The translations under genes were made by a program, and so were the position numbers. From NCBI RefSeq assembly GCF_900166635.1, contig NZ_LT800497.1, positions 2,198,378 to 2,262,377 of the forward strand: a stretch of DNA of 64,000 nucleotides, written 5' to 3'. Below the pieces are notes generated by a model. It was given only the letters and a program-made list of their open reading frames with translations, had not been told where the DNA came from and ran no database searches. Position 1 is the stretch's first letter. Every line of letters starts with the position of its first letter. This document shows positions 1 through 64,000 of the stretch, piece by piece. Origin of the DNA: Oceanobacillus timonensis. Its GTDB lineage: Bacteria > Bacillota > Bacilli > Bacillales > Amphibacillaceae.

Positions 1-8
1 AATTTTTC

Positions 9-14
9 TATAAT
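9..14 (+). promoter_or_regulatory. Possible -10 element of the pheST promoter
   Basis: The hexamer TATAAT lies at the left edge of the window, upstream of the T-box leader. The matching -35 element would fall outside the window, so this is only a plausible -10 box. Confidence 0.35.
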
Positions 15-39
15 AACTGTATTCCATCATAAATAAAAG

Positions 40-330
40 GTTCTTTTTTACGATAAAAGGAACAAACAACAAAACGCAATGAAAGAGCAGGTAACTGTCC
101 AAATAAATGATGCAGGGAAGAAATGCCTTGACTGGAAGCATTTCTATCATTTGGGATGATTACATTTCACTCTGGAGCGGACACTTAGACCATATACTAA
201 TGTAAAGGTGATTCGGGCATGCCATCCGTTACGAGGCAAGAGTTGGATTGGATATATTTATCCGGTCAACAAGGGTGGTACCGCGACCATATAGCTTCGT
301 CCCTTTTTTGGAGACGGAGCTTTTTTATGT
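40..330 (+). promoter_or_regulatory. T-box leader of pheST
   Basis: The conserved T-box sequence AAGGGTGGTACCGCG sits at 271-285. It is followed by a terminator hairpin (arms near 293-303 and 314-325, then a run of T) about 55 bases before pheS. This is the layout of T-box riboswitches, which sense uncharged tRNA, here expected to be tRNA-Phe. The 5' part (about 40-230) should hold Stem I; I could not assign the specifier codon with confidence, and the left boundary is approximate. Confidence 0.9.
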
Positions 331-382
331 TTCCAAAAGTCCATCAAAAACAGGAAAGTATTAAAAGGAGGTATTTGACGCA

Positions 383-1417
383 ATGAAGGAAGACTTGCAG
401 GCGATTGAGCGTGAGGCTCTCGCAGCTATTGAACAAGCAGAAAACAGCCAGGATTTACAAGAGATGAAAGTAAAATACTTAGGTAAAAAAGGCTCTTTAA
501 CAACTGTTCTACGTGGAATGGGAAAGCTTTCCAAGGAAGAGCGTCCCGTAATCGGGGAACTTGCCAATAATGTCCGCGCAACGATTACCGAAGCATTGGA
601 CGCAAAAACAGAAAAAATGGAAAAAGCAGCTTTGAATAAGCAGTTGGAAGCTGAAACCATCGACGTGACATTACCTGGGAATCCGGTCCATGTCGGCGGC
701 AGGCATTTATTAACAAGTATTATGGAAGAGATTGAGGATTTATTTATCGGGATGGGCTATGAAGTAAAAGAAGGCCCAGAAGTAGAAACGGATCACTACA
801 ATTTTGAAAAATTAAATTTACCAAAAAATCATCCGGCACGTGATATGCAGGATACATTCTTTATTACGAATGAATTGCTTTTGCGTACACAAACATCTCC
901 TGTACAAGCGCGGACCATGGAAGCGTATCAAGGGGAACGCCCGATTAAAATGATTTGCCCGGGGAAAGTGTACCGCCGCGATACGGATGACGCGACCCAT
1001 TCGCATCAATTCAGACAAATTGAAGGTTTAGTCGTGGATAAAAATATTACATTGAGTGATTTAAAAGGAACGTTGGATGTATTTGCGAAAAAAATGTTCG
1101 GGAAAGATCGCGAAATTCGTTTGCGGCCGTCTTTCTTCCCGTTCACAGAACCATCCGTGGAAATGGATGTGTCGTGTAAGGTGTGTCATGGAGCAGGGTG
1201 CTCTGTTTGTAAAAATACCGGCTGGATCGAAATTTTAGGCGGCGGCATGGTACACCCGCGTGTATTGGAAATGAGCGGTTATGATTCGTCTGTTTACAGC
1301 GGATTTGCATTCGGAATGGGACAGGAACGTATTGCGATGCTGAAATATGGGGTGAATGACATTCGTCATTTCTATACCAACGATGTCCGTTTCTTGTCAC
1401 AATATCATCAAGCGTAA
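383..1417 (+). CDS. pheS: Phenylalanyl-tRNA synthetase alpha subunit
   Basis: Class II aminoacyl-tRNA synthetase subunit that forms an alpha2-beta2 enzyme with PheT and charges tRNA-Phe in the cytoplasm. Residues 1-90 look like the N-terminal coiled coil that contacts tRNA. Motif 2 ([17 protein letters not shown]) is at 194-210 and motif 3 ([14 protein letters not shown]) at 307-320. A cysteine-rich insert, [12 protein letters not shown], lies at 265-276. The 344 residues match the usual length. The start ATG is preceded by AAAGGAGG at 363-370. pheT follows after 21 bases, and both are expected to be controlled by the upstream T-box. Confidence 0.98.
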
Positions 1418-1438
1418 GAGGAAGAAGGAGGAGAGGAC

Positions 1439-3868
1439 ATGCTTGTTTCTTATAATTGGTTACGAAACTATGTCAATTTAGACCAGGTAACACCGGAAGA
1501 ATTAGCGGAAAAAATAACACGGTCCGGTATTGAAGTAGAGGGAGTGGAATATCTGGCGCCTGCTCTCGAAAAAATTGTTGTTGGATATGTCACATCCTGC
1601 GAGAAGCATCCAGATGCAGATAAACTAAACCTATGCCAGGTGGATGTTGGAGAAGAGTCCCTGCAAATCGTCTGCGGAGCGCCAAATATTGCAGCTGGTC
1701 AAAAGGTTGCCGTGGCGAAACCCGGCGCCAAGCTTCCTGGTGGTATGAAAATTAAAAAAGCAAAGCTGCGCGGTGTAGAATCCAATGGCATGATTTGTTC
1801 TTTGCAGGAGCTTGGATTAGAAGAAAAATACGTTCCTGCCGACGTTGCAGAAGGTATTTTTGTCTTCCCTGAAGATGCAGCAGTTGGGGCGTCTGTACAA
1901 GAACTATTAAATTTAGATGACGCTGTGTTGGATTTAGATGTACTAGCGAATCGTCCAGATGCACTAAGTATGCTGGGTGTAGCGTATGAGGTAGCAGCTG
2001 TTTTAAACCGGCCCATCGATTTACCTGATGAAAGCTTGGCACCAGATGCATCTTTACAAGCCGAGGATTATATTGATGTGAAGATTGATTCCATTGAAAA
2101 TAATCCATATTACGGTGCCTTTGTAGTAAGAGACGTAGAAATAAAGCAGGCCCCACTATGGATGCGAAATTATTTAATGGCTGCCGGGGTTCGCCCAATT
2201 AACAATGTTGTCGATATTACCAACTTTGTATTATTAGAATATGGACAGCCATTGCATGCATTTGATTATGATCAATTTGGTTCGAAAGAGATTGTTATCC
2301 GCCAAGCAAAAGAAGATGAAACAATGGTGACGCTGGATGGTCAGGAACGTTTACTGAATGAAAAGAATCTTGTCATTACAAACGGTAAAGAACCTGTTGC
2401 TTTAGCGGGAGTTATGGGTGGTGCTGATTCGGAAGTAACGAATAACACAACAAATATTCTGCTAGAGGCTGCTTATTTCGATGCTGTTTCTGTACACCGT
2501 ACAGTAAAACAAACAGGGCTGCGCAGTGAATCAAGTACCCGTTTTGAAAAAGGCGTCGATCCGAATCGGGTGAAACGCGCTGGAATTCGTGCCTGCAGCC
2601 TGCTGCAAAAATACGCCAATGGCAAAGTAGCCAACGGGGTTGTGGAAGTAGATGAATTGGATAAATCGGAAAAAACGGTGTCGATTACAACAGCCAAGGT
2701 AAATCAGCGTTTGGGAATGCATTTGGATGAAGAAGCAATTACTTCGGTCCTCGCACGGCTGCAATTTGAATTCACCCAAAAAGGGGAAGAAATCATTGTT
2801 CAAGTACCGACGCGCCGTCTGGATATTTCCATTTTTGAAGATATTTTAGAAGAAATCATCCGTATTCACGGCTATGATCATCTCCCGTATACCATTCCAC
2901 AAGGCTGGGTACAAGCTGGCGGATTAACAGATGTTCAATTGTTACAGCGGGAAATGAAAAATTATTTATCAAGTGCCGGATTAATGGAAACTCTGACTTA
3001 TTCTCTAACAAACCGGCAGGATGCAACTCGATTCCGGACGCCGGATATAAGCAATCAAAGTGTTTATCCGGTTGGTTTGGCCCTGCCGATGAGTGAAGAA
3101 CACAGCCATCTGCGCTTAAGCCTGATTCCGGAAATGTTACGTGTGCTGGAACATAATGTGGCCAGAACGCAAACGGACCTGGCTTATTATGAAATTGGCA
3201 AAGTATTTGTTTCCGAAGAAGAACAGGTGTCTAACCAGCCGACAGAGAACTTGCATGTTGCCGGTGCTTTAACAGGGCTTTGGCATAACCATCCATGGCA
3301 GCAAGAGAAAAAGCCGGTTGATTTTTATGTTGCAAAAGGAATTGTGGAAGGATTATTTTCCCATCTGGCGTTAGATGTTACCTTTGCTCAGGTAAAAATG
3401 GAAGATATGCATCCAGGACGGTGCGCAGAAATTCGATTGAATGGCCAAGGTATCGGCTACGTAGGCCAAATTCATCCGCTTGTTGCAAAAGACTTTGACA
3501 TCAAAGAAACATACGTATTTGAAGTTAATTTGGAACCGATATTCGCTGTACATCAGGAAGAACCTTCCTTCGCGGATATTCCGCGCTATCCGTCTGTAAC
3601 AAGGGACATTGCTTTTATCCTGGACAATGATGTCCCCGCGGGTGATGTGCAAGCAGTTATCCAGGAAGTCGGTGTTCCTTTAGTGAAAGAAGTATCTATA
3701 TTTGATGTCTATCAGGGAGAGCATATGGAAGAAGGTAAAAAATCGGTTGCCTACCGTCTCCTGTATCAGGATCCAACCCGTACATTGAAAGATGAAGAAG
3801 TGGATGCATCTTATCAGGAAATTATTGAAAAAGTAAATAATCAGTTTGGATCGTATGTCCGTTCCTGA
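1439..3868 (+). CDS. pheT: Phenylalanyl-tRNA synthetase beta subunit
   Basis: Large subunit of PheRS, partner of PheS. The 809 residues match the long bacterial form. An OB-fold tRNA-binding domain lies at about 40-150, the B3/B4 editing domain at about 210-400, B5 at about 405-480 and the C-terminal anticodon-binding (FDX-ACB) domain at about 715-808, where the segment FADIPRYPSVTRDIAF is typical. The start ATG has a strong GGAGGAG just upstream. It is the last gene of the pheST operon; a strong hairpin follows at 3876. Confidence 0.98.
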   Translation: MLVSYNWLRNYVNLDQVTPEELAEKITRSGIEVEGVEYLAPALEKIVVGYVTSCEKHPDADKLNLCQVDVGEESLQIVCGAPNIAAGQKVAVAKPGAKLPGGMKIKKAKLRGVESNGMICSLQELGLEEKYVPADVAEGIFVFPEDAAVGASVQELLNLDDAVLDLDVLANRPDALSMLGVAYEVAAVLNRPIDLPDESLAPDASLQAEDYIDVKIDSIENNPYYGAFVVRDVEIKQAPLWMRNYLMAAGVRPINNVVDITNFVLLEYGQPLHAFDYDQFGSKEIVIRQAKEDETMVTLDGQERLLNEKNLVITNGKEPVALAGVMGGADSEVTNNTTNILLEAAYFDAVSVHRTVKQTGLRSESSTRFEKGVDPNRVKRAGIRACSLLQKYANGKVANGVVEVDELDKSEKTVSITTAKVNQRLGMHLDEEAITSVLARLQFEFTQKGEEIIVQVPTRRLDISIFEDILEEIIRIHGYDHLPYTIPQGWVQAGGLTDVQLLQREMKNYLSSAGLMETLTYSLTNRQDATRFRTPDISNQSVYPVGLALPMSEEHSHLRLSLIPEMLRVLEHNVARTQTDLAYYEIGKVFVSEEEQVSNQPTENLHVAGALTGLWHNHPWQQEKKPVDFYVAKGIVEGLFSHLALDVTFAQVKMEDMHPGRCAEIRLNGQGIGYVGQIHPLVAKDFDIKETYVFEVNLEPIFAVHQEEPSFADIPRYPSVTRDIAFILDNDVPAGDVQAVIQEVGVPLVKEVSIFDVYQGEHMEEGKKSVAYRLLYQDPTRTLKDEEVDASYQEIIEKVNNQFGSYVRS

Positions 3869-3875
3869 TTTTGAC

Positions 3876-3926
3876 AAAAAAAAGCCGGTAAAACAGTTTG
3901 CGTGCAAGCTGTTTTACCGGCTTTTT
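3876..3926. terminator. Bidirectional terminator between pheT and ung
   Basis: Near-perfect inverted repeat: AAAAAGCCGGTAAAACAG pairs with CTGTTTTACCGGCTTTTT around a 12-base loop. It is flanked by A and T runs, so it can serve the convergent pheT and ung transcripts. Confidence 0.92.
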
Positions 3927-3935
3927 CTTCTAAAA

Positions 3936-4628
3936 TCAATTATCCAAACTCACATTCATAGAAAGTTGCCAATCAATCGGAGTCAGGTTTTCCTGTTCCA
4001 GAATAGCATTTGTTTTTGAAAAGTGGCGGCACCCAAAAAATCCGCGGTGTGCGGATAAAGGACTTGGATGGGGTGCTTTCAAAACATAATGCTTCCCGGT
4101 ATCAATTAATTCCATCTTTTTCTGGGCAGCCGCTCCCCATAATAAGAAAACAACCGGGTTATCTTTTTGATTTAACGAATAAATAACTTGGTTCGTAAAA
4201 TGTTCCCAGCCTTTATTTTTATGCGAATGTGCCTGGTGAGCACGAACGGTCAGAACATTATTAAGTAATAGCACGCCCTGCTCTGCCCATTCTTTCAAAT
4301 AACCATGGGAAGGAATATCAAAACCGACATCGGCGGCCAATTCCTGATACATATTTTTCAAAGAAGGAGGGACTGCTACACCGGGCTGTACAGAGAAACT
4401 TAAGCCATGCGCCTGATTTGGGCCGTGGTAAGGATCCTGGCCTAAAATAACCACCTTCACATTTTCAAAATCGGTGTAATGTAATGCGTTAAATATATCG
4501 TACATATCTGGATAGACAGTAAAAGCATTGTATTCTTTTTTTAGAAATTCCCGTAAATTTTTATAGTAGTCTTTTTGAAATTCTTGCTCTAAAACTTGTC
4601 CCCAATCGTTGGTTAAAGGTATATTCAT
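3936..4628 (-). CDS. ung: Uracil-DNA glycosylase
   Basis: Family 1 UDG, which removes uracil from DNA in base excision repair. The water-activating motif GQDPYHG is at residues 63-69 (catalytic Asp65), LLLNNVLTV near 119-127 and the DNA-minor-groove loop [11 protein letters not shown] at 187-197. I chose the ATG at 4628 because GGAAGGTG lies five bases upstream. An upstream in-frame ATG at 4643 overlaps the rnhC stop codon and has no Shine-Dalgarno sequence. The resulting 230 residues fit the family. It is co-directional with, and directly downstream of, rnhC. Confidence 0.96.
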
Positions 4629-4642
4629 TATAGCACCTTCCA

Positions 4643-5560
4643 TTATAAATATTTCTTAGCTTTTTCTGTGTTCGCAAAATGAAGTTTCGCTACGTGTCCC
4701 AGCTGTTTTTCGCCGTGGGTTCGGATATACTTTGCAGCTGCTTTATCCACTGTGCTGGATGCACCTTTTGGCAGGGCAATTCCCGCTTCTTCCGATAACT
4801 TGTCCATAGCAGTTACAAAACGGGCTCTGGCTAATATAGAAGCGGCAGCTACATTAATGGAATGGCTCTCCGCTTTAGTAATAAAGGTTGTATGATCATG
4901 AAGCTTTAATGCTTCCGACTGCAGATAGCGTTTATATACAGCAGGGGTGCAAAATTGATCAATAACGATACCGTCATAAGCTGTTCCATTTAATTTTTTA
5001 ATCAATTTATCAATAGCGTGATGATGCAGCATCGCTTTCATCTTTCCCTGCGACCAGCCTTTGTTTTGCAGGCGATTGTATTTTTCGTTTTCCAATCTGA
5101 GGATGGTGTACGAAATGGGCAGCTTTACAATTTTCTGTGCGAGCTGGTGAATAAAGTCATCTCTTAAGTGCTTGGAGTCTTCCACGCCAAGCTGTTTTAA
5201 TTGTAATTGCTGCTCTTTGTCCGCAAAAACGGCAGCGACTGTTATTGGCCCGAAATAATCGCCGGTTCCAGATTCGTCGGATCCAATATGGCTCTTTTGA
5301 AAAATAGTTGTGTCTACACTTGGGGAATGCTTTGCTTTCTTTGGCTCTGCAGCAGCAGATGCGTCTTTCCACCGGGAACTCTCTTTTTCCGGAGCACTGC
5401 CCTGGAAAAGCACTTTCCCGGAATGATACGCTGTGATTACGGCATTCGGCGTCTTTGCGCGAAAAACGGCAGCCTGTGGTGTTTTTTCTAAGTATGCTTG
5501 GTAGTGCTGTTTCATTTGCTTTATTTTATCTGCAGAGATTTTTAATACAATTTGGCCCAA
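4643..5560 (-). CDS. rnhC: Ribonuclease HIII
   Basis: Removes RNA from RNA-DNA hybrids. The first part (about 1-80) is the N-terminal substrate-binding region typical of RNase HIII rather than HII. The catalytic core starts with [11 protein letters not shown] at 95-105, with further acidic motifs EDSK near 127-130 and DQF at 201-203. The start is TTG at 5560, preceded by TTGGAGGA at good spacing; a nearby ATG is in another frame. ung follows on the same strand with almost no gap, so the two repair genes probably share a transcript. Divergent from zapA, as in B. subtilis. Confidence 0.95.
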
Positions 5561-5629
5561 AACTTCATTCCTCCAATCATCCGATACTTTAGACTATAGC
5601 AAATATAACAGGATTTTGAAATACTTCTT

Positions 5630-5658
5630 TTTACGCAAAGTTCATGTTAATATATAGT
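5630..5658 (+). promoter_or_regulatory. Candidate SigmaA promoter of zapA-cvpA
   Basis: TTTACG (5630-5635), a 17-base spacer and TATAGT (5653-5658), 31 bases before the zapA start codon. A plausible housekeeping promoter read by eye. Confidence 0.5.
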
Positions 5659-5688
5659 AGAATCATCGTTGCACAGGAGGCAGCAAAA

Positions 5689-5949
5689 ATGACAGATAAT
5701 GAAAAAAAACGCATATCAGTTGAAATATATAATCGAACATACCATGTTATTGGTACAGAATCAGAACGCCATGTACAATTAGTGGCAAATTTAGTCGATC
5801 AAAAAATGAATGAAATCCATGATGTTAATAAACAGTTAGATACGGCAAGTTTAGCGGTATTGACAGCAGTCAATACAATGAATGATTACGTAAAACTAAA
5901 AGAAGACTATGCGACGCTTTTAGGCTCATTAAGAAAGAAAGAGGAATAA
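5689..5949 (+). CDS. zapA: Cell division protein ZapA
   Basis: Small FtsZ-associated protein that bundles FtsZ protofilaments at the division ring. From the ATG at 5689 it is 86 residues and begins MTDNEKKRISVEIYNRTYHV, the usual ZapA start; the second half is a predicted coiled coil. CAGGAGG at 5674-5680 decides this start over an in-frame ATG at 5644. It lies five bases before cvpA, with which it likely forms an operon. Confidence 0.93.
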   Translation: MTDNEKKRISVEIYNRTYHVIGTESERHVQLVANLVDQKMNEIHDVNKQLDTASLAVLTAVNTMNDYVKLKEDYATLLGSLRKKEE

Positions 5950-5954
5950 CAAAC

Positions 5955-6506
5955 ATGATTAACATAATTATAATGATTCTTTTCATTTTTGGGATTATGA
6001 TGGGATTAAAAAGAGGGTTCATCCTTCAATTATTCCACTTAACGGGTTTTGTTATTGCTTTTATTGTTGCAGTAATGTATTACAGCCCGGTTGCGGAAAG
6101 ACTATCCCTGTATATCCCTTATCCCGACCTCTCCAGTGATGGAGCATGGTCATCCTTTTTAGAAAATCTGCCGGTGGAGACCGCATTTTATAACGCCATT
6201 TCTTTTGCGCTTATCTTTTTTGCGGTGAAATTTATCCTGCAGATTATTGCTTCTATGCTTGATTTTGTAGCAGCTATACCAATTATCAATTTTATTAATA
6301 AAATATTTGGAGCTGTACTCGGTTTTGTTGAAATCTATTTAATCAGTTTTATTATTCTATACATTCTGGCGTTAACGCCGGTTGGCGGCGTACAGGAAGT
6401 CATCCAGGGGTCGTCTCTGGCGATGCGGATTATTGAACAGACGCCATATTTTTCCGAACGTATTTATGAATTATGGTTTAATCTGACAGAATCCCTGGGC
6501 AAATAG
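5955..6506 (+). CDS. CvpA family membrane protein (YshB-like)
   Basis: 183-residue integral membrane protein with about four hydrophobic segments (roughly 1-40, 70-95, 105-125 and 128-145). The family is named for E. coli CvpA (colicin V production); its role in Bacillaceae is unclear. GLKRGFILQLF near the N terminus is characteristic. The position between zapA and polX matches yshB of B. subtilis. A terminator follows. Confidence 0.9.
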   Translation: MINIIIMILFIFGIMMGLKRGFILQLFHLTGFVIAFIVAVMYYSPVAERLSLYIPYPDLSSDGAWSSFLENLPVETAFYNAISFALIFFAVKFILQIIASMLDFVAAIPIINFINKIFGAVLGFVEIYLISFIILYILALTPVGGVQEVIQGSSLAMRIIEQTPYFSERIYELWFNLTESLGK

Positions 6507-6534
6507 AATAGCAGAAGGGAACAGGATAATAAGC

Positions 6535-6575
6535 AAAACGGACTCAAACTAACATCAATAGCTTGAGTCCGTTTT
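6535..6575 (+). terminator. Terminator after cvpA
   Basis: Inverted repeat AAAACGGACTCAA / TTGAGTCCGTTTT with a 15-base loop, 29 bases after the cvpA stop codon. Confidence 0.85.
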
Positions 6576-6679
6576 ATCACGAAAACCATCCGTAAGTCCC
6601 CTGCCTTTATGGAAAAATCAAAACTTCTACGGAAGAAAGCTTTATTTTATTAACTAGTGACAGAATAGGGTGAAAGTGT

Positions 6680-8392
6680 ATGAATAAGAAAGATATTATT
6701 GGGTTGCTGGAAAAAATAGCTGTATATATGGAGCTGAAAGGCGAAAATCCATTTAAGATTAGTGCATACCGGAAAGCTGCCCAAGCAATGGAGGCAGACG
6801 ACCGCAGTTTAAATGAAATCGACGACTTTACGAAAATGAAAGGTATTGGAAAAGGGACTGCACAGGTCATTACAGATTTTAAGGAAACAGGGCATTCCGA
6901 AACGTTGGAAACATTAGAAACAGAAGTACCGGCAGGGCTAGTTCCTTTGTTGGATTTACCGGGTTTAGGCGGGAAAAAGTTGTCTAAACTGTATCAGGAA
7001 CTCGGTGTAATAGATGGGGAAACATTAAAAGCGGCATGCCTGTCCGGCAACGTCGAGGAGCTTCCTGGTTTTGGCAAAAAATCAGTGGAGAAGATTATTG
7101 CAGCCCTCGAGGATGCAGGTAAAAGACCGGAACGGCTGCCGATAGCTACCATGCTGCCAATTGCGGAGAAGTTAGAAGCATTCTTAGATGGCATTCCCGG
7201 AATTATTCGTTATTCTCAGGCGGGAAGTATCCGGCGTATGCGTGAAACAGTCAAGGATCTGGACTTTATCATTGCGACAGATAAAGCAAATGAAGTAAAA
7301 GAAGCATTAATCACATTTCCGACAGTCAAAGAAGTTATTGCCGGCGGAGATACTAAAGTATCCATCACGTTAGAAGAAATCTATGATATTAATGTTGATT
7401 TCCGGATGGTGTCAAATGAAGCATTTGCATCAACCCTCCATCACTTCACCGGTTCAAAAGATCATAATGTCGCCATGCGGCAATTAGCAAAATCACGCGG
7501 TGAAAAAATCAGTGAATATGGTGTGGAAGTGGAAGAAACTGGAGAAACCCTGCAATTTGAAACGGAAACGTCGTTTTTTAATCATTTTGGCCTGCATTTT
7601 ATTCCGCCCGAGGTTCGTGAAAACACAGGAGAAGTGGAGCAGTTTAAAGAGAAGCATGCATTACTCCAGTTATCCGATATCCGCGGAGATTTGCATATGC
7701 ATACCACCTGGAGTGATGGCGCACAGTCATTGGAGGAAATGGTAGAACAGGTGAAGCGTATGGGCTACTCCTACATGGCTATTACAGACCACTCGAAATT
7801 TTTGCGGGTAGCAAATGGGTTAAATGAAGACCGCCTGCGTAAACAGCAGGAAGAAATCCATCGGTTAAATGAAAAATACCCAGATTTTCATATCTTTTCA
7901 GGGGTGGAAATGGATATTTTGCCGGATGGTCGTTTAGATTTTGATGATGATTTTCTAAAAGAATTGGATTTTGCAATCGGCGCGATTCATTCCAGCTTCC
8001 AACAATCAGAAGAAGAAATCATGCGCAGGCTGAATAATGCACTTGAAAATCCTTACGTTTCCATTATTGCTCACCCGACAGGAAGACTTATTGGTAAAAG
8101 GGAAGGATATAAAGTCCAATTAGAACAGTTGATTGAGAAAGCAAAAGAAACGAATACAGCGTTGGAAATAAACGCCAATCCTAATCGTCTGGATTTGTCG
8201 AGTGAATGGGCTAAAAAAGCACAAGAAGCTGGTGTGAAGCTCGTGATTGACACCGATGCTCATAATTATGACATGCTCGAACATATGCAGTATGGCGTTG
8301 CAACTGCCCGCAAAGGGTGGGTGAAACCGTCTACCGTCATCAACACATGGTCTAAAGAAGCACTCATTACATTCTTTAATCAGAAGAGATAA
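6680..8392 (+). CDS. polX: DNA polymerase X family protein with PHP domain
   Basis: DNA polymerase/3'-5' exonuclease of family X, implicated in base excision repair. The N-terminal 1-150 carry helix-hairpin-helix motifs (FTKMKGIGKGTAQVI, LPGFGKKSVEKI). The nucleotidyltransferase region at about 155-320 includes GSIRRMRETVKDLDF. The C-terminal PHP phosphoesterase domain starts at about 332 with DLHMHTTWSDG and includes AITDHS and DTDAHN metal-binding motifs. The 570 residues match B. subtilis YshC. The start ATG has AGGGTGAAAG upstream. mutS2 follows after 42 bases. Confidence 0.96.
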   Translation: MNKKDIIGLLEKIAVYMELKGENPFKISAYRKAAQAMEADDRSLNEIDDFTKMKGIGKGTAQVITDFKETGHSETLETLETEVPAGLVPLLDLPGLGGKKLSKLYQELGVIDGETLKAACLSGNVEELPGFGKKSVEKIIAALEDAGKRPERLPIATMLPIAEKLEAFLDGIPGIIRYSQAGSIRRMRETVKDLDFIIATDKANEVKEALITFPTVKEVIAGGDTKVSITLEEIYDINVDFRMVSNEAFASTLHHFTGSKDHNVAMRQLAKSRGEKISEYGVEVEETGETLQFETETSFFNHFGLHFIPPEVRENTGEVEQFKEKHALLQLSDIRGDLHMHTTWSDGAQSLEEMVEQVKRMGYSYMAITDHSKFLRVANGLNEDRLRKQQEEIHRLNEKYPDFHIFSGVEMDILPDGRLDFDDDFLKELDFAIGAIHSSFQQSEEEIMRRLNNALENPYVSIIAHPTGRLIGKREGYKVQLEQLIEKAKETNTALEINANPNRLDLSSEWAKKAQEAGVKLVIDTDAHNYDMLEHMQYGVATARKGWVKPSTVINTWSKEALITFFNQKR

Positions 8393-8434
8393 GTCATTAT
8401 ATAATATTGAATTTTAACAAAAGAGGGTTTTAAC

Positions 8435-10780
8435 ATGAACGAACGAATATTAAAAACGCTTGAATTTCATCGTCTTGCTGACATGCTTCGTGATCAAGCG
8501 GAAACCTCTATCGGAAAGGAATTAGCATCGAAGATAAAACCGAAATCCACACTGGATGAAACGGAAGAACTGCAAGCTCAGACAGATGAAGCCGTGCAGA
8601 TTTTTCGGCTGAATAAAGTCATCCCTCTGGGCGGTATTTCAGATATAAGGCCAAGTGTCAAACGCAGTGCCATAGGGAGTATTCTTGCTGCCGATGAAGT
8701 ATTAGCCATTGGTGATACGTTATATGGCGGAAGACAGACAAAAAGTTTCATCGAGCAAGTTGAGGATGTAGAAATACCGATTCTGCAATCCGCAGCAGCG
8801 AATATTATCGCTATCCGTGACCTGGAGCAGCATATTAATAGCTGTATCGATGATCATGGTCATATCATGGATGCCGCATCTCAGGCATTGCGGTCTATCC
8901 GCAGCTCTATCCGGACGTATGAAAGTACTGTCCGAAATAAACTGGAAAACTATACACGGTCTAACAGTAACATGCTTTCCGATGCAATTATTACGATTCG
9001 GAATGACCGTTATGTGTTACCGGTGAAACAGGAATACCGTGCTGCTATTGGCGGGATTGTCCATGATCAGTCATCTTCCGGCCAAACGTTATTTATGGAA
9101 CCCAAAGCGGTTGTTGATATGAATAATAAATTACAGGATTTATTTTCTAAAGAAAAACAAGAGATAGAACGTATTTTAAAAGAGCTTAGCGGACATATCG
9201 CTTCATATGAGCAAGAGCTTTTAAATAATATTTACTGGCTTTCGGAAATTGATTTTATCAGCGCCAGGGGAAAACTTGCGCAAAAAATGCATGCGGTAAG
9301 ACCTAAGATGAATATACATGGTTATATAAAGATGCAGCAGGCAAGGCACCCTTATATTCCGGATGATCAAGTCGTCGCCAATGATATTGAAATGGGGAAA
9401 GACTTTCAGGCAATTGTTATTACAGGACCTAACACAGGCGGGAAAACAGTTACTTTAAAAATGGCGGGGCTTTGTACATTGATGGCACAGTCCGGTTTGC
9501 AAGTTCCGGCACTGGATGGTTGCGAGATGCCGGTATTTGATGAAATTTTTGCTGATATCGGGGATGAACAGTCCATTGAACAAAATTTAAGTACTTTTTC
9601 TTCCCATATGACAAATATTGTAGAAATTATGAAACATGTAACAGACAGGTCGCTTGTTTTATTTGATGAATTAGGTTCAGGGACTGATCCGCAAGAAGGG
9701 GCTGCTTTGGCAATGTCCATTCTTGATGAGGTGCTTGATAAAAATGCCAGTGTCATTGCTACAACGCACTACCCGGAATTAAAGGCTTATGGATTTAATC
9801 GAAAGCAGGTGGTCAATGCTTCTGTTGAATTCGATGTAGAGACATTGAGACCGACTTACCGGCTATTAATCGGCGTACCAGGACGCAGTAATGCATTTGA
9901 TATTTCCAGACGATTGGGACTGGATGAAGATATTATTCAACATGCAAAACAGTTGGTTGGTATCGATTCTAACCAGGTGGAAAACATGATTGCTTCCTTG
10001 GAACAATCTCATACCGAGGCGGAAAAGGACTATGAAAAAGCCCACGAGATATTAGAAGAAAGTGAGAAACTTCACCAGGAATTGACGAAAGCAATGAATC
10101 ATTGGGAAGATAATAAGCAAAAGATATATGAGAAAACGGAAGAGAAGGCCGAAAAAGCTTTAACGAAAGCACGACAGGAAGCAGAAGAAATTGTTCAGAT
10201 GATGCGTCATATGAAAGACCAATCTGGTATGAAAGAGCATGAATGGATAGAAGCCAGAAAGATGTTAGATGATGCAATGCCGCACTTAAGCAGTGATAAA
10301 TCAAAAAGCCAACCTGAAAAAAGTCAGGAGGAGAGCGAGTTAAAACCTGGAGATGAGATAAAACTCCTGACAGTAAATCAGCTTGGCGAAGTTGTGGAAA
10401 AGGTAAACAATAAGGAATACATGGTTCAGGTCGGTATTATGAAGGTGAAAGTGAAACGATCTGACTTGGAGCTTGTGAAGAAGAAGAAAAAGAAACAGGC
10501 TGAACCAGTAGCAACCGTAAGAGGCAGTAACCAACATGTGAAAACAGAATTAGACTTACGTGGTGAACGTTATGAAGATGCGATGCACAAGTTGGAAAAG
10601 TATGTGGATGATGTATTGTTGGCCGGGTACACCCAAGCGTCTATTATCCACGGGAAAGGCACTGGAGCATTGCGAAAAGGGGTGCAGGAATTCGTAAAAC
10701 GCCATCCGCATATCAAGGGTTCCAGAGCCGGAGAAGCTGGAGAAGGCGGAAGCGGCGTTACAGTTATTCGTTTTGAATAA
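8435..10780 (+). CDS. mutS2: Endonuclease MutS2 (RqcU-type)
   Basis: MutS-like ATPase with a C-terminal Smr nuclease domain. MutS2 has been linked to suppression of homologous recombination and, in Bacillus, to splitting collided ribosomes. Walker A GPNTGGKT is at 330-337 and Walker B/D-loop [13 protein letters not shown] near 405-418. A long coiled coil spans about 520-630. The Smr domain, 706-781, begins [12 protein letters not shown] and includes [14 protein letters not shown]. The 781 residues match the family. The start ATG follows AAGAGGG. Confidence 0.97.
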
Positions 10781-10879
10781 AGCGGTAAAGAATGCATTTA
10801 AATGTTAGAAACATTGGAAGAGGGGGTTGCGTAGTATCAAGCTGACGAATCCCTTCTTGCCAATCAAGGAGCGAGAAAA

Positions 10880-11290
10880 ATGGAAGGTTTTTGGGAAAAT
10901 ATATTAGTAATCACTGCAGCAAGATACAGTGTCTTTATTTTATCTACCTTATTATTTTTAGCAATAGCAGAACTGGTAACTTCCTATAAAAACTGGGAAG
11001 AAATTAAAAACGGAAACGTGGCTGTCGCAATGGCTACCGGAGGGAAATTATTTGGTATCGCCATGATTTTCAGATTCTCTATTGAACATAATGACAGTTT
11101 ACTTGTATCGATGGGCTGGGGCGTTTATGGATTTGTATTGTTAATAGCCGGTTACCTGTTTTTTGAGTTTTTAACGCCATTTATGAAAGTAGATGAAGAG
11201 ATTGGCAATGGAAATAAGGCTGTCGGATTTATTTCTATGATTATTTCCGTTGGATTAGCATATGTTATCGGAGCAAGTATTGTAGGTTAG
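10880..11290 (+). CDS. DUF350 family membrane protein (YshE-like)
   Basis: 136 residues with four hydrophobic segments, the layout of the DUF350 family. The function is unknown. Its position between mutS2 and lcfA corresponds to yshE of B. subtilis. Start ATG with AAGGAGCGAG upstream. A very short ORF for a single membrane helix follows 11 bases later. Confidence 0.85.
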   Translation: MEGFWENILVITAARYSVFILSTLLFLAIAELVTSYKNWEEIKNGNVAVAMATGGKLFGIAMIFRFSIEHNDSLLVSMGWGVYGFVLLIAGYLFFEFLTPFMKVDEEIGNGNKAVGFISMIISVGLAYVIGASIVG

Positions 11291-11301
11291 GAGTGGGATT
11301 T

Positions 11302-11385
11302 GTGATATTTGAACGCATGGCAAAAATATTAATCGCAGTAGCTGTCGTTTTCTTCGTCGTTGGAATTGTTTATCTGTTTCTCTAG
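11302..11385 (+). CDS. Possible 27-residue membrane peptide
   Basis: A GTG start preceded by TTAGGAGTGGG opens a 27-codon frame encoding MIFERMAKILIAVAVVFFVV and a short hydrophobic tail (GIVYLFL). It would be one transmembrane helix with a basic N-terminal side. It is only 11 bases downstream of the DUF350 gene, so it would be co-transcribed with it. The good ribosome site and strongly hydrophobic composition favour a real small gene, but so short a frame can arise by chance. I do not recognise a family. Confidence 0.5.
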   Translation: MIFERMAKILIAVAVVFFVVGIVYLFL

Positions 11386-11399
11386 AAAATAGATAATAT

Positions 11400-11428
11400 T
11401 TTCAAAAATAGAAAACAATCGTTATAAT
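11400..11428 (+). promoter_or_regulatory. Candidate SigmaA promoter of lcfA
   Basis: TTTCAA, a 17-base spacer and a perfect TATAAT at 11423-11428. GAATGA at 11436-11441 resembles half of a FadR operator, but the other half is not conserved, so FadR control here is only a possibility. Confidence 0.5.
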
Positions 11429-11462
11429 AGGTATAGAATGATAATGAAGGAGGAATGGTTTG

Positions 11463-13163
11463 ATGGAAAAAAGAGCTTGGCATGACCGTTACCCGGAGGA
11501 TTTGCCGCTCACACTGGAATATGATAAGTGTCCGTTGTACCAATATTTGGTGGATGCTGCGGCGTTATACGGAGAAAAGAAAGCGCTTTATTTTATGGGG
11601 AAGGAAATGACGTATAAGACGGTTTATGAAGAAGCGAAGAAAACAGCAAATTACCTGCAATCCATCGGTATCAGAAAAGGAGATCGGGTGGCAATTTTTT
11701 TACCGAATACCCCTCAATCGGTGATTAGTTATTATGGTATTCTGATGGCAGGAGCGGTAGCTGTTCCGACGAACCCCCTTTATACAGAAAGAGAGTTAAT
11801 TTTTCAAATGAATGATGCGCAGGCAAGAGCTATTATATGTTTAGATATTTTACTGCCGCGTGTAAACAGTGCCCGCTCCCATACAACATTAGAACATGTT
11901 ATCGTAACCGGTATCAAAGACTATCTTCCATTCCCGAAAAATGTCATCTATCCATTTATACAGAAGCGGGAATACAATATGGTGGTAAAAGTAGAACCGG
12001 GCAATGATACACACATATGGAAAAAGATAATGGAACAATCGGTGCCTGATTATTTAGAATCCGCGATTGACCCGGAAGAAGATATTGCGCTCCTGCAATA
12101 TACCGGCGGAACAACAGGAAATCCCAAAGGCGTGATGCTCACCCATTATAATTTAAGCTCCAATGTGCAAATGTGTGAAACATGGCTTTCACGCAGCGGA
12201 AAACAAGCCGGGCAGGATGTTGTCCTTGGTATTCTTCCTTTTTTTCATGTATATGGCATGACTGCCGTAATGAATTTTGCCATTAAAAAAGCCTCCAAAA
12301 TCATTTTAATTCCTAAGTTTGATGCAGGTGAGTTATTAAAAGTCATTGATAAACAGAAACCAAATCTTTTTCCAGGTGCTCCGACAATCTATATCGGTCT
12401 ATTGAATCACCCTGATTTAGAAAAATATGATTTATCTTCTATTGATGCGTGTATTAGCGGATCAGCGCCGCTTCCGATTGAGATTCAGGAACGTTTTGAA
12501 CGGATTACCGGGGGAAATCTAGTGGAAGGTTATGGCTTAACGGAAACTTCTCCTGTAACACATGCCAATTTTGTATATGCCGAGCGTATTAATGGCAGTA
12601 TCGGTGTTCCTTGGCCGGATACAGATGCGAAAATTGTGCAAATGGGCGAAGAAGGATTAGAAGAAGTTCCAATTGGAGAAATTGGCGAAATAGCTGTAAA
12701 AGGACCACAAATCATGAAAGGATATTGGAATAATGAAGAAGAGACAGCATCTACGTTAAAAGATGGCTGGCTGTTAACCGGGGATTTAGGTTATGTGGAT
12801 GAACGCGGTTTTTTCTATGTCGTTGACAGAAAGAAAGATACGATAATTGCCGGCGGTTTTAATATTTACCCAAGAGAAATTGAAGAAATTTTATATGAAC
12901 ATGAGGATGTGCAGGAAGCTGTAGTAGCAGGTGTACCTGATCCGTACAGGGGAGAAACAGTCAAAGCTTATGTTGTATTAAAAGAAGGAGCGACGCTTAC
13001 AGAGGAAGAATTGAATGCGTATGCCAGAAAATATCTGGCGAGTTTTAAAGTTCCCAGAATCTATGAATTCCGTTCCGAATTACCGAAAACGGCTGTTGGC
13101 AAAATACTAAGAAGAAAACTGATTGACGAAGAGAAACAGAAACAAGAAGCAGCATCTGTTTGA
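11463..13163 (+). CDS. lcfA: Long-chain fatty-acid-CoA ligase
   Basis: AMP-forming acyl-CoA synthetase that activates fatty acids for beta-oxidation. The ATP/AMP P-loop YTGGTTGNPKG starts at about residue 210; GYGLTETSPV and LLTGDLGYVDERGFFYVVDR are the A5 and A7 motifs, and the C-terminal lysine motif is PKTAVGKILRRKL. The 566 residues fit. I use the ATG at 11463, nine bases after AAGGAGG (11447-11453); an in-frame TTG sits one codon before it. First gene of the lcfA-fadR-fadB-etfBA group. Confidence 0.95.
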   Translation: MEKRAWHDRYPEDLPLTLEYDKCPLYQYLVDAAALYGEKKALYFMGKEMTYKTVYEEAKKTANYLQSIGIRKGDRVAIFLPNTPQSVISYYGILMAGAVAVPTNPLYTERELIFQMNDAQARAIICLDILLPRVNSARSHTTLEHVIVTGIKDYLPFPKNVIYPFIQKREYNMVVKVEPGNDTHIWKKIMEQSVPDYLESAIDPEEDIALLQYTGGTTGNPKGVMLTHYNLSSNVQMCETWLSRSGKQAGQDVVLGILPFFHVYGMTAVMNFAIKKASKIILIPKFDAGELLKVIDKQKPNLFPGAPTIYIGLLNHPDLEKYDLSSIDACISGSAPLPIEIQERFERITGGNLVEGYGLTETSPVTHANFVYAERINGSIGVPWPDTDAKIVQMGEEGLEEVPIGEIGEIAVKGPQIMKGYWNNEEETASTLKDGWLLTGDLGYVDERGFFYVVDRKKDTIIAGGFNIYPREIEEILYEHEDVQEAVVAGVPDPYRGETVKAYVVLKEGATLTEEELNAYARKYLASFKVPRIYEFRSELPKTAVGKILRRKLIDEEKQKQEAASV

Positions 13164-13292
13164 GCCTCGTGCTCTTTTTTCTTTTGCAGCAAACAAACAG
13201 ATGCATTTGAAAGTAAGTTTTATCTGTGATGAGAAGATGTAACAAAGACCAACCGAATGTATAGAAAAAGTAAGACAAAAAATAGATTATGA

Positions 13293-13321
13293 TTGACAGA
13301 AAAGGGATGGGACTGTATATT
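13293..13321 (+). promoter_or_regulatory. SigmaA promoter of fadR
   Basis: Consensus TTGACA (13293-13298), a 17-base spacer and TATATT (13316-13321). The expected transcription start falls just before the FadR operator at 13329. Confidence 0.8.
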
Positions 13322-13328
13322 GAAAATA

Positions 13329-13346
13329 TGAATGACTATTCACTCA
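13329..13346 (+). promoter_or_regulatory. FadR operator
   Basis: TGAATGACTATTCACTCA matches the B. subtilis FadR box TGAATGAMTANTCATTCA at all but one position. It lies a few bases after the -10 box of the fadR promoter, so bound FadR should block its own operon; long-chain acyl-CoA is the known inducer. Confidence 0.85.
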
Positions 13347-13374
13347 CTTTTAATATGTAAGCAAGGAGTTCATT

Positions 13375-13959
13375 ATGAAGAATCAAAAACCAAAATACCA
13401 TCAAATTATTGAAGCTGCTGTCAAAGTAATTGCTGAAAATGGATACCATGGTTCACAAGTGTCTAAAATAGCAAAGGAAGCAAATGTAGCGGATGGTACC
13501 ATTTATTTATATTTTAAGAACAAAGAGCATATTCTTGTTTCTTTATTTGAAGTGAAAATGGGGGAATTTATTGATCAGATAGCCAGAGCAATTGAAGAAA
13601 GTGACACTGCATCCGATCAATTATATACTTTGATTAAAATGCATTTCAGGCAGCTATCTTCGGATTATTATTTGGCTATTGTGACACAGTTGGAATTGAG
13701 ACAATCAAATATTTCTTTAAGGATGCAGATTAACCAGGTTTTAAAGCCCTATTTAACCGTGATTGACGGCATTATTCAAAAAGGGATTAAACAACAGCAG
13801 TTTCGAGAAGATCTCAATATACCGCTGGTACGGCAAATGATTTTCGGAACACTCGATGAAATCGTCACAAATTGGGTGATGAAAGAGCAAAAGTATCCTC
13901 TCGTTGACATGGCGCCTGAGATTCACAGAATGCTCGTCAGTGCTTTGTCCGCTGAATAA
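13375..13959 (+). CDS. fadR: Fatty-acid degradation repressor FadR (TetR family)
   Basis: 194-residue TetR-type regulator. The helix-turn-helix lies at about 10-55, with the typical GYHGSQVSKIAKEANVADGT and IYLYFKNKEHIL segments; the rest is the helical acyl-CoA-sensing domain. It represses beta-oxidation genes until long-chain acyl-CoA binds. ATG start with AAGGAG upstream. A matching operator lies at 13329, which supports autoregulation. fadB follows after 34 bases. Confidence 0.93.
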   Translation: MKNQKPKYHQIIEAAVKVIAENGYHGSQVSKIAKEANVADGTIYLYFKNKEHILVSLFEVKMGEFIDQIARAIEESDTASDQLYTLIKMHFRQLSSDYYLAIVTQLELRQSNISLRMQINQVLKPYLTVIDGIIQKGIKQQQFREDLNIPLVRQMIFGTLDEIVTNWVMKEQKYPLVDMAPEIHRMLVSALSAE

Positions 13960-13993
13960 ACAGACAAATAAATTGGAAAAAGGGGTGTTTATT

Positions 13994-14767
13994 TTGTCCA
14001 TTATTGATTTCCAAGTGGAAGAAAAGATTGCTTATGTAAGTATAAAAAGCCCTCCCGCCAATGCTTTATCTTCACAGATTATTACGAAATTGGATGCATT
14101 GCTAACCCAAATTGAAAAAGATAATGAAGCTAAAGTAGTTGTTTTACGAGGGGAAGGTAAATTTTTTTCGGCAGGAGCGGATATTAAGGAATTTACATCT
14201 CTTCAAGAGGCGTCGGAATATGAATCACTAGCAAAAAAAGGGCAGGATATTTTTAACAGAGTAGAGCATTTTCCGCTTCCTGTTATTGCATCCATTCATG
14301 GAGCTGCATTGGGAGGAGGACTGGAGCTGGCCATGGCCTGCCATATCCGATATGCAACTGTACACGCAAAAATAGGTTTACCAGAGATGCAATTAGGCAT
14401 TATCCCGGGGTTTGCTGGCACACAGCGATTGCCGCGCTATGTCGGAAACGCAAGAGCGTACGAAATGATCCTGACCGGTGAACCCATTTCCGGAAAGCAG
14501 GCAGAAGAATGGGGGCTTGTTAACCGGGCTTTTGCAGAAGATGACCTTGAAAAAGAAGTGCATCAATTAGCTGTAAAAATTGCGGCGAAAAGCAAACCTG
14601 GAATTAACCGGATTATGCAGTTAATCCCATATGCGAATACAAGTCAATTTGAAGAAGGTGTTAACCAAGAAGCGCGTTTGTTTGGCGAAATATTTGGTTC
14701 AGCTGATGCCGCAGAAGGTGTAAGCGCTTTTATAGAAAAGAGAACGGCTTATTTTCAAGATAAATAG
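13994..14767 (+). CDS. fadB: Enoyl-CoA hydratase
   Basis: Crotonase-family enzyme that hydrates enoyl-CoA in beta-oxidation. The oxyanion-hole segments SAGADIKEF and HGAALGGGLELAMA are present, as is GIIPGFAGTQRLPR with the catalytic glutamate region. I chose TTG at 13994 (protein starts MSIIDFQ), preceded by AAAAAGGGGTG; the frame stays open further upstream into fadR but without a ribosome site. The 257 residues are normal for the family. Part of the FadR-controlled group. Confidence 0.93.
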   Translation: MSIIDFQVEEKIAYVSIKSPPANALSSQIITKLDALLTQIEKDNEAKVVVLRGEGKFFSAGADIKEFTSLQEASEYESLAKKGQDIFNRVEHFPLPVIASIHGAALGGGLELAMACHIRYATVHAKIGLPEMQLGIIPGFAGTQRLPRYVGNARAYEMILTGEPISGKQAEEWGLVNRAFAEDDLEKEVHQLAVKIAAKSKPGINRIMQLIPYANTSQFEEGVNQEARLFGEIFGSADAAEGVSAFIEKRTAYFQDK

Positions 14768-14790
14768 ATTTTCGTCAGGAGGAGAGAAAT

Positions 14791-15564
14791 ATGAATATTT
14801 TTGTATTATTGAAAAAAACATTTGATACAGAGGAGAAAATCACGGTTCAAGGGGGCAGGATTGAAGATGATGGTGCAGAATTCATCATTAATCCATATGA
14901 TGAATATGCAGTGGAGGAAGCGATTGTTCAAAGAGATAAGCATGGCGGGGAAGTAACAGTTGTCACAATCGGTGATGAGGATTCTGAAAAACAGCTTCGG
15001 ACAGCTTTGGCGATGGGAGCAGATAAAGCTGTTTTGATTAATACAGAAGAGGACTTAGAAGATGGAGATCAATTTACAACAGCAAAAATTTTGGAAGCGT
15101 TTTTTGAAGATAAAGAGGCGGATTTGATTCTGGCAGGTAATGTTGCTATTGATGAAGCCAGCGGTCAGGTTGGACCAAGACTTGCGGAGCTCTTAGGAAT
15201 TTCTTACGTGACGACGATAACCAGTTTGTCTATTGACGGTGAGAATGTATCGATTGAAAAAGATGTCGAAGGTGATGTGGAAATCATCGAAACAAGTTTG
15301 CCTGTGTTAGTGACGTGTCAACAAGGGCTAAATGAACCGCGTTACCCGTCTTTACCAGGTATTATGAAAGCTAAGAAAAAACCGCTGGAGGAATTAGAAA
15401 TCGATGACCTGGATTTGGATGAAGATGACGTAGAAGCAAAAACAAAAACGGTTGATATTTATCTTCCTCCTGAAAAAGAAGCGGGAAAGGTGTTAGAGGG
15501 AGATATAGAGGAGCAGGTGAAGGAACTGGTATCTTTATTGAAAAATGACAAAAAAGTACTTTGA
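14791..15564 (+). CDS. etfB: Electron transfer flavoprotein beta subunit
   Basis: Small subunit of ETF, which carries electrons from acyl-CoA dehydrogenases to the respiratory chain. The 257 residues start MNIFVLLKKTFDTEEKI; the AMP-binding-type segment LILAGNVAIDEASGQVGPRL is present, as is LPVLVTCQQGLNEPRYPSLP near 170-190. Start ATG after AGGAGGAG. It normally adjoins etfA; here a 337-bp repeat element separates the two (see 15570). Confidence 0.95.
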   Translation: MNIFVLLKKTFDTEEKITVQGGRIEDDGAEFIINPYDEYAVEEAIVQRDKHGGEVTVVTIGDEDSEKQLRTALAMGADKAVLINTEEDLEDGDQFTTAKILEAFFEDKEADLILAGNVAIDEASGQVGPRLAELLGISYVTTITSLSIDGENVSIEKDVEGDVEIIETSLPVLVTCQQGLNEPRYPSLPGIMKAKKKPLEELEIDDLDLDEDDVEAKTKTVDIYLPPEKEAGKVLEGDIEEQVKELVSLLKNDKKVL

Positions 15565-15569
15565 GAGGA

Positions 15570-15906
15570 TGTTCAAAAAGTCCAATAAAAATGACACGGC
15601 GAATTTCTACGTTGACGAGATTTTTCCGATACTCACGTATTTTAAAGCATAGAGGAACTTCTACTAAGAACATCCACGTCCTGTGGGTAACGTAGAAGTC
15701 ACCACAACACGCGAGAAGTCCGTTCGTAAAAATCTCGTCGCCTTGAACTTCCGACGCACAAATGTTTCCGGTGGGGCGAGTAATCGCAGTCCCAGGACGT
15801 GCTAGTGTCGGCATTGCGACAACGCTTTTCGATGGGGTGAGTAATCGCAACCCCAGGACGTCGCGAACTTAGCCGACTTGGTCCTATTTATCGGACTTTT
15901 TGAACA
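15570..15906. mobile_element. MITE-like intergenic repeat between etfB and etfA
   Basis: A non-coding 337-bp block bounded by inverted terminal repeats: TGTTCAAAAAGTCC at 15570-15583 and GGACTTTTTGAACA at 15893-15906. Inside, GACGAGATTTTT (from about 15616) pairs with AAAAATCTCGTC (about 15728), and a 29-bp direct repeat beginning TGGGGYGAGTAATCGCA occurs at 15772-15800 and 15833-15861 with 26 matches. No ORF of its own and no transposase. Related fragments occur at 20160-20240 and 26441. Likely a non-autonomous mobile repeat (inference). Confidence 0.75.
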
Positions 15907-15964
15907 CGCACTTTAATTGTATGTCGATTCATATAGAAGCTGATTGGGAAAGGGGATAATAATA

Positions 15965-16939
15965 ATGAGCGATAAGTTACTAGTAATTGGGGAAGTAAGA
16001 GATAATGAAGTAAGAAATGTTTCTTTTGAGGCCATCGCGGCAGCAAAACAAATTGATAAGGATGCGGAAATTGTTGGAGTATTATTCAGTGATAGTGATT
16101 TGACAAGTTCCGGGCAGGAATTGATTGCTTATGGAGCAGATAGTGTTGTCACAGTTACACATGATAACCTGCAAACATATACGTCGGAAGGGTATGGACA
16201 GGCGCTGTTAGACATTATCGATGAATTATCTCCAAAAGGAATTATCATGGGCCATACAGCCATTGGCAAGGATTTAACACCGAAAATTGCCAGCAGGCTT
16301 GCAAAAGGGCTTATCTCTGATGTTGTAGATATTGAAAAAGATGGGGATGAGAGTGTGTTTATTCGTCCTATCTATTCTGGAAAAGCGTTTGAGAAGAAAA
16401 CATTTGAAGATGATTTTACATTTGTAACGATACGACCTAATAATATAGCTGTTCTTGAAAAAGACGATTCCAGATCTGGTGATGTGCATACCAAAGATGT
16501 AGATATTAAAGATTTGCGTACAGTTGTGAAAGATGTTGTACGCAAAGCCTCTGACGGTGTTGACCTCTCCGAAGCAAACGTTATTGTAGCAGGCGGCAGA
16601 GGGGTAAAGAGTGCAGATGGATTTAAGCCTCTTTATGAACTGGCAGAAGCATTAGGCGGTGCTGTAGGAGCCTCCAGAGGTGCTTGTGATGCGGATTATT
16701 GTGACTATGCGCTGCAAATTGGGCAGACTGGAAAAGTAGTAACGCCTGATTTGTATATTGCTGTAGGTATTTCCGGTGCGATTCAGCATTTAGCGGGAAT
16801 GTCTAACTCCAAAGTGATCGTTGCGATAAATAAAGATGCTGATTCAAATATCTTTAATGTAGCGGATTATGGGATTGTTGGAGATTTATTCGATGTCATT
16901 CCGCTGCTTATTGAAGAAATTAAAAAGGTAAAAGAGTAG
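15965..16939 (+). CDS. etfA: Electron transfer flavoprotein alpha subunit
   Basis: FAD-binding subunit of ETF, partner of EtfB. The C-terminal FAD domain (about 190-320) shows VIVAGGRGVKSADGF, GGAVGASRGACD, IGQTGKVVTPDLYIAVGISG and AINKDADSNIFNVADYGIVG, all typical. I use the ATG at 15965 (MSDKLLVIGEV) preceded by GAAAGGGG, giving 324 residues; an in-frame TTG at 15944 lacks a good site. It lies 400 bases after etfB because of the inserted repeat, so its expression depends on read-through or a promoter in or after that element. Confidence 0.95.
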   Translation: MSDKLLVIGEVRDNEVRNVSFEAIAAAKQIDKDAEIVGVLFSDSDLTSSGQELIAYGADSVVTVTHDNLQTYTSEGYGQALLDIIDELSPKGIIMGHTAIGKDLTPKIASRLAKGLISDVVDIEKDGDESVFIRPIYSGKAFEKKTFEDDFTFVTIRPNNIAVLEKDDSRSGDVHTKDVDIKDLRTVVKDVVRKASDGVDLSEANVIVAGGRGVKSADGFKPLYELAEALGGAVGASRGACDADYCDYALQIGQTGKVVTPDLYIAVGISGAIQHLAGMSNSKVIVAINKDADSNIFNVADYGIVGDLFDVIPLLIEEIKKVKE

Positions 16940-16971
16940 ACTGCGATAACTTTCTGTGTTATAACATTATG

Positions 16972-17010
16972 CAAAAGGTCTGAAGGAAACATTTCAACAC
17001 AGGCCTTTTG
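16972..17010 (+). terminator. Hairpin after etfA
   Basis: CAAAAGGTCTG pairs with CAGGCCTTTTG (one G-T pair) 33 bases after the etfA stop codon. It lacks a clear T run, so termination may be partial. Confidence 0.6.
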
Positions 17011-17025
17011 AAGCTTATTTCACAC

Positions 17026-17055
17026 TTGTTCAAGCAAACTATTATACAGTATACT
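17026..17055 (+). promoter_or_regulatory. Candidate SigmaA promoter of trxA
   Basis: TTGTTC (17026-17031), an 18-base spacer and TATACT (17050-17055), 66 bases before the start codon. Confidence 0.55.
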
Positions 17056-17121
17056 TGTACGGTGATATACTCATACTAAGCTTATGATAAGCTGTATGAT
17101 GTTTTAAGGAGGTAAATAATA

Positions 17122-17436
17122 ATGGCAATTAAACATGCATCAGATCAAAACTTTACAGAAGAGACGTCAAAAGGTCTTGTACTTGTTGATTTCTGGGCTC
17201 CATGGTGTGGACCTTGTAAAATGATTGCTCCTGTTTTGGAAGAAATTGATGGAGAAATGGAAGATAAAGTACAAATCGTCAAATTAGATGTTGATGAAAA
17301 CCAGGAAACAGCTGGGAAATTTGGTGTGATGAGCATCCCGACACTTCTTTTATTAAAAGATGGTGAAGTGGTAGACCAGGTTATTGGTTTTCAACCAAAA
17401 GAGGCATTAACCGATTTAATTAATAAACATGCCTAA
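17122..17436 (+). CDS. trxA: Thioredoxin
   Basis: 104-residue dithiol oxidoreductase. The active site WCGPCK is at residues 28-33 (Cys29, Cys32), preceded by LVLVDFWAP; cis-Pro lies in [12 protein letters not shown]. Start ATG after AAGGAGG. Its place between etfA and uvrC matches B. subtilis. A hairpin follows at 17506. Confidence 0.97.
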
Positions 17437-17505
17437 TAAAGGAAAGGTTCCATTTTGTGTGATAATACAGCACAACATGGCATCTTTTATATTTTATTAG
17501 AGAAA

Positions 17506-17547
17506 AGAAAATCCCTTTCTCATCAAGCAGATGAAAAGGGATTTTCT
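17506..17547 (+). terminator. Hairpin between trxA and uvrC
   Basis: AGAAAATCCCTTT pairs with AAAGGGATTTTCT with a 16-base loop. It overlaps the in-frame extension upstream of uvrC, which is one reason to prefer the later uvrC start. No long T run follows, so it may attenuate rather than end transcription. Confidence 0.65.
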
Positions 17548-17572
17548 GATGTATTATAAAAGGGCTGGTACT

Positions 17573-19378
17573 ATGAAAGAAGCGATTGAAAAAAAACTGT
17601 CTATCCTTCCTATGCAGCCCGGCTGCTATTTAATGAAGGATAAGCATGGAACGATTATTTATGTGGGGAAATCCAAAAAGTTAAGGAACCGTGTCCGGTC
17701 TTATTTCCGCGGGGCAAATGACCGGAAAACGCAGCGCTTAGTACAGGATATTGCAGATTTTGAATATATGGTCACGTCGTCGGAAATAGAAGCTTTGATT
17801 TTGGAAATGAATTTAATCAAAAAATATGATCCTAAATATAATGTGATGTTAAAAGATGATAAGTCTTATCCTTATTTAAAAATCACATCCGAGCGTCACC
17901 CGCGGTTGATTGTTACAAGACAACTGAAAAAAGACAAGGGAAAATATTTTGGACCTTATCCGAACGTGATTGCAGCTAGAGAGACAAAAAAACTATTGGA
18001 TCGGATTTATCCACTTAGGAAATGTAATAATCCTCCCGGAAGGCCGTGTCTTTATTATCATATGGGACAATGTTTAGCTTGCAGCAAGCATCCGCCTTCC
18101 AAAGAAATATATCAGGAAATTGTGCAAGAGATCACTTCCTTTTTACATGGCGGTTTTAAAGATATACGTAACCGTTTAACAAGAGAAATGACAGAAGCAA
18201 GTGAAGCGCTGAATTTTGAAAGAGCGAAAGAACTCCGGGATACAATCCAGCATATCGATGCCACGATGGAACAGCAGAAAATGGCTGCTAACGACTTGGT
18301 AAATCGGGATGTATTTGGGTACAGTTATGATAAAGGCTGGATGTGCGTACAAGTATTTTTTATCCGGCAAGGCAAGTTGATTGAACGGGATGTCAGCCTA
18401 TTTCCGTTTTATGACAATGCGGAAGAAACGATTATCAGTTTTATTGCCCGATTCTATTTACAGGAAAATCATTTGAAACCGAAGCAAGTACTTGTTCCTA
18501 TCGGTATAGATGATGACATACTGGAAAAATTGCTTGAAATTAATGTGCATACACCGCTTCGTGGTCGTAAAAAAGAAATGGTTGAATTAGCTAATAAAAA
18601 TGCAAACGTTGCTTTAAATGAAAAATTTCAATTAATCGAACGGGATGAAGAAAGAACCTATCAAGCGATGGAAGACTTAGGGGATTATCTGAATATAGAG
18701 ACGCCGCGCCGGATTGAGGCATTTGATAACTCAAATATTCAGGGCACCGATCCCGTATCCGCCATGATCGTTTTTGAAGATGGAAAGCCGAATAAAAAAG
18801 AATATCGAAAGTATAAAATTAAAGATGTAGAGGGCCCGGATGATTATGATACGATGCGGGAAGTTATACGCAGACGTTATACTAGAGTACTTCGCGAGGA
18901 CCTCCCTTTACCTGATTTAATTATTGTTGATGGTGGAAAAGGACAGATGTCAGCAGCGGCAGATGTACTGGAAAATGAGCTTGGGCTAAGTATTCCGCTT
19001 GCCGGCCTTGCTAAGGACGACAAACATAAAACGAGTGAATTGTTATATGGCGACCCTCCGGAAGTCATTCCGTTAAAACGGCAGTCGCAGGCTTTTTATT
19101 TGGTTCAGCGGATACAAGATGAGGTGCACCGCTTTGCTATTACTTTCCATAGACAATTAAGAGGGAAAGGCGTGATTCAGTCAGAGCTCGATCGCATCCC
19201 CGGCGTTGGAGAGAAACGTCGTAAACTTCTGCTGACACATTTTAAGACAGTGGAAGAGATAAAAAATGCATCGTTAGAGGAAATGCGTAAAATTGGTATT
19301 CCCCAAAATATTGCGACTGAAATTATTGAACATTTAAAAGAACAGGAAACAGAAAAAAACGATCGTGAAATCGAATGA
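17573..19378 (+). CDS. uvrC: Excinuclease ABC subunit C
   Basis: Dual-incision nuclease of nucleotide excision repair. The GIY-YIG domain lies at about 10-95 ([30 protein letters not shown]). A cysteine cluster ([20 protein letters not shown]) follows near 160-180, the UVR motif near 205-240, the RNase H-like nuclease with DNSNIQG and [12 protein letters not shown] after 380, and helix-hairpin-helix motifs at the C terminus. I chose the ATG at 17573, giving 601 residues like known UvrC; an in-frame ATG at 17531 lies in a hairpin. The terminator overlaps the last codons. Confidence 0.96.
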
Positions 19379-19395
19379 GTTTCGCGATCGTTTTT
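19355..19395 (+). terminator. Terminator overlapping the uvrC stop codon
   Basis: AAAAACGATCG at 19355-19365 pairs with CGATCGTTTTT at 19385-19395. The uvrC stop codon (19376-19378) lies in the loop, so the left arm is coding sequence. Confidence 0.85.
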
Positions 19396-19496
19396 GGCGT
19401 TCTTTCAAACAGCCGGTTGTAATGGGTGTACTGTGTTCATTCCCGTTCCAAGAGCGATATAATAGGCGTTCCTTCATACCATCTTTGGAAGGGCAG

Positions 19497-19949
19497 TCAG
19501 TCTTGTATATAAACGGTAAATTCAATTTGTTTCAGGCGGCGATGGATTGATTCAAGACATTCACAATCCACACCTTCTATTTGTTGGAGTGCTTCTGCTA
19601 TGATTCCTGCTTCTAATCGGAAATCGGTCTCCACATTTGATTTTAATCTGGTAACAACTGCTTCGGATAAAAGATTGAACGTTTTTACATTCTTTTTTTC
19701 CTTTACTAAATCTAACGTTCCCAGCCCCATCTTTTCAAAGAAGGAGCTTACATCTTCGAGACTATTAAATTCAAATTTACGGGCGACATTTCTGCCTAAA
19801 AAATAGAGTAATGTTTCTTTTTCTTCACCAAACAGCTCAGGCAGGCCGATATACCGTAAAATGTCATATCCCGCTCCATCGCTATATAATTGTTCTAATT
19901 CATTTACATCCAGTTTTTGATTACTCTCGTTCTTTGACACTACTTTCAT
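19497..19949 (-). CDS. yslB: YslB family protein (DUF2507)
   Basis: A 150-residue cytoplasmic protein of unknown function, recognised by its place between uvrC and sdhC and by the segment IGLPELFGEEKETLLYFLGR near residues 32-51. The C-terminal part resembles the V4R/DUF2507 fold with LEAGIIAEALQQIEG. I use the ATG at 19949 (MKVVSKNE), preceded at six bases by GCAGGAGG; an in-frame ATG eight codons earlier has no ribosome site. Convergent with uvrC, divergent from sdhC. Confidence 0.85.
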   Translation of the reverse strand: MKVVSKNESNQKLDVNELEQLYSDGAGYDILRYIGLPELFGEEKETLLYFLGRNVARKFEFNSLEDVSSFFEKMGLGTLDLVKEKKNVKTFNLLSEAVVTRLKSNVETDFRLEAGIIAEALQQIEGVDCECLESIHRRLKQIEFTVYIQD

Positions 19950-20572
19950 CCTTTCCCTCCTGCTTCGTTCCATTTAAATATCTAAGATTATTATCTATGG
20001 TTGTTTCGTAATTAGCAAGTATTGGTACCAAATGATATGAACTTATCATAACATCACCGGCGATTTTTCTAAATCTTTTTCTAGTTATTTCGTATTGTAT
20101 AGTTATCTATTATTCAACTTTCGTACTTTAAAAAGTAACTTCCATTCCATACATCTGTTGATAAAGATGAGAAGGTAAGTGCAGTTCCAGGACGTACTAG
20201 TGCAGACGTTGCGGTCTTAGCCTACCTAGGGACACGCTCTTCAGCTAACTTTTTCCAAGAAGAGCACTTGGCAAAAGGGCATCTTCAGATAGTGCTGATC
20301 TCTTAGGAGTCAAAACGGTCCGCCTCCGCTAGCAGGATGTTCTATACAGGTAAATAGCGATAAAACGAACTAGCGTAGTGTTTTTCCGTAGCGGGAGCTA
20401 TATACAATGTTCATCCTGAAACAGTAAGGTTTAGATGCTTATCCTTAGATGCGAAAGTTGAGTCTATTAGAAAAATCCATGTGTCTTATAGAATTATATC
20501 AACATTTCCTGCTGAAAAGATATTTTGAAGAGAATCTTTTTCTTTTTCTTAAAATAAGGTAGTTGGGAATTC
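19950..20572. other. Long intergenic region with repeat remnants (yslB-sdhC)
   Basis: No credible gene. About 20160-20240 resembles the etf element, with TTCCAGGACGTACTAGTG in place of TCCCAGGACGTGCTAGTG. At 20376-20393 the 18-mer GTAGTGTTTTTCCGTAGC also seen near 45633 and 53370 is present. The region looks like decayed copies of intergenic repeats followed by the sdh promoter. Confidence 0.6.
20370..20394 (+). repeat. Dispersed 25-bp repeat, copy 1
   Basis: A 25-bp stretch with core GTAGTGTTTTTCCGTAGC, identical over all 25 bases to 53364-53388 and over the core to 45633-45650. All copies are intergenic. Confidence 0.8.
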
Positions 20573-20601
20573 TTGACGCTTTAGATTGTAAGAAGTACAA
20601 T
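20573..20601 (+). promoter_or_regulatory. SigmaA promoter of sdhCAB
   Basis: TTGACG (20573-20578), a 17-base spacer and TACAAT (20596-20601), about 100 bases before the sdhC start codon, leaving a sizeable 5' untranslated region. Confidence 0.75.
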
Positions 20602-20708
20602 AATAGATGTTATTGGCTGTACTATGAAAATAAATTTATACGTTTTTGTAAAGGCTTTATTTTTGTAGTATACATATTATGGGATTACGTTTCAAAAGGG
20701 GGGTAAAC

Positions 20709-21329
20709 ATGGCAGAACAACGTGAGTTCTTCTTTAGAAGACTACATTCGTTACTGGGAGTTGTACCGATTGGTATTTTCTTAGTACAACATTTATTTGT
20801 CAATCATTTTGTTGTGTATGGAGAAGAAGCGTTTAATACAGCAGCTGGTTTTATGGCTAATTTGCCATTTGTATTGGTATTAGAAACACTTGTAATCTAT
20901 CTACCAATCTTGTTCCATGCGATTTTAGGTGTTTATATTGTTTTCACATCTAGATACAGCACACGACGTTATGGATTTTTCCGTAACTGGATGTTCGCAT
21001 TACAGCGGTTCACTGGAATTTTTCTTGTTGTCTTCATTGCATGGCACGTAATCGAAACACGCGTTCAGATTGGTTTAGGAAATGCTGAAGCAGACTACAG
21101 TCTGATGGAAGGTATTTTGACGAGCACACCGATGTTTTGGTTCTATGTGGTAGGGGTTCTTTCAGCTGTATTCCATTTCGCAAATGGATTGTGGAGCTTC
21201 CTGGTAACATGGGGAATTACGCAAACACCAAAATCACAGCGCATTTCCACGTATGTATGTCTGATTGTATTTTTAGCAGTCGGCTATTTAGGGGTGAGAT
21301 CATTACTTGCATTCGCATATGGTGTCTAA
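20709..21329 (+). CDS. sdhC: Succinate dehydrogenase cytochrome b558 subunit
   Basis: Membrane anchor of succinate:menaquinone reductase, 206 residues with five hydrophobic segments and the di-haem histidines (for example LVQHLFVNHF, LFHAILG, IAWHVIETR, FHFANGLWSFLV). I use the ATG at 20709 (MAEQREFF) after AAAAGGGGGG; an in-frame ATG at 20679 lacks a ribosome site. The one-subunit anchor is the Bacillus-type complex II. sdhA follows after 35 bases. Confidence 0.95.
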   Translation: MAEQREFFFRRLHSLLGVVPIGIFLVQHLFVNHFVVYGEEAFNTAAGFMANLPFVLVLETLVIYLPILFHAILGVYIVFTSRYSTRRYGFFRNWMFALQRFTGIFLVVFIAWHVIETRVQIGLGNAEADYSLMEGILTSTPMFWFYVVGVLSAVFHFANGLWSFLVTWGITQTPKSQRISTYVCLIVFLAVGYLGVRSLLAFAYGV

Positions 21330-21364
21330 ATAGTAATGAAATGAAAGAAGGAGTGAGCTAACGA

Positions 21365-23113
21365 ATGAGTAAAAAAGTTGCTGTAGTCGGCGGCGGTTTA
21401 GCCGGTTTGATGGCTACAATCAAAGCTGCTGAAGCAGGAGTAAATGTGGATCTATTTTCTATCGTACCTGTAAAACGTTCTCACTCTGTATGTGCACAAG
21501 GCGGTATTAATGGAGCGGTTAATACAAAAGGTGAAGGAGATTCTCCGGATCTGCACTTTGACGATACAGTTTATGGTGGAGACTTTCTCGCTAACCAACC
21601 GCAAGTAAAAGCAATGTGTGATGCTGCACCAGGTATTATACATATGTTTGATCGTATGGGCGTTATGTTTAACCGTACGCCGGAAGGATTATTGGATTTC
21701 CGACGTTTTGGCGGTACGCAGATGCACCGTACAGCATATGCAGGGGCAACGACAGGTCAGCAGTTATTATATGCCTTAGACGAGCAGGTTCGCCGCTATG
21801 AAGTGGAAGGACTTGTTACGAAATTTGAAGGTTGGGAATTCCTGGAAGCTGTTATTGATGAAAATGGTGTTGGAAAAGGAATTGTGGCTCAAAATGTGAA
21901 AACACATGAAATTAAGGCGTTTCGATCCGATGCAACCATTTTTGCGACAGGAGGACCTGGAATTATTTTTGGTAAATCAACCAACTCTATGATTAATACA
22001 GGTTCAGCAGCAAGTAAACTTTACTTGCAGGGAGCAAAATACGCAAATGGAGAATTTATTCAAATTCATCCGACTGCCATTCCCGGCGATGATAAACTCC
22101 GCTTAATGAGTGAGTCAGCTCGTGGAGAAGGCGGTCGTATTTGGACGTATAAAGACGGGGAACCATGGTATTTCCTTGAAGAAAAATATCCGGCATATGG
22201 TAACCTTGTCCCTCGTGATATTGCAACGAGAGAAATTTTTGATGTGTGCGTCAATCAAAAACTTGGCATTAATGGGGAAAACATGGTTTACCTTGATTTA
22301 TCTCATAAAGATCCAAAAGAATTGGATGTAAAACTTGGTGGAATTATTGAGATTTATGAGAAGTTTGTCGGGGAAGATCCTCGTAAAGTACCGATGAAAA
22401 TTTTCCCTGCAGTTCATTATTCCATGGGCGGCCTATGGGTTGATCAAAAGCAGATGACAAGTATTCCGGGAATCTTTGCTGCCGGCGAATGTGACTATTC
22501 ACAGCATGGCGGTAATCGTCTCGGCGCCAATTCCTTATTGTCAGCAATTTACGGTGGTACAGTGGCAGGTCCAAGTGCAATTGAATATATTGAAAGCTTG
22601 GACGAGCATGTGGAAGAACTTCCGGATGAACTCTATCAATCTCGTGAAGAAGCAGAACAAGAAGATTTTGATAAGCTGATGAATATGCAAGGTACAGAGA
22701 ATGCTTATCAAATTCATAAAGAGCTTGGAGAATGGATGACGGATAATGTAACGGTTGTCCGTGATAATGATAAATTATTGAAAACAGATGCGAAAATTGT
22801 CGAATTGATAGAACGCTGGGAAAATATTAATATTAATGATACTTCCCGCTGGCACAATCAGGGTGTTATGTTTACCCGTCAATTAAAACATATGCTTCAA
22901 TTAGCTCGTGTGATCACGAAAGGTGCATACAATCGAAATGAAAGCCGTGGAGCCCACTATAAACCAGCGTTCCCGGAACGTAATGATGAAGACTGGCTGA
23001 AAACAACTATCGCAGAATATGATGCGAAAAATAATGAGCCGGTATTTAGTTATGAAGATGTGGATGTTTCTTTGATTACGCCTCGTAAACGAGATTATAC
23101 AACTAAACATTAG
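21365..23113 (+). CDS. sdhA: Succinate dehydrogenase flavoprotein subunit
   Basis: Oxidises succinate to fumarate in the TCA cycle. N-terminal dinucleotide-binding motif VVGGGLAGLMA; the covalent FAD histidine is His40 in SHSVCAQGGING. Substrate and catalytic motifs HYSMGGLWVD and HGGNRLGANSLLSAIYGG are clear. The 582 residues fit the family. Start ATG after AAGGAGTGAG. Middle gene of sdhCAB. Confidence 0.98.
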   Translation: MSKKVAVVGGGLAGLMATIKAAEAGVNVDLFSIVPVKRSHSVCAQGGINGAVNTKGEGDSPDLHFDDTVYGGDFLANQPQVKAMCDAAPGIIHMFDRMGVMFNRTPEGLLDFRRFGGTQMHRTAYAGATTGQQLLYALDEQVRRYEVEGLVTKFEGWEFLEAVIDENGVGKGIVAQNVKTHEIKAFRSDATIFATGGPGIIFGKSTNSMINTGSAASKLYLQGAKYANGEFIQIHPTAIPGDDKLRLMSESARGEGGRIWTYKDGEPWYFLEEKYPAYGNLVPRDIATREIFDVCVNQKLGINGENMVYLDLSHKDPKELDVKLGGIIEIYEKFVGEDPRKVPMKIFPAVHYSMGGLWVDQKQMTSIPGIFAAGECDYSQHGGNRLGANSLLSAIYGGTVAGPSAIEYIESLDEHVEELPDELYQSREEAEQEDFDKLMNMQGTENAYQIHKELGEWMTDNVTVVRDNDKLLKTDAKIVELIERWENININDTSRWHNQGVMFTRQLKHMLQLARVITKGAYNRNESRGAHYKPAFPERNDEDWLKTTIAEYDAKNNEPVFSYEDVDVSLITPRKRDYTTKH

Positions 23114-23128
23114 AAAGGAGTAAACGAA

Positions 23129-23893
23129 ATGGCTGAACAAAGTAAAATTACTTTTATTATCACAAGACAAGACGGCCCGGATTCTGCTCCTTATGAGGAA
23201 ACGTTTGAGATACCTTATAGACAGAATATGAATGTTATTTCTGCTTTAATGGAAATCCGGCAAAATCCTGTCAATAAGAATGGAGAGCAAACTACACCTG
23301 TTATGTGGGACATGAACTGCTTAGAGGAAGTTTGTGGTGCATGTTCCATGGTAATTAACGGTACTGCTAGACAGTCCTGCGCAGCGCTGGTTGATCAGCT
23401 GGAGCAGCCTATCCGCTTAGAACCAATGTCAACATTCCCGGTTGTCCGCGATCTTATTGTTGACCGGGAGCGTATGTTTGATGCGTTAAAACAGGTAAAA
23501 GCATGGATTCCAATTGATGGAACACATGATTTAGGTCCTGGACCACGTATGCCGGAAAATAAACGTCAATGGGCATATGAATTATCTAAATGTATGACAT
23601 GCGGTGTTTGTTTGGAAGCTTGTCCAAATGTCAATGACAATTCGAATTTTATTGGTCCTGCTGCCATTTCCCAAGCGCGTTTATTTAACGCTCATCCAAC
23701 TGGAGAAATGAATGCAAGTGAACGTTTGAACGGTTTAATGGAAGATGGCGGTATTGACGGGTGCGGAAACTCTCAAAACTGTGTGCAAGTTTGTCCGAAA
23801 GGAATTCCTTTGACAACTTCTATTGCCGCAATGAACCGTGCTACCAATATTCAAGCTTTTAAAAACTTCTTTGGAAGCGACGCAGCACTTTAA
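23129..23893 (+). CDS. sdhB: Succinate dehydrogenase iron-sulfur subunit
   Basis: Electron-transfer subunit linking SdhA flavin to the haems of SdhC. The [2Fe-2S] site is CLEEVCGACS with a later Cys in ARQSC; the [4Fe-4S]/[3Fe-4S] sites are CMTCGVCLEACP and CGNSQNCVQVCPKG. 254 residues. Start ATG after AAAGGAG, 15 bases after sdhA. A terminator follows immediately. Confidence 0.98.
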   Translation: MAEQSKITFIITRQDGPDSAPYEETFEIPYRQNMNVISALMEIRQNPVNKNGEQTTPVMWDMNCLEEVCGACSMVINGTARQSCAALVDQLEQPIRLEPMSTFPVVRDLIVDRERMFDALKQVKAWIPIDGTHDLGPGPRMPENKRQWAYELSKCMTCGVCLEACPNVNDNSNFIGPAAISQARLFNAHPTGEMNASERLNGLMEDGGIDGCGNSQNCVQVCPKGIPLTTSIAAMNRATNIQAFKNFFGSDAAL

Positions 23894-23905
23894 TAGATAA
23901 AGAGT

Positions 23906-23938
23906 GAACCCTGACCAAATCCAGGTTAGGGTTCTTTC
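23906..23938 (+). terminator. Terminator after sdhB
   Basis: GAACCCTGACC pairs with GGTTAGGGTTC and is followed by TTTCTC, 13 bases after the sdhB stop codon. Confidence 0.85.
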
Positions 23939-23949
23939 TCAATAAAAAA

Positions 23950-23963
23950 TGTAAGCGCTTCGA
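23950..23963 (+). promoter_or_regulatory. Candidate cre (CcpA) site upstream of ysmA
   Basis: TGTAAGCGCTTCGA matches the catabolite-responsive element TGWAARCGYTWNCW at 13 of 14 positions. It lies after the sdh terminator and 53 bases before ysmA. Chance matches to this motif are common, so binding is unproven. Confidence 0.45.
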
Positions 23964-24015
23964 AAATCGGTTGAATTCCTGGCACCAAATTATAAAAGAG
24001 AGAGGAAAAGGGTGT

Positions 24016-24456
24016 ATGAGTCGTATTTCTTATATTGAAGATTTTTTAACGTGGGAAAAGGAATTTTCTTTCTATATCCCTGTATCGGTTCGATTCTCTG
24101 AAACAGATATGTATGGGCATGTGAATAATGTATCCCCCTTTATTTATTTTGAAGAAGCCCGCATTGCTTATTTACATCATATAGGCTTTTTATCAAAGGA
24201 TATGCGCCAAAAAGATGGAATTATTGTCGTCGATTTGCAATGTAATTATCTGAAGGAGCTTTATTTCGGTGATGATATTCGTGTTTATGTGAAAACAGCG
24301 TCTGTTGGAAATACTTCTTTTGATATTCACTATAAAGTCGTGAGGCAAGAGGAAGTTATACTGACAGCCCGGGGAAGATTAGTGTATATGGATACAGAAA
24401 AGAAAGAACCGCAAAAATTGACCGAGGCATTAAAACAGAAATTAATAGAGACATAG
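24016..24456 (+). CDS. ysmA: Acyl-CoA thioesterase, hotdog fold (YsmA-like)
   Basis: 146-residue protein of the 4-hydroxybenzoyl-CoA thioesterase type. FSETDMYGHVNNVSPFIYFEEARIA cannot be quoted in full as a unit, but its parts ETDMYGHVNN (with the catalytic Asp) and FEEARI are diagnostic. The substrate is unknown. I use the ATG at 24016 after GAGAGGAAAAGGG rather than an in-frame upstream ATG at 23971. Follows sdhCAB as in B. subtilis, but behind a terminator. Confidence 0.85.
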   Translation: MSRISYIEDFLTWEKEFSFYIPVSVRFSETDMYGHVNNVSPFIYFEEARIAYLHHIGFLSKDMRQKDGIIVVDLQCNYLKELYFGDDIRVYVKTASVGNTSFDIHYKVVRQEEVILTARGRLVYMDTEKKEPQKLTEALKQKLIET

Positions 24457-24530
24457 CACGTATTTAAAAATACTCCTAAAAGCTTCAGATATTCCCAACT
24501 GCCATGTAACAACCCGATTAAATAGAAAGA

Positions 24531-24560
24531 AAAAGTCATCCTTTATTTAGGATGACTTTT
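24531..24560. terminator. Bidirectional terminator between ysmA and the Ltp lipoprotein
   Basis: AAAAGTCATCCT pairs with AGGATGACTTTT around a 6-base loop; A and T runs on both sides allow use by either strand. Confidence 0.85.
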
Positions 24561-24578
24561 ATACTAAAGCGAACTATT

Positions 24579-25496
24579 TTATAATCCTGCTTGTTCCGCA
24601 GCATAGGTAGCATGCTCATTACTAAACCCTTCAAAAACGAGCTGTTCAATCAAACCGCTTTTTGAAAAACTAGAGTAAGCTAAATAGTCTTCAGCTGTTA
24701 AAACAGCTTGTTCCTGCCAATCAACATTTAGTTGGCTGACAGCATTAGAAGCGTGCTCATTGCTGAACCCTTCAAAAACGAGCTGTTCAATCAAACCGCT
24801 TTCTGAAAAACTAGAATAGGCCAAGTAATCTTCAGCCGTGAAGACAGCCTGTTCCTGCCAATCAACGTCTAGTTGATTCACAGCATAAGTTGCTTCTTCA
24901 TTATTAAATCCTTCAAATTCCAATTGTTCGATTAAACCACTCTCTGAGAAAGATGAATAACTTATATAATCTCTAGCTGCACTCACTGCGTTTTGCTGGG
25001 ATAAAGTTTCTCCAGCTTCTTCTATTTCGGAAGTATCTTCTTCCGCTTCATCAAGTTCTTCCGTTTCGTCAAGTGCTTCTTCTTCAGCAGGCTCTTCTTC
25101 TACTTCATCAAGTTCCTCTAAATCATCAAATTCCTCTGCTTCAGTAAGATCTTCCTCAACTTCTTCAGACGCTTGAGCTTCAGCAGGTTCTTCTTCCAGA
25201 TTATCAAGCTCTTCTACTTCAACAAAATCTTCTTCCTTTTCTTCCGCTTCTTCGGTTTGAGCAGGTTCTTCTTCCGCTTCTTCCGCTTCTTCCGCTTCTT
25301 CCGCCTCATGCGATTCGTCAGATTCATCCTTGGCTTCTTCTGGTGCTTCTTCATCATTAGTATTTGTTTCTACTTGATCTGGTTCTTCCGCTGCTTCCTC
25401 TTCATCTCCACAACCGCTTAAAAATGCAGCAACTGTGATAAACGCAATCAACAATAAATGCCATTTTTTAAGCAGACCTATTTTTTCTTTTTTCAC
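24579..25496 (-). CDS. Ltp-family repeat lipoprotein with acidic linker
   Basis: Predicted surface lipoprotein of about 305 residues. A basic N terminus and hydrophobic stretch end in the lipobox LSGC, where Cys would be lipidated. Residues about 30-165 are almost entirely acidic (mostly Glu). The C-terminal part has three tandem repeats of about 47 residues, each with the core YSSFSESGLIEQL followed by FEGF(S/N)NE, as in Ltp (PF07553-type) domains. The phage TP-J34 member blocks DNA injection by other phages; whether this chromosomal protein does so is unknown. GTG at 25496 is chosen for its spacing from AGGGGTGG; GTG at 25505 is the alternative. Confidence 0.8.
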   Translation of the reverse strand: MKKEKIGLLKKWHLLLIAFITVAAFLSGCGDEEEAAEEPDQVETNTNDEEAPEEAKDESDESHEAEEAEEAEEAEEEPAQTEEAEEKEEDFVEVEELDNLEEEPAEAQASEEVEEDLTEAEEFDDLEELDEVEEEPAEEEALDETEELDEAEEDTSEIEEAGETLSQQNAVSAARDYISYSSFSESGLIEQLEFEGFNNEEATYAVNQLDVDWQEQAVFTAEDYLAYSSFSESGLIEQLVFEGFSNEHASNAVSQLNVDWQEQAVLTAEDYLAYSSFSKSGLIEQLVFEGFSNEHATYAAEQAGL

Positions 25497-25847
25497 ATTG
25501 ACCACCCCTGTATGTATAATAAGTAAATTTTACCATAACTAATTCAATAGTAATAGATGCTATTTTTCTTTTTTACCGTACAATTTCTCTGCAAAAATAA
25601 AATAAAAAAGTCTGAGTTCCTTTTTACGAAACTCAGACTTATACAGCGCCTTCATATAGCTTTAGATGATATCTGTGAGGAATGACGATAAAGAATACGA
25701 CTAAATGGCAAGAGCAATTGCGGGAAATCTTACCATTCCATGCATTTATTGATATGAGCTCAAAATAAAAATCAAATAAAATAAGAAAGTAAATGTATTT
25801 TGATCTCGAATAACATCCTGATTTATCGTTTTCTTTTATCTTTGTGT
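25497..25847. other. Intergenic region between the Ltp gene and gerE
   Basis: AT-rich, no credible ORF. It holds the minus-strand terminator at 25597-25641 and presumably the Ltp promoter. I see no other structure. Confidence 0.5.
25597..25641 (-). terminator. Terminator for gerE transcription
   Basis: Read on the minus strand, AAGTCTGAGTT pairs with AACTCAGACTT and is followed by a T-rich run. It lies about 200 bases after gerE and about 100 bases before the Ltp gene. Confidence 0.8.
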
Positions 25848-26072
25848 TTATAGTTTTAATTCGCCCATGCGAAGCAATTCAACAACAGCCTGTGAACGGC
25901 CTTTTACCCCCAGTTTTTGCATCGCGTTTGAAATGTGGTTCCTCACAGTTTTTTCTGAGATGAATAGCTCTTGGGCAATCTCTTTCGTTGTTTTATCTTG
26001 TACTAATAGTTCAAACACTTCTTTCTCGCGTTTGGTCAGTAGCTGCTTCGGTTTATACCCATTTTCCTTCAA
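25848..26072 (-). CDS. gerE: Spore coat gene regulator GerE
   Basis: 74-residue LuxR-type helix-turn-helix protein, the same length as B. subtilis GerE. LTKREKEVFELLVQDKTTKE, ELFISEKTVRNHISNAMQKL and the C-terminal VELLRMGEL are diagnostic. It acts late in the mother cell to activate or repress coat genes together with SigmaK. The start is TTG at 26072, preceded by AGGAGGGG. The position downstream of sdh/ysmA is conserved. A SigmaK-type promoter lies at 26132. Confidence 0.96.
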   Translation of the reverse strand: MKENGYKPKQLLTKREKEVFELLVQDKTTKEIAQELFISEKTVRNHISNAMQKLGVKGRSQAVVELLRMGELKL

Positions 26073-26131
26073 ATGTTACCCCCTCCTTGCTTTATAGAAC
26101 TGCATCATGAAGGGAAATTATTTAGTCGATA

Positions 26132-26159
26132 TAGCTTATGAAGGCTGAAAGAAAAGAGT
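26132..26159 (-). promoter_or_regulatory. SigmaK-type promoter of gerE
   Basis: On the minus strand, AC (26159-26158), a 17-base spacer and CATAAGCTA (26140-26132), matching the SigmaK pattern AC-N16/17-CATANNNTA. gerE is a known SigmaK gene in B. subtilis. About 60 bases separate the -10 from the start codon. Confidence 0.75.
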
Positions 26160-26562
26160 GCGTACATTTTTGAAGAGAATTTGACTGCTTTGCTTTAAAA
26201 AAGTTTTCAAGAAGTTATTTTTAGGTTACTATGTATTACAAGTATATAAAGTAAAAATTAATTTGTGAGGGATATGCTCGTTGAATAGGAGAAGAATAAA
26301 GGGGAAGTATGTGACAGCGGTTCTATAACGTGCATCTCATAAACTGGAACGAGTAGACCCGCTACTGGCTATCCGACTGCTGCTTCGATTGTCCAACACT
26401 TTCTCTGCTCAAATTGGGAATCTTGCAATAGCCCTTCAATGAGGCGAGTAATCGCAGCCCCAGTCCCAGTCAGTTATATTGCGATGAAATAAATTTACAA
26501 CAAATGCGACACAATTAGTGTTAAAATACCAAGAGTGGATTTTACATTTAGGGGGTATTGGT
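26160..26562. other. Intergenic region with repeat fragment (gerE-ysmB)
   Basis: No credible gene. GGCGAGTAATCGCAG at about 26443-26457 followed by CCCCAG matches the 29-bp internal repeat of the etf element. The rest, about 26320-26440, looks like degenerate repeat sequence. The ysmB promoter should lie in the last 60 bases. Confidence 0.55.
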
Positions 26563-27015
26563 TTGGAAAAGAATCAAGAAGTAGAAGCAGTTCATAAAAT
26601 GGAAAAACAGTTGCGATATATTTCCGGTATGATTAAACAAAATGGACGAAAAATCTTACACCATTATCCGATAACTTCCCCACAGTTTATTGCACTGCAA
26701 TGGCTTTTGGAGGAGGGAGACCTGACAGTAGGCGAATTGTCTAACCGAATCAGCCATGCGTTTAGTACGACGACAGACTTGGTCGACCGGCTGGAGAAAA
26801 ATGAATTGGTAGAGCGTGTCCGGGATACCAATGATCGTCGTGTGGTGCGGATTCATCTTTTGGAAAAAGGGAAACATATTATCGAAGAAGTTATTCAAAA
26901 ACGCCAGGAATATTTACAGGATGTTTTATCACCATTCTCAGATGAGCAAAAAGACACGTTAAATGAATTATTAAGCTTTTTGCATGATGAAATGAAGCAA
27001 GTTAATGAAAAGTAA
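26563..27015 (+). CDS. ysmB: MarR family regulator (YsmB-like)
   Basis: 150-residue winged-helix regulator. The DNA-binding part spans about 45-110: TSPQFIALQWLLEEGDLTVG, ELSNRISHAFSTTTDLVDRL and the wing VRDTNDRRVVRIHLLEKG. Its targets and ligand are not known. The start is TTG at 26563 after TTAGGGGG; the frame is open further upstream but without a ribosome site. It lies 23 bases before racE and is probably co-transcribed. Confidence 0.85.
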   Translation: MEKNQEVEAVHKMEKQLRYISGMIKQNGRKILHHYPITSPQFIALQWLLEEGDLTVGELSNRISHAFSTTTDLVDRLEKNELVERVRDTNDRRVVRIHLLEKGKHIIEEVIQKRQEYLQDVLSPFSDEQKDTLNELLSFLHDEMKQVNEK

Positions 27016-27038
27016 AGAAACAAAAGGGAGAGAGAATT

Positions 27039-27854
27039 TTGGAACAGCCGATTGGTGTCATTGATTCCGGTGTGGGCGGTCTGACAGTTGTTCATGAACT
27101 AATGAGACAGCTGCCAAAAGAACCACTTATTTACTTAGGAGATACGGAAAGATGTCCATATGGACCAAGGACAGAAGAAGAGGTAAAACAATTTACTTGG
27201 GAAATGGTCCATTTTTTGTTGGAAAAAAACATAAAAATGCTTGTGATAGCTTGTAATACAGCAACAGCGTTTACGATAAAAGATTTACATGAAAAACTGG
27301 ATATACCCGTTATTGGTGTCATTAAGCCTGGGGCAAGAGCTGCGATTAAGTCGACAGAAAATGATTATATCGGCATTATCGGGACAGAAGGAACCGTACG
27401 GAGTGAAGCTTACAGCTATGCACTTCGTCAAATCAAGTCAGAAATTGAAGTTCTATCTTTGGCTTGTCCGGCGTTTGTCCCAATGGTGGAAAAAGGCTTG
27501 CTGGATGGACCGGAAGCAAAACAGGTAGTCGAAAAGGCATTAGTTCCGATTATAGAGCATGATAAAATGGATACATTGATTCTGGGCTGCACGCATTATC
27601 CTTTGTTAAAAGATACCATCCAAGAGGTGGTCGGCGAGGAGATCAAGGTTATTTCTTCCAGCGAAGAAACCGCGAGAGAGACAAGCACGACGTTAGATAT
27701 TCACCAAATTGCGAATGATAATGGTCAAATGCCGCTGCATCAATTTTATGCAACCGGAGATTTGGAGATTTTTATAGATATTACACAAAAAATATTTAAA
27801 GATAGCCAATTTGAAGTGCTTACGATTAAACATGCTGACCTGCAGGCCGTGTAA
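27039..27854 (+). CDS. racE: Glutamate racemase
   Basis: Makes D-glutamate for peptidoglycan. IGVIDSGVGGLTV holds the first catalytic acidic residue; the two catalytic cysteines are Cys72 in IACNTATA and the one in LGCTHYPLL near residue 185. 271 residues. Start TTG at 27039 after GGGAGAGAG. The name murI is equally used; racE follows the B. subtilis locus. A strong terminator follows. Confidence 0.96.
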   Translation: MEQPIGVIDSGVGGLTVVHELMRQLPKEPLIYLGDTERCPYGPRTEEEVKQFTWEMVHFLLEKNIKMLVIACNTATAFTIKDLHEKLDIPVIGVIKPGARAAIKSTENDYIGIIGTEGTVRSEAYSYALRQIKSEIEVLSLACPAFVPMVEKGLLDGPEAKQVVEKALVPIIEHDKMDTLILGCTHYPLLKDTIQEVVGEEIKVISSSEETARETSTTLDIHQIANDNGQMPLHQFYATGDLEIFIDITQKIFKDSQFEVLTIKHADLQAV

Positions 27855-27884
27855 TAACAGCGGGAAAGCATTATTGATAGAACT

Positions 27885-27932
27885 AAAAACGCCTGAGCTG
27901 TAACGAAATGCATTTACAGTTCAGGCGTTTTT
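27885..27932 (+). terminator. Terminator after racE
   Basis: AAAAACGCCTGAGCTGTAA pairs with TTACAGTTCAGGCGTTTTT around a short loop, 30 bases after the stop codon. Confidence 0.92.
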
Positions 27933-28133
27933 ACATACTTTCAAGACGTATAGTTGTTGTATGAAAGTTTTCTATCTCCTTTAAAAGTCGCTCTACCACG
28001 GATGAATAAAGAAATACTAGCTGCTTTAGAAAGATTTATTCCGTTTTTGTTTGTTAAACTACCCAATTCATGGTCTATTTCAGCAAGGGAGCTCGTATAA
28101 TTAATAGTACAAACCATCTTGGGAGGTAGTTGC

Positions 28134-29192
28134 ATGGGTAAATCAATAATCCGATTAATTGTGGCGTTTGGAATATTAGTCTTGTTAGCTGGTTGCTTTA
28201 AAGGAGAACAGTCATCAAAAGAGGTAGACCCTCCACAAAATGCAGAAGCAGTGAATGGCGAAGAAACAGAAGAAGGGGAAGATACTGCAGCTACTCCTGC
28301 GGAAGCGGAAGATACGGTTTCCAGAGAGCTGTACTTAATTGATTCGAATGGCATGGTTGCTTCACAAATGGTAGATCTGCCTGTTCCGGAAGAAAACCAA
28401 GTGGCACAACAGGTGGTTGAATATATGGTTAAAGGTGGTCCAATAACGCCAATGTTGCCGAATGGATTTCAGGCTGTGCTTCCAGAAGATACGGAAGTTC
28501 TTGGTATTGACCTGCAAGAGGATGGTACGATTGTCGTTGATTTATCCGAGGATTTTTCAGAATATGAAGCGTCATCGGAGCTGCCTATTTTAGAAGCTGT
28601 TACGCATACTTTGACACAATTTGATAATGTCCATAAAGTCAAGCTTCGGGTAGACGGTGTTGATTTAAAAGAAATGCCTGTCAATGGGACACCGATTAAT
28701 AATGGATATACGCGGGCAAATGGCATTAATCTCACAAACAATGATACGTTGGACTATTTTAATAGTAGTCCGGTAACGATGTTTTATCCGGCAGAACAAG
28801 AAAACAACCGTTATTATGTCCCGGTTACGCAATATGTAGAGATGGAAGATGAGAGTGACATAGCAGGCGTTATTAATGAGCTGATGGATGGTCCTGGTTA
28901 TCAAAATCAAGTTGTCAATGTATTCAGTCCGGAAGCTGCTTTAACAGAAGATCCGGTTATCGAGGAAGGCGTCGCCAACTTGACATTTAACGAAGGAATT
29001 CTAATGGATGCTGAACAACATATTATTTCAGATGAAGTGATGGAGACAGTGGTCAGAACATTAACACAGCAGCCAGATATAGACGCCGTGAATGTTCAGG
29101 TTGAAAATGTGGATGAAGTATTTAATGAAAACGGAGAACCTTATTCAGCACCGGTATCTGCACAGTTATATACACCAGGTGAAGAACTGTAA
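28134..29192 (+). CDS. gerM: Germination/sporulation lipoprotein GerM
   Basis: 352-residue lipoprotein with signal peptide and lipobox LLAGC, followed by an acidic low-complexity linker (about 25-65) and two GerMN domains (about 70-200 and 215-345). GerM is needed for engulfment and germination in B. subtilis, where it helps the SpoIIIAH/SpoIIQ channel. The ATG at 28134 follows GGGAGG at 28121-28126; an upstream TTG in frame overlaps that site. Upstream, CGTATAAT at 28094 loosely resembles a SigmaE -10. Confidence 0.93.
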   Translation: MGKSIIRLIVAFGILVLLAGCFKGEQSSKEVDPPQNAEAVNGEETEEGEDTAATPAEAEDTVSRELYLIDSNGMVASQMVDLPVPEENQVAQQVVEYMVKGGPITPMLPNGFQAVLPEDTEVLGIDLQEDGTIVVDLSEDFSEYEASSELPILEAVTHTLTQFDNVHKVKLRVDGVDLKEMPVNGTPINNGYTRANGINLTNNDTLDYFNSSPVTMFYPAEQENNRYYVPVTQYVEMEDESDIAGVINELMDGPGYQNQVVNVFSPEAALTEDPVIEEGVANLTFNEGILMDAEQHIISDEVMETVVRTLTQQPDIDAVNVQVENVDEVFNENGEPYSAPVSAQLYTPGEEL

Positions 29193-29203
29193 AATGATAA
29201 ATC

Positions 29204-29249
29204 AAAGTATCTGAAGCGTGATTTACTTCCTCTTCAGGTACTTTTTTTT
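29204..29249 (+). terminator. Terminator after gerM
   Basis: AAAGTATCTGAAG pairs with CTTCAGGTACTTT (one G-T pair) and is followed by a run of T. Confidence 0.88.
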
Positions 29250-29350
29250 ATGTAGCCTGGAATATGGCTGTTATTCCTTCCGCAGCATTCTCATGTTTCT
29301 TTTTTAGAAAATATGATAAGCTATGTAATGTGAAATAAGGAGGAAATCAG

Positions 29351-30097
29351 ATGGAAAGACATGACAATAGAAAAGCAGATGAATTACGCCCAGTTACAAT
29401 AACACCAGGTTATATTACCCATCCGGAAGGGTCGGTACTAATGGAAATGGGTCAGACAAAAGTAATTTGTAATGCGAGTATAGAAGATAGAGTACCTCCA
29501 TTTATGAGAGGACAAGGAAAGGGCTGGATTACAGCAGAATACGCGATGCTTCCTCGTGCAACGGAGCAGCGTAATATTCGGGAATCTTCCAAAGGGAAAG
29601 TAAGTGGAAGAACCATGGAGATTCAACGATTAATCGGACGTGCTTTACGTTCTGTTGTTGACCTTTCAAAAATTGGTGAACGGACAATCTGGATTGATTG
29701 CGATGTTATTCAAGCGGATGGCGGAACGCGAACTGCATCCATTACAGGTGCGTACATAGCTATGGTAACGGCACTCCATCAGCTCGTTGAAAATAAAGTG
29801 CTTAAGGAGTTTCCAGTATCCGATTTCTTAGCAGCAATTTCTGTCGGTGTATTACCGGATGGACAAGAAGTACTTGACTTGAATTATCTGGAGGATAGTA
29901 CAGCGGATGTCGATATGAATATTGTTATGACAGGAAAAGGTGAGTTTGTTGAACTGCAGGGAACGGGAGAAGAAGCTACATTCAATGCACAGCAATTACA
30001 AGCAATGTTACAATTGGGTGAACAAGGTGTTCAAGCGTTAATTGATAAACAAAAAGAAACGTTGGGATCTATTACAGATTTAGTTAATCAAAACTGA
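29351..30097 (+). CDS. rph: Ribonuclease PH
   Basis: Phosphate-dependent 3'-5' exoribonuclease that trims tRNA 3' ends. [20 protein letters not shown] at the N terminus and [20 protein letters not shown] (residues about 115-135) are typical. 248 residues. Start ATG after AAGGAGG. The nucleoside-triphosphatase gene follows after 19 bases, as in other Bacillaceae. Confidence 0.97.
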
Positions 30098-30116
30098 TTT
30101 TATTGGAGGATAAGCA

Positions 30117-30710
30117 GTGAAGAAGATTATTATTGCAACCAAAAATAAAGGAAAAGTGAAAGAGTTCAGGGCTTTTTTTGCTCCTCATAACATTGAGGTT
30201 GTTTCTTTACTGGACTTGGAAGAGGATATTCCAGATATTGAAGAAACTGGAGAAAGCTTTGTGGAAAATGCAGCTATCAAAGCGGAACAGATTGCCAATC
30301 GTTTTCAACAACCGGCGCTTGCCGATGATTCAGGACTTATTATTGATAGCCTGGAAGGCAGACCTGGTATTTATTCTGCAAGATATGCCGGGGAACCTAC
30401 AGATGATCAGTCTAATATCGATAAGATTCTGGGGGAAATGAAAGAAGTTCCTAATGATGCGCGTGATGCCCGATTTATTTGTGTTTTAGCGATTTCCCGT
30501 CCCGGGGAGGAAACCATGTTTGTAACGGGTTATTGTGAAGGTCATATTCAAACAGAGCAAAGTGGACAAAACGGTTTTGGGTATGATCCTATTTTTGTTC
30601 CGGAAGGGTACGAAAAAACAATGGCAGAACTTGATCCGGCTGAAAAAAATCAAATAAGCCACCGGAACATGGCAATGCATCAATTAGAAAATAAAATCCA
30701 TCTATTATAA
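30117..30710 (+). CDS. rdgB: XTP/dITP diphosphatase (HAM1/RdgB family)
   Basis: Hydrolyses non-canonical purine nucleoside triphosphates to keep them out of nucleic acids. IATKNKGKVKEFRAFF at the N terminus and LADDSGLIIDSLEGRPGIYS near residue 65-85 are diagnostic, with GFGYDPIFVP and EKNQISHR later. 197 residues. Start GTG at 30117 after GGAGG. Corresponds to B. subtilis ysnA. Probably co-transcribed with rph and the next gene. Confidence 0.95.
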   Translation: MKKIIIATKNKGKVKEFRAFFAPHNIEVVSLLDLEEDIPDIEETGESFVENAAIKAEQIANRFQQPALADDSGLIIDSLEGRPGIYSARYAGEPTDDQSNIDKILGEMKEVPNDARDARFICVLAISRPGEETMFVTGYCEGHIQTEQSGQNGFGYDPIFVPEGYEKTMAELDPAEKNQISHRNMAMHQLENKIHLL

Positions 30711-30779
30711 AATACAACCTGATTCTATAAAGGATTTTAAGGAAGGGCACCTGTGTAAAGAGAGAAGAGGAGGCATATA

Positions 30780-31289
30780 ATGACAAGCGTACTGATTACC
30801 AGTGACAGTCATGGATTGACAAAGGAACTGGAAGAAATGAAGGAAAAGCATGCTGCCGATTTATACATCCACTGCGGTGATTCTGAGCTGGATTTTGATG
30901 CTGAGCAGCTGAGCGCATTTTATAAGGTAGCTGGGAATTGTGATTTTGACTCGCTCTATCCAGAACAGGAAGTCATTGATTTACATGGCCTTCGTTTCTT
31001 CGTGACACATGGCCATCTTCATCAAGTGAAAAGCAGTTTAACTAATTTATCTTATGCAGCTGAAGAACAGGGCGCAAATATCGTATGTTTTGGTCATACA
31101 CACATTGCCGGTGCTGAAAAAATTGGTCATCAATTATTTATTAACCCGGGTAGTATTCGTATGCCTCGAAACCGTGTGGAGAAAACATATGCGATTTTGA
31201 GCTGGGAAGAAGCAAATGATGTTCAAGTGGATTTTTATACTTTAAAAGGTGGAAAAGTAGAAGATATGACTTATCACATTTCTTTATAA
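30780..31289 (+). CDS. ysnB: YfcE/MJ0936-type metallophosphoesterase (YsnB-like)
   Basis: 169-residue calcineurin-like phosphoesterase. Metal-binding motifs are ITSDSHG (about 6-12), IHCGDSELD, VAGNCDFD, VTHGHLHQ and FGHTHIAG. Family members act on small phosphodiesters; the true substrate here is unknown. Start ATG after AGAGGAGG. Third gene of the rph group. Confidence 0.92.
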   Translation: MTSVLITSDSHGLTKELEEMKEKHAADLYIHCGDSELDFDAEQLSAFYKVAGNCDFDSLYPEQEVIDLHGLRFFVTHGHLHQVKSSLTNLSYAAEEQGANIVCFGHTHIAGAEKIGHQLFINPGSIRMPRNRVEKTYAILSWEEANDVQVDFYTLKGGKVEDMTYHISL

Positions 31290-31299
31290 AAAAGTAGTA

Positions 31300-31341
31300 A
31301 AGCAGTTCATATTTGTTTGGAAGAGAGGATATGAACTGCTT
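31300..31341 (+). terminator. Hairpin after ysnB
   Basis: AAGCAGTTCATAT pairs with ATATGAACTGCTT around a loop of about 16 bases, just after the stop codon. The T run is missing, so efficiency is uncertain. Confidence 0.65.
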
Positions 31342-31396
31342 ACACCCAGCTTTAACCAGAAATTATTAAAACTGGAAAATAAAATTTAAAAATCTG

Positions 31397-31425
31397 TTGA
31401 CAAAAACTTCTTCTACACATATAAT
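31397..31425 (+). promoter_or_regulatory. Consensus SigmaA promoter of the tRNA pair
   Basis: Perfect TTGACA (31397-31402), a 17-base spacer and perfect TATAAT (31420-31425), 57 bases before tRNA-Gly. A full consensus promoter is typical of stable RNA genes. Confidence 0.92.
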
Positions 31426-31481
31426 ATTACTTGTCCGTTAAAAACGGCGTACATAATAAGAGAGATAAACGTACAGTAATT

Positions 31482-31555
31482 GCGGGTGTAGTTTAATGGT
31501 AAAACCTCAGCCTTCCAAGCTGATGACGAGGGTTCGATTCCCTTCACCCGCTCCA
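31482..31555 (+). tRNA. tRNA-Gly (anticodon TCC)
   Basis: 74 bases including an encoded CCA. The acceptor stem GCGGGTG pairs with CACCCGC; the anticodon stem TCAGC/GCTGA encloses the loop CTTCCAA with TCC in the middle; the T arm contains GGTTCGATTCC. Confidence 0.97.
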
Positions 31556-31560
31556 TTCTT

Positions 31561-31634
31561 GTCCCAGTAGCTCAGTAGGATAGAGCAATAGCCTTCTAAG
31601 CTATGGGTCGCAGGTTCGAATCCTGCCTGGGACA
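31561..31634 (+). tRNA. tRNA-Arg (anticodon TCT)
   Basis: 74 bases up to the discriminator A. The acceptor stem GTCCCAG pairs with CTGGGAC; the anticodon stem encloses CTTCTAA with TCT in the middle; the T arm contains GGTTCGAATCC. TCA follows instead of CCA, so the CCA end must be added after transcription. It lies five bases after tRNA-Gly, on the same transcript. Confidence 0.97.
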
Positions 31635-31639
31635 TCATC

Positions 31640-31682
31640 AAAAGTCGTACAGCGCCGGGCGTTGTAGGGCTTTTCTTTTTTT
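31640..31682 (+). terminator. Terminator after the tRNA pair
   Basis: AAAAGTCGTACAGCGCC pairs with GGCGTTGTAGGGCTTTT with a few mismatches and is followed by CTTTTTTT. Confidence 0.85.
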
Positions 31683-31868
31683 AAAATTTACTTTTTAAAA
31701 AAGATATGATTGGTGACTTCCATTTCAAAACGGCGATACGAAAGGAATTTCTTAAGGGTTAAAAGTTTCTTTATTAACAAACTCTATAATTAATAGTTTA
31801 AATCATGTAGGATATGGGTATAACAGATTTGATAAACAATTTTGGTAATCCAGAATAGAGGTGAGCAA

Positions 31869-32843
31869 ATGAAAGATAGCACAAAGGTAATCTTATTTCC
31901 GAATACAAAAAAGCAGCTAGAAGAAGAAGGGTTACATGCACTGCAAGAAAAAAGATATAAAGAAGCATTAGAAAAACTAAATTGTCTGATTGATTATCAT
32001 GAAGGAAGCCATGAAATATATATCGGTAAAATCATGTGCCTGATGGAATTAGGAAATTATAAAGATGCTGAACAGCTTAGTGAAAATTTATTAGCCAGAA
32101 AAGATGCACATTATTATCATTACTTTCACATCTATTTAACCATTTTGTTTCAAACCAGTCAGTACCAGCATTTGATGGATCTGTTAGAAATCGAGTTTGA
32201 ACATAATATGATTCCTGATATGCTTCAAGAGCCTTTTCAACAGTTATATGAAATGAGCGGGAATATGAAAATGGGAATTGATGAAGATAATGCCAGAGGT
32301 TTTCAGGAAGAATTTAAAGAAGCTGTGCACCAAGAGGATTATATGAAACAATGGAATTTGCTTGAGCATCTCAGGCGGCTAAAAGCAGATCCTGAGGAGG
32401 AAAACATCAAGTTGCTTGAAGATCCTCACATTCATCCGGTTATTAAAACAGCTTTATTAAAATGGCTTAAAGAAGCTGGTGTAGAGAGATCAGTCCACAT
32501 ACATAAGTTTGAGACAAATACAATCATTCAGCCATCTGAACTGACCAGGATAGATAACGAGGAGAGTTACCTATTTATAATGAAAGAATTAGAAGAAAGA
32601 GTAAAAGCCAATCCTACTTTATTAAATCTGATTGGACAGCTCGTCTATCGTTATTTTTATGTGACCTATCCGTTCACACCTGAAAAAAATGATATCTATG
32701 CTTTTATAGACGCGGTCTATACGCTCGGAAATGCGTATTTACAGTTGGATACACCGCAGGAGGAACTGGATAATGTTGCTGAATCCTGGATGGAATCTAT
32801 AAAAATTTGTAACTCCCTCTATTTAAGTATCATTGAGGAATAG
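31869..32843 (+). CDS. TPR-like protein (YsoA-type)
   Basis: 324-residue soluble protein. The N-terminal part (about 15-110) shows helix pairs with tetratricopeptide character, such as GLHALQEKRYKEALEKLNCL and IMCLMELGNYKDAEQLSENL. The C-terminal 200 residues have no motif I recognise. Its place just before tig matches ysoA of B. subtilis, a TPR protein of unknown role. The ATG at 31869 follows GAGGTGAG; an in-frame upstream ATG lacks a site. Confidence 0.8.
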   Translation: MKDSTKVILFPNTKKQLEEEGLHALQEKRYKEALEKLNCLIDYHEGSHEIYIGKIMCLMELGNYKDAEQLSENLLARKDAHYYHYFHIYLTILFQTSQYQHLMDLLEIEFEHNMIPDMLQEPFQQLYEMSGNMKMGIDEDNARGFQEEFKEAVHQEDYMKQWNLLEHLRRLKADPEEENIKLLEDPHIHPVIKTALLKWLKEAGVERSVHIHKFETNTIIQPSELTRIDNEESYLFIMKELEERVKANPTLLNLIGQLVYRYFYVTYPFTPEKNDIYAFIDAVYTLGNAYLQLDTPQEELDNVAESWMESIKICNSLYLSIIEE

Positions 32844-32851
32844 TTAAATGC

Positions 32852-32879
32852 TTGAAACACGAAAGATTTGTGTTATAAT
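32852..32879 (+). promoter_or_regulatory. SigmaA promoter of tig
   Basis: TTGAAA (32852-32857), a 16-base spacer and perfect TATAAT (32874-32879), about 80 bases before the tig start codon. Confidence 0.75.
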
Positions 32880-32961
32880 GAGGTGGTTGTAAATTAGGGA
32901 AATTGATTAATCAAACGAATAATGAAATGTAATGATAGATTTGATTTTGGAGGGAATAATA

Positions 32962-34248
32962 ATGACAACAAAATGGGAAAAACAAGAAGACAACAAAGGA
33001 GTATTAACGTTTGAAGTTTCTGCAGAAGAATTTGATCAAGCGTTAGACCAGGCATTTAAAAAAGTATCAAAGGATGTCCAAATTCCTGGATTCCGTAAAG
33101 GAAAAATACCTCGCAGTATTTTTGAAAAACGCTTTGGGGTAGAATCACTTTATCAAGATGCAGTAGATATTGTACTTCCGGGTGCTTATTCTGCAGCAGT
33201 TGATGAAGCAAACATTTTCCCAATTGCGCAACCATCGATTGATATTGACCAGATTGAAAAAGGACAGCCGCTTGTTTTCACTGCTGAAGTAGAAGTGAAA
33301 CCGGAAGCGAAACTTGGTGAATATAAAGGATTGGAAGTAGAAGAACAATCTGTAGAAGTAACTGATGAAGATGTAGAACAAGAAATTGAAAATCTTCGTG
33401 AACGTCATGCAGAATTAGTTGTTAAAGAGGATGAAGAAATTGAAGAGGGCGATACAGCCGTAATCGATTTTGAAGGATTCAAAGATGGTGAGCCGTTTGA
33501 AGGCGGTAAAGACGAAAATCATTCATTGGAAATTGGTTCCGGACAATTTATCCCTGGATTTGAAGAACAATTAATCGGTAAAAAAGCCGGTGATGAAACA
33601 GAAGTTCCAATTACTTTCCCTGAAGAGTATCATGCAGAAGACCTGGCTGGTCAAGAAGCTGTGTTTAAAGTGAAAATTCATGAAGTGAAAGCGAAAGAAC
33701 TTCCTGAATTGGATGATGAATTCGCTAAAGACGTAGACGAAGACGTTGAAACGCTTGATGAGTTAAAAACGAAAAAACGGGAAGAGCTTGAAGCAAACAA
33801 AAAACAGCAAGCTGAAAACGAAAAACGGGAAGCATTGGTTCAACAAGTCACAGATAATGTGGAAGTAGACGTACCGAAAGCAATGGTAGATACGGAAGTG
33901 GATCAAATGTACCGTGAATTTGAACAGCAGCTTCAAATGCAGGGAATGACAATGGAAATGTACAGTCAATTCTCCGGTCAAGATGAGAATGCATTAAAAG
34001 AGCAAATGCGTGAAGATGCTGAAAAACGCGTGAAAACAAACCTTGCTTTAGAAGCAATTGTTGAAGCAGAAGACTTGAAAGCTAGTCAAGAAGACATTGA
34101 CGCGGAACTTGAGAAAATGAGTTCCATGTACGGTGTTGAAAAAGAGCAACTTGTACAAATGCTTGGCGGTTCAACAGAAATGCTTGAAAATGATCTGAAA
34201 ACACGTGCTGCTATTGACTTCTTAGTGGAACACAGCACAACAAAATAA
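32962..34248 (+). CDS. tig: Trigger factor
   Basis: Ribosome-bound chaperone and peptidyl-prolyl isomerase. The ribosome-binding signature [17 protein letters not shown] is near residues 43-59. The FKBP-type PPIase domain is at about 150-245 and the C-terminal chaperone arm at about 250-428. From the ATG at 32962 it is 428 residues; TTGGAGGG precedes that start, unlike the in-frame ATG at 32932. The protein is strongly acidic in its middle part. Confidence 0.97.
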
Positions 34249-34279
34249 ATGAACAGGGAATAAATAAAAAAGAGGATAA

Positions 34280-34315
34280 AAAGACAAGGTGCGCTAAGAT
34301 ACGTGCCTTGTCTTT
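34280..34315 (+). terminator. Terminator after tig
   Basis: AAAGACAAGG pairs with CCTTGTCTTT around a loop of about 16 bases, 31 bases after the stop codon. Confidence 0.8.
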
Positions 34316-34487
34316 CCTGTTAATGAGGACAAAGTCGAAAAATGGGGTTTTTTGGCGAAATAAAAAAGATTGAATCTTTTTTTGCTCTTTGCACAAGGAC
34401 TTCCCTTAAAAACTTGCCTTACCACGTTTCACTTTATCGGCCTGAAAAGCTATTCGAAACACGCTGTACAGATATAATGGCAAATAG

Positions 34488-34515
34488 TTGACATTTAAAA
34501 GAAATAATGCATACT
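34488..34515 (+). promoter_or_regulatory. Candidate SigmaA promoter of the small ORF and clpX
   Basis: TTGACA (34488-34493), a 16-base spacer and CATACT (34510-34515). A separate TATAAT at 34473-34478 lacks a good -35. Either would place the small zinc-finger ORF and clpX on one transcript. Confidence 0.55.
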
Positions 34516-34593
34516 GGAATGACAGAGTTACCATGCAATGGACTAGAAGAATTGTATAAAGTATATTGTTTTGTATTTCTATATGTATCTGAT

Positions 34594-34818
34594 ATGATGA
34601 ATTATAAAGCTGACTGCTGGCCTGTCATAGCTCATGAGAAAGCGGGTGGAGTTGTTTCAAAGATAAATGTTGAGAATGGCCAGTCCCAATGCTCTTTTTG
34701 TGACAGGAACGAGGAAGAGGTTCGAAAGTTAGTGGCAGGTTCAGACGTTAATATATGTAAAGAAGTGTTGAGAAAGTCTCAGAGATTGTTTAGGAAGGCG
34801 GCGAAAAGTAATGTTTAA
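34594..34818 (+). CDS. Small ClpX zinc-binding-domain paralogue
   Basis: A 74-codon frame (from ATG 34594) whose second half resembles the ClpX N-terminal zinc-binding domain: 21 of 38 residues match ClpX residues 1-38, including CSFC and VRKLVAG. Cys33, Cys36 and Cys55 are kept; the fourth zinc ligand is Val58 (ICKEV for ICDEC). Nine of the 21 shared residues use different codons. The frame overlaps clpX by eight bases (ATGTTTAA). The residue matching ClpX Met1 is Val (GTT), and no ribosome site precedes ATG 34594 or the other in-frame ATG at 34507, so its start is uncertain. It could be a decaying duplicate or a small ClpX-related protein. Confidence 0.5.
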
Positions 34819-36088
34819 ATTTAATGAAGAAAAAGGGCAGCTAAAATGTTCTTTTTGTGGCAAAAGTCAAGAACAGGTCCGTAAGCTGGTAGCTGGTCCC
34901 GGTGTTTATATATGTGATGAATGTATTGAATTATGTACAGAAATTGTTGAAGAGGAGCTTGGCACAGAGGAAGGCATGGAAATGAATGAAATTCCAAAGC
35001 CGAAAGAAATCTGTGATATCCTGGATGATTATGTTATCGGCCAGGATAAAGCGAAAAAGAACCTTTCTGTCGCAGTATACAATCACTACAAACGTGTTAA
35101 CTCCGGTATGAATAACGGAGACGTAGAAATAGCGAAAAGTAATATTGCAATGATTGGACCGACTGGTAGCGGGAAAACGTTATTAGCTCAAACATTAGCG
35201 AGAATTATTAATGTTCCATTTGCAATGGCGGATGCGACATCCTTAACAGAAGCAGGATATGTCGGGGAAGATGTAGAAAATATTCTTCTCAAGCTAATTC
35301 AATCTGCTGATTATGATGTAGAAAAAGCAGAAAAAGGCATTATTTATATCGATGAAATTGATAAAGTAGCCCGAAAATCTGAAAATCCGTCTATTACAAG
35401 AGACGTATCCGGAGAAGGTGTACAGCAGGCTCTTCTAAAAATTCTTGAAGGTACAGTGGCAAGTGTTCCTCCTCAAGGCGGAAGAAAACATCCACATCAG
35501 GAATTTATTCAAATCGATACAACCAATATCCTCTTTATTGTCGGTGGGGCATTTGACGGAATTGATCAAGTGGTTAAACGCCGTATCGGTAAAAAAGTGA
35601 TTGGTTTCGGAGCCAATGAAGAACAAGAAGAATTGACTACAGCAGAGCTGTTAACGAAAGTTCTTCCAGAAGATTTACTTCGTTATGGACTCATTCCGGA
35701 ATTCATCGGACGTATTCCAGTAATTGGCAGCCTGACACCATTGGATGAGGATGCGCTTATTGAAATTCTTACCAAGCCAAAAAATGCATTGGTCAAGCAA
35801 TATCAAAAGCTGTTTGAAATCGATAATGTCGAGCTGGATTTTGAAGAAGAAGCACTGAATGAAATTGCTAAAAAAGCAATTGAACGAAAAACAGGTGCAA
35901 GGGGTCTTCGCTCTATTATTGAAGGGATAATTGTAGACGTCATGTTCGATCTTCCATCCAGGGAAGACGTTGAAAAATGTGTCATTACAAAAGATACAGT
36001 TATCCAGGAAAATGGCAGTCCAAAACTTGTTTTCCAGGATGGCACCGTTCAAGAAGGAAATGAAAAATTCCCAAAAGAAAGTGCATAA
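34811..36088 (+). CDS. clpX: ATP-dependent Clp protease ATP-binding subunit ClpX
   Basis: AAA+ unfoldase that feeds ClpP. The N-terminal zinc domain has Cys13, Cys16, Cys35 and Cys38. Walker A GPTGSGKT, pore loop GYVGEDVEN, Walker [10 protein letters not shown], the RKH loop ([10 protein letters not shown]) and the ClpP-contact loop VIGFGAN are all present. 425 residues. The start overlaps the preceding small ORF; AGGAAGG at 34792-34798 gives a somewhat long spacing of 12, so translation may be coupled to that ORF. lon follows after 191 bases. Confidence 0.97.
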
Positions 36089-36109
36089 TAGAAACGTAAA
36101 TAAAAAATG

Positions 36110-36150
36110 GGGGAAATGCAGGTTCTGGTTAGAGAATCTGCATTTTTCCG
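36110..36150 (+). terminator. Terminator after clpX
   Basis: GGAAATGCAG pairs with CTGCATTTTTCC around a 16-base loop, 23 bases after the stop codon. It suggests lon has its own promoter. Confidence 0.7.
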
Positions 36151-36279
36151 CTTCATGATTATTGAAGTAATGATTTATAACAAAAGAAGATACAACAGTG
36201 TTTACTTTTTGATGAATTTTTTTTACACTGAGAAAGAGCCTTACAGAGAAAATAATAAAACAGAATAAGGGGTGAATGT

Positions 36280-38616
36280 ATGGCAGCAAATTATTTTAAA
36301 ATGCCGCTGTTGCCTGTGCGGGGATTAATCATCTTTCCATCGATGGTATTACACCTCGATGTAGGCAGGGATAAGTCGATTGCTTCTTTAGAACAAGCTA
36401 TGCAGGCAGATCAATACATATTTTTAGCTTCCCAAAAGAAAATGAATTCAGATGACCCGGATCCTTCTGATATATATAACATTGGTACCGTTGCAAAAGT
36501 GAAGCAAATTACAAAGCTGCCAAATGGCACGCAAAGAGTACTGGTAGAGGGATATTACCGGGCTGAGGTTGTCCGTTACTTGGAAGAAGAAGCGAACTTT
36601 ATTGTAGAAGTAGAAGAGAAAGAAGATATTCTTGGAGATGAATATGAAACAGAAGCATTAATGCGTTCGTTACTTGATCAATTCCAGCAATACATAAAAG
36701 TTTCCCGGAAGTTAACAGAAGAAACATTTAAAACCGTTGGGGATATCGATCATCCAGGCCGTTTAGCGGATATGATTACTTCCCATCTTTCTTTAAAACT
36801 GGATGACAAGCAGGAAATACTCGAATGTTTTGATGTGACAGAAAGAATACATAAACTTTTAGATGTCATTGCCGACGAGCAAAAAATATTATCTCTGGAG
36901 AAGAAAATAGGACAAAAGATTAAAACGTCTATGGAGAAAACCCAAAAAGAATATTATTTAAGGGAACAATTGAAGGTTATCCAGAAAGAATTAGGTGACC
37001 GTGATGGCAGGACGAGCGATTTGGAACAGCTACGTGCAAAAATTGAACAGTCCGATATGCCAGAAAGAATCAGCAATGTTGCCTTGAAGGAGCTGGGGCG
37101 CTATGAGAAAGTGCCACAGTCATCAGCAGAAAGTTCTGTAATCCGAAATTATTTGGAATGGCTCATCGCGCTTCCGTGGCAAACAAAAACAGAAGATAAT
37201 ATCCAATTAAAAAAAGCGGAAAAAGTACTCAATGCAGATCACTATGGTTTGGAAAAGGTGAAAGAACGTATATTGGAATATTTAGCTGTTCAAAAATTGA
37301 CCAACACGATAAAAGGACCGATTTTATGTTTAGTCGGACCGCCTGGGGTTGGAAAAACTTCTCTGGCTCAATCAATTGCCAGTGCAATCGATCGGAATTT
37401 TGTCCGCATTTCTTTGGGAGGCGTTCGGGATGAAGCGGAAATCCGTGGACACCGCCGGACTTATATTGGTGCCATGCCGGGAAGAATTATGCAAGGGATG
37501 CGTCGTGCAGAAACGGTTAATCCGGTTTTTTTACTCGATGAAATAGAGAAAATGTCCAATGATTTCAGGGGAGACCCATCCTCTGCTATGTTGGAGGTTT
37601 TAGATCCGGAACAAAATCATAATTTTAGCGATCATTATATTGAAGAAACCTATGATTTATCAAATGTGCTTTTCATTGCTACGGCAAATAATGTCAACAG
37701 CATTCCGGAACCTTTGCTGGACCGGATGGAGTTAATTTCTATCCCGGGTTATACAGAAGTTGAAAAAACGCATATCGCGAAACGTTACCTTTTGCCGAAA
37801 CAAATTGAAGAAAATGGGTTGACGAAGAGCAAGGTACAGATCCGTGAATCAGCTATTTTGAAGTTAATCCGAACTTATACAAGAGAAGCAGGTGTACGGG
37901 GGCTGGAAAGACAACTTGCCACGCTTTGCCGTAAAGCAGCTAAAGAACTTGTGACGGATGAAGGAAAAGATCGCATTGTTATTACGGAGCGTATGGTGGA
38001 AGTATATCTCGGTAAACCGGTGTACCGCTATGGAATGATTGAAGAAGAGAATCAGGTTGGAGCGGCAACAGGCCTTGCGTATACAACGGCAGGCGGAGAT
38101 ATTTTATCCATTGAAGTAACGCATTATCCCGGCAAAGGGAATTTGAAACTCACCGGGAAGCTTGGCGGCGTGATGCAGGAATCAGCGCAGGCAGCTTTTA
38201 GTTATGTCCGCTCTTGTACAGAACAATTGCAGATTGAGCCGGATTTTTATGAAAAATATGATATTCATATTCATGTTCCTGCTGGAGCAACGCCGAAGGA
38301 TGGACCTTCAGCTGGGATTACCATCGCGACGGCGCTTGTCTCTTCATTAACAGGGCGAGCTATAAAAAAAGAAGTCGGTATGACCGGAGAGATTACACTT
38401 CGCGGGCGCGTTCTGCCGATTGGCGGATTAAAAGAGAAATCATTGAGTGCGCATAGAGCAGGGCTTACAACGATTATTATACCTGAGGAAAATAAAAAAG
38501 ATATCGAGGATATACCTGAAAGCATTCGCGATAATCTTGATTTTATTCCAGTAAAATCATTGGATGAAGTATTAGAAATCGCATTGGTAAAGGAGGACGG
38601 ACAACATGAAAGTTAA
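36280..38616 (+). CDS. lon: ATP-dependent protease Lon (LonA)
   Basis: Homohexameric AAA+ serine protease, 778 residues. The N-terminal substrate domain is at about 5-200, followed by a coiled coil; Walker [13 protein letters not shown] and Walker [11 protein letters not shown] mark the ATPase. The protease domain has catalytic Ser677 in PKDGPSAG and Lys720 in GGLKEK. Start ATG after AAGGGGTG. engB overlaps its end by 11 bases, indicating coupled expression. The lonB gene that lies between clpX and lonA in B. subtilis is absent here. Confidence 0.97.
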
Positions 38617-39187
38617 TCAAGCAGAAATTGTCATCAGTGCTGTCAGTGAGAAGCAATATCCAGCGGAGAAATACCCGGAATTTGCACTTGCGGGCCGCTC
38701 CAATGTCGGGAAATCTTCTTTAATTAATAAGTTGATTAACCGGAAAAACTTGGCAAGAACGTCATCTAAACCAGGAAAGACACAAACGTTAAATTTCTAT
38801 CTAATTAATGAATCTCTTTATTTTGTTGATGTTCCCGGATACGGTTATGCGCAGGTATCTAAACAGGAACGGGCAAAATGGGGCGGAATGATGGAAGAAT
38901 ATTTTAAAAACAGAGAACCGCTCCGGGCTGTTATTCTGATTACGGATTTACGTCATGAGCCGACAGATGATGATGTGCAGATGTATGATTATTTGAAATT
39001 CTTTGAGCTGCCGGTGATTGTTATTGGAACAAAAAAGGATAAGATTCCGAAAACAAAGCAGGATAAGCATATCAAACGCTCGAAAAAAGTACTGGACATG
39101 GATCCGGAAGATATTTTCATTCCTTTTTCTGCAGAGACCGGAGATGGGAAAGATGCGGTCTGGTCAGCTATAAAATCTTTTATCTAA
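38606..39187 (+). CDS. engB: Ribosome-biogenesis GTPase EngB/YsxC
   Basis: TRAFAC GTPase needed for 50S subunit assembly. G1 GRSNVGKSS begins at residue 30, G2 lies in [11 protein letters not shown]3 is DVPGYGYA, G4 TKKDKIPK and G5 SAETGDG. 193 residues. Start ATG within the lon 3' end, preceded by AAAGGAGGAC, so expression is linked to lon. Followed by a bidirectional terminator. Confidence 0.96.
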
Positions 39188-39193
39188 GCAAAT

Positions 39194-39240
39194 AATAAAG
39201 GATACGGCAGAAGCAAAAGCTCCTGACCGTATCCTTTATT
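39194..39240. terminator. Bidirectional terminator between engB and the membrane-protein gene
   Basis: AATAAAGGATACGG pairs with CCGTATCCTTTATT around a 19-base loop; the right arm reaches into the last codons of the minus-strand gene. Confidence 0.82.
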
Positions 39241-39715
39241 TACGTTTGAGCATAATAATACCTAAAAGAACAAGTAAAACGGGCCAAAAGCGTTCCAAAA
39301 AGGAAACAATCGGCTCCAACCAGCTGGTATATATCGAGAGTTGTTCCGAAAAAAGAAAAAGTAAACCTGCAAGAATAAAAACAGCGCCTGAGAAAAACCC
39401 TTTTTTCGTTTTGGTATATCGGATAATAAAGGCAAGTCCTATAATAATGAGGTAGACAGACCAATCATCGACCCAAAAGGAATAGTGGTTTATGCCATGC
39501 AGATGGATTCCGATTCCGAAAAGTAACGTACCTATAAACAAATTCTGATATGTTTTTGTCGTATAACTGTGAATAATAATACCAATCCCGATGACAATAA
39601 GAAAAGATTGCCATGAGTAAAGATCAACAAAAAATGGAATCCGCAGTTCCCGGAATAAAAGAAAAATACCGATTCCGATACATAAATAAGCAAGCAATGA
39701 ATGCTTTCTCTTCAC
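39236..39715 (-). CDS. Multi-spanning membrane protein with LiaI/LiaF-like TM region
   Basis: 159 residues, almost entirely hydrophobic, with about six to seven short membrane segments and a basic tail (LKRK). The spacing of segments such as LLAYLCIGIGIFLLFRELRI and FWPVLLVLLGIIML resembles the DUF5668/LiaI-LiaF TM family; the function is unknown. The site between engB and hemA matches B. subtilis ysxD, though I cannot confirm homology. Start GTG at 39715 after GGAGGAGG. Confidence 0.78.
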   Translation of the reverse strand: MKRKHSLLAYLCIGIGIFLLFRELRIPFFVDLYSWQSFLIVIGIGIIIHSYTTKTYQNLFIGTLLFGIGIHLHGINHYSFWVDDWSVYLIIIGLAFIIRYTKTKKGFFSGAVFILAGLLFLFSEQLSIYTSWLEPIVSFLERFWPVLLVLLGIIMLKRK

Positions 39716-39982
39716 AAAAAGATCCTCCTCCCATTTCCATACTATTCTAATGTATCAAACTGTCGTGTAATAAATAAAGTCTTTAAGTGCAGAAAGACGT
39801 AAAAGAAAGCGTGTTCCTTGCTATAAAGTTTCAGTTATGTTACATTACAGTCGGAATAAGTCGTTGCAGCAGGCGTCTATATTTAACCGGCATGAATCAC
39901 CTAACGATACATATTCTTATATTACGTGCCAATTGTTTCAGATTCTGTTCACATTTTAGCACGTACAGCATTTTATGACATG
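39716..39982. other. Intergenic region upstream of hemA
   Basis: Divergent promoter region without a credible gene. I see the hemA promoter and PerR-type box at its right end and nothing else I can name. Confidence 0.5.
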
Positions 39983-39997
39983 TTATAATGATTATTA
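39983..39997 (+). promoter_or_regulatory. PerR-type box on the hemA promoter
   Basis: TTATAATGATTATTA matches the PerR box TTATAATNATTATAA at all but one specified position. It covers the -10 TATAAT (39984-39989), which is also an extended -10 (TGTTATAAT). hemA is a known PerR target in B. subtilis, so peroxide-responsive repression is likely. The start codon lies about 50 bases downstream. Confidence 0.8.
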
Positions 39998-40045
39998 GTT
40001 AATAATAATAAGTATAAATCATTTTATTGTAGTGGGGGTAGTACT

Positions 40046-41419
40046 GTGCATATTTTAAAGGTTGGTTTTAATTACAAAACAACCCCTGTAGAGGTTAGGG
40101 AAAAATTTACATTTGACGAAAATAAATTGTCAGAAGCGATGGTTGCATTGAAGGATCAAAAAAGTATTCTTGAAGATGTGATTGTTTCAACATGCAATCG
40201 GACGGAAGTATACGCCGTAGCAGATCAGCTTCATACTGGCAGATATTATATTAAACAATTTTTAGCAGACTGGTTTGGAGAAGAAAAAGAAACCTTTTCC
40301 ACATACCTGCAAATAACAGAAGATGATGGTGCTATAGAACATTTATTCCGAGTAACAACCGGCCTTGATTCGATGGTGCTTGGAGAAACACAAATTCTTG
40401 GCCAGCTCAAACAAGCCTTCTTACAAGCACAGCAGGCAAATACAACAGGCACGATTTTTAATGAGCTGTTTAAACAAGCGATTACGTTTGGGAAACGAAT
40501 GCATAAAGAAACCGGAATTGGTGAACATGCGGTGTCCATCAGTTATGCTGCTGTGGAATTAGCAAAAGCAAAATTCGGTGATTTGAGCAATAAGCATATT
40601 GCTATTTTAGGAGCCGGAAAAATGGGCGAATTAGCAGCAAAAAATATTCAGGGCGCCGGCGCAGGTGAAATTACAGTGATTAACCGCACACAGGAAAAAG
40701 CGGAGATGATGGCTGCTAAATTCAATGCCAATGTAGCTGGAATAGATGAACTGGGATCTGTATTAGAAAAAGCAGATATTCTAATCAGCTCTACTGGTTC
40801 TGCATCGATTGTTTTATCCAGAGAAGCGATTGAAAAGGTCCAAAAGAAACGGCAGGATAAGGCATTATTTTTAGTAGATATAGCTGTTCCACGGGATATT
40901 GATCCGGATATTGCAGCAGTCAATCAGGTTGCTTTATATGATATTGACCACCTGCAGCACATTGTAGATGATAATTTAGAAGCGAGAAAAGCAGCTGCAG
41001 AACAGATAGAAATAATGCTAGAAGAAGAAATTGTCCAATTTAAAGAATGGATGAAGACACTAGGAGTTATTCCAGTAATATCTGCTCTCAGACAAAAAGC
41101 ATTGTCTATCCAATCGGAAACAATGAAAAGTATTGAACGGAAAATACCAAGTTTAACGGAACGTGAGAAAAAGGTACTTAACAAGCATACGAAAAGTATT
41201 ATTAATCAATTGCTGAAAGAGCCGATTACGCAGGCAAAAGAATTTGCTGGCACTGATCAGGCAGATGAGGCGTTGCAGTTATTTATTGATATTTTCGGCA
41301 TTGAAAATGAGGTAAGCGAAGAGTTTGAGAAGCAAATGAAAAAGAATGAAACACGAACTGAATTCACTCAAGAGGAATCTCCTTCATTTAAAGTCGTTGA
41401 ACGGGTACCTACTGCTTAA
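40046..41419 (+). CDS. hemA: Glutamyl-tRNA reductase
   Basis: First enzyme of the C5 haem pathway: reduces Glu-tRNA to glutamate-1-semialdehyde. The catalytic Cys50 is in STCNRTEVY; the NADPH-binding segment [14 protein letters not shown] lies near residue 190, and the C-terminal dimerisation helices follow. 457 residues. Start GTG at 40046 after GGGGGTAG. A terminator-like hairpin and no hemX lie between it and hemC. Confidence 0.97.
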
Positions 41420-41454
41420 GCAGGGTGCTTCGGCCGGTGTAAATCATTCATATC

Positions 41455-41497
41455 CAACCAGAAGGTTTACGGAATTACTTTCTGGTTGCTTTTTATT
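41455..41497 (+). terminator. Terminator-like hairpin between hemA and hemC
   Basis: AACCAGAA (41456-41463) pairs with TTCTGGTT (41480-41487) and is followed by GCTTTTTATT. It sits where hemX would be in B. subtilis and could split or attenuate the hem operon. Confidence 0.75.
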
Positions 41498-41536
41498 GTA
41501 GAAGAAACCTGGGAAAGTCGAGGAGGAAAAGACATC

Positions 41537-42463
41537 ATGCGAAAAATAATTGTTGGTTCCAGAAAAAGTAACTTAGCTATGACACAAACGAAATGGGTTA
41601 TTAATCAGTTGAAAAAAGCTGGTGTTCAAAATGAATTTGAGATCAAGCAAATTGTTACAAAGGGAGATCAGATTCTTGATGTAACCTTATCAAAGGTTGG
41701 TGGAAAAGGTCTTTTTGTGAAAGAAATTGAAAAAGCAATATTTGACAAAGAAATTGATTTTGCGGTGCATAGTATGAAGGATATGCCTTCTGCACTTCCG
41801 GAAGGGTTGGATATTTCCTCTATTCCTGATAGAGAAGACCACCGTGATGCTTATATTGCAAAAGATCATGTGAAATTAGCGGACTTAAAAGCAGGCGCTA
41901 TTGTGGGAACAAGCAGTTTACGCCGTGGAGCTCAAATTCTGGCAGCCAGACCGGATTTAGAAATTAAGTGGATTCGGGGAAACGTAGAAACACGTATTCG
42001 TAAATTAAATGATGAAGATTACGATGCAATTATTTTAGCTGTGTCCGGTTTGAAACGTGTCGGCTTGAGTGAGGAACTGATTACCGAATACTTGGATCCT
42101 GAAATTTGTGTACCTGCTGTCGGACAAGGGGCGCTGGCAATTGAAAGTCGTGCGGATGATTCGGAATTAACGGAACTTGTCCAAAAGATTCACCATGATT
42201 ATACGGCAAAAACCGTTGCTGCTGAGCGTACTTTTCTGCATCTGTTAGAAGGAGGCTGCCAAGTGCCGATTGGCGGTTATGCTTATTTGAATGGGGAAGA
42301 AGTTATCTTAGTAGCCTTAGTCGGTACACCTGATGGAAAAACCATTTTGAAAGAAGTTGTCCGGGGTACAGATCCGGTTCAGGTGGGCCGGGAAGCTGCC
42401 GATATATTAATCAAGCAGGGTGCAAAAGAAATTGTGGATCGCGTGAAAGAGGAGATGGAATAA
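41537..42463 (+). CDS. hemC: Porphobilinogen deaminase (hydroxymethylbilane synthase)
   Basis: Joins four porphobilinogen units into hydroxymethylbilane. [13 protein letters not shown] opens the protein, [12 protein letters not shown] and SSLRRGAQI are active-site segments, and the dipyrromethane cofactor binds Cys241 in [11 protein letters not shown]. 308 residues from the ATG at 41537, which follows CGAGGAGG; an in-frame ATG at 41486 overlaps the hairpin and is rejected. hemD follows after two bases. Confidence 0.97.
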
Positions 42464-42465
42464 TC

Positions 42466-43236
42466 ATGGGAAAGCCGCTTCACGGGGAGCGCATTTTGAT
42501 AACAAGAGAAGTGACAAAAGCCGATGCAATGGCAGAAAAAGTCACGAAACTAGGGGGGAACCCCATTGTTGTCCCAATGATTGAAATAAAATTGAAAAAG
42601 CAACTTGAGAATCATTCGATTCTGGAGCGCCTTGCCGATTTCAGCTGGGTGCTTCTAACAAGTGCTAATGGTGTGCACGGTTTTTTTCAGCTTCTTCGTC
42701 AGCAGCATATGGCACTCCCGCAAACATTAAAAATTGGGGTTGTCGGAAAAAAAACGGAGAACGTATTAAATGCATACGGTTATAGCGCTTCTTTTGTTCC
42801 GGAAACTTTTGATGCGATGACGATGGCAGAAGGATTTATGTCATTTTACGATAAAAGGAAAAAACCCGTCCTTCTTATCCGAGGAAATTTATCCCGAAAG
42901 ACGTTGCCGGAAAAATTTCGGGAAGCACAGATTCCTTTTGAAACATTGGAAGTATATGAGACAATGTATGCTAGAAAATCAACACAGGCGCTTAATCAGG
43001 TCCTTCCATCTGTGGATTATATCACATTTACAAGTCCATCTACCGTGGAAGCATTTGCTGCATTAGCAGCATATATCCCTGACAAAGCAACGTATATTTG
43101 CATTGGTCAGACAACAGAAGAAAAAGCAGAGGAGGAAGGTATCCCTAATCTGTATACTTCTTCTCCGTATACAACCGATGCGATGTTGTGTTTAATTGGC
43201 AAGTTAGTAAATGAAAGGAAGATGCATAATGAGTGA
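42466..43236 (+). CDS. hemD: Uroporphyrinogen-III synthase
   Basis: Closes hydroxymethylbilane to uroporphyrinogen III. The family is poorly conserved; support comes from [20 protein letters not shown] near the N terminus, [31 protein letters not shown] and the [14 protein letters not shown] segment, plus its place between hemC and hemB. 256 residues. The ATG lies directly after the hemC stop, and the 3' end overlaps hemB by eight bases. Confidence 0.93.
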
Positions 43237-44212
43237 ATTTACTTTTGATAGACATCGACGTTTGCGTTCATCCGCTTCTATGCGGGCACTCGTCCAGGAA
43301 ACCCATTTACGGGCAACGGATTTTATTTATCCGATTTTTGTGATTGAAGGGGAAGATATCCGCAATGAAGTCCCTTCCATGCCTGGCGTTTACCAGGTTT
43401 CTTTTGATCATTTATTAGAAGAAGTGGAAGAAGCTTACCAAGTAGGAATTCGTTCCTTGATTTTATTCGGAGTGGTTACAGAAAAAGATGAAATCGGCTC
43501 AGAGGCTTTTCATGATCACGGTATTATTCAAGAAGCAACCCGAATCGTGAAGGAAGCTTATCCGGACATGCTCATTGTGGCTGATACCTGTTTATGCGAA
43601 TACACGTCACACGGACATTGCGGCGTTATTGAAAATGGAGACGTAGCCAATGATGCTTCTTTGGAACTGTTAGCAAAAACAGCTGTTTCCCAAGCAAAAG
43701 CGGGGGCAGATATTATTGCGCCTTCCAACATGATGGATGGTTTCGTAACAGTTATCCGCCATGCTTTAGATGAAGCTGGTTTTCATTATATTCCGATTAT
43801 GTCCTATGCAGTGAAATACGCATCTGCTTATTATGGTCCTTTCCGTGATGCGGCAGACGGCGCACCACAATTTGGTGACCGGAAAACATACCAAATGAAT
43901 CCTGCTAATCGTTTGGAGGCAATGCGTGAAGCGAAATCGGATATTAAAGAAGGCGCTGATTTCTTAATTGTAAAACCTACGCTGTCTTATATGGATATTA
44001 TGCGCGAGGTCAGAGATAATTTTGACGTTCCTGTTGTTGCATATAACGTGAGCGGAGAATATTCCATGATCAAAGCAGCTGCATTAAATGGCTGGATTGA
44101 TGAGAAACAATTGGTAACAGAAACTCTGTTATCGATGAAACGTGCAGGCGCAGACTTAATTATTACCTATTTTGCAAAAGATGTGGCAAAATGGTTGCAA
44201 GAAGATAAATAA
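43229..44212 (+). CDS. hemB: Delta-aminolevulinic acid dehydratase
   Basis: Condenses two 5-aminolevulinate molecules to porphobilinogen. The zinc cysteines are Cys121, Cys123 and Cys131 in [14 protein letters not shown], so this is a zinc-dependent form. Schiff-base lysines lie in [17 protein letters not shown] and [13 protein letters not shown]. 327 residues from the ATG at 43229, preceded by AAAGGAAG, in an eight-base overlap with hemD. Confidence 0.97.
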
Positions 44213-44224
44213 GGGAGGAAGAGC

Positions 44225-45511
44225 ATGGTAAACACAAGATCAGTAGATGCATACAAAGAAGCGGTTGATTTAATGCCTGGCGGAGTAAACTCTCCGGTAC
44301 GTGCATTTAAATCAGTGGGGCTTGATCCGATTTTTATGGATAAAGGAAAAGGTTCTAAAATTACCGATATTGACGGTAATACGTATATTGATTATGTATT
44401 AAGCTGGGGACCGTTAATTTTAGGACATGCCGATGAGCGTGTGACAGAAAGCCTAAAGGAAGTTGTAGAGAAAGGGACAAGTTTGGGGACGGGAACCCTG
44501 ATGGAAAACCAGTTGGCAAAAATGGTGATCGACCGTGTGCCATCGATTGAAATGGTACGGATGGTGAACTCTGGTACAGAAGCAACGATGAGTGCGATTC
44601 GTCTGGCGCGTGGTTATACCAATAGAGATTTGATTGTTAAATTCGAAGGAAGCTATCATGGTCATGGGGATTCCCTGCTGATTAAAGCTGGTTCCGGAGT
44701 AGCAACACTCGGTCTTCCGGACAGTCCCGGCGTTCCGGCAAATATCGCAAAAAATACCATTACCGTTCCTTATAACGATGCAGAAAGTCTGAAGCTTGCT
44801 TTTGAACAGTACGGTGACCAAATCGCAGCTGTTATTATGGAACCTGTATGCGGCAATATGGGCGTTGTACCTCCAAAAGAAGGGTTCTTACAAAATGTAC
44901 GCGATATAACAGAACAATATGGCTCTTTACTTATCTTTGATGAGGTGATGTCTGGTTTCCGCGTGGGTTATTACAGTGCGCAGGGACATTTTGACGTAAC
45001 ACCAGATTTAACCTGTCTGGGTAAAGTCATTGGCGGCGGTCTTCCTGTTGGTGCTTACGGCGGAAAACGGGAAATCATTGAACAGATTGCCCCGACTGGT
45101 CCGATTTATCAGGCTGGTACGTTATCTGGTAATCCGTTAGCCATGACAGCAGGGTATGAATCCTTAGCTGCATTAACGGAAGCGTCTTATGAAGAAATTA
45201 ATAAAAAAGTAGACATGCTTACAGAAGGATTCCGCGAGGCGGCTGACAAATATGATATTCCGCTTCATATTAATCGTGCCGGTTCGATGGTCGGTGTATT
45301 TTTCACAGATCAGGAAGTTGTGGATTTTGAGACAGCACAGTCTTCTAATTTAGACTATTTTGCGCAATATTATCGCGCTATGATTGAAGAAGGCATATTC
45401 CTGCCGCCGTCTCAATTTGAAGGTTTATTCTTATCTATTGCCCATTCAGATGAAGACATTAAAAAAACAATTGAAGCGGTGCATACTGCATTTTCTAAGA
45501 TTAAAAAATAA
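44225..45511 (+). CDS. hemL: Glutamate-1-semialdehyde 2,1-aminomutase
   Basis: PLP enzyme making 5-aminolevulinate, the product that feeds HemB. Its start motif [13 protein letters not shown] is typical; the PLP lysine is Lys267 in [17 protein letters not shown], and FDEVMSGFR binds PLP. 428 residues. Start ATG after GGGAGGAAG. Last gene of the hem group, followed by a strong terminator. Confidence 0.97.
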
Positions 45512-45530
45512 TGATAAGTTCATTTAGGAA

Positions 45531-45568
45531 AAAGAAATCCAAACGGCGTTGTTTGGGTTTCTTTTTTT
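45531..45568 (+). terminator. Terminator after hemL
   Basis: AAAGAAATCCAAAC pairs with GTTTGGGTTTCTTT (one G-T pair) and is followed by T residues. Confidence 0.9.
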
Positions 45569-45630
45569 GGGTCAACATCAAAAACAATGATTGCAAGAAG
45601 TGATTACATATGGTCAAAAACATCCATGCA

Positions 45631-45650
45631 GTGTAGTGTTTTTCCGTAGC
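45631..45650 (+). repeat. Dispersed repeat, copy 2
   Basis: Contains GTAGTGTTTTTCCGTAGC, the 18-base core shared with 20370-20394 and 53364-53388. The flanks differ more here. Confidence 0.75.
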
Positions 45651-45714
45651 AGCCGCTATTCTTAAAATGTCAATTATCAACCATAGATGGTGGTGAAGCC
45701 CCCTTTTCTTCTTA

Positions 45715-45743
45715 GCATATTCTCTGCCTTTCCATCATATAAA
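45715..45743 (+). promoter_or_regulatory. SigmaE-type promoter of spoVID
   Basis: GCATATT (45715-45721) fits the SigmaE -35 pattern KMATATT fully; after 14 bases CATATAAA (45736-45743) resembles the -10 CATACANT. About 50 bases remain to the start codon. spoVID is a known SigmaE gene. Confidence 0.72.
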
Positions 45744-45792
45744 TGATAACGAATGATTCGCATCTGGACTGTTTGCGAGAGGAGGAATACAT

Positions 45793-46956
45793 TTGTCCGC
45801 AGATTCTAATTCGTTTATTTTTGAACTGGAAGAATCGCTTTTTTTCGAAAAAGGACAGGAAGTAGAAGAAATCAGGGGCATTTCCATTGAACCGGAAATT
45901 ACTATCGAATCATTAGATAACTATATCTCTATTCGCGGTAATATTGAGCTTCAAGGAGAATATCAAAAGGTACATTCAGGAGGTGAGGAAGAAGAAATTT
46001 TTGACTTTGACCAGATTCAAGCCAAACGTTATGTAGAAAGTATTCGAGAGGTGAATGGGCTATATGTATTTACTCATAAATTTCCAGTAGATATATCCGT
46101 CCCCCCTCATCGAGTAAAAAATATAGAGGATGTCACTGTACAAATTGAGTCCTTTGATTATCATTTATCCGATCTGGATAGTTTAAAAATAACTGCCGAG
46201 GTTGCGATTCAAGGTATTTTGGAAGATGAAGCATACCGTCCGGAAGAAGTGGATTCAGAGACAACAGAGGCGGATCAGGAACAAGTGGGAGAAACATTTT
46301 CATTTGAAATAGAACATCCGGAGGAAATGTTAACGCGTCATGAACAAACCACGTCAACAGAGCAGGAAACAACCGATGAAGAGCTGACATCAGCGGAGCA
46401 AATAACATCGGAAGAGGAGCCGGTATCTGAAGTACAAGATGATGATCCGGATCGATGGAAAATAAAATCACAACCTCTTTCTGAATATTTTCAATCTCTT
46501 TCAGAACCAACGTTTACGGAGGAAGAGACAGAAGAAGAGGCTGAATATCCGGAAGAAAAAATTTTGGACGTGAATGAGGCTGGAGAATCAGAATTGATAG
46601 ATGACGTGGAAGAAATAGAAGAAGAAGCAGGCTGGAGCGGGACAGACGAGTCGGAACTCATTGATTATATAGAAGATACTGTCTATTCGGATACACCCCG
46701 GGAACAGGAAATCACGGACGTTGAAACGAAGGAACAGGAAGAGGAACGAACAGAAAGTGCTTCTATCTTATCGGAAATTTTCAGGGAAGCAGAAGAGAAT
46801 CATTATACCAGTATGCGATTATGTATTGTTCAGGAGAACGATACCATTGATACGATAGCCGAGCGTTTTGCTGTCAGTCCGCTGCAATTAATCAAACATA
46901 ACCAGTTAGATGCTGATTATGAAGTCAACGAAGGACAGCTGCTTTATATTCCGTAA
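45793..46956 (+). CDS. spoVID: Spore morphogenesis protein SpoVID
   Basis: Coat-encasement protein. The N-terminal 1-150 are the conserved SpoVID region (FIFELEESLFFEKGQEVEEI). A very acidic low-complexity middle (about 150-335) follows, and a C-terminal LysM domain (about 343-387) begins CIVQENDTIDTIAERFAVSP. At 387 residues it is shorter than B. subtilis SpoVID (575), mainly in the middle. Start TTG at 45793 after GAGAGGAGG. ysxE follows, as in B. subtilis. Confidence 0.9.
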   Translation: MSADSNSFIFELEESLFFEKGQEVEEIRGISIEPEITIESLDNYISIRGNIELQGEYQKVHSGGEEEEIFDFDQIQAKRYVESIREVNGLYVFTHKFPVDISVPPHRVKNIEDVTVQIESFDYHLSDLDSLKITAEVAIQGILEDEAYRPEEVDSETTEADQEQVGETFSFEIEHPEEMLTRHEQTTSTEQETTDEELTSAEQITSEEEPVSEVQDDDPDRWKIKSQPLSEYFQSLSEPTFTEEETEEEAEYPEEKILDVNEAGESELIDDVEEIEEEAGWSGTDESELIDYIEDTVYSDTPREQEITDVETKEQEEERTESASILSEIFREAEENHYTSMRLCIVQENDTIDTIAERFAVSPLQLIKHNQLDADYEVNEGQLLYIP

Positions 46957-47070
46957 AATAATCGATACAGATTCTGCACAAATAATGGATAAAATTATTT
47001 GTGCGGAAGTTTTACATAGCCTTACTTTATAAAATTTCAGGAAAAATGACGCCAGCGGGAGGTGAATGTG

Positions 47071-48069
47071 ATGAATATATGGAAGAAAGTTCTGGAAGCA
47101 TATCATATCTATCCAGTCAGTATAGAGAAACAGACAGAACGTGTTGTAAAAGTATTTGATGGGATGCAGGAATATGCATTGAAGCGGAGTTTTTTAACAG
47201 AACAAACCATAGAAGATTGGCAGCATATCTACCACATTGCCCGTGAAAAAAACGTGACGGAGATTTTACCCGTCTATTTAACCCGGGATAATACTTTTTT
47301 TCATAAGGAAGAGAATTTTTATTATTATTTAACACCCTGGATTGATTCGCCAGAAATGACGGATTCTACGTATCATATCGAACGAACATTGCAGACACTG
47401 GCACACATTCACAAAAAAACAAGGCAGACCAGCCGTATGAAATCAGATCAAATGAAAGCATCTTTTCAAGGTTTTTCTAACTTTTGTGAACAGTCCTTAG
47501 ATCAGTTTCATGTGCGTGTCACAGATTATGAAAGCAGAAAATATATGTCTCCGTTTGAGCTTTTATATTGCACGCATTATAAAGGGGTTTGTCATGCTGT
47601 CAGTTTATTGCAGGAAAAGCTGGAACAAATTTACGGCGGGGAAGAAACGGAGATTTTATGGTCTGCAAGTTTATGCCATCAGCGGGTCGATGATACGCAT
47701 TCCAAGGGCGGTTATTTAATTAACTGGGAAGCAGGAAGCTTGGAGCATCCGGCTCGTGATTTATCACATTATTTCCGGACGTTGACAGGTGCTTATAACC
47801 AGCCGGAGAAAACGATACAGCAAGCATTTACGGTTTACCAAAAAACAAATCATCTGACTGTAAAGGAAATGCAGCTTATTTCTGTTTATTTATTAAACCC
47901 CTCATCCTATTTAAGTGTACTCAAAAATTATACGGATCGCCGTACAAAGAAATCAATGGTAACACAGGTAAAGGAGTTGCAGCAGCAGTTCCGCCGTTTA
48001 GAGTTTGCAATGAATTGGGTCGATTTTATTCAGGAAACATATGAGTCTAAAGAGGAACAGCCAGACTAA
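47071..48069 (+). CDS. ysxE: Spore coat-associated kinase-like protein (YsxE-type)
   Basis: 332-residue protein of the CotS/YsxE/YutH group, with the phosphotransferase (APH-like) fold. GGYLINWEAGSLEHPARDLS corresponds to the metal-binding region, but the strict kinase Asp-Phe-Asp motif is not obvious, so catalysis is uncertain. YsxE aids coat encasement with SpoVID in B. subtilis. ATG at 47071 follows GGGAGGTG; a GTG three codons upstream is less well placed. The stop codon overlaps that of the minus-strand gene at 48066. Confidence 0.88.
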   Translation: MNIWKKVLEAYHIYPVSIEKQTERVVKVFDGMQEYALKRSFLTEQTIEDWQHIYHIAREKNVTEILPVYLTRDNTFFHKEENFYYYLTPWIDSPEMTDSTYHIERTLQTLAHIHKKTRQTSRMKSDQMKASFQGFSNFCEQSLDQFHVRVTDYESRKYMSPFELLYCTHYKGVCHAVSLLQEKLEQIYGGEETEILWSASLCHQRVDDTHSKGGYLINWEAGSLEHPARDLSHYFRTLTGAYNQPEKTIQQAFTVYQKTNHLTVKEMQLISVYLLNPSSYLSVLKNYTDRRTKKSMVTQVKELQQQFRRLEFAMNWVDFIQETYESKEEQPD

Positions 48070-48254
48070 ATCCACTGCAGATAAAAAGCAATAACCAGAC
48101 CAATTAATATAGCAAGTATTAAAATATCAAATGTTGTTGGTATGAGAAGGGTCCGGATAAGCTGAAAAATCATAATTGGCGTTACAACCGTTTCTGCGAC
48201 AAAAATACATTTTCTAGCCCATGGTGGAAGGCGGTAACGATAAAAACGGGACAT
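48066..48254 (-). CDS. Small two-helix membrane protein
   Basis: 62 residues with a basic start (MSRFYRYRLPPWARKC) and two hydrophobic stretches, about 17-36 and 40-59. The function is unknown and I do not recognise the family. A strong ribosome site, AGGAGGAG, precedes the ATG, which supports a real gene. It ends tail to tail with ysxE, overlapping by four bases. Confidence 0.7.
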   Translation of the reverse strand: MSRFYRYRLPPWARKCIFVAETVVTPIMIFQLIRTLLIPTTFDILILAILIGLVIAFYLQWI

Positions 48255-48328
48255 ATTTTTTCTCCTCCTGTTTATTAAATGAAGTTAAACTTTTGGAATG
48301 GATATATTATGTTATGTATAAATGCTCG

Positions 48329-48361
48329 AAAAGTGTGTCAATAATATAGATACACTTTTTT
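48329..48361 (+). terminator. Terminator-like hairpin upstream of valS
   Basis: AAAAGTGTGTC pairs with GATACACTTTT and is followed by T residues. It lies about 260 bases after ysxE and may end read-through before the valS promoter. Confidence 0.65.
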
Positions 48362-48410
48362 ATGTAGACTGGACAAACATCCATTTATCAGTAAATACAG
48401 GAGAATGTAG

Positions 48411-48439
48411 TTGACGTTCTTTAGAGGAACAGATAAAAT
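48411..48439 (+). promoter_or_regulatory. SigmaA promoter of valS
   Basis: TTGACG (48411-48416), a 17-base spacer and TAAAAT (48434-48439), just ahead of the T-box leader. Confidence 0.75.
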
Positions 48440-48445
48440 AAATAT

Positions 48446-48732
48446 TACTAGGAAAACATACGGATACGTTGAAGAGAAGTAGTAAAGAATAAACGCTCTT
48501 AAGAGAGGGAAATCATGCGGTGAAAATTTCCCGGGAAGGTTGTTCTTGAAGTCGTCTCGGATGTAGAATCTCTGAAAAAAGCAGTAGGAGGTTCCGGTTG
48601 TCAGCCGATATCCATGACCTTGAGTGTGCTTACTTCAAGCTATAACAGCTTTTATTTATAAGCAAACAAAGGTGGTACCACGGAAATATACCTTTTCGTC
48701 CTTTATTATAAGGATGAAAAGGTTTTTTTTAC
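48446..48732 (+). promoter_or_regulatory. T-box leader of valS
   Basis: The T-box sequence AAAGGTGGTACCACGG lies at 48668-48683. A terminator follows: CCTTTTCGTCCTT (48691-48703) pairs with AAGGATGAAAAGG and leads into eight T. In Stem I, AGTA near 48478 and GAAGTC near 48548 are compatible with a GTC (Val) specifier, which is tentative. Uncharged tRNA-Val should permit read-through. Confidence 0.92.
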
Positions 48733-48777
48733 GTTTTCCGGGAAAGTTTTGTTATATGAACCAAGGAGGTTTTTAAC

Positions 48778-51423
48778 ATGTCAGACGAACAAAATCAGCT
48801 TCCTCCTAAATACAACCCGCAAGAAGTGGAAGCAGGAAGATATCAGTTTTGGTTAGATGGTCATTTTTTTGAGGCGAAAGATGACCCTGAGAAAGAGCCT
48901 TATTCGATTGTCATTCCGCCGCCAAACGTAACAGGGCGTCTGCATTTAGGGCATGCATGGGATACAACGATGCAGGATACGATAACGCGTATGAAGCGTA
49001 TGCAGGGTTATGATGTGCTGTGGTTACCTGGAATGGACCATGCAGGAATTGCGACACAGGCAAAAGTAGAAGCAAGGTTAAAAGAAAAAGGAACCAGCCG
49101 TTATGAACTCGGACGCGAAAAGTTTCTGGAAACAGCATGGGAGTGGAAAGAGGAGTATGCCGACTTTATCCGTTCACAGTGGGAAAAGCTTGGACTCGGT
49201 TTGGATTATTCCCGTGAACGGTTTACGTTAGACGATGGTTTATCCGATGCGGTTCGGGAAGTATTTGTCCGTCTCTACGAAAAAGATTTGATTTATCGCG
49301 ACGAATATATTATTAACTGGGATCCTTCGACGCAAACAGCGTTGTCTGATATTGAGGTAATTTATGAAGAAATTCCTGGTAAGTTTTATCATATGCGTTA
49401 TCCTATCAAAGACAGTGATGAAACGATTGAGATTGCAACAACCCGTCCGGAAACCATGCTCGGGGATACAGCAGTTGCCGTACACCCCAAAGATGAGCGC
49501 TATCAGCATTTAATCGGTAAAACGGTCATCCTTCCGATTATAGGCAGAGAAATGGAAATCGTCGCCGATGAATATGTCGATATGGAACTTGGATCCGGAG
49601 CAGTTAAAATAACGCCTGCCCATGACCCGAATGACTTTGAAATCGGCAACCGCCATGATTTAGAGCGTGTGCTGATCATGCATGAAGACGGTACGATGAA
49701 TGAAAATGCCGGCAAGTACCAGGGATTAGACCGTTTTGAATGCCGGAATCAAATCGTGAAGGACTTGCAGGACTTAGACGTTCTATTTGAAATCGAAGAA
49801 CGTCCGCATCAGGTTGGCCATTCCGAAAGAAGCGGAGCAGTTGTTGAACCTTACTTATCTACACAATGGTTTGTCAACATGGGACCGCTGGCAGAATCAG
49901 CTTTAAAAATGCAGGATTCGCCGGAGGAAAAAGTAAACTTTGTGCCGGAGCGGTTTGAAAAAACCTATTTTAACTGGATGGATAATATCCGTGACTGGTG
50001 TATTTCCAGACAACTATGGTGGGGCCACCGGATTCCGGCCTGGTATCATAAAGAAACAGGAGAAATCTATGTAGGTAAAGAAGCCCCTGCTGATATGGAA
50101 AATTGGGAGCAGGATGAAGATGTATTGGACACTTGGTTCTCATCCGCTTTATGGCCGTTTTCTACCATGGGCTGGCCCAATGAAGAATCTGCTGACCTGA
50201 AACGTTATTTCCCTACGAATGTGTTAGTAACAGGCTATGATATTATTTTCTTCTGGGTATCCCGGATGATTTTCCAATCCAAAGAATTTATGGATGAACG
50301 TCCATTTGAGGATACGTTGCTGCATGGTTTAATCCGTGACGCAGAAGGAAGAAAAATGAGTAAATCCCTGGGGAATGGTGTAGATCCGATGGATGTCATT
50401 GATAAATATGGTGCCGATTCTCTGCGATATTTCTTAATGACGGGATCGACACCTGGTCAGGATTTGCGTTTCCACTGGGAAAGAATCGAATCTACTTGGA
50501 ATTTTGCCAATAAAGTATGGAATGCGTCCCGTTTTTCTCTGATGAATATGGAAGGTTTTACGTATGAAAATATTGATTTAACAGGAGATTTAACGGTTGC
50601 TGACAGATGGATTTTATCTCGTTTAAATGAGACGATTGATCACGTAACAAGAAATGCAGATAAGTATGAATTTGGGGAAGCAGGAAGACATCTCTATAAC
50701 TTTATTTGGGATGAATTCTGTGATTGGTATATTGAAATGGCAAAACTGACATTATATGGCGAAGACGAAACAAAGAAAAAGACAACACGTTCTGTCTTAG
50801 CACATGTTTTAGATCAGACAATGCGCATGCTGCATCCATTTATGCCGTTTATCACGGAGGAAATTTGGCAACAGCTTCCGCATGAAGGAGCTTCTATTAC
50901 AGTCAGTGAATGGCCAAAAGTAAATCCGGCATTTGATGATAAAAAAGCAGTATCGGAAATGCAGCGCTTAGTTGCCATTATCAAATCCGTACGTAACAGC
51001 CGTGCAGAAGTGGATACGCCAATGTCTAAGCAGATTGAGATGCTTATTTCCGCTGAAAATGAAGCACTTGTGCAGGAATTAGAGAAAAATCGGGAATATC
51101 TAGAGCGTTTCTGTAACCCGAGTTCCTTGCAGATTGACACAGGTATGGTAGCGCCGGACAAAGCAATGACTTCTGTTGTCACTGGAGCGGAAATCTTCCT
51201 TCCATTAGAAGGTTTGATTGATTTTGATAAAGAAATCGCACGCTTAGAAAATGAACTCAGCAAATGGGATAAGGAAGTGGAAAGAGTACAGAAGAAACTT
51301 TCGAACCAAGGGTTTATCAGCAAAGCACCAGAAGCATTAGTAGAAGAAGAAAAACAAAAAGAAGCAGACTATCTGGATAAACAGGCGAAAGTAAAAGCCC
51401 GTTTACAAGAGTTGAAACAGTAA
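48778..51423 (+). CDS. valS: Valyl-tRNA synthetase
   Basis: Class I synthetase, 881 residues. HIGH motif in [16 protein letters not shown] (47-62), the editing domain at about 190-340 with [22 protein letters not shown] in [14 protein letters not shown] near 525, an anticodon-binding domain after 600 and the C-terminal coiled-coil arm (about 815-880). Start ATG after AAGGAGG. Controlled by the T-box upstream. folC is not adjacent as in B. subtilis; two minus-strand genes intervene. Confidence 0.98.
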
Positions 51424-51429
51424 TTTAAA

Positions 51430-51465
51430 AATAGCTATGCGGAAATGTTCGCATAGCTATTTTTT
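51430..51465. terminator. Terminator after valS
   Basis: AATAGCTATGCG pairs with CGCATAGCTATT around an 8-base loop, followed by T residues. It may also end the minus-strand ATP-grasp transcript. Confidence 0.92.
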
Positions 51466-51470
51466 AGGTT

Positions 51471-52319
51471 TTAACGCAAATTTTTTTTGATAAAATGAAC
51501 ATATTTTTCCAAAAGATTGATCGTACTAAGCATACTCAACGTACGAGAGCCGACTGCATCTTCAACTTCATTAAAAATGAATTCTCCATCATGAGAGAAC
51601 ATGAAATCAATCCCGACCAGTCCGAAATCATAAGCATCTATCATCTTTTGAACCGTTCTTTTTTCAGTTTGACTTAACGTGTATAAAGAAGCCTTGCCTC
51701 CCAGGGAGTAATTAGCCCGAAAATCATTTGTGTTTTCACGTAAAACTGCTGCGATGATGTCTTTACCAATGACGAAGACCCGTAAATCCTTGCCAGGCTG
51801 AATATTTTTCGGAGATTGTACGACAAAGGCTTCTGTTGTACGTTGACAGTATGCTTCCCATTCTTTTAGATGATGAAGCATGATTACCTGACTTCCCCCT
51901 TTTCCTGCAGCTGTTTTAGCAACAAAAGGAAAATCCAGCGGCGGGGTGGAAGGCGTCAAATTTCCCGGGAAGTAATACGTTTCCGGTACAGGAATGCCCA
52001 GCTGCTGGACAGCAAGGTAGCCATAGGCTTTATGGTTAAATGTTTCTGAAATAGCAGGCTTATTAAATACGGCTATTCCCATTTGCTCCAACTGTTTATT
52101 CAAGAGCGGATCGATCGTCCGCACGACAGCGAAGTCAGCAGTTATTGCCCTTCCATTTGCATAGATAACCTGCTTATTATGATGAATACCAATAGAAATA
52201 TCTTCTCTGCGTAATAAAACAAGATCGATAGACTGTTTTTGAGCTTCATCGATAAACCAGTCAATATAACTTTTATTTCGGATCGAATCCGATGTTGTGT
52301 AGATCAGCCATCCTTTCAT
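51471..52319 (-). CDS. RimK-like ATP-grasp protein (second of a tandem pair)
   Basis: 282-residue ATP-grasp protein, similar in plan to its upstream neighbour. LGIPVPETYYFPG starts the ATP-grasp part near residue 116, FVAKTAAGKGGSQVIML is the nucleotide-binding loop, and DLRVFVIGKDIIAAVLREN and NDFRANYSLGG are RimK-like. In the metal site the sequence is FNEVEDAVG, where family members usually have E-x-N; here the third residue is Glu. The substrate is unknown; it may ligate an amino acid to a peptide or peptide-like acceptor. The start ATG overlaps the upstream gene by four bases. Confidence 0.85.
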   Translation of the reverse strand: MKGWLIYTTSDSIRNKSYIDWFIDEAQKQSIDLVLLRREDISIGIHHNKQVIYANGRAITADFAVVRTIDPLLNKQLEQMGIAVFNKPAISETFNHKAYGYLAVQQLGIPVPETYYFPGNLTPSTPPLDFPFVAKTAAGKGGSQVIMLHHLKEWEAYCQRTTEAFVVQSPKNIQPGKDLRVFVIGKDIIAAVLRENTNDFRANYSLGGKASLYTLSQTEKRTVQKMIDAYDFGLVGIDFMFSHDGEFIFNEVEDAVGSRTLSMLSTINLLEKYVHFIKKNLR

Positions 52320-53212
52320 CGGGAAAGCTCCTTTTTAATATAGGTTATCATGTCATCAGCAGCGTTGACTCCGGTACATTCATATAGATTGCGGATATGT
52401 GCATTGGCATTTATTTCACAAACCAGCAGTTCTTTATTTGGACCAAATAATAAATCCACACCGGCAAAGTCAGCTCCAATTGCTTTTGCTGCCTCAACAG
52501 CCAACTTTTCTGTCTTGTCATCAAGGGCAAATGGCAGCATTTTGCCTCCGTTTGTTACATTCGCCCGGAAATCTTTGTTATTTTGCCGCTCGACAGCAGT
52601 TACGGCCTTATCACCGACTACTTGCACGCGGATGTCCCGTCCTTTGCTCTCTTTTATATAACGCTGGAATACAAATGGACGTTGTTCCATCATTGGAATA
52701 ATATTTGTTAATTGCTCGTGATCAGGAATGAAATGTACCTGCTCCCCAAAGGAGCCGAAAGCTTCTTTAACAATCAGAGGGAAGCCGAGGGTTTCTGTTA
52801 CTTTCCGGATATAAGCGGAAGGCAGGTCTCCTCCATAATACTTTTTCGGAGCGATGATTGTTTCAGGAATAGGAATCTGCTGTTGACTGAGCGTTTGATA
52901 TGTGTAAATTTTATCATCACTGATTTCAATCGCACGTGAAGAATTAAATACACGAACCCCGAGCTGTTCCAATTGTCTTGCTATATAAATATCTTTGTCT
53001 ATAAAAAAAGCAAAATCAGGAAGCTTATCATTATTTGCGATAGATGACACCATGCCATTTTTCGGGCATAATAAAGTTAAAACCGCATCATTTTTTAAAC
53101 AGACGGTTTGGATATGTTGTTTTTCTGCAGCTTCTGCAATCATATTGGCATAGTCCAGAAATTTATCTGTTGCGATACTTCCATTAATAATAATCCAACC
53201 TGTATAATTCAA
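52316..53212 (-). CDS. RimK-like ATP-grasp ligase (first of a tandem pair)
   Basis: 298-residue ATP-grasp protein. QQIPIPETIIAPKKYYGG, LIVKEAFGSFGEQVHFIP, GRDIRVQVVGDKAVTAVERQ and NKDFRANVTNGG are typical RimK-group segments; the metal site reads CEINANAHIRN with the expected E-x-N. The substrate is unknown. Start TTG at 53212 after GAAAGGATG. It is followed with a four-base overlap by a paralogue, so both are translated together and may work as a pair. This pair is absent from the same place in B. subtilis. Confidence 0.85.
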   Translation of the reverse strand: MNYTGWIIINGSIATDKFLDYANMIAEAAEKQHIQTVCLKNDAVLTLLCPKNGMVSSIANNDKLPDFAFFIDKDIYIARQLEQLGVRVFNSSRAIEISDDKIYTYQTLSQQQIPIPETIIAPKKYYGGDLPSAYIRKVTETLGFPLIVKEAFGSFGEQVHFIPDHEQLTNIIPMMEQRPFVFQRYIKESKGRDIRVQVVGDKAVTAVERQNNKDFRANVTNGGKMLPFALDDKTEKLAVEAAKAIGADFAGVDLLFGPNKELLVCEINANAHIRNLYECTGVNAADDMITYIKKELSR

Positions 53213-53515
53213 ATTAGAACATCCTTTCTCTATACAGTAAAACGGGATTTAACGGACACGATAAATCCGATGAAATCAACCAGGAGATGAAGTGTCCGCT
53301 TCCCATCAATGTTGTCAGGTTAATGAATTTTGTTAATTTCAATATAGATAGCAATAAAACTATCTAGCGTAGTGTTTTTCCGTAGCGGTCGTACTAACCT
53401 TATAACATTGGTTTTCTCATTTCCATAAAATGATTCTTTTGTATGTAAGAGGAGATTACGGACAATCATACTATGATACTCAGTATACGACGAATAGGTG
53501 AAGGAGGAAAGAGAG
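53213..53515. other. Intergenic region with repeat, upstream of folC
   Basis: Divergent spacer between the ATP-grasp genes and folC. It holds a copy of the 25-bp dispersed repeat at 53364-53388. No credible gene. Promoters for both sides are expected here, but I could not fix them. Confidence 0.55.
53364..53388 (+). repeat. Dispersed 25-bp repeat, copy 3
   Basis: Identical over 25 bases to 20370-20394. In both places TAGC, one variable base and ATAAAAC precede it by a few bases, so the similarity extends to about 45 bases. Confidence 0.8.
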
Positions 53516-54772
53516 ATGAATACAAACATCCATGATTTTTTTGAAAAACGTCAGCAGCTTGGTGTGCAGCCGGGATTAGATCGAATAGAGTCCCTGTTGG
53601 GTGCTTTTAATCATCCAGAGAAAACATTTACATCTATTCATATTGCTGGCACGAACGGAAAGGGATCCACGGCAACCTTTCTGCAAGCTGCATTAAGAGC
53701 AAACCGTTATCGGGTAGGAACCTTTACATCACCGACGCTGCATGGGTTGACCGGCTTTATTCTTCATAACGGGGAGCCCATTTCAGAGCGTGTCTTTTCG
53801 GAGCTATTCTATGAAATGGAACCGGTGATTGAACGAATGGATAAAGAAGGCAAGGCGCCAAGTCATTTTGAAATTATTACAGCATTGGCATTTTTATATT
53901 TTTCCCGAAACGTAGATATAGCTATTATAGAAGCTGGTATGGGCGGAAGAGAGGATACGACAAATGTGATTCATCCCATTTTATCCATTATTACGACAGT
54001 TTCCAAAGATCATACTGCTTTTTTGGGGGATACGATAAAAGAAATTGCTTCACATAAAGCTGGCATTATTAAGTCAAAGACCCCAATTATAACCGGTGTA
54101 GAAGGAGAAGGGCTGACTCCGATTATTCATGAAGCAAATAAAAAGCGAGCTGTTTTATATCGGTTTGGGATGGATTTTGTGGTGAATGATTTACAAATTG
54201 ATGAATTTGAATGGAAAAATATCGCTTCCAGTTATCGTGTAAAACTACGAAGTATTGGTTTGCATCAACACCAAAATGCTTCCATAGCTATACAAGCTAT
54301 AAAAGTGTTAAAAAACAGTTTTGGTCATTTGGATATGCGTATTGGGATTGAGGCAATCCAGAAAATAACCATACCAGGCAGAATGGAAAAAATACATGAT
54401 AGTCCCTTTATTTTAGTGGATGCTGCGCATAATGAGGCGGGAATAAAAGCTTTTATTAAAACAGTGAGGGCGATTTATCCAAGAAGAAAAGTACAAGTAC
54501 TGTTTGCTGCTTTTAAAGATAAAGATGTCCAAGCAATGCAGACATCGCTGACAGATGTGTTTCCGAATTTATATATAACCACTTTTGACCATCCCCGGGC
54601 CGCTTCTTTAACAGACTATCCGTTACAAGACAAAGGGGAACAGGTCGAGGACTGGCAAGCATGGTTAGAAGAACAAATAAAAACATCCATGGCACCGGTT
54701 TTAATCACCGGGTCCTTTCACTTTACGAGTTTGGTCCGTGCGTTTGTCAAGTCGATGAAAGATTCTAAATAG
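53516..54772 (+). CDS. folC: Folylpolyglutamate synthase/dihydrofolate synthase
   Basis: Adds glutamate to dihydropteroate and to folates. The Mur-ligase-like P-loop HIAGTNGKGSTATF is near residue 43-56; AIIEAGMGGREDTTNV, VSKDHTAFLGDTI and the C-terminal ligase domain with PGRMEK and LVDAAHNEAG are typical. 418 residues from the ATG at 53516, after GAAGGAGG. A gene like comC does not follow it. Confidence 0.95.
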   Translation: MNTNIHDFFEKRQQLGVQPGLDRIESLLGAFNHPEKTFTSIHIAGTNGKGSTATFLQAALRANRYRVGTFTSPTLHGLTGFILHNGEPISERVFSELFYEMEPVIERMDKEGKAPSHFEIITALAFLYFSRNVDIAIIEAGMGGREDTTNVIHPILSIITTVSKDHTAFLGDTIKEIASHKAGIIKSKTPIITGVEGEGLTPIIHEANKKRAVLYRFGMDFVVNDLQIDEFEWKNIASSYRVKLRSIGLHQHQNASIAIQAIKVLKNSFGHLDMRIGIEAIQKITIPGRMEKIHDSPFILVDAAHNEAGIKAFIKTVRAIYPRRKVQVLFAAFKDKDVQAMQTSLTDVFPNLYITTFDHPRAASLTDYPLQDKGEQVEDWQAWLEEQIKTSMAPVLITGSFHFTSLVRAFVKSMKDSK

Positions 54773-54896
54773 ATATTGAAGGGTGTAACGATGAGAAAAT
54801 TGTAGAACGATTATCAACGGAAGTGCCATGATTCGCCTTACTTTTTACATGAGCTGTGCTAGAGTAAAACAAAACTAGCATTGGAGGGCCGGATGG

Positions 54897-55757
54897 ATGG
54901 CAAAACAGAAACCGCAAATAATCAAAGATACGAAAGGCAATTGGACATATAAAGTCCATACATCCTCCAAAGAAGATGATGCAGAAAGGGAATCAGCGGC
55001 AGCTGAGGAAAAAGAACAGACAGAAGTCGAATACAAATCGCTGGCGCCTGTTAACAGTCCGGTTAAAGGAAATCGAAAAAGAAATCATTTATGGAAGCCC
55101 ATTTTAATCAGCGCAGGAAGTGCTATCCTTGTCGGTACAATCATGGGGTTTTTTCTTATTCGGATGTTTGGACAAGTAGACACACCAACAAGCACCGAGA
55201 ATCCATCGCAAACAACACCAGCCGTCACACAAGCAGAACAAGAGGAAGCAAGTCCCGATACCGTTACGGCCTCGCTTGATCCATTAGAATCGTATATCCT
55301 GCAGGCTGGTGTTTTTTCTGAAGAGGAAAATGCGGAGTCATTAATCGCTGGCTTGACAGATTTAAATATACCGACTGCCTTTTTTGAAAGAGACGGGGAG
55401 TTTTTTCTGATGGCAGGGGTCACTCCATCAGAAGATACAGCAGAATCGCTTGCTGCATCCCTTTCTGATAATCAGGCAGAACTTTATGTGAAGGAATGGA
55501 ACACACAGCCAAAAGAAATAGAAATGACCGAAGCAGAAAGGGATTGGATTACCGCATTTCAAGCATTTTTTGATGAGCAGCTTCATCAAACAGATCTCCA
55601 TCAGCCAATTGCAGATGAAACAATCGCTGCTTTGGTGGATAAGGCTCCGGAATCTGGGGAGGCAATAGACGGATTGGTATCCCATTTAACAGAAATGCAG
55701 GGCGAACCATCTTTTTATCAATTGTTGAGCTGGATGAAAGCATATGAAGAATTATAG
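54897..55757 (+). CDS. SPOR-domain membrane protein, SpoIIB-like
   Basis: 286-residue single-pass membrane protein. A cytoplasmic part of about 60 residues starts MAKQKPQIIKDTKGNWTYKV; a TM segment lies at about 67-90 (WKPILISAGSAILVGTIMGF). A Thr/Gln/Glu-rich linker follows, then a SPOR-like domain at about 125-203 (SYILQAGVFSEEENAESL). Between folC and radC, B. subtilis has comC, spoIIB and maf, and SpoIIB has this architecture, so this is probably the SpoIIB equivalent that localises to septal peptidoglycan in engulfment. Start ATG after TTGGAGGG. Confidence 0.75.
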   Translation: MAKQKPQIIKDTKGNWTYKVHTSSKEDDAERESAAAEEKEQTEVEYKSLAPVNSPVKGNRKRNHLWKPILISAGSAILVGTIMGFFLIRMFGQVDTPTSTENPSQTTPAVTQAEQEEASPDTVTASLDPLESYILQAGVFSEEENAESLIAGLTDLNIPTAFFERDGEFFLMAGVTPSEDTAESLAASLSDNQAELYVKEWNTQPKEIEMTEAERDWITAFQAFFDEQLHQTDLHQPIADETIAALVDKAPESGEAIDGLVSHLTEMQGEPSFYQLLSWMKAYEEL

Positions 55758-55767
55758 CGTGAATCAT

Positions 55768-55801
55768 ACCCCTCTTGGAATGTAAGCTTTCCAAGAGGGG
55801 T
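55768..55801 (+). terminator. Terminator after the spoIIB-like gene
   Basis: ACCCCTCTTGGAA pairs with TTCCAAGAGGGGT around a loop of about 8 bases, 11 bases after the stop codon. Confidence 0.88.
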
Positions 55802-55988
55802 CTTATGTTGAGATAATAGAAATTTACATAAAATTTATTTTTATAAGGAAAAAACGATTGCAAATCAGGAATTTTATTGCAGGAAAAAGCCATTTTAACA
55901 GGTTAAATCGGTATAGAAATGCTTAATTATGAAGTGGTAAAAAATGCTTGGTATCGATATGATATAAATAAACGAAAGGCGGGATACC

Positions 55989-56675
55989 ATGGGAAAACCA
56001 ATTTTTATCCGGGATTTACCGACGGAAGACAGACCGAGAGAACGATTGCTGAAATATGGGGCAGACAAGTTGAGTAATCAGGAAATACTTTCTATTTTAA
56101 TAGGAAGCGGCTCGAAAGATGACCCGGTTCAACTGCTGGCGGACCGTATTCTAATGCATTTTGAAGGAATCAAATTATTAAGAGATGCTACCGTGGAAGA
56201 ATTAACTGCGATAAAAGGAATAGGCATTGCAAAAAGTTTAAATATATTGGCAGCAATTGAACTTGGGAAAAGAATCAGCAGTTATAAAGCGGTAGATGCC
56301 TATATTATCCGTTCTCCGGAAGATGGAGCAAATTATGTTATGGAAGAGATGCGCAATTTAGCGCAGGAGCATTTTGTAGCTCTTTTTTTAAATACCAAAA
56401 ATCAAATTATTCATCGCCAAACCCTCTTTATCGGTTCGCTCAATGCCAGTATTGTACATCCTCGAGAACTGTTTCGTGAAGCGGTCAAACGATCGGCTGC
56501 TACGATATTAGTGTGTCATAATCACCCCTCTGGAGATCCGACCCCATCACAGGAAGATATCCTTGTTACCAAACGGCTTGTTGAATCCGGAAAAATAATT
56601 GGAATTGAAGTCATTGATCACTTGGTTATTGGAAATGAATGTTTTGTTTCATTAAAACAAAAAGGGTACTTATAA
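55989..56675 (+). CDS. radC: RadC family protein
   Basis: 228 residues. A helix-hairpin-helix-like N-terminal part (ELTAIKGIGIAKSLNILAAI) and a JAMM/MPN+ domain with HNHPSGDPTPSQED, in which His177, His179 and Asp190 are metal ligands. Despite its name, a role in DNA repair is not established; the JAMM site suggests a metal-dependent hydrolase. Start ATG after GAAAGGCGGG. maf, which precedes radC in B. subtilis, is not present here. Confidence 0.93.
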   Translation: MGKPIFIRDLPTEDRPRERLLKYGADKLSNQEILSILIGSGSKDDPVQLLADRILMHFEGIKLLRDATVEELTAIKGIGIAKSLNILAAIELGKRISSYKAVDAYIIRSPEDGANYVMEEMRNLAQEHFVALFLNTKNQIIHRQTLFIGSLNASIVHPRELFREAVKRSAATILVCHNHPSGDPTPSQEDILVTKRLVESGKIIGIEVIDHLVIGNECFVSLKQKGYL

Positions 56676-56701
56676 ATACTATCTATTTTTAGTATTTTTT
56701 C
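56674..56701 (+). terminator. Weak terminator after radC
   Basis: AAATACT pairs with AGTATTT around a 10-base loop and is followed by T residues, directly at the stop codon. Confidence 0.6.
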
Positions 56702-56728
56702 GTATAATTGTATATGGTATTAATTTTC

Positions 56729-56763
56729 AGCGCCATTTTTCTTATTAATACAGAAGTGGCGCT
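56729..56763 (+). terminator. Second hairpin upstream of mreB
   Basis: AGCGCCA pairs with TGGCGCT around a 21-base loop, followed by TCTT. May back up the weak radC terminator. Confidence 0.55.
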
Positions 56764-56865
56764 TCTTAACATTGTATAATCAAGCTATTCGCTCCATAAT
56801 GCGTGTTTATATATGAAAAGCTTAAATGAAAATGATTGAAACGAGAATGAGAGAGGATGAAAAAG

Positions 56866-57906
56866 ATGGGGATGTTTAATTTTTCGCAGGATTTGGGGAT
56901 TGATTTAGGGACAGCAAATACATTAGTCTATGTAAAAGGAAAAGGTGTTATTGTCCGGGAACCTTCTGTTGTTGCTAAGAATTTGGAGACAGGTGCCGTC
57001 GAGGCTGTTGGAAGTGATGCAAGAATGATGATTGGGCGTACGCCAGGGAATATTTCCGTTGTCCGTCCGATGAAAGATGGAGTTATTGCAGATTACGATA
57101 CAACTTCTGTCATGATGAATTATTATATGAAAAAAGCGATGAAAAGCCGTTCGCTCTTTGCGAAGAAACCAAATGTCATGATTTGTGTCCCATCCGGTAT
57201 TACCATGGTGGAGGAACGGGCAGTGATTGATGCAACAAAGCAGGCGGGCGCAAAAGAAGCCTATCCAATCGCAGAACCTTTTGCTGCGGCAATTGGAGCA
57301 GGATTGCCTGTTTGGGAGCCGACTGGAAGCATGATTGTTGATATTGGTGGAGGAACCACGGAAATAGCGGTTATTTCATTGGGAGGCATTGTAACAAGTA
57401 ATTCGATTCGAACTGCAGGAGATGATCTGGATGAAGCCATTATCTCTTACATACGAAAAAATTATAACCTAATGATTGGAGAAAGATCCGCCGAATCGAT
57501 TAAAATGGATATAGCAGCAGCGAAACAAGGCATTGTTGGAGAAGAAAGGGATATAAGAGGACGTGATTTGTTGACGGGACTGCCAAAAACCATTACAGTT
57601 ACATCTGAAGAAATTTCTGGAGCTTTAGATGATAATGTCGATGCCATTGTCAATGCAGTCAAAACAACGTTAGAAAACACGCCGCCGGAATTATCCGCTG
57701 ATATTATGGACCGTGGAATTGTCTTATCGGGAGGCGGAGCGCTTTTGGAAAATCTGGATAAAGTGATAAGTAATGAAACAAAAATTCCGGTTTTTGTTAC
57801 AGATGAACCTTTAGAAAGTGTCGCCATTGGTACCGGAAAATCACTTGATTATATTGATCAATTCCGTTCAGCTCCAAGTGTGTCTTCACGCGTGTTAAAT
57901 TATTAA
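56866..57906 (+). CDS. mreB: Rod-shape protein MreB
   Basis: Actin-like protein that guides lateral wall synthesis. [19 protein letters not shown] is phosphate-1; [18 protein letters not shown] is phosphate-2; [13 protein letters not shown] is the adenosine motif. I use the ATG at 56866 ([12 protein letters not shown]), nine bases after GAGAGG, giving 346 residues; an in-frame ATG at 56857 directly abuts that site. First gene of the mreBCD-minCD group. Confidence 0.96.
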
Positions 57907-57918
57907 GTAGGTGTTTGT

Positions 57919-58803
57919 ATGAATTTTTTTCGAAGTAAGAAATTATTTATAATCCTTGTAGGATTCATTGTACTCGTTGTATTAATAGGGTATTCCCTGA
58001 ATAACCGGGGGCATTTAAACTTTGCAGAAAAGATTGTCAGTGATGCAGTAGGCTGGGTTCAGAATGTTGCACAGGCTCCCGTAACGTTTGTTACCGATAT
58101 TGCTTCTAATATCAGTGATTTTAAAACAACCTATGAAGAGAACCAAGTATTAAGAGAACAGTTATCGCAGCAAAAAGGGGTAGCATATGATTTGCAGCGG
58201 CTGGAAGAGGAGAACGAAGAATTACGTTCCATGATTGATATGACAGAAACATCCAGGGATTATGATCCAATCTATGCAACGGTTATTGCCCGTTCACCAG
58301 AACAATGGGTGGATCAAGTAACCATTAATCGCGGTGAAAACGACGGAATCGAGGAAAATATGGTTGTCCGCACAGCAGAAGGAATGATTGGAAAAGTCTT
58401 GCGTACATCAGAAGGAACGTCTACGGTGCAATTATTGACAGGATTTGATGAATTTAACCGTGTTTCTGCAACGGTATTAAGAGAAGATGACAGCGACATT
58501 TTTGGAATGATTGAAGGATTTGATGAAGAAACAGAGCGGTTGTTATTCCGCATTATTGAGGAATCAGATTCGGAAATCGAAGAAGGAGATACCGTTTATT
58601 CTTCCGAACTTGGCGGAGAATTTCCAGCAGGCATTACCATCGGCGAAGTGAGTGAAGTGGTTGCTGACCAATATGGTTTAACCAGAATCGCAATGGTTGA
58701 ACCGGCAGCAGATTTATTTGACATCCGAAATGTGATTGTTGTCAACCGTTCTATTGACCAGCCCGAAGAGGAAGTGGAAGAAGAAGGGAATGACGAGTCT
58801 TGA
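57919..58803 (+). CDS. mreC: Rod-shape protein MreC
   Basis: Single-pass membrane protein linking MreB to the wall machinery. TM segment at about 7-28 (KKLFIILVGFIVLVVLIGYS), a coiled coil at about 70-110 (QVLREQLSQQ, EEENEELRSMI) and a beta-barrel domain to about 280, ending in an acidic tail. 294 residues. Start ATG 12 bases after mreB. Ends in a four-base overlap with mreD. Confidence 0.95.
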   Translation: MNFFRSKKLFIILVGFIVLVVLIGYSLNNRGHLNFAEKIVSDAVGWVQNVAQAPVTFVTDIASNISDFKTTYEENQVLREQLSQQKGVAYDLQRLEEENEELRSMIDMTETSRDYDPIYATVIARSPEQWVDQVTINRGENDGIEENMVVRTAEGMIGKVLRTSEGTSTVQLLTGFDEFNRVSATVLREDDSDIFGMIEGFDEETERLLFRIIEESDSEIEEGDTVYSSELGGEFPAGITIGEVSEVVADQYGLTRIAMVEPAADLFDIRNVIVVNRSIDQPEEEVEEEGNDES

Positions 58804-59324
58804 CTAGACGTGTGATATTCCCTGTCATTTTATTCGTTGTGATGGTATTGAGTGGAGTGGCCTTAGAACTGTTGCCCCCTCAGTTGTTAATGGGGTCCTA
58901 TATGATTGTGCCGCACTGGCTGTTTGTGATACTTATTTATATTGCGATTTTCTATGACCGTAACGATACCTATTATGCTGTGTTATATGCCCTGATTTTT
59001 GGATTGCTTTTTGATATCGTGTATACAGGTGTTTTAGGGGCCTATATGTTTTCTTATGCGCTGGTTATATATATTGTCCGCGGTTTAAAGAAAATGCTGC
59101 AAGGAAATTTTTATGTGTTGTTAATCCTCTCAGCTTTTGGAATTGCTTTAGCTGATATTAGTATTTATACCATGTACACTGTTATTGGACTAGCAGATAT
59201 GCCGGTAGAAGTCTATTTATTAAACCGGTTGGTGCCTACTATCCTTATGAATCTTTTATTCTTAGTAGTGATCTATCCGATAATAATAAAACCAATGCGA
59301 AAGTGGGGCAGAGAATTAACATAA
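58800..59324 (+). CDS. mreD: Rod-shape protein MreD
   Basis: 174-residue protein with five to six membrane segments, partner of MreC in the elongation complex. LFGLLFDIVYTGVLGAYMF is characteristic of the family (segment near 62-82). Start TTG at 58800 in the TTGA overlap with the mreC stop, so it is translationally coupled. Confidence 0.92.
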   Translation: MTRRVIFPVILFVVMVLSGVALELLPPQLLMGSYMIVPHWLFVILIYIAIFYDRNDTYYAVLYALIFGLLFDIVYTGVLGAYMFSYALVIYIVRGLKKMLQGNFYVLLILSAFGIALADISIYTMYTVIGLADMPVEVYLLNRLVPTILMNLLFLVVIYPIIIKPMRKWGRELT

Positions 59325-59364
59325 GCTGACCGTTTGAAATGCTTCTATTCAGACGTATATTTAT

Positions 59365-59423
59365 GAAAGGGCAGCAGACTCTGCTCAGTCAGCATCCTTG
59401 ATTGGAGCTGACTGCTGAAAAAA
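59365..59423 (+). other. Hairpin in the mreD-minC gap
   Basis: CAGTCAGC pairs with GCTGACTG around a 13-base loop. Only A residues follow it on the plus strand, so it is not a standard terminator. It might modulate expression of minC, which begins at 59438. Confidence 0.4.
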
Positions 59424-59437
59424 GAGGTGAATAGATC

Positions 59438-60124
59438 GTGCAAGAAACCAAACCGACCATCACGATTAAAGGTACAAGAGATGGTTTGATTTTATTTATA
59501 GATGAAAATGCTTCTTTTGAAGAGATTGTACAAGATTTAATCAAAAAGCTGGAGGCCAGCAGTCCTAAAAAAGAAGAACCTATCGTTTCCGTCAAAGTAA
59601 AATTAGGGCACCGTTATTTAACGGATGAACAGCGCCATCAATTAAAAGAAATTATTGAAGAAAAGAACCGTTTTCAAATAGAAGCCATGGAGTCCGAAGT
59701 TATCCCAATTAAAGATGCCAAAACATGGCTGGATCAGAGTAAGTTAAAAGTAGTTAACCAGATTGTCAGATCTGGACAAGTATTGGAAACAGAAGGCGAT
59801 TTACTTCTGATTGGTGATGTGAATCCCGGGGGCAGCGTAAGAGCCCGGGGGAACATCTATATTATGGGCAATTTACTGGGGATTGCACATGCCGGAACAG
59901 AGGGAGACCAGGAGGCTTTTATAGCTGCTTCTTATATGAAACCGGCACAGCTTCGAATTGCCGGATATATCAGTCGGGCACCTGATTATGAAGCTGATGG
60001 AGTATACATGGAATGCGGAATCATTGATCCGAATCAGGACAAGATTGTGATTGATTCAATCAAAATTCTTTCAAAACAGAGAAAGGTGATTAGCGCATTT
60101 GAGAGGAGAATGAATAATGGGTGA
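59438..60124 (+). CDS. minC: Septum-site inhibitor MinC
   Basis: Inhibits FtsZ assembly away from midcell. The N-terminal domain is at about 1-100, and the C-terminal beta-helix, which binds MinD, at about 115-215 with GDLLLIGDVNPGGSVRARGN and IYIMGNLLGIAHAG. 228 residues. Start GTG at 59438 after AGAGGTG. Overlaps minD by eight bases. Confidence 0.95.
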   Translation: MQETKPTITIKGTRDGLILFIDENASFEEIVQDLIKKLEASSPKKEEPIVSVKVKLGHRYLTDEQRHQLKEIIEEKNRFQIEAMESEVIPIKDAKTWLDQSKLKVVNQIVRSGQVLETEGDLLLIGDVNPGGSVRARGNIYIMGNLLGIAHAGTEGDQEAFIAASYMKPAQLRIAGYISRAPDYEADGVYMECGIIDPNQDKIVIDSIKILSKQRKVISAFERRMNNG

Positions 60125-60911
60125 AGCGATTGTCATCACATCGGGGAAAGGCGGCGTTGGTAAAACAACCACATCTGCAAATATTGGTACAGCTCTGGCT
60201 CTAATGGACAAAAAAGTTTGTTTAATTGATACAGATATCGGCCTTCGTAACCTCGACGTCATAATGGGACTCGAAAATCGGATCATTTATGATATTGTTG
60301 ATGTCATTCAAGGACGTTGCAAACTGCAGCAAGCTTTAATCAAAGATAAACGTTTTGATTATCTTTCCTTGCTTCCAGCTGCGCAAACAAGTGATAAGAC
60401 ATCCGTAACCTCTGATGGTATGAAGGAAATTATGACAGAATTAAAACAAGAATATGATTATATCATTATTGATTGTCCAGCCGGGATTGAACAAGGTTTT
60501 CAAAACGCCATTGCCGGCGCTGACAGAGCAATAGTTGTAACAACACCTGAAAATTCAAGTGTGCGGGATGCGGATCGGATTATCGGACTGATTGAAAAAG
60601 AAGATATGATAGAACCGCCAAGATTGGTTATTAACAGAATTCGCAATCATATGATGAAAAACGGTGATATGCTTGATGTGGACGATATTGTTCAGCTGCT
60701 GGCGATTGATTTAATCGGAATAGTAGCGGATGATGAAGAAATGATTAAAGCTTCTAATAAAGGGGAGCCGATTGCGTTGCATCCGAATTTTAAAGCATCG
60801 ATCAGCTATCGAAATATAGCAAGAAGAATCTTAGGCGAAACCGTTCCGCTGCAGCCGCTCGAAGAAGAAAAAAGTTTTATGCAAAAGGTAAAAGCATTCT
60901 TTAAAATATAA
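60117..60911 (+). CDS. minD: Septum-site ATPase MinD
   Basis: Membrane-bound ATPase that recruits MinC. The deviant Walker A is SGKGGVGKTT with Lys11 and Lys16; DTDIGLRNLDVIMGLENR and IIIDCPAGIEQGFQNAI follow. The C-terminal amphipathic membrane helix is EEKSFMQKVKAFFKI. 264 residues. Start ATG in an overlap with minC. A strong terminator follows. Confidence 0.97.
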   Translation: MGEAIVITSGKGGVGKTTTSANIGTALALMDKKVCLIDTDIGLRNLDVIMGLENRIIYDIVDVIQGRCKLQQALIKDKRFDYLSLLPAAQTSDKTSVTSDGMKEIMTELKQEYDYIIIDCPAGIEQGFQNAIAGADRAIVVTTPENSSVRDADRIIGLIEKEDMIEPPRLVINRIRNHMMKNGDMLDVDDIVQLLAIDLIGIVADDEEMIKASNKGEPIALHPNFKASISYRNIARRILGETVPLQPLEEEKSFMQKVKAFFKI

Positions 60912-60954
60912 TAGCAGCTGTTCACCATAGTCTATATGTTTGATATTGGTGAAT

Positions 60955-60999
60955 AAAAAACATCCGGTAGATTATTTGATGATTTACCGGATGTTTTTT
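60955..60999. terminator. Bidirectional terminator between minD and spoIVFB
   Basis: AAAAAACATCCGGTA pairs with TACCGGATGTTTTTT around a short loop; usable by both convergent transcripts. Confidence 0.93.
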
Positions 61000-61001
61000 A
61001 G

Positions 61002-61871
61002 TTAATATCCAGTAAAAGATTCTCCAATCGTTTTTCGATAAGGTCTTTCATTAAAGTAAAATGCTAAACATTCATTATCCTCCACAGAAACCCGTTCTTT
61101 GTCCGGGTATTCGATATAAATGGTATGTTTTTTTTCACGATGAAACCGGGCTAACACGTCTAAAAAGCTATCTTGAGATGATGCATAGATTGGTTTAATA
61201 GCTCGTACAAAATGACCGCCTTCGTATCTCTTTAAAAGAAAGCGGATAAAAACATAAAACCGATATTTCCACTCTTTCCGATTTTCATGTATTAAAAAAA
61301 GCCAGATAAGAAAACTGCTCAGCGTAAATGGAAAGAATAGAATCTGGGTCAAAATAATGACGGCGCAAATTGCCAATGAGGCAATAATCGTTGCGTAAAA
61401 AGCTTTTTTAAAGGTTAAGAAAGTAGTTAAAACCAGAAAAATGAGTTTTCCGCCATCCAACGGCCAAATGGGCAGCAGGTTAAACAGTAGAATAATGGTA
61501 TTATAGTAGAAAATCAATGCATAATAATATTCCGGAATTATACCAAAGGAAGATATGCCATAAAGCAAACCATATATTAAAACTTGTACAAAAGGACCTG
61601 CCAGTATAACAATTGCTTCTTCACGTACAGGACGTGTGCCATGTTCATCTGTTTTCATAACTCCGCCAAATGCCCAAAGAATAATAGCGGAAATTCTCCA
61701 TTTAAAAGCAGTAGCAGCAATATAATGTCCTAATTCATGAAGAAGGACAATACTGAAAATAATCGCCAGTTCAGTAAATGATCCTGTTAAAAAAGAAATG
61801 ACAATAAATATCCATAAAATAGGATGTACATGAATAAGTTGCAATGCAGTTTTAAGGCTGTTGATCAACAA
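61002..61871 (-). CDS. spoIVFB: Stage IV sporulation intramembrane protease SpoIVFB
   Basis: Site-2-type metalloprotease that cuts pro-SigmaK in the mother cell. HELGHY at residues 45-50 gives the zinc histidines and glutamate, and the aspartate motif is in LLPIWPLDGGKL. It has several membrane segments and a C-terminal CBS-like part. 289 residues. Start TTG at 61871 (another TTG follows directly) after CAGGTGAT, overlapping spoIVFA by 20 bases. Confidence 0.95.
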   Translation of the reverse strand: MLINSLKTALQLIHVHPILWIFIVISFLTGSFTELAIIFSIVLLHELGHYIAATAFKWRISAIILWAFGGVMKTDEHGTRPVREEAIVILAGPFVQVLIYGLLYGISSFGIIPEYYYALIFYYNTIILLFNLLPIWPLDGGKLIFLVLTTFLTFKKAFYATIIASLAICAVIILTQILFFPFTLSSFLIWLFLIHENRKEWKYRFYVFIRFLLKRYEGGHFVRAIKPIYASSQDSFLDVLARFHREKKHTIYIEYPDKERVSVEDNECLAFYFNERPYRKTIGESFTGY

Positions 61872-62634
61872 GAATCACCTGCTCAGGATCAATGTATTGG
61901 TTTTCCTGCTCAATGGAGAAAAAAACAGAAGTACTGTCATTTTCCGTTCCTGGAGTTCCAAGGACTTGGCCATTAGAAATATGCTGATATAAATGGACAT
62001 CTATAGAATCTAAAAAGCCGTACTGTGTTGTCGTTCCATCCGCATGCTGAATTTTAACTGTTTTATCAGTGGAACGATCATTACCAGCGAATACAACAAT
62101 TCCTTCCTGGACAGCTGCTACATTTTCTTCTCCTTCTGCGTCAATATAAATACCTTGACCATTTTCATGGAAGGATTCGGATATTGCCCCGTTAACAGGA
62201 AGGGAATCTCCATTTGTAGTAACCTCTTCTGCTGCCGGGTCAGGCCGGAAAGACAAAGGTGTACCAAACGCTTCCGAATACCATGCATTTACTTTTGCAA
62301 AAGGAAACTGGTTTGTTAAAGTGGAAGTTATCCATTCTTTGGGCTGGGTCATGAAAGGTTTATCAATTTCAGTAACGAACGCTGTCCCAAGAAAAAGGGA
62401 AACAGACAATAAAGCTTTCACAGCAATGCTCGTCATGCGAGAATTATTTTCAGGAATTGCTGTACTTGTATGGCTGGCGGACACAGAATGATAAAATCCA
62501 TGCGATTCTTCCGTATCCGGTAATACATTACTTTGCAAATAATTATCTTGCTGGTATTGTTTTTTCTGGTTTAACCCTTTTGCTTTTTGCCGCATTTCAA
62601 TGGTTTTACGGATTTTTTTAATGTTTTTATCCAT
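61852..62634 (-). CDS. spoIVFA: Stage IV sporulation regulator SpoIVFA
   Basis: Membrane protein that holds SpoIVFB inactive until SpoIVB cuts it. An N-terminal basic part, a TM at about 70-88 (SIAVKALLSVSLFLGTAFV) and a degenerate LytM/M23-like domain near the C terminus (PVNGAISESFHENGQGIYID), without a full metal site. 260 residues from the ATG at 62634; a GTG three codons upstream is the alternative start. Co-transcribed with spoIVFB. Confidence 0.92.
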   Translation of the reverse strand: MDKNIKKIRKTIEMRQKAKGLNQKKQYQQDNYLQSNVLPDTEESHGFYHSVSASHTSTAIPENNSRMTSIAVKALLSVSLFLGTAFVTEIDKPFMTQPKEWITSTLTNQFPFAKVNAWYSEAFGTPLSFRPDPAAEEVTTNGDSLPVNGAISESFHENGQGIYIDAEGEENVAAVQEGIVVFAGNDRSTDKTVKIQHADGTTTQYGFLDSIDVHLYQHISNGQVLGTPGTENDSTSVFFSIEQENQYIDPEQVILVDQQP

Positions 62635-62687
62635 ACATCTCACAATCCTTTACAGCGTGGTGTAATTCATTCTATGTTGAACAAGCT

Positions 62688-62696
62688 ATTTATATG
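62688..62696 (-). promoter_or_regulatory. Possible SigmaE -10 of spoIVFA
   Basis: On the minus strand CATATAAAT, the same nine bases as in the spoVID promoter. A matching -35 is weak, so this is tentative. Confidence 0.45.
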
Positions 62697-62801
62697 ATTA
62701 CATATCAGAAAGACAGATATATAGAAATGGGACAGCATTCATTTTTTAATAAATAGTAAGACAAAAACAAATGTACTTGTTCAAAAAGGTTTTTAAAATG
62801 G

Positions 62802-62831
62802 TTGACAATGGAACCTGTAAAGTGATAAGAT
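62802..62831 (+). promoter_or_regulatory. SigmaA promoter of rplU
   Basis: TTGACA (62802-62807), an 18-base spacer and TAAGAT (62826-62831). Confidence 0.75.
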
Positions 62832-62835
62832 TTAT

Positions 62836-62943
62836 CTGTTATTCTAAGTAGCACCCGTGCTACAACCGCGCAGAACAGGTCTTAAAACTGTTAAATGCAG
62901 TACCTGAATGGCGAGTCTGAGTTTAATGAGGAGGTGCATATAT
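62836..62943 (+). promoter_or_regulatory. Ribosomal protein L21 leader
   Basis: The untranslated region before rplU contains GTAGCACCCGTGCTAC, a hairpin, and the downstream CCGCGCAGAACAGG and TGAATGGCGAGTCTGAGT segments seen in L21 leaders of Firmicutes. Such leaders are thought to mediate feedback by a ribosomal protein. Boundaries are approximate. Confidence 0.82.
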
Positions 62944-63252
62944 ATGTACGCAATTATTGAAACTGGTGGTAAACAAGTTAAAGTAACGGAAGGACAAGAA
63001 GTCTACATTGAGAAAGTGGACAACGGAGTAGATGACACAGTAACTTTCGAAAAAGTCCTATTCGTTGGCGGAGACGATGTGAAAGTTGGTGCTCCATACG
63101 TTGATGGTGCATCTGTAACAGCAAAGGTTGAAAAACATGGCCGTCAAAAGAAAATTGATGTTGTGAAGTTCAAGCCTAAAAAGAACTACCATCGTAAACA
63201 AGGTCATCGTCAACCTTATACGAAGCTTGTTATCGACAAAATCAACTTATAA
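62944..63252 (+). CDS. rplU: 50S ribosomal protein L21
   Basis: 102 residues starting [14 protein letters not shown], the L21 signature; [19 protein letters not shown] near the C terminus is typical. I use the ATG at 62944, preceded by GAGGAGGTG; an in-frame ATG at 62908 lies in the leader. First gene of rplU-prp-rpmA. Confidence 0.98.
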
Positions 63253-63260
63253 GGATTCTG

Positions 63261-63907
<647 letters not shown>

Positions 63908-63938
63908 TGCTTGCATACGGTTTGTTCCATAAGAACAC

Positions 63939-63975
63939 AGAAGGCTGTCGAGATTATATCTCGGCGGCCTTCTTT
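63939..63975 (+). terminator. Terminator after rpmA
   Basis: AGAAGGCTGTCGAGAT pairs with ATCTCGGCGGCCTTCT (some G-T pairs) and is followed by TT. Confidence 0.85.
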
Positions 63976-64000
63976 CATATTCCGGCTCTAACATATATGT

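Follow-up and report, generated by a model that had tools for sequence, protein, structure and literature searches.

Three papers outline the role of the N-terminal zinc-binding domain of ClpX. In B. subtilis, this domain and the adaptor YjbH are reported to mediate the control of Spx, the domain is described as sensitive to oxidation, and CmpA is named as another ClpX adaptor (PMC5506225). In Caulobacter, adaptor- and substrate-specific degradation is reported to hinge on the ClpX N-domain (PMC5422525), and a third paper reports that the isolated, immobilised zinc-binding domain binds peptides built on an SspB-derived XB anchor in vitro (PMC12373786). Because the N-domain works with adaptors in these reports, and the isolated domain binds XB peptides, a free copy of the domain should be able to occupy adaptors, and we infer that such a copy may have done so in Oceanobacillus. 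Among the matches listed from the open-licence literature (titles and abstract openings), none describes a duplication of the clpX 5' end or a free ClpX zinc finger in this genus.

The locus analysed here lies in a 64,000-nucleotide stretch of Oceanobacillus timonensis DNA (hereafter the window), where a short open frame sits between tig and clpX. The features of this neighbourhood are the following:

32962-34248: tig (trigger factor), the upstream neighbour
34594..34818, forward strand: present-day open frame of 74 amino acids, combining leader sequence, the zinc-finger copy and a frameshifted tail
34652..34810, forward strand: decayed first copy of the clpX leader and codons 1-48, from alignment with six sister copies, clpX and relatives that do not carry the duplicate
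34811..36088, forward strand: clpX, 425 amino acids, intact (TIGR00382, 692.4 bits)

Our reading, held with high confidence, is that a duplication in one clade gave rise to a free ClpX zinc finger whose codons show signs of past selection, that this copy has since been broken in six of the seven genomes that carry it, and that in the window genome it is a pseudogene and part of the clpX leader. The trigger factor of the window shares 90-91% identity with those of Oceanobacillus sp. CFH 90083 and O. sojae NBRC 105379, and further named matches reach at most 75%.

The longest form of the frame in the ORF list starts at 34507 and has 103 amino acids; the start at 34594 gives 74, and the frame then runs eight bases into clpX, whose ATG is at 34811. 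The Pfam family zf-C4_ClpX (PF06689) matches the frame with 41.9 bits (E 9.4e-11; curated cut-off 27 bits), covering only positions 2-28 of the 39 in the profile. At the DNA level, self-BLAST aligns the copy with clpX codons 12-40 at 72% identity over 85 columns (E 2.9e-8). Given this score and this DNA match, the resemblance to the clpX zinc finger is far above chance, and the sequence-only reading, which had placed a ClpX zinc-finger paralogue directly before clpX, is borne out. Elsewhere in the window, two minus-strand ORFs at 31413-31641 (47 and 44 amino acids) overlap the genes for tRNA-Gly and tRNA-Arg (31482-31636). Short peptides over tRNA genes are often wrongly annotated as proteins, and these two are very likely spurious.

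The expression signals around the copy belong to clpX:

34488..34515, forward strand: candidate distal clpX promoter P1 (TTGACA, 16 nt, CATACT; 10 of 12 consensus matches)
34570..34598, forward strand: predicted proximal clpX promoter P2 (TTTTGT...TCTGATATGAT), with an extended -10 element TGATATGAT and the -10 hexamer at 34593-34598
34792..34801, forward strand: Shine-Dalgarno of clpX, from the 3' end of the copy (AGGAAGGCGG), by reading of the sequence

A promoter scan of the region returns nine promoter-like sites where 6.0 are expected, so the scan on its own says little for P1. The 33-nt block around P1 is near-identical in the seven species with the duplicate (0-1 mismatches), against 9-15 mismatches in the remaining 27; several of the latter carry TTGAC...CATAAT (TTGACTTTTT...CATAAT) at a comparable place upstream of clpX. 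In 33 of 34 genomes, the window included, the 13-nt P2 motif TCTGATATGATGA occurs with no more than two mismatches; the remaining genome has three. Taken from these motifs, clpX seems to have two promoters, P1 and P2. The ATG at 34594 falls inside the TATGAT -10 box (34593-34598) and that at 34597 in the box or at its edge; both exist because the clpX promoter is conserved, even in species without the copy. As the earlier reading had noted, no Shine-Dalgarno is seen before ATG 34594 in the window sequence. A transcript from the candidate P1 would include both ATGs, yet no ribosome site precedes them, and translation of the frame 34594-34818 in the window genome appears unlikely.

A second PF06689 match is found by profile search in 7 of 58 genomes, and in six of these (G000, G007, G014, G018, G019 and G025, all of the same genus) it lies directly upstream of clpX; the seventh (G045) is weak and located elsewhere. 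Family-wide, counting matches per genome, 7 of 159 genomes have two, i.e. the same six and G070. Self-BLAST of 34 tig-clpX intergenic regions (28 from the genus and six from other genera) detects a copy of clpX in seven (E <=3e-8), adding the badly decayed copy of G008, and none in the other 27, where the best E value is 0.04 or worse. Absence from all relatives, named beforehand as a sign of a decaying duplicate, is thus not what the 34 genomes show. A scan of 110 loci, some of which are the same places as in the 34 genomes, flagged three: L084 and L085 are genuine (genomes G008 and G025), and L128 was rejected as a chance match (E 0.044, far from clpX). Searched against 28 genomes of the genus, the window DNA matched 19, comprising the seven duplicate bearers at E <=1e-44 and 12 weaker matches; 11 of these cover the clpX promoter, clpX itself or both, and the one in G011 lies at another place. 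The intergenic region has no match to plasmids.

The seven bearers form one Oceanobacillus clade with 100/100 support in a tree of tig and clpX, and their sister group (G009 and G027) has no copy. This tree excludes the first 150 nt of clpX and was built from 19 of 34 rows after the other 15, most of them more distant, had been removed; forks inside the clade are weakly supported (60/63 to 83/95). The distance from TCTGATATGATGA to the clpX ATG is 46-56 nt in 21 genomes of the genus without the copy and 199-212 nt in the seven with it. Specifically, it is 53 nt in G009 and G027 and 211 nt in G018, a gain of 158 nt that equals 144 nt (48 codons) plus 14 nt of leader. In G018 the alignment between the first copy and clpX begins at the ribosome site, includes Met1 and extends to codon 48, after which the sequence enters GGCGGCGAAAAGTAATG, the leader of the second copy. 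Because the copy is restricted to 7 of 34 regions, because those seven are a single clade at 100/100, and because promoter-ATG spacing is longer by 144+14 nt, these alignments show a single tandem duplication of ~158 nt (14 nt of leader and clpX codons 1-48), placed between the clpX promoter and clpX on the stem of the clade. GTTGAGG in clpX resembles GTTTAGG in the leader of relatives, which suggests slippage at a short repeat. Recent gene conversion from clpX was considered and left no sign: in G018, 43 of 144 sites differ between the copy and clpX. Against the other six copies the G018 copy has 27-38 differences over 114-138 sites.

In the window copy, alignment shows that the start codon of the intact sister copy is gone and that two bases are inserted behind it, in agreement with the earlier observation that the equivalent of ClpX Met1 has been lost as a start. 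At the fourth cysteine codon a single base is missing (between 34764 and 34765), and further on the ancestral frame runs into a stop at 34791-34793. The copy keeps three of the four zinc-ligand cysteines (CxxC...CxxC), one short of the full set. The fourth had been described as replaced by valine; its loss is real, and comparison with the six sister copies shows that it results from the one-base frameshift and not from a substitution. Likewise, the eight-base overlap with clpX is present as reported, although its meaning changes, since it arises where the frameshift carries the frame beyond its old stop. A functional gene has a start codon and a ribosome site within its transcript, a combination that the window copy lacks; a coupled gene pair has a stop-start overlap and a ribosome site for the first gene, and here the first frame is without such a site. 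The copy does carry inactivating lesions relative to intact orthologues, as a pseudogene would. Decay, which the sequence-only reading had kept as its alternative, is consistent with the lost start, the frameshift and the ancestral-frame stop, and the window copy is best read as a pseudogene of a free ClpX zinc-binding domain that underwent ordinary decay. From its sequence, it would now serve at most as a longer clpX leader with the clpX ribosome site.

Six of the seven copies are broken, the window's included, by four different sets of lesions. For example, G007, G019 and G025 have one common stop, G014 has a different stop and a 3-nt deletion, and G008 has several frameshifts; the losses appear to have been independent. 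Read in the frame of G018, five of the six sister copies contain stop codons, a result that had been set in advance as favouring decay. All four cysteine codons are kept in two of seven copies only, G018 and G014, the latter with its stop.

The only intact copy of the seven is that of G018, a 54-aa frame with no stop and 66.6 bits on PF06689. Its protein (52-54 aa) has four cysteines, with an ATG at the position of ClpX Met1 and TAGGAGTGA upstream, and its stop-start overlap with clpX is TAATG, one base being shared; it thus has, in its sequence, both the overlap and the ribosome site of a coupled gene pair. The 52-aa form matches, at 100% identity over all 52 aa, a protein cluster named for O. 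oncorhynchi subsp. incaldanensis (six member sequences, 12 contigs), and on this protein identity we provisionally assign G018 to O. oncorhynchi. In Oceanobacillus sp. J11TS1 a protein also of 52 aa and with four cysteines, but of different sequence, is named 'ClpX C4-type zinc finger protein' by its source. The J11TS1 and G018 proteins have derived residues in common and carry one and the same junction tail, ICNECV.K.SEIVEEGG.K, an indication that both go back to a single duplication, and the tail suggests that the J11TS1 copy, too, adjoins clpX. Over positions 13-48 the two intact proteins share 30 of 36 residues, over positions 1-12 they share 2 of 12. Intact proteins P0001 and P0002 score 67.3 and 67.5 bits on PF06689 (profile 2-39), both keeping four cysteines, and the structures closest in sequence to P0001, which they match over residues 12-48, are those of the ClpX zinc-binding domain (E 1.5e-12 to 5.5e-12).

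The different parts of the copy have diverged unequally. The 3' 44 nt are the best conserved, with 90% mean pairwise identity, vs 79% for the zinc finger, 74% for the leader and 59% for the N-terminus. Past selection on the protein had been proposed from codon differences between the copy and clpX; that argument is confounded by synonymous changes in clpX, and a codon model comparing duplicates with one another, which removes this confounding, still gives signs of selection on part of the tree. When the crown of the three genomes that have one stop in common (the trio crown) is set apart, dN/dS on the other branches is 0.32 for the zinc-finger codons 13-43 (P = 0.0008 against 1) and 0.53 for codons 1-43 (P = 0.015), in a class that still includes the end branches of broken copies, among only seven short sequences, and on a branch split chosen after the shared stop and the pairwise ratios were known. 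None of 139 neutral simulations (completed of 200 planned) reaches the codon 13-43 statistic (largest 7.4 vs 11.3) or the ratio. Inside the trio crown, the ratios are 3.2 (codons 13-43, P = 0.09) and 1.4 (codons 1-43, P = 0.58), neither differing from 1. With one ratio for all seven copies, values are 0.55 (P = 0.043) for codons 13-43 and 0.64 (P = 0.054) for codons 1-43, and the same codon model finds no constraint on codons 1-12 (0.72, P = 0.51). The G018 branch alone is not significantly below 1 (0.46, P = 0.15 for codons 1-43; 0.42, P = 0.25 for codons 13-43). A model that also includes the clpX copies was saturated (60 iterations), and none of its duplicate classes is separable from 1 (P = 0.89 for the stem and internal class, 0.15 for G018 and 0.24 for the decayed class). 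Outside the trio crown, the zinc-finger codons thus show signs of purifying selection at some phase. In neutral simulations from the G018 sequence that count substitutions alone, start and frame survive in 6-17% of copies at divergences of 0.37-0.20 substitutions per site; since neutral survival thus has a probability of 0.06-0.17, the persistence of intact copies is suggestive of selection and not decisive.

Had the copy never functioned, drifting neutrally since birth with its intact forms left by luck, one would expect much of what is seen: six of seven copies broken, a 6-17% chance that start and frame survive, and a G018 branch that by itself does not reject a ratio of 1. We consider this unlikely, however, because the ratio of 0.32 outside the trio crown was matched in none of the simulations, and the intact proteins agree far better in their core than in their first 12 residues. 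More doubtful still is that the remnant was retained to regulate clpX as an RNA, whether as leader or as attenuator. It persists in all seven genomes of the clade and its 3' end, with the clpX Shine-Dalgarno, is 90% conserved, but the ribosome site alone explains that conservation. In addition, the window leader folds like its shuffles (z 0.13; 103 of 200 as good), the consensus fold of six of the seven leaders has changes on both sides in 1 of 43 pairs, and Rfam gives two matches only, both far below gathering scores.

We give very little credence to a working protein in the window genome, i.e. a three-cysteine domain made from the 74-aa frame that would act as a competitor for ClpX adaptors and link its own translation to that of clpX. 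In its favour, 74-103 codons are open, the score is above the Pfam cut-off, three of four zinc cysteines are retained, and the candidate P1 could provide a transcript with ATG 34594; against this, the start is lost, no Shine-Dalgarno is seen, both ATGs lie in or at the -10 box, and the one-base deletion with the ancestral-frame stop puts the C-terminal part out of frame. The coupling and the free competitor domain put forward by the sequence-only reading are unlikely here because the overlap on which they drew follows from the frameshift. Both are plausible, judging by sequence, in G018/O. oncorhynchi and J11TS1, where the 52-aa protein is intact.

Where intact, the first copy encodes a 52-aa free ClpX zinc-binding domain ending in TAATG. 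Under the preferred reading of a once-selected, now mostly broken free zinc finger, this domain would have been translated from the clpX mRNA at a ribosome site of its own, ribosomes reinitiating on clpX after termination, and could have occupied ClpX adaptors or substrates, or paired with the domain of ClpX, thereby tuning ClpXP delivery. The free zinc finger was probably a lineage-specific decoy or partner for ClpX adaptors. In the window genome, the copy would be left solely as a longer clpX leader holding the clpX Shine-Dalgarno. A bolder proposal, which we put forward tentatively and think possible but less than even, is that O. oncorhynchi and J11TS1 make a real 52-aa protein, TAATG-coupled on the clpX mRNA and in fixed ratio to ClpX, that acts as built-in competitive inhibitor or heterodimer partner for adaptors (for example the YjbH-Spx route). 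If true, an unfoldase would have gained a self-derived anti-adaptor by partial duplication, only for it to be lost several times in sister species.

The locus offers a traceable case in which an enzyme's regulatory domain was duplicated as a free small protein in front of the enzyme's own gene, apparently retained for some time, and then broken in several sister species. The intact copies would allow a natural experiment on how a free ClpX zinc-binding domain affects proteolysis that depends on adaptors. For annotation the window copy is a warning: a frame can be open, exceed the Pfam cut-off and overlap the next start, and yet be a pseudogene. Overall we regard the interest as moderate: it comes from the intact, probably selected versions in sister species, the window feature itself being ordinary.

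Among known systems, the closest is the N-terminal zinc-binding domain of ClpX itself (PF06689; PDB 1OVX, 2DS5-2DS8), which the intact P0001 resembles in its four cysteines and over residues 12-48. Unlike that domain, the copy stands apart from the AAA+ part, and the version in the window is without its start, its frame and the fourth of its cysteines. Stand-alone proteins with a ClpX-type zinc finger are likewise small, match PF06689 and have no AAA+ part. Two stand-alone ORFs in other genomes, L168:1483-1890 (minus strand; G070; 135 aa) and L169:1153-1611 (G045; 152 aa), combine a long N-terminal part with a C-terminal ClpX-type zinc finger. That of G045 is just under the Pfam cut-off (25 vs 27 bits), that of G070 is unlinked, being on a contig other than that of clpX, and on their sequences the two are possibly a separate small family. 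Most of the 15 examined, from 120 listed of 421 short relatives, resemble cut-off ClpX N-termini. Siminovitchia fordii J1TS3_37010 (77 aa) and the 135-aa ORF of G070 have an N-terminal extension of their own, whereas the Oceanobacillus copy is a tandem one behind the clpX promoter. It also resembles known cases of partial tandem duplication with pseudogenisation, i.e. a copy of the 5' end only, with one origin and several different inactivations. It differs from an ordinary partial duplication in its signs of a phase of purifying selection, and in that the end of the copy is still the ribosome site of clpX.
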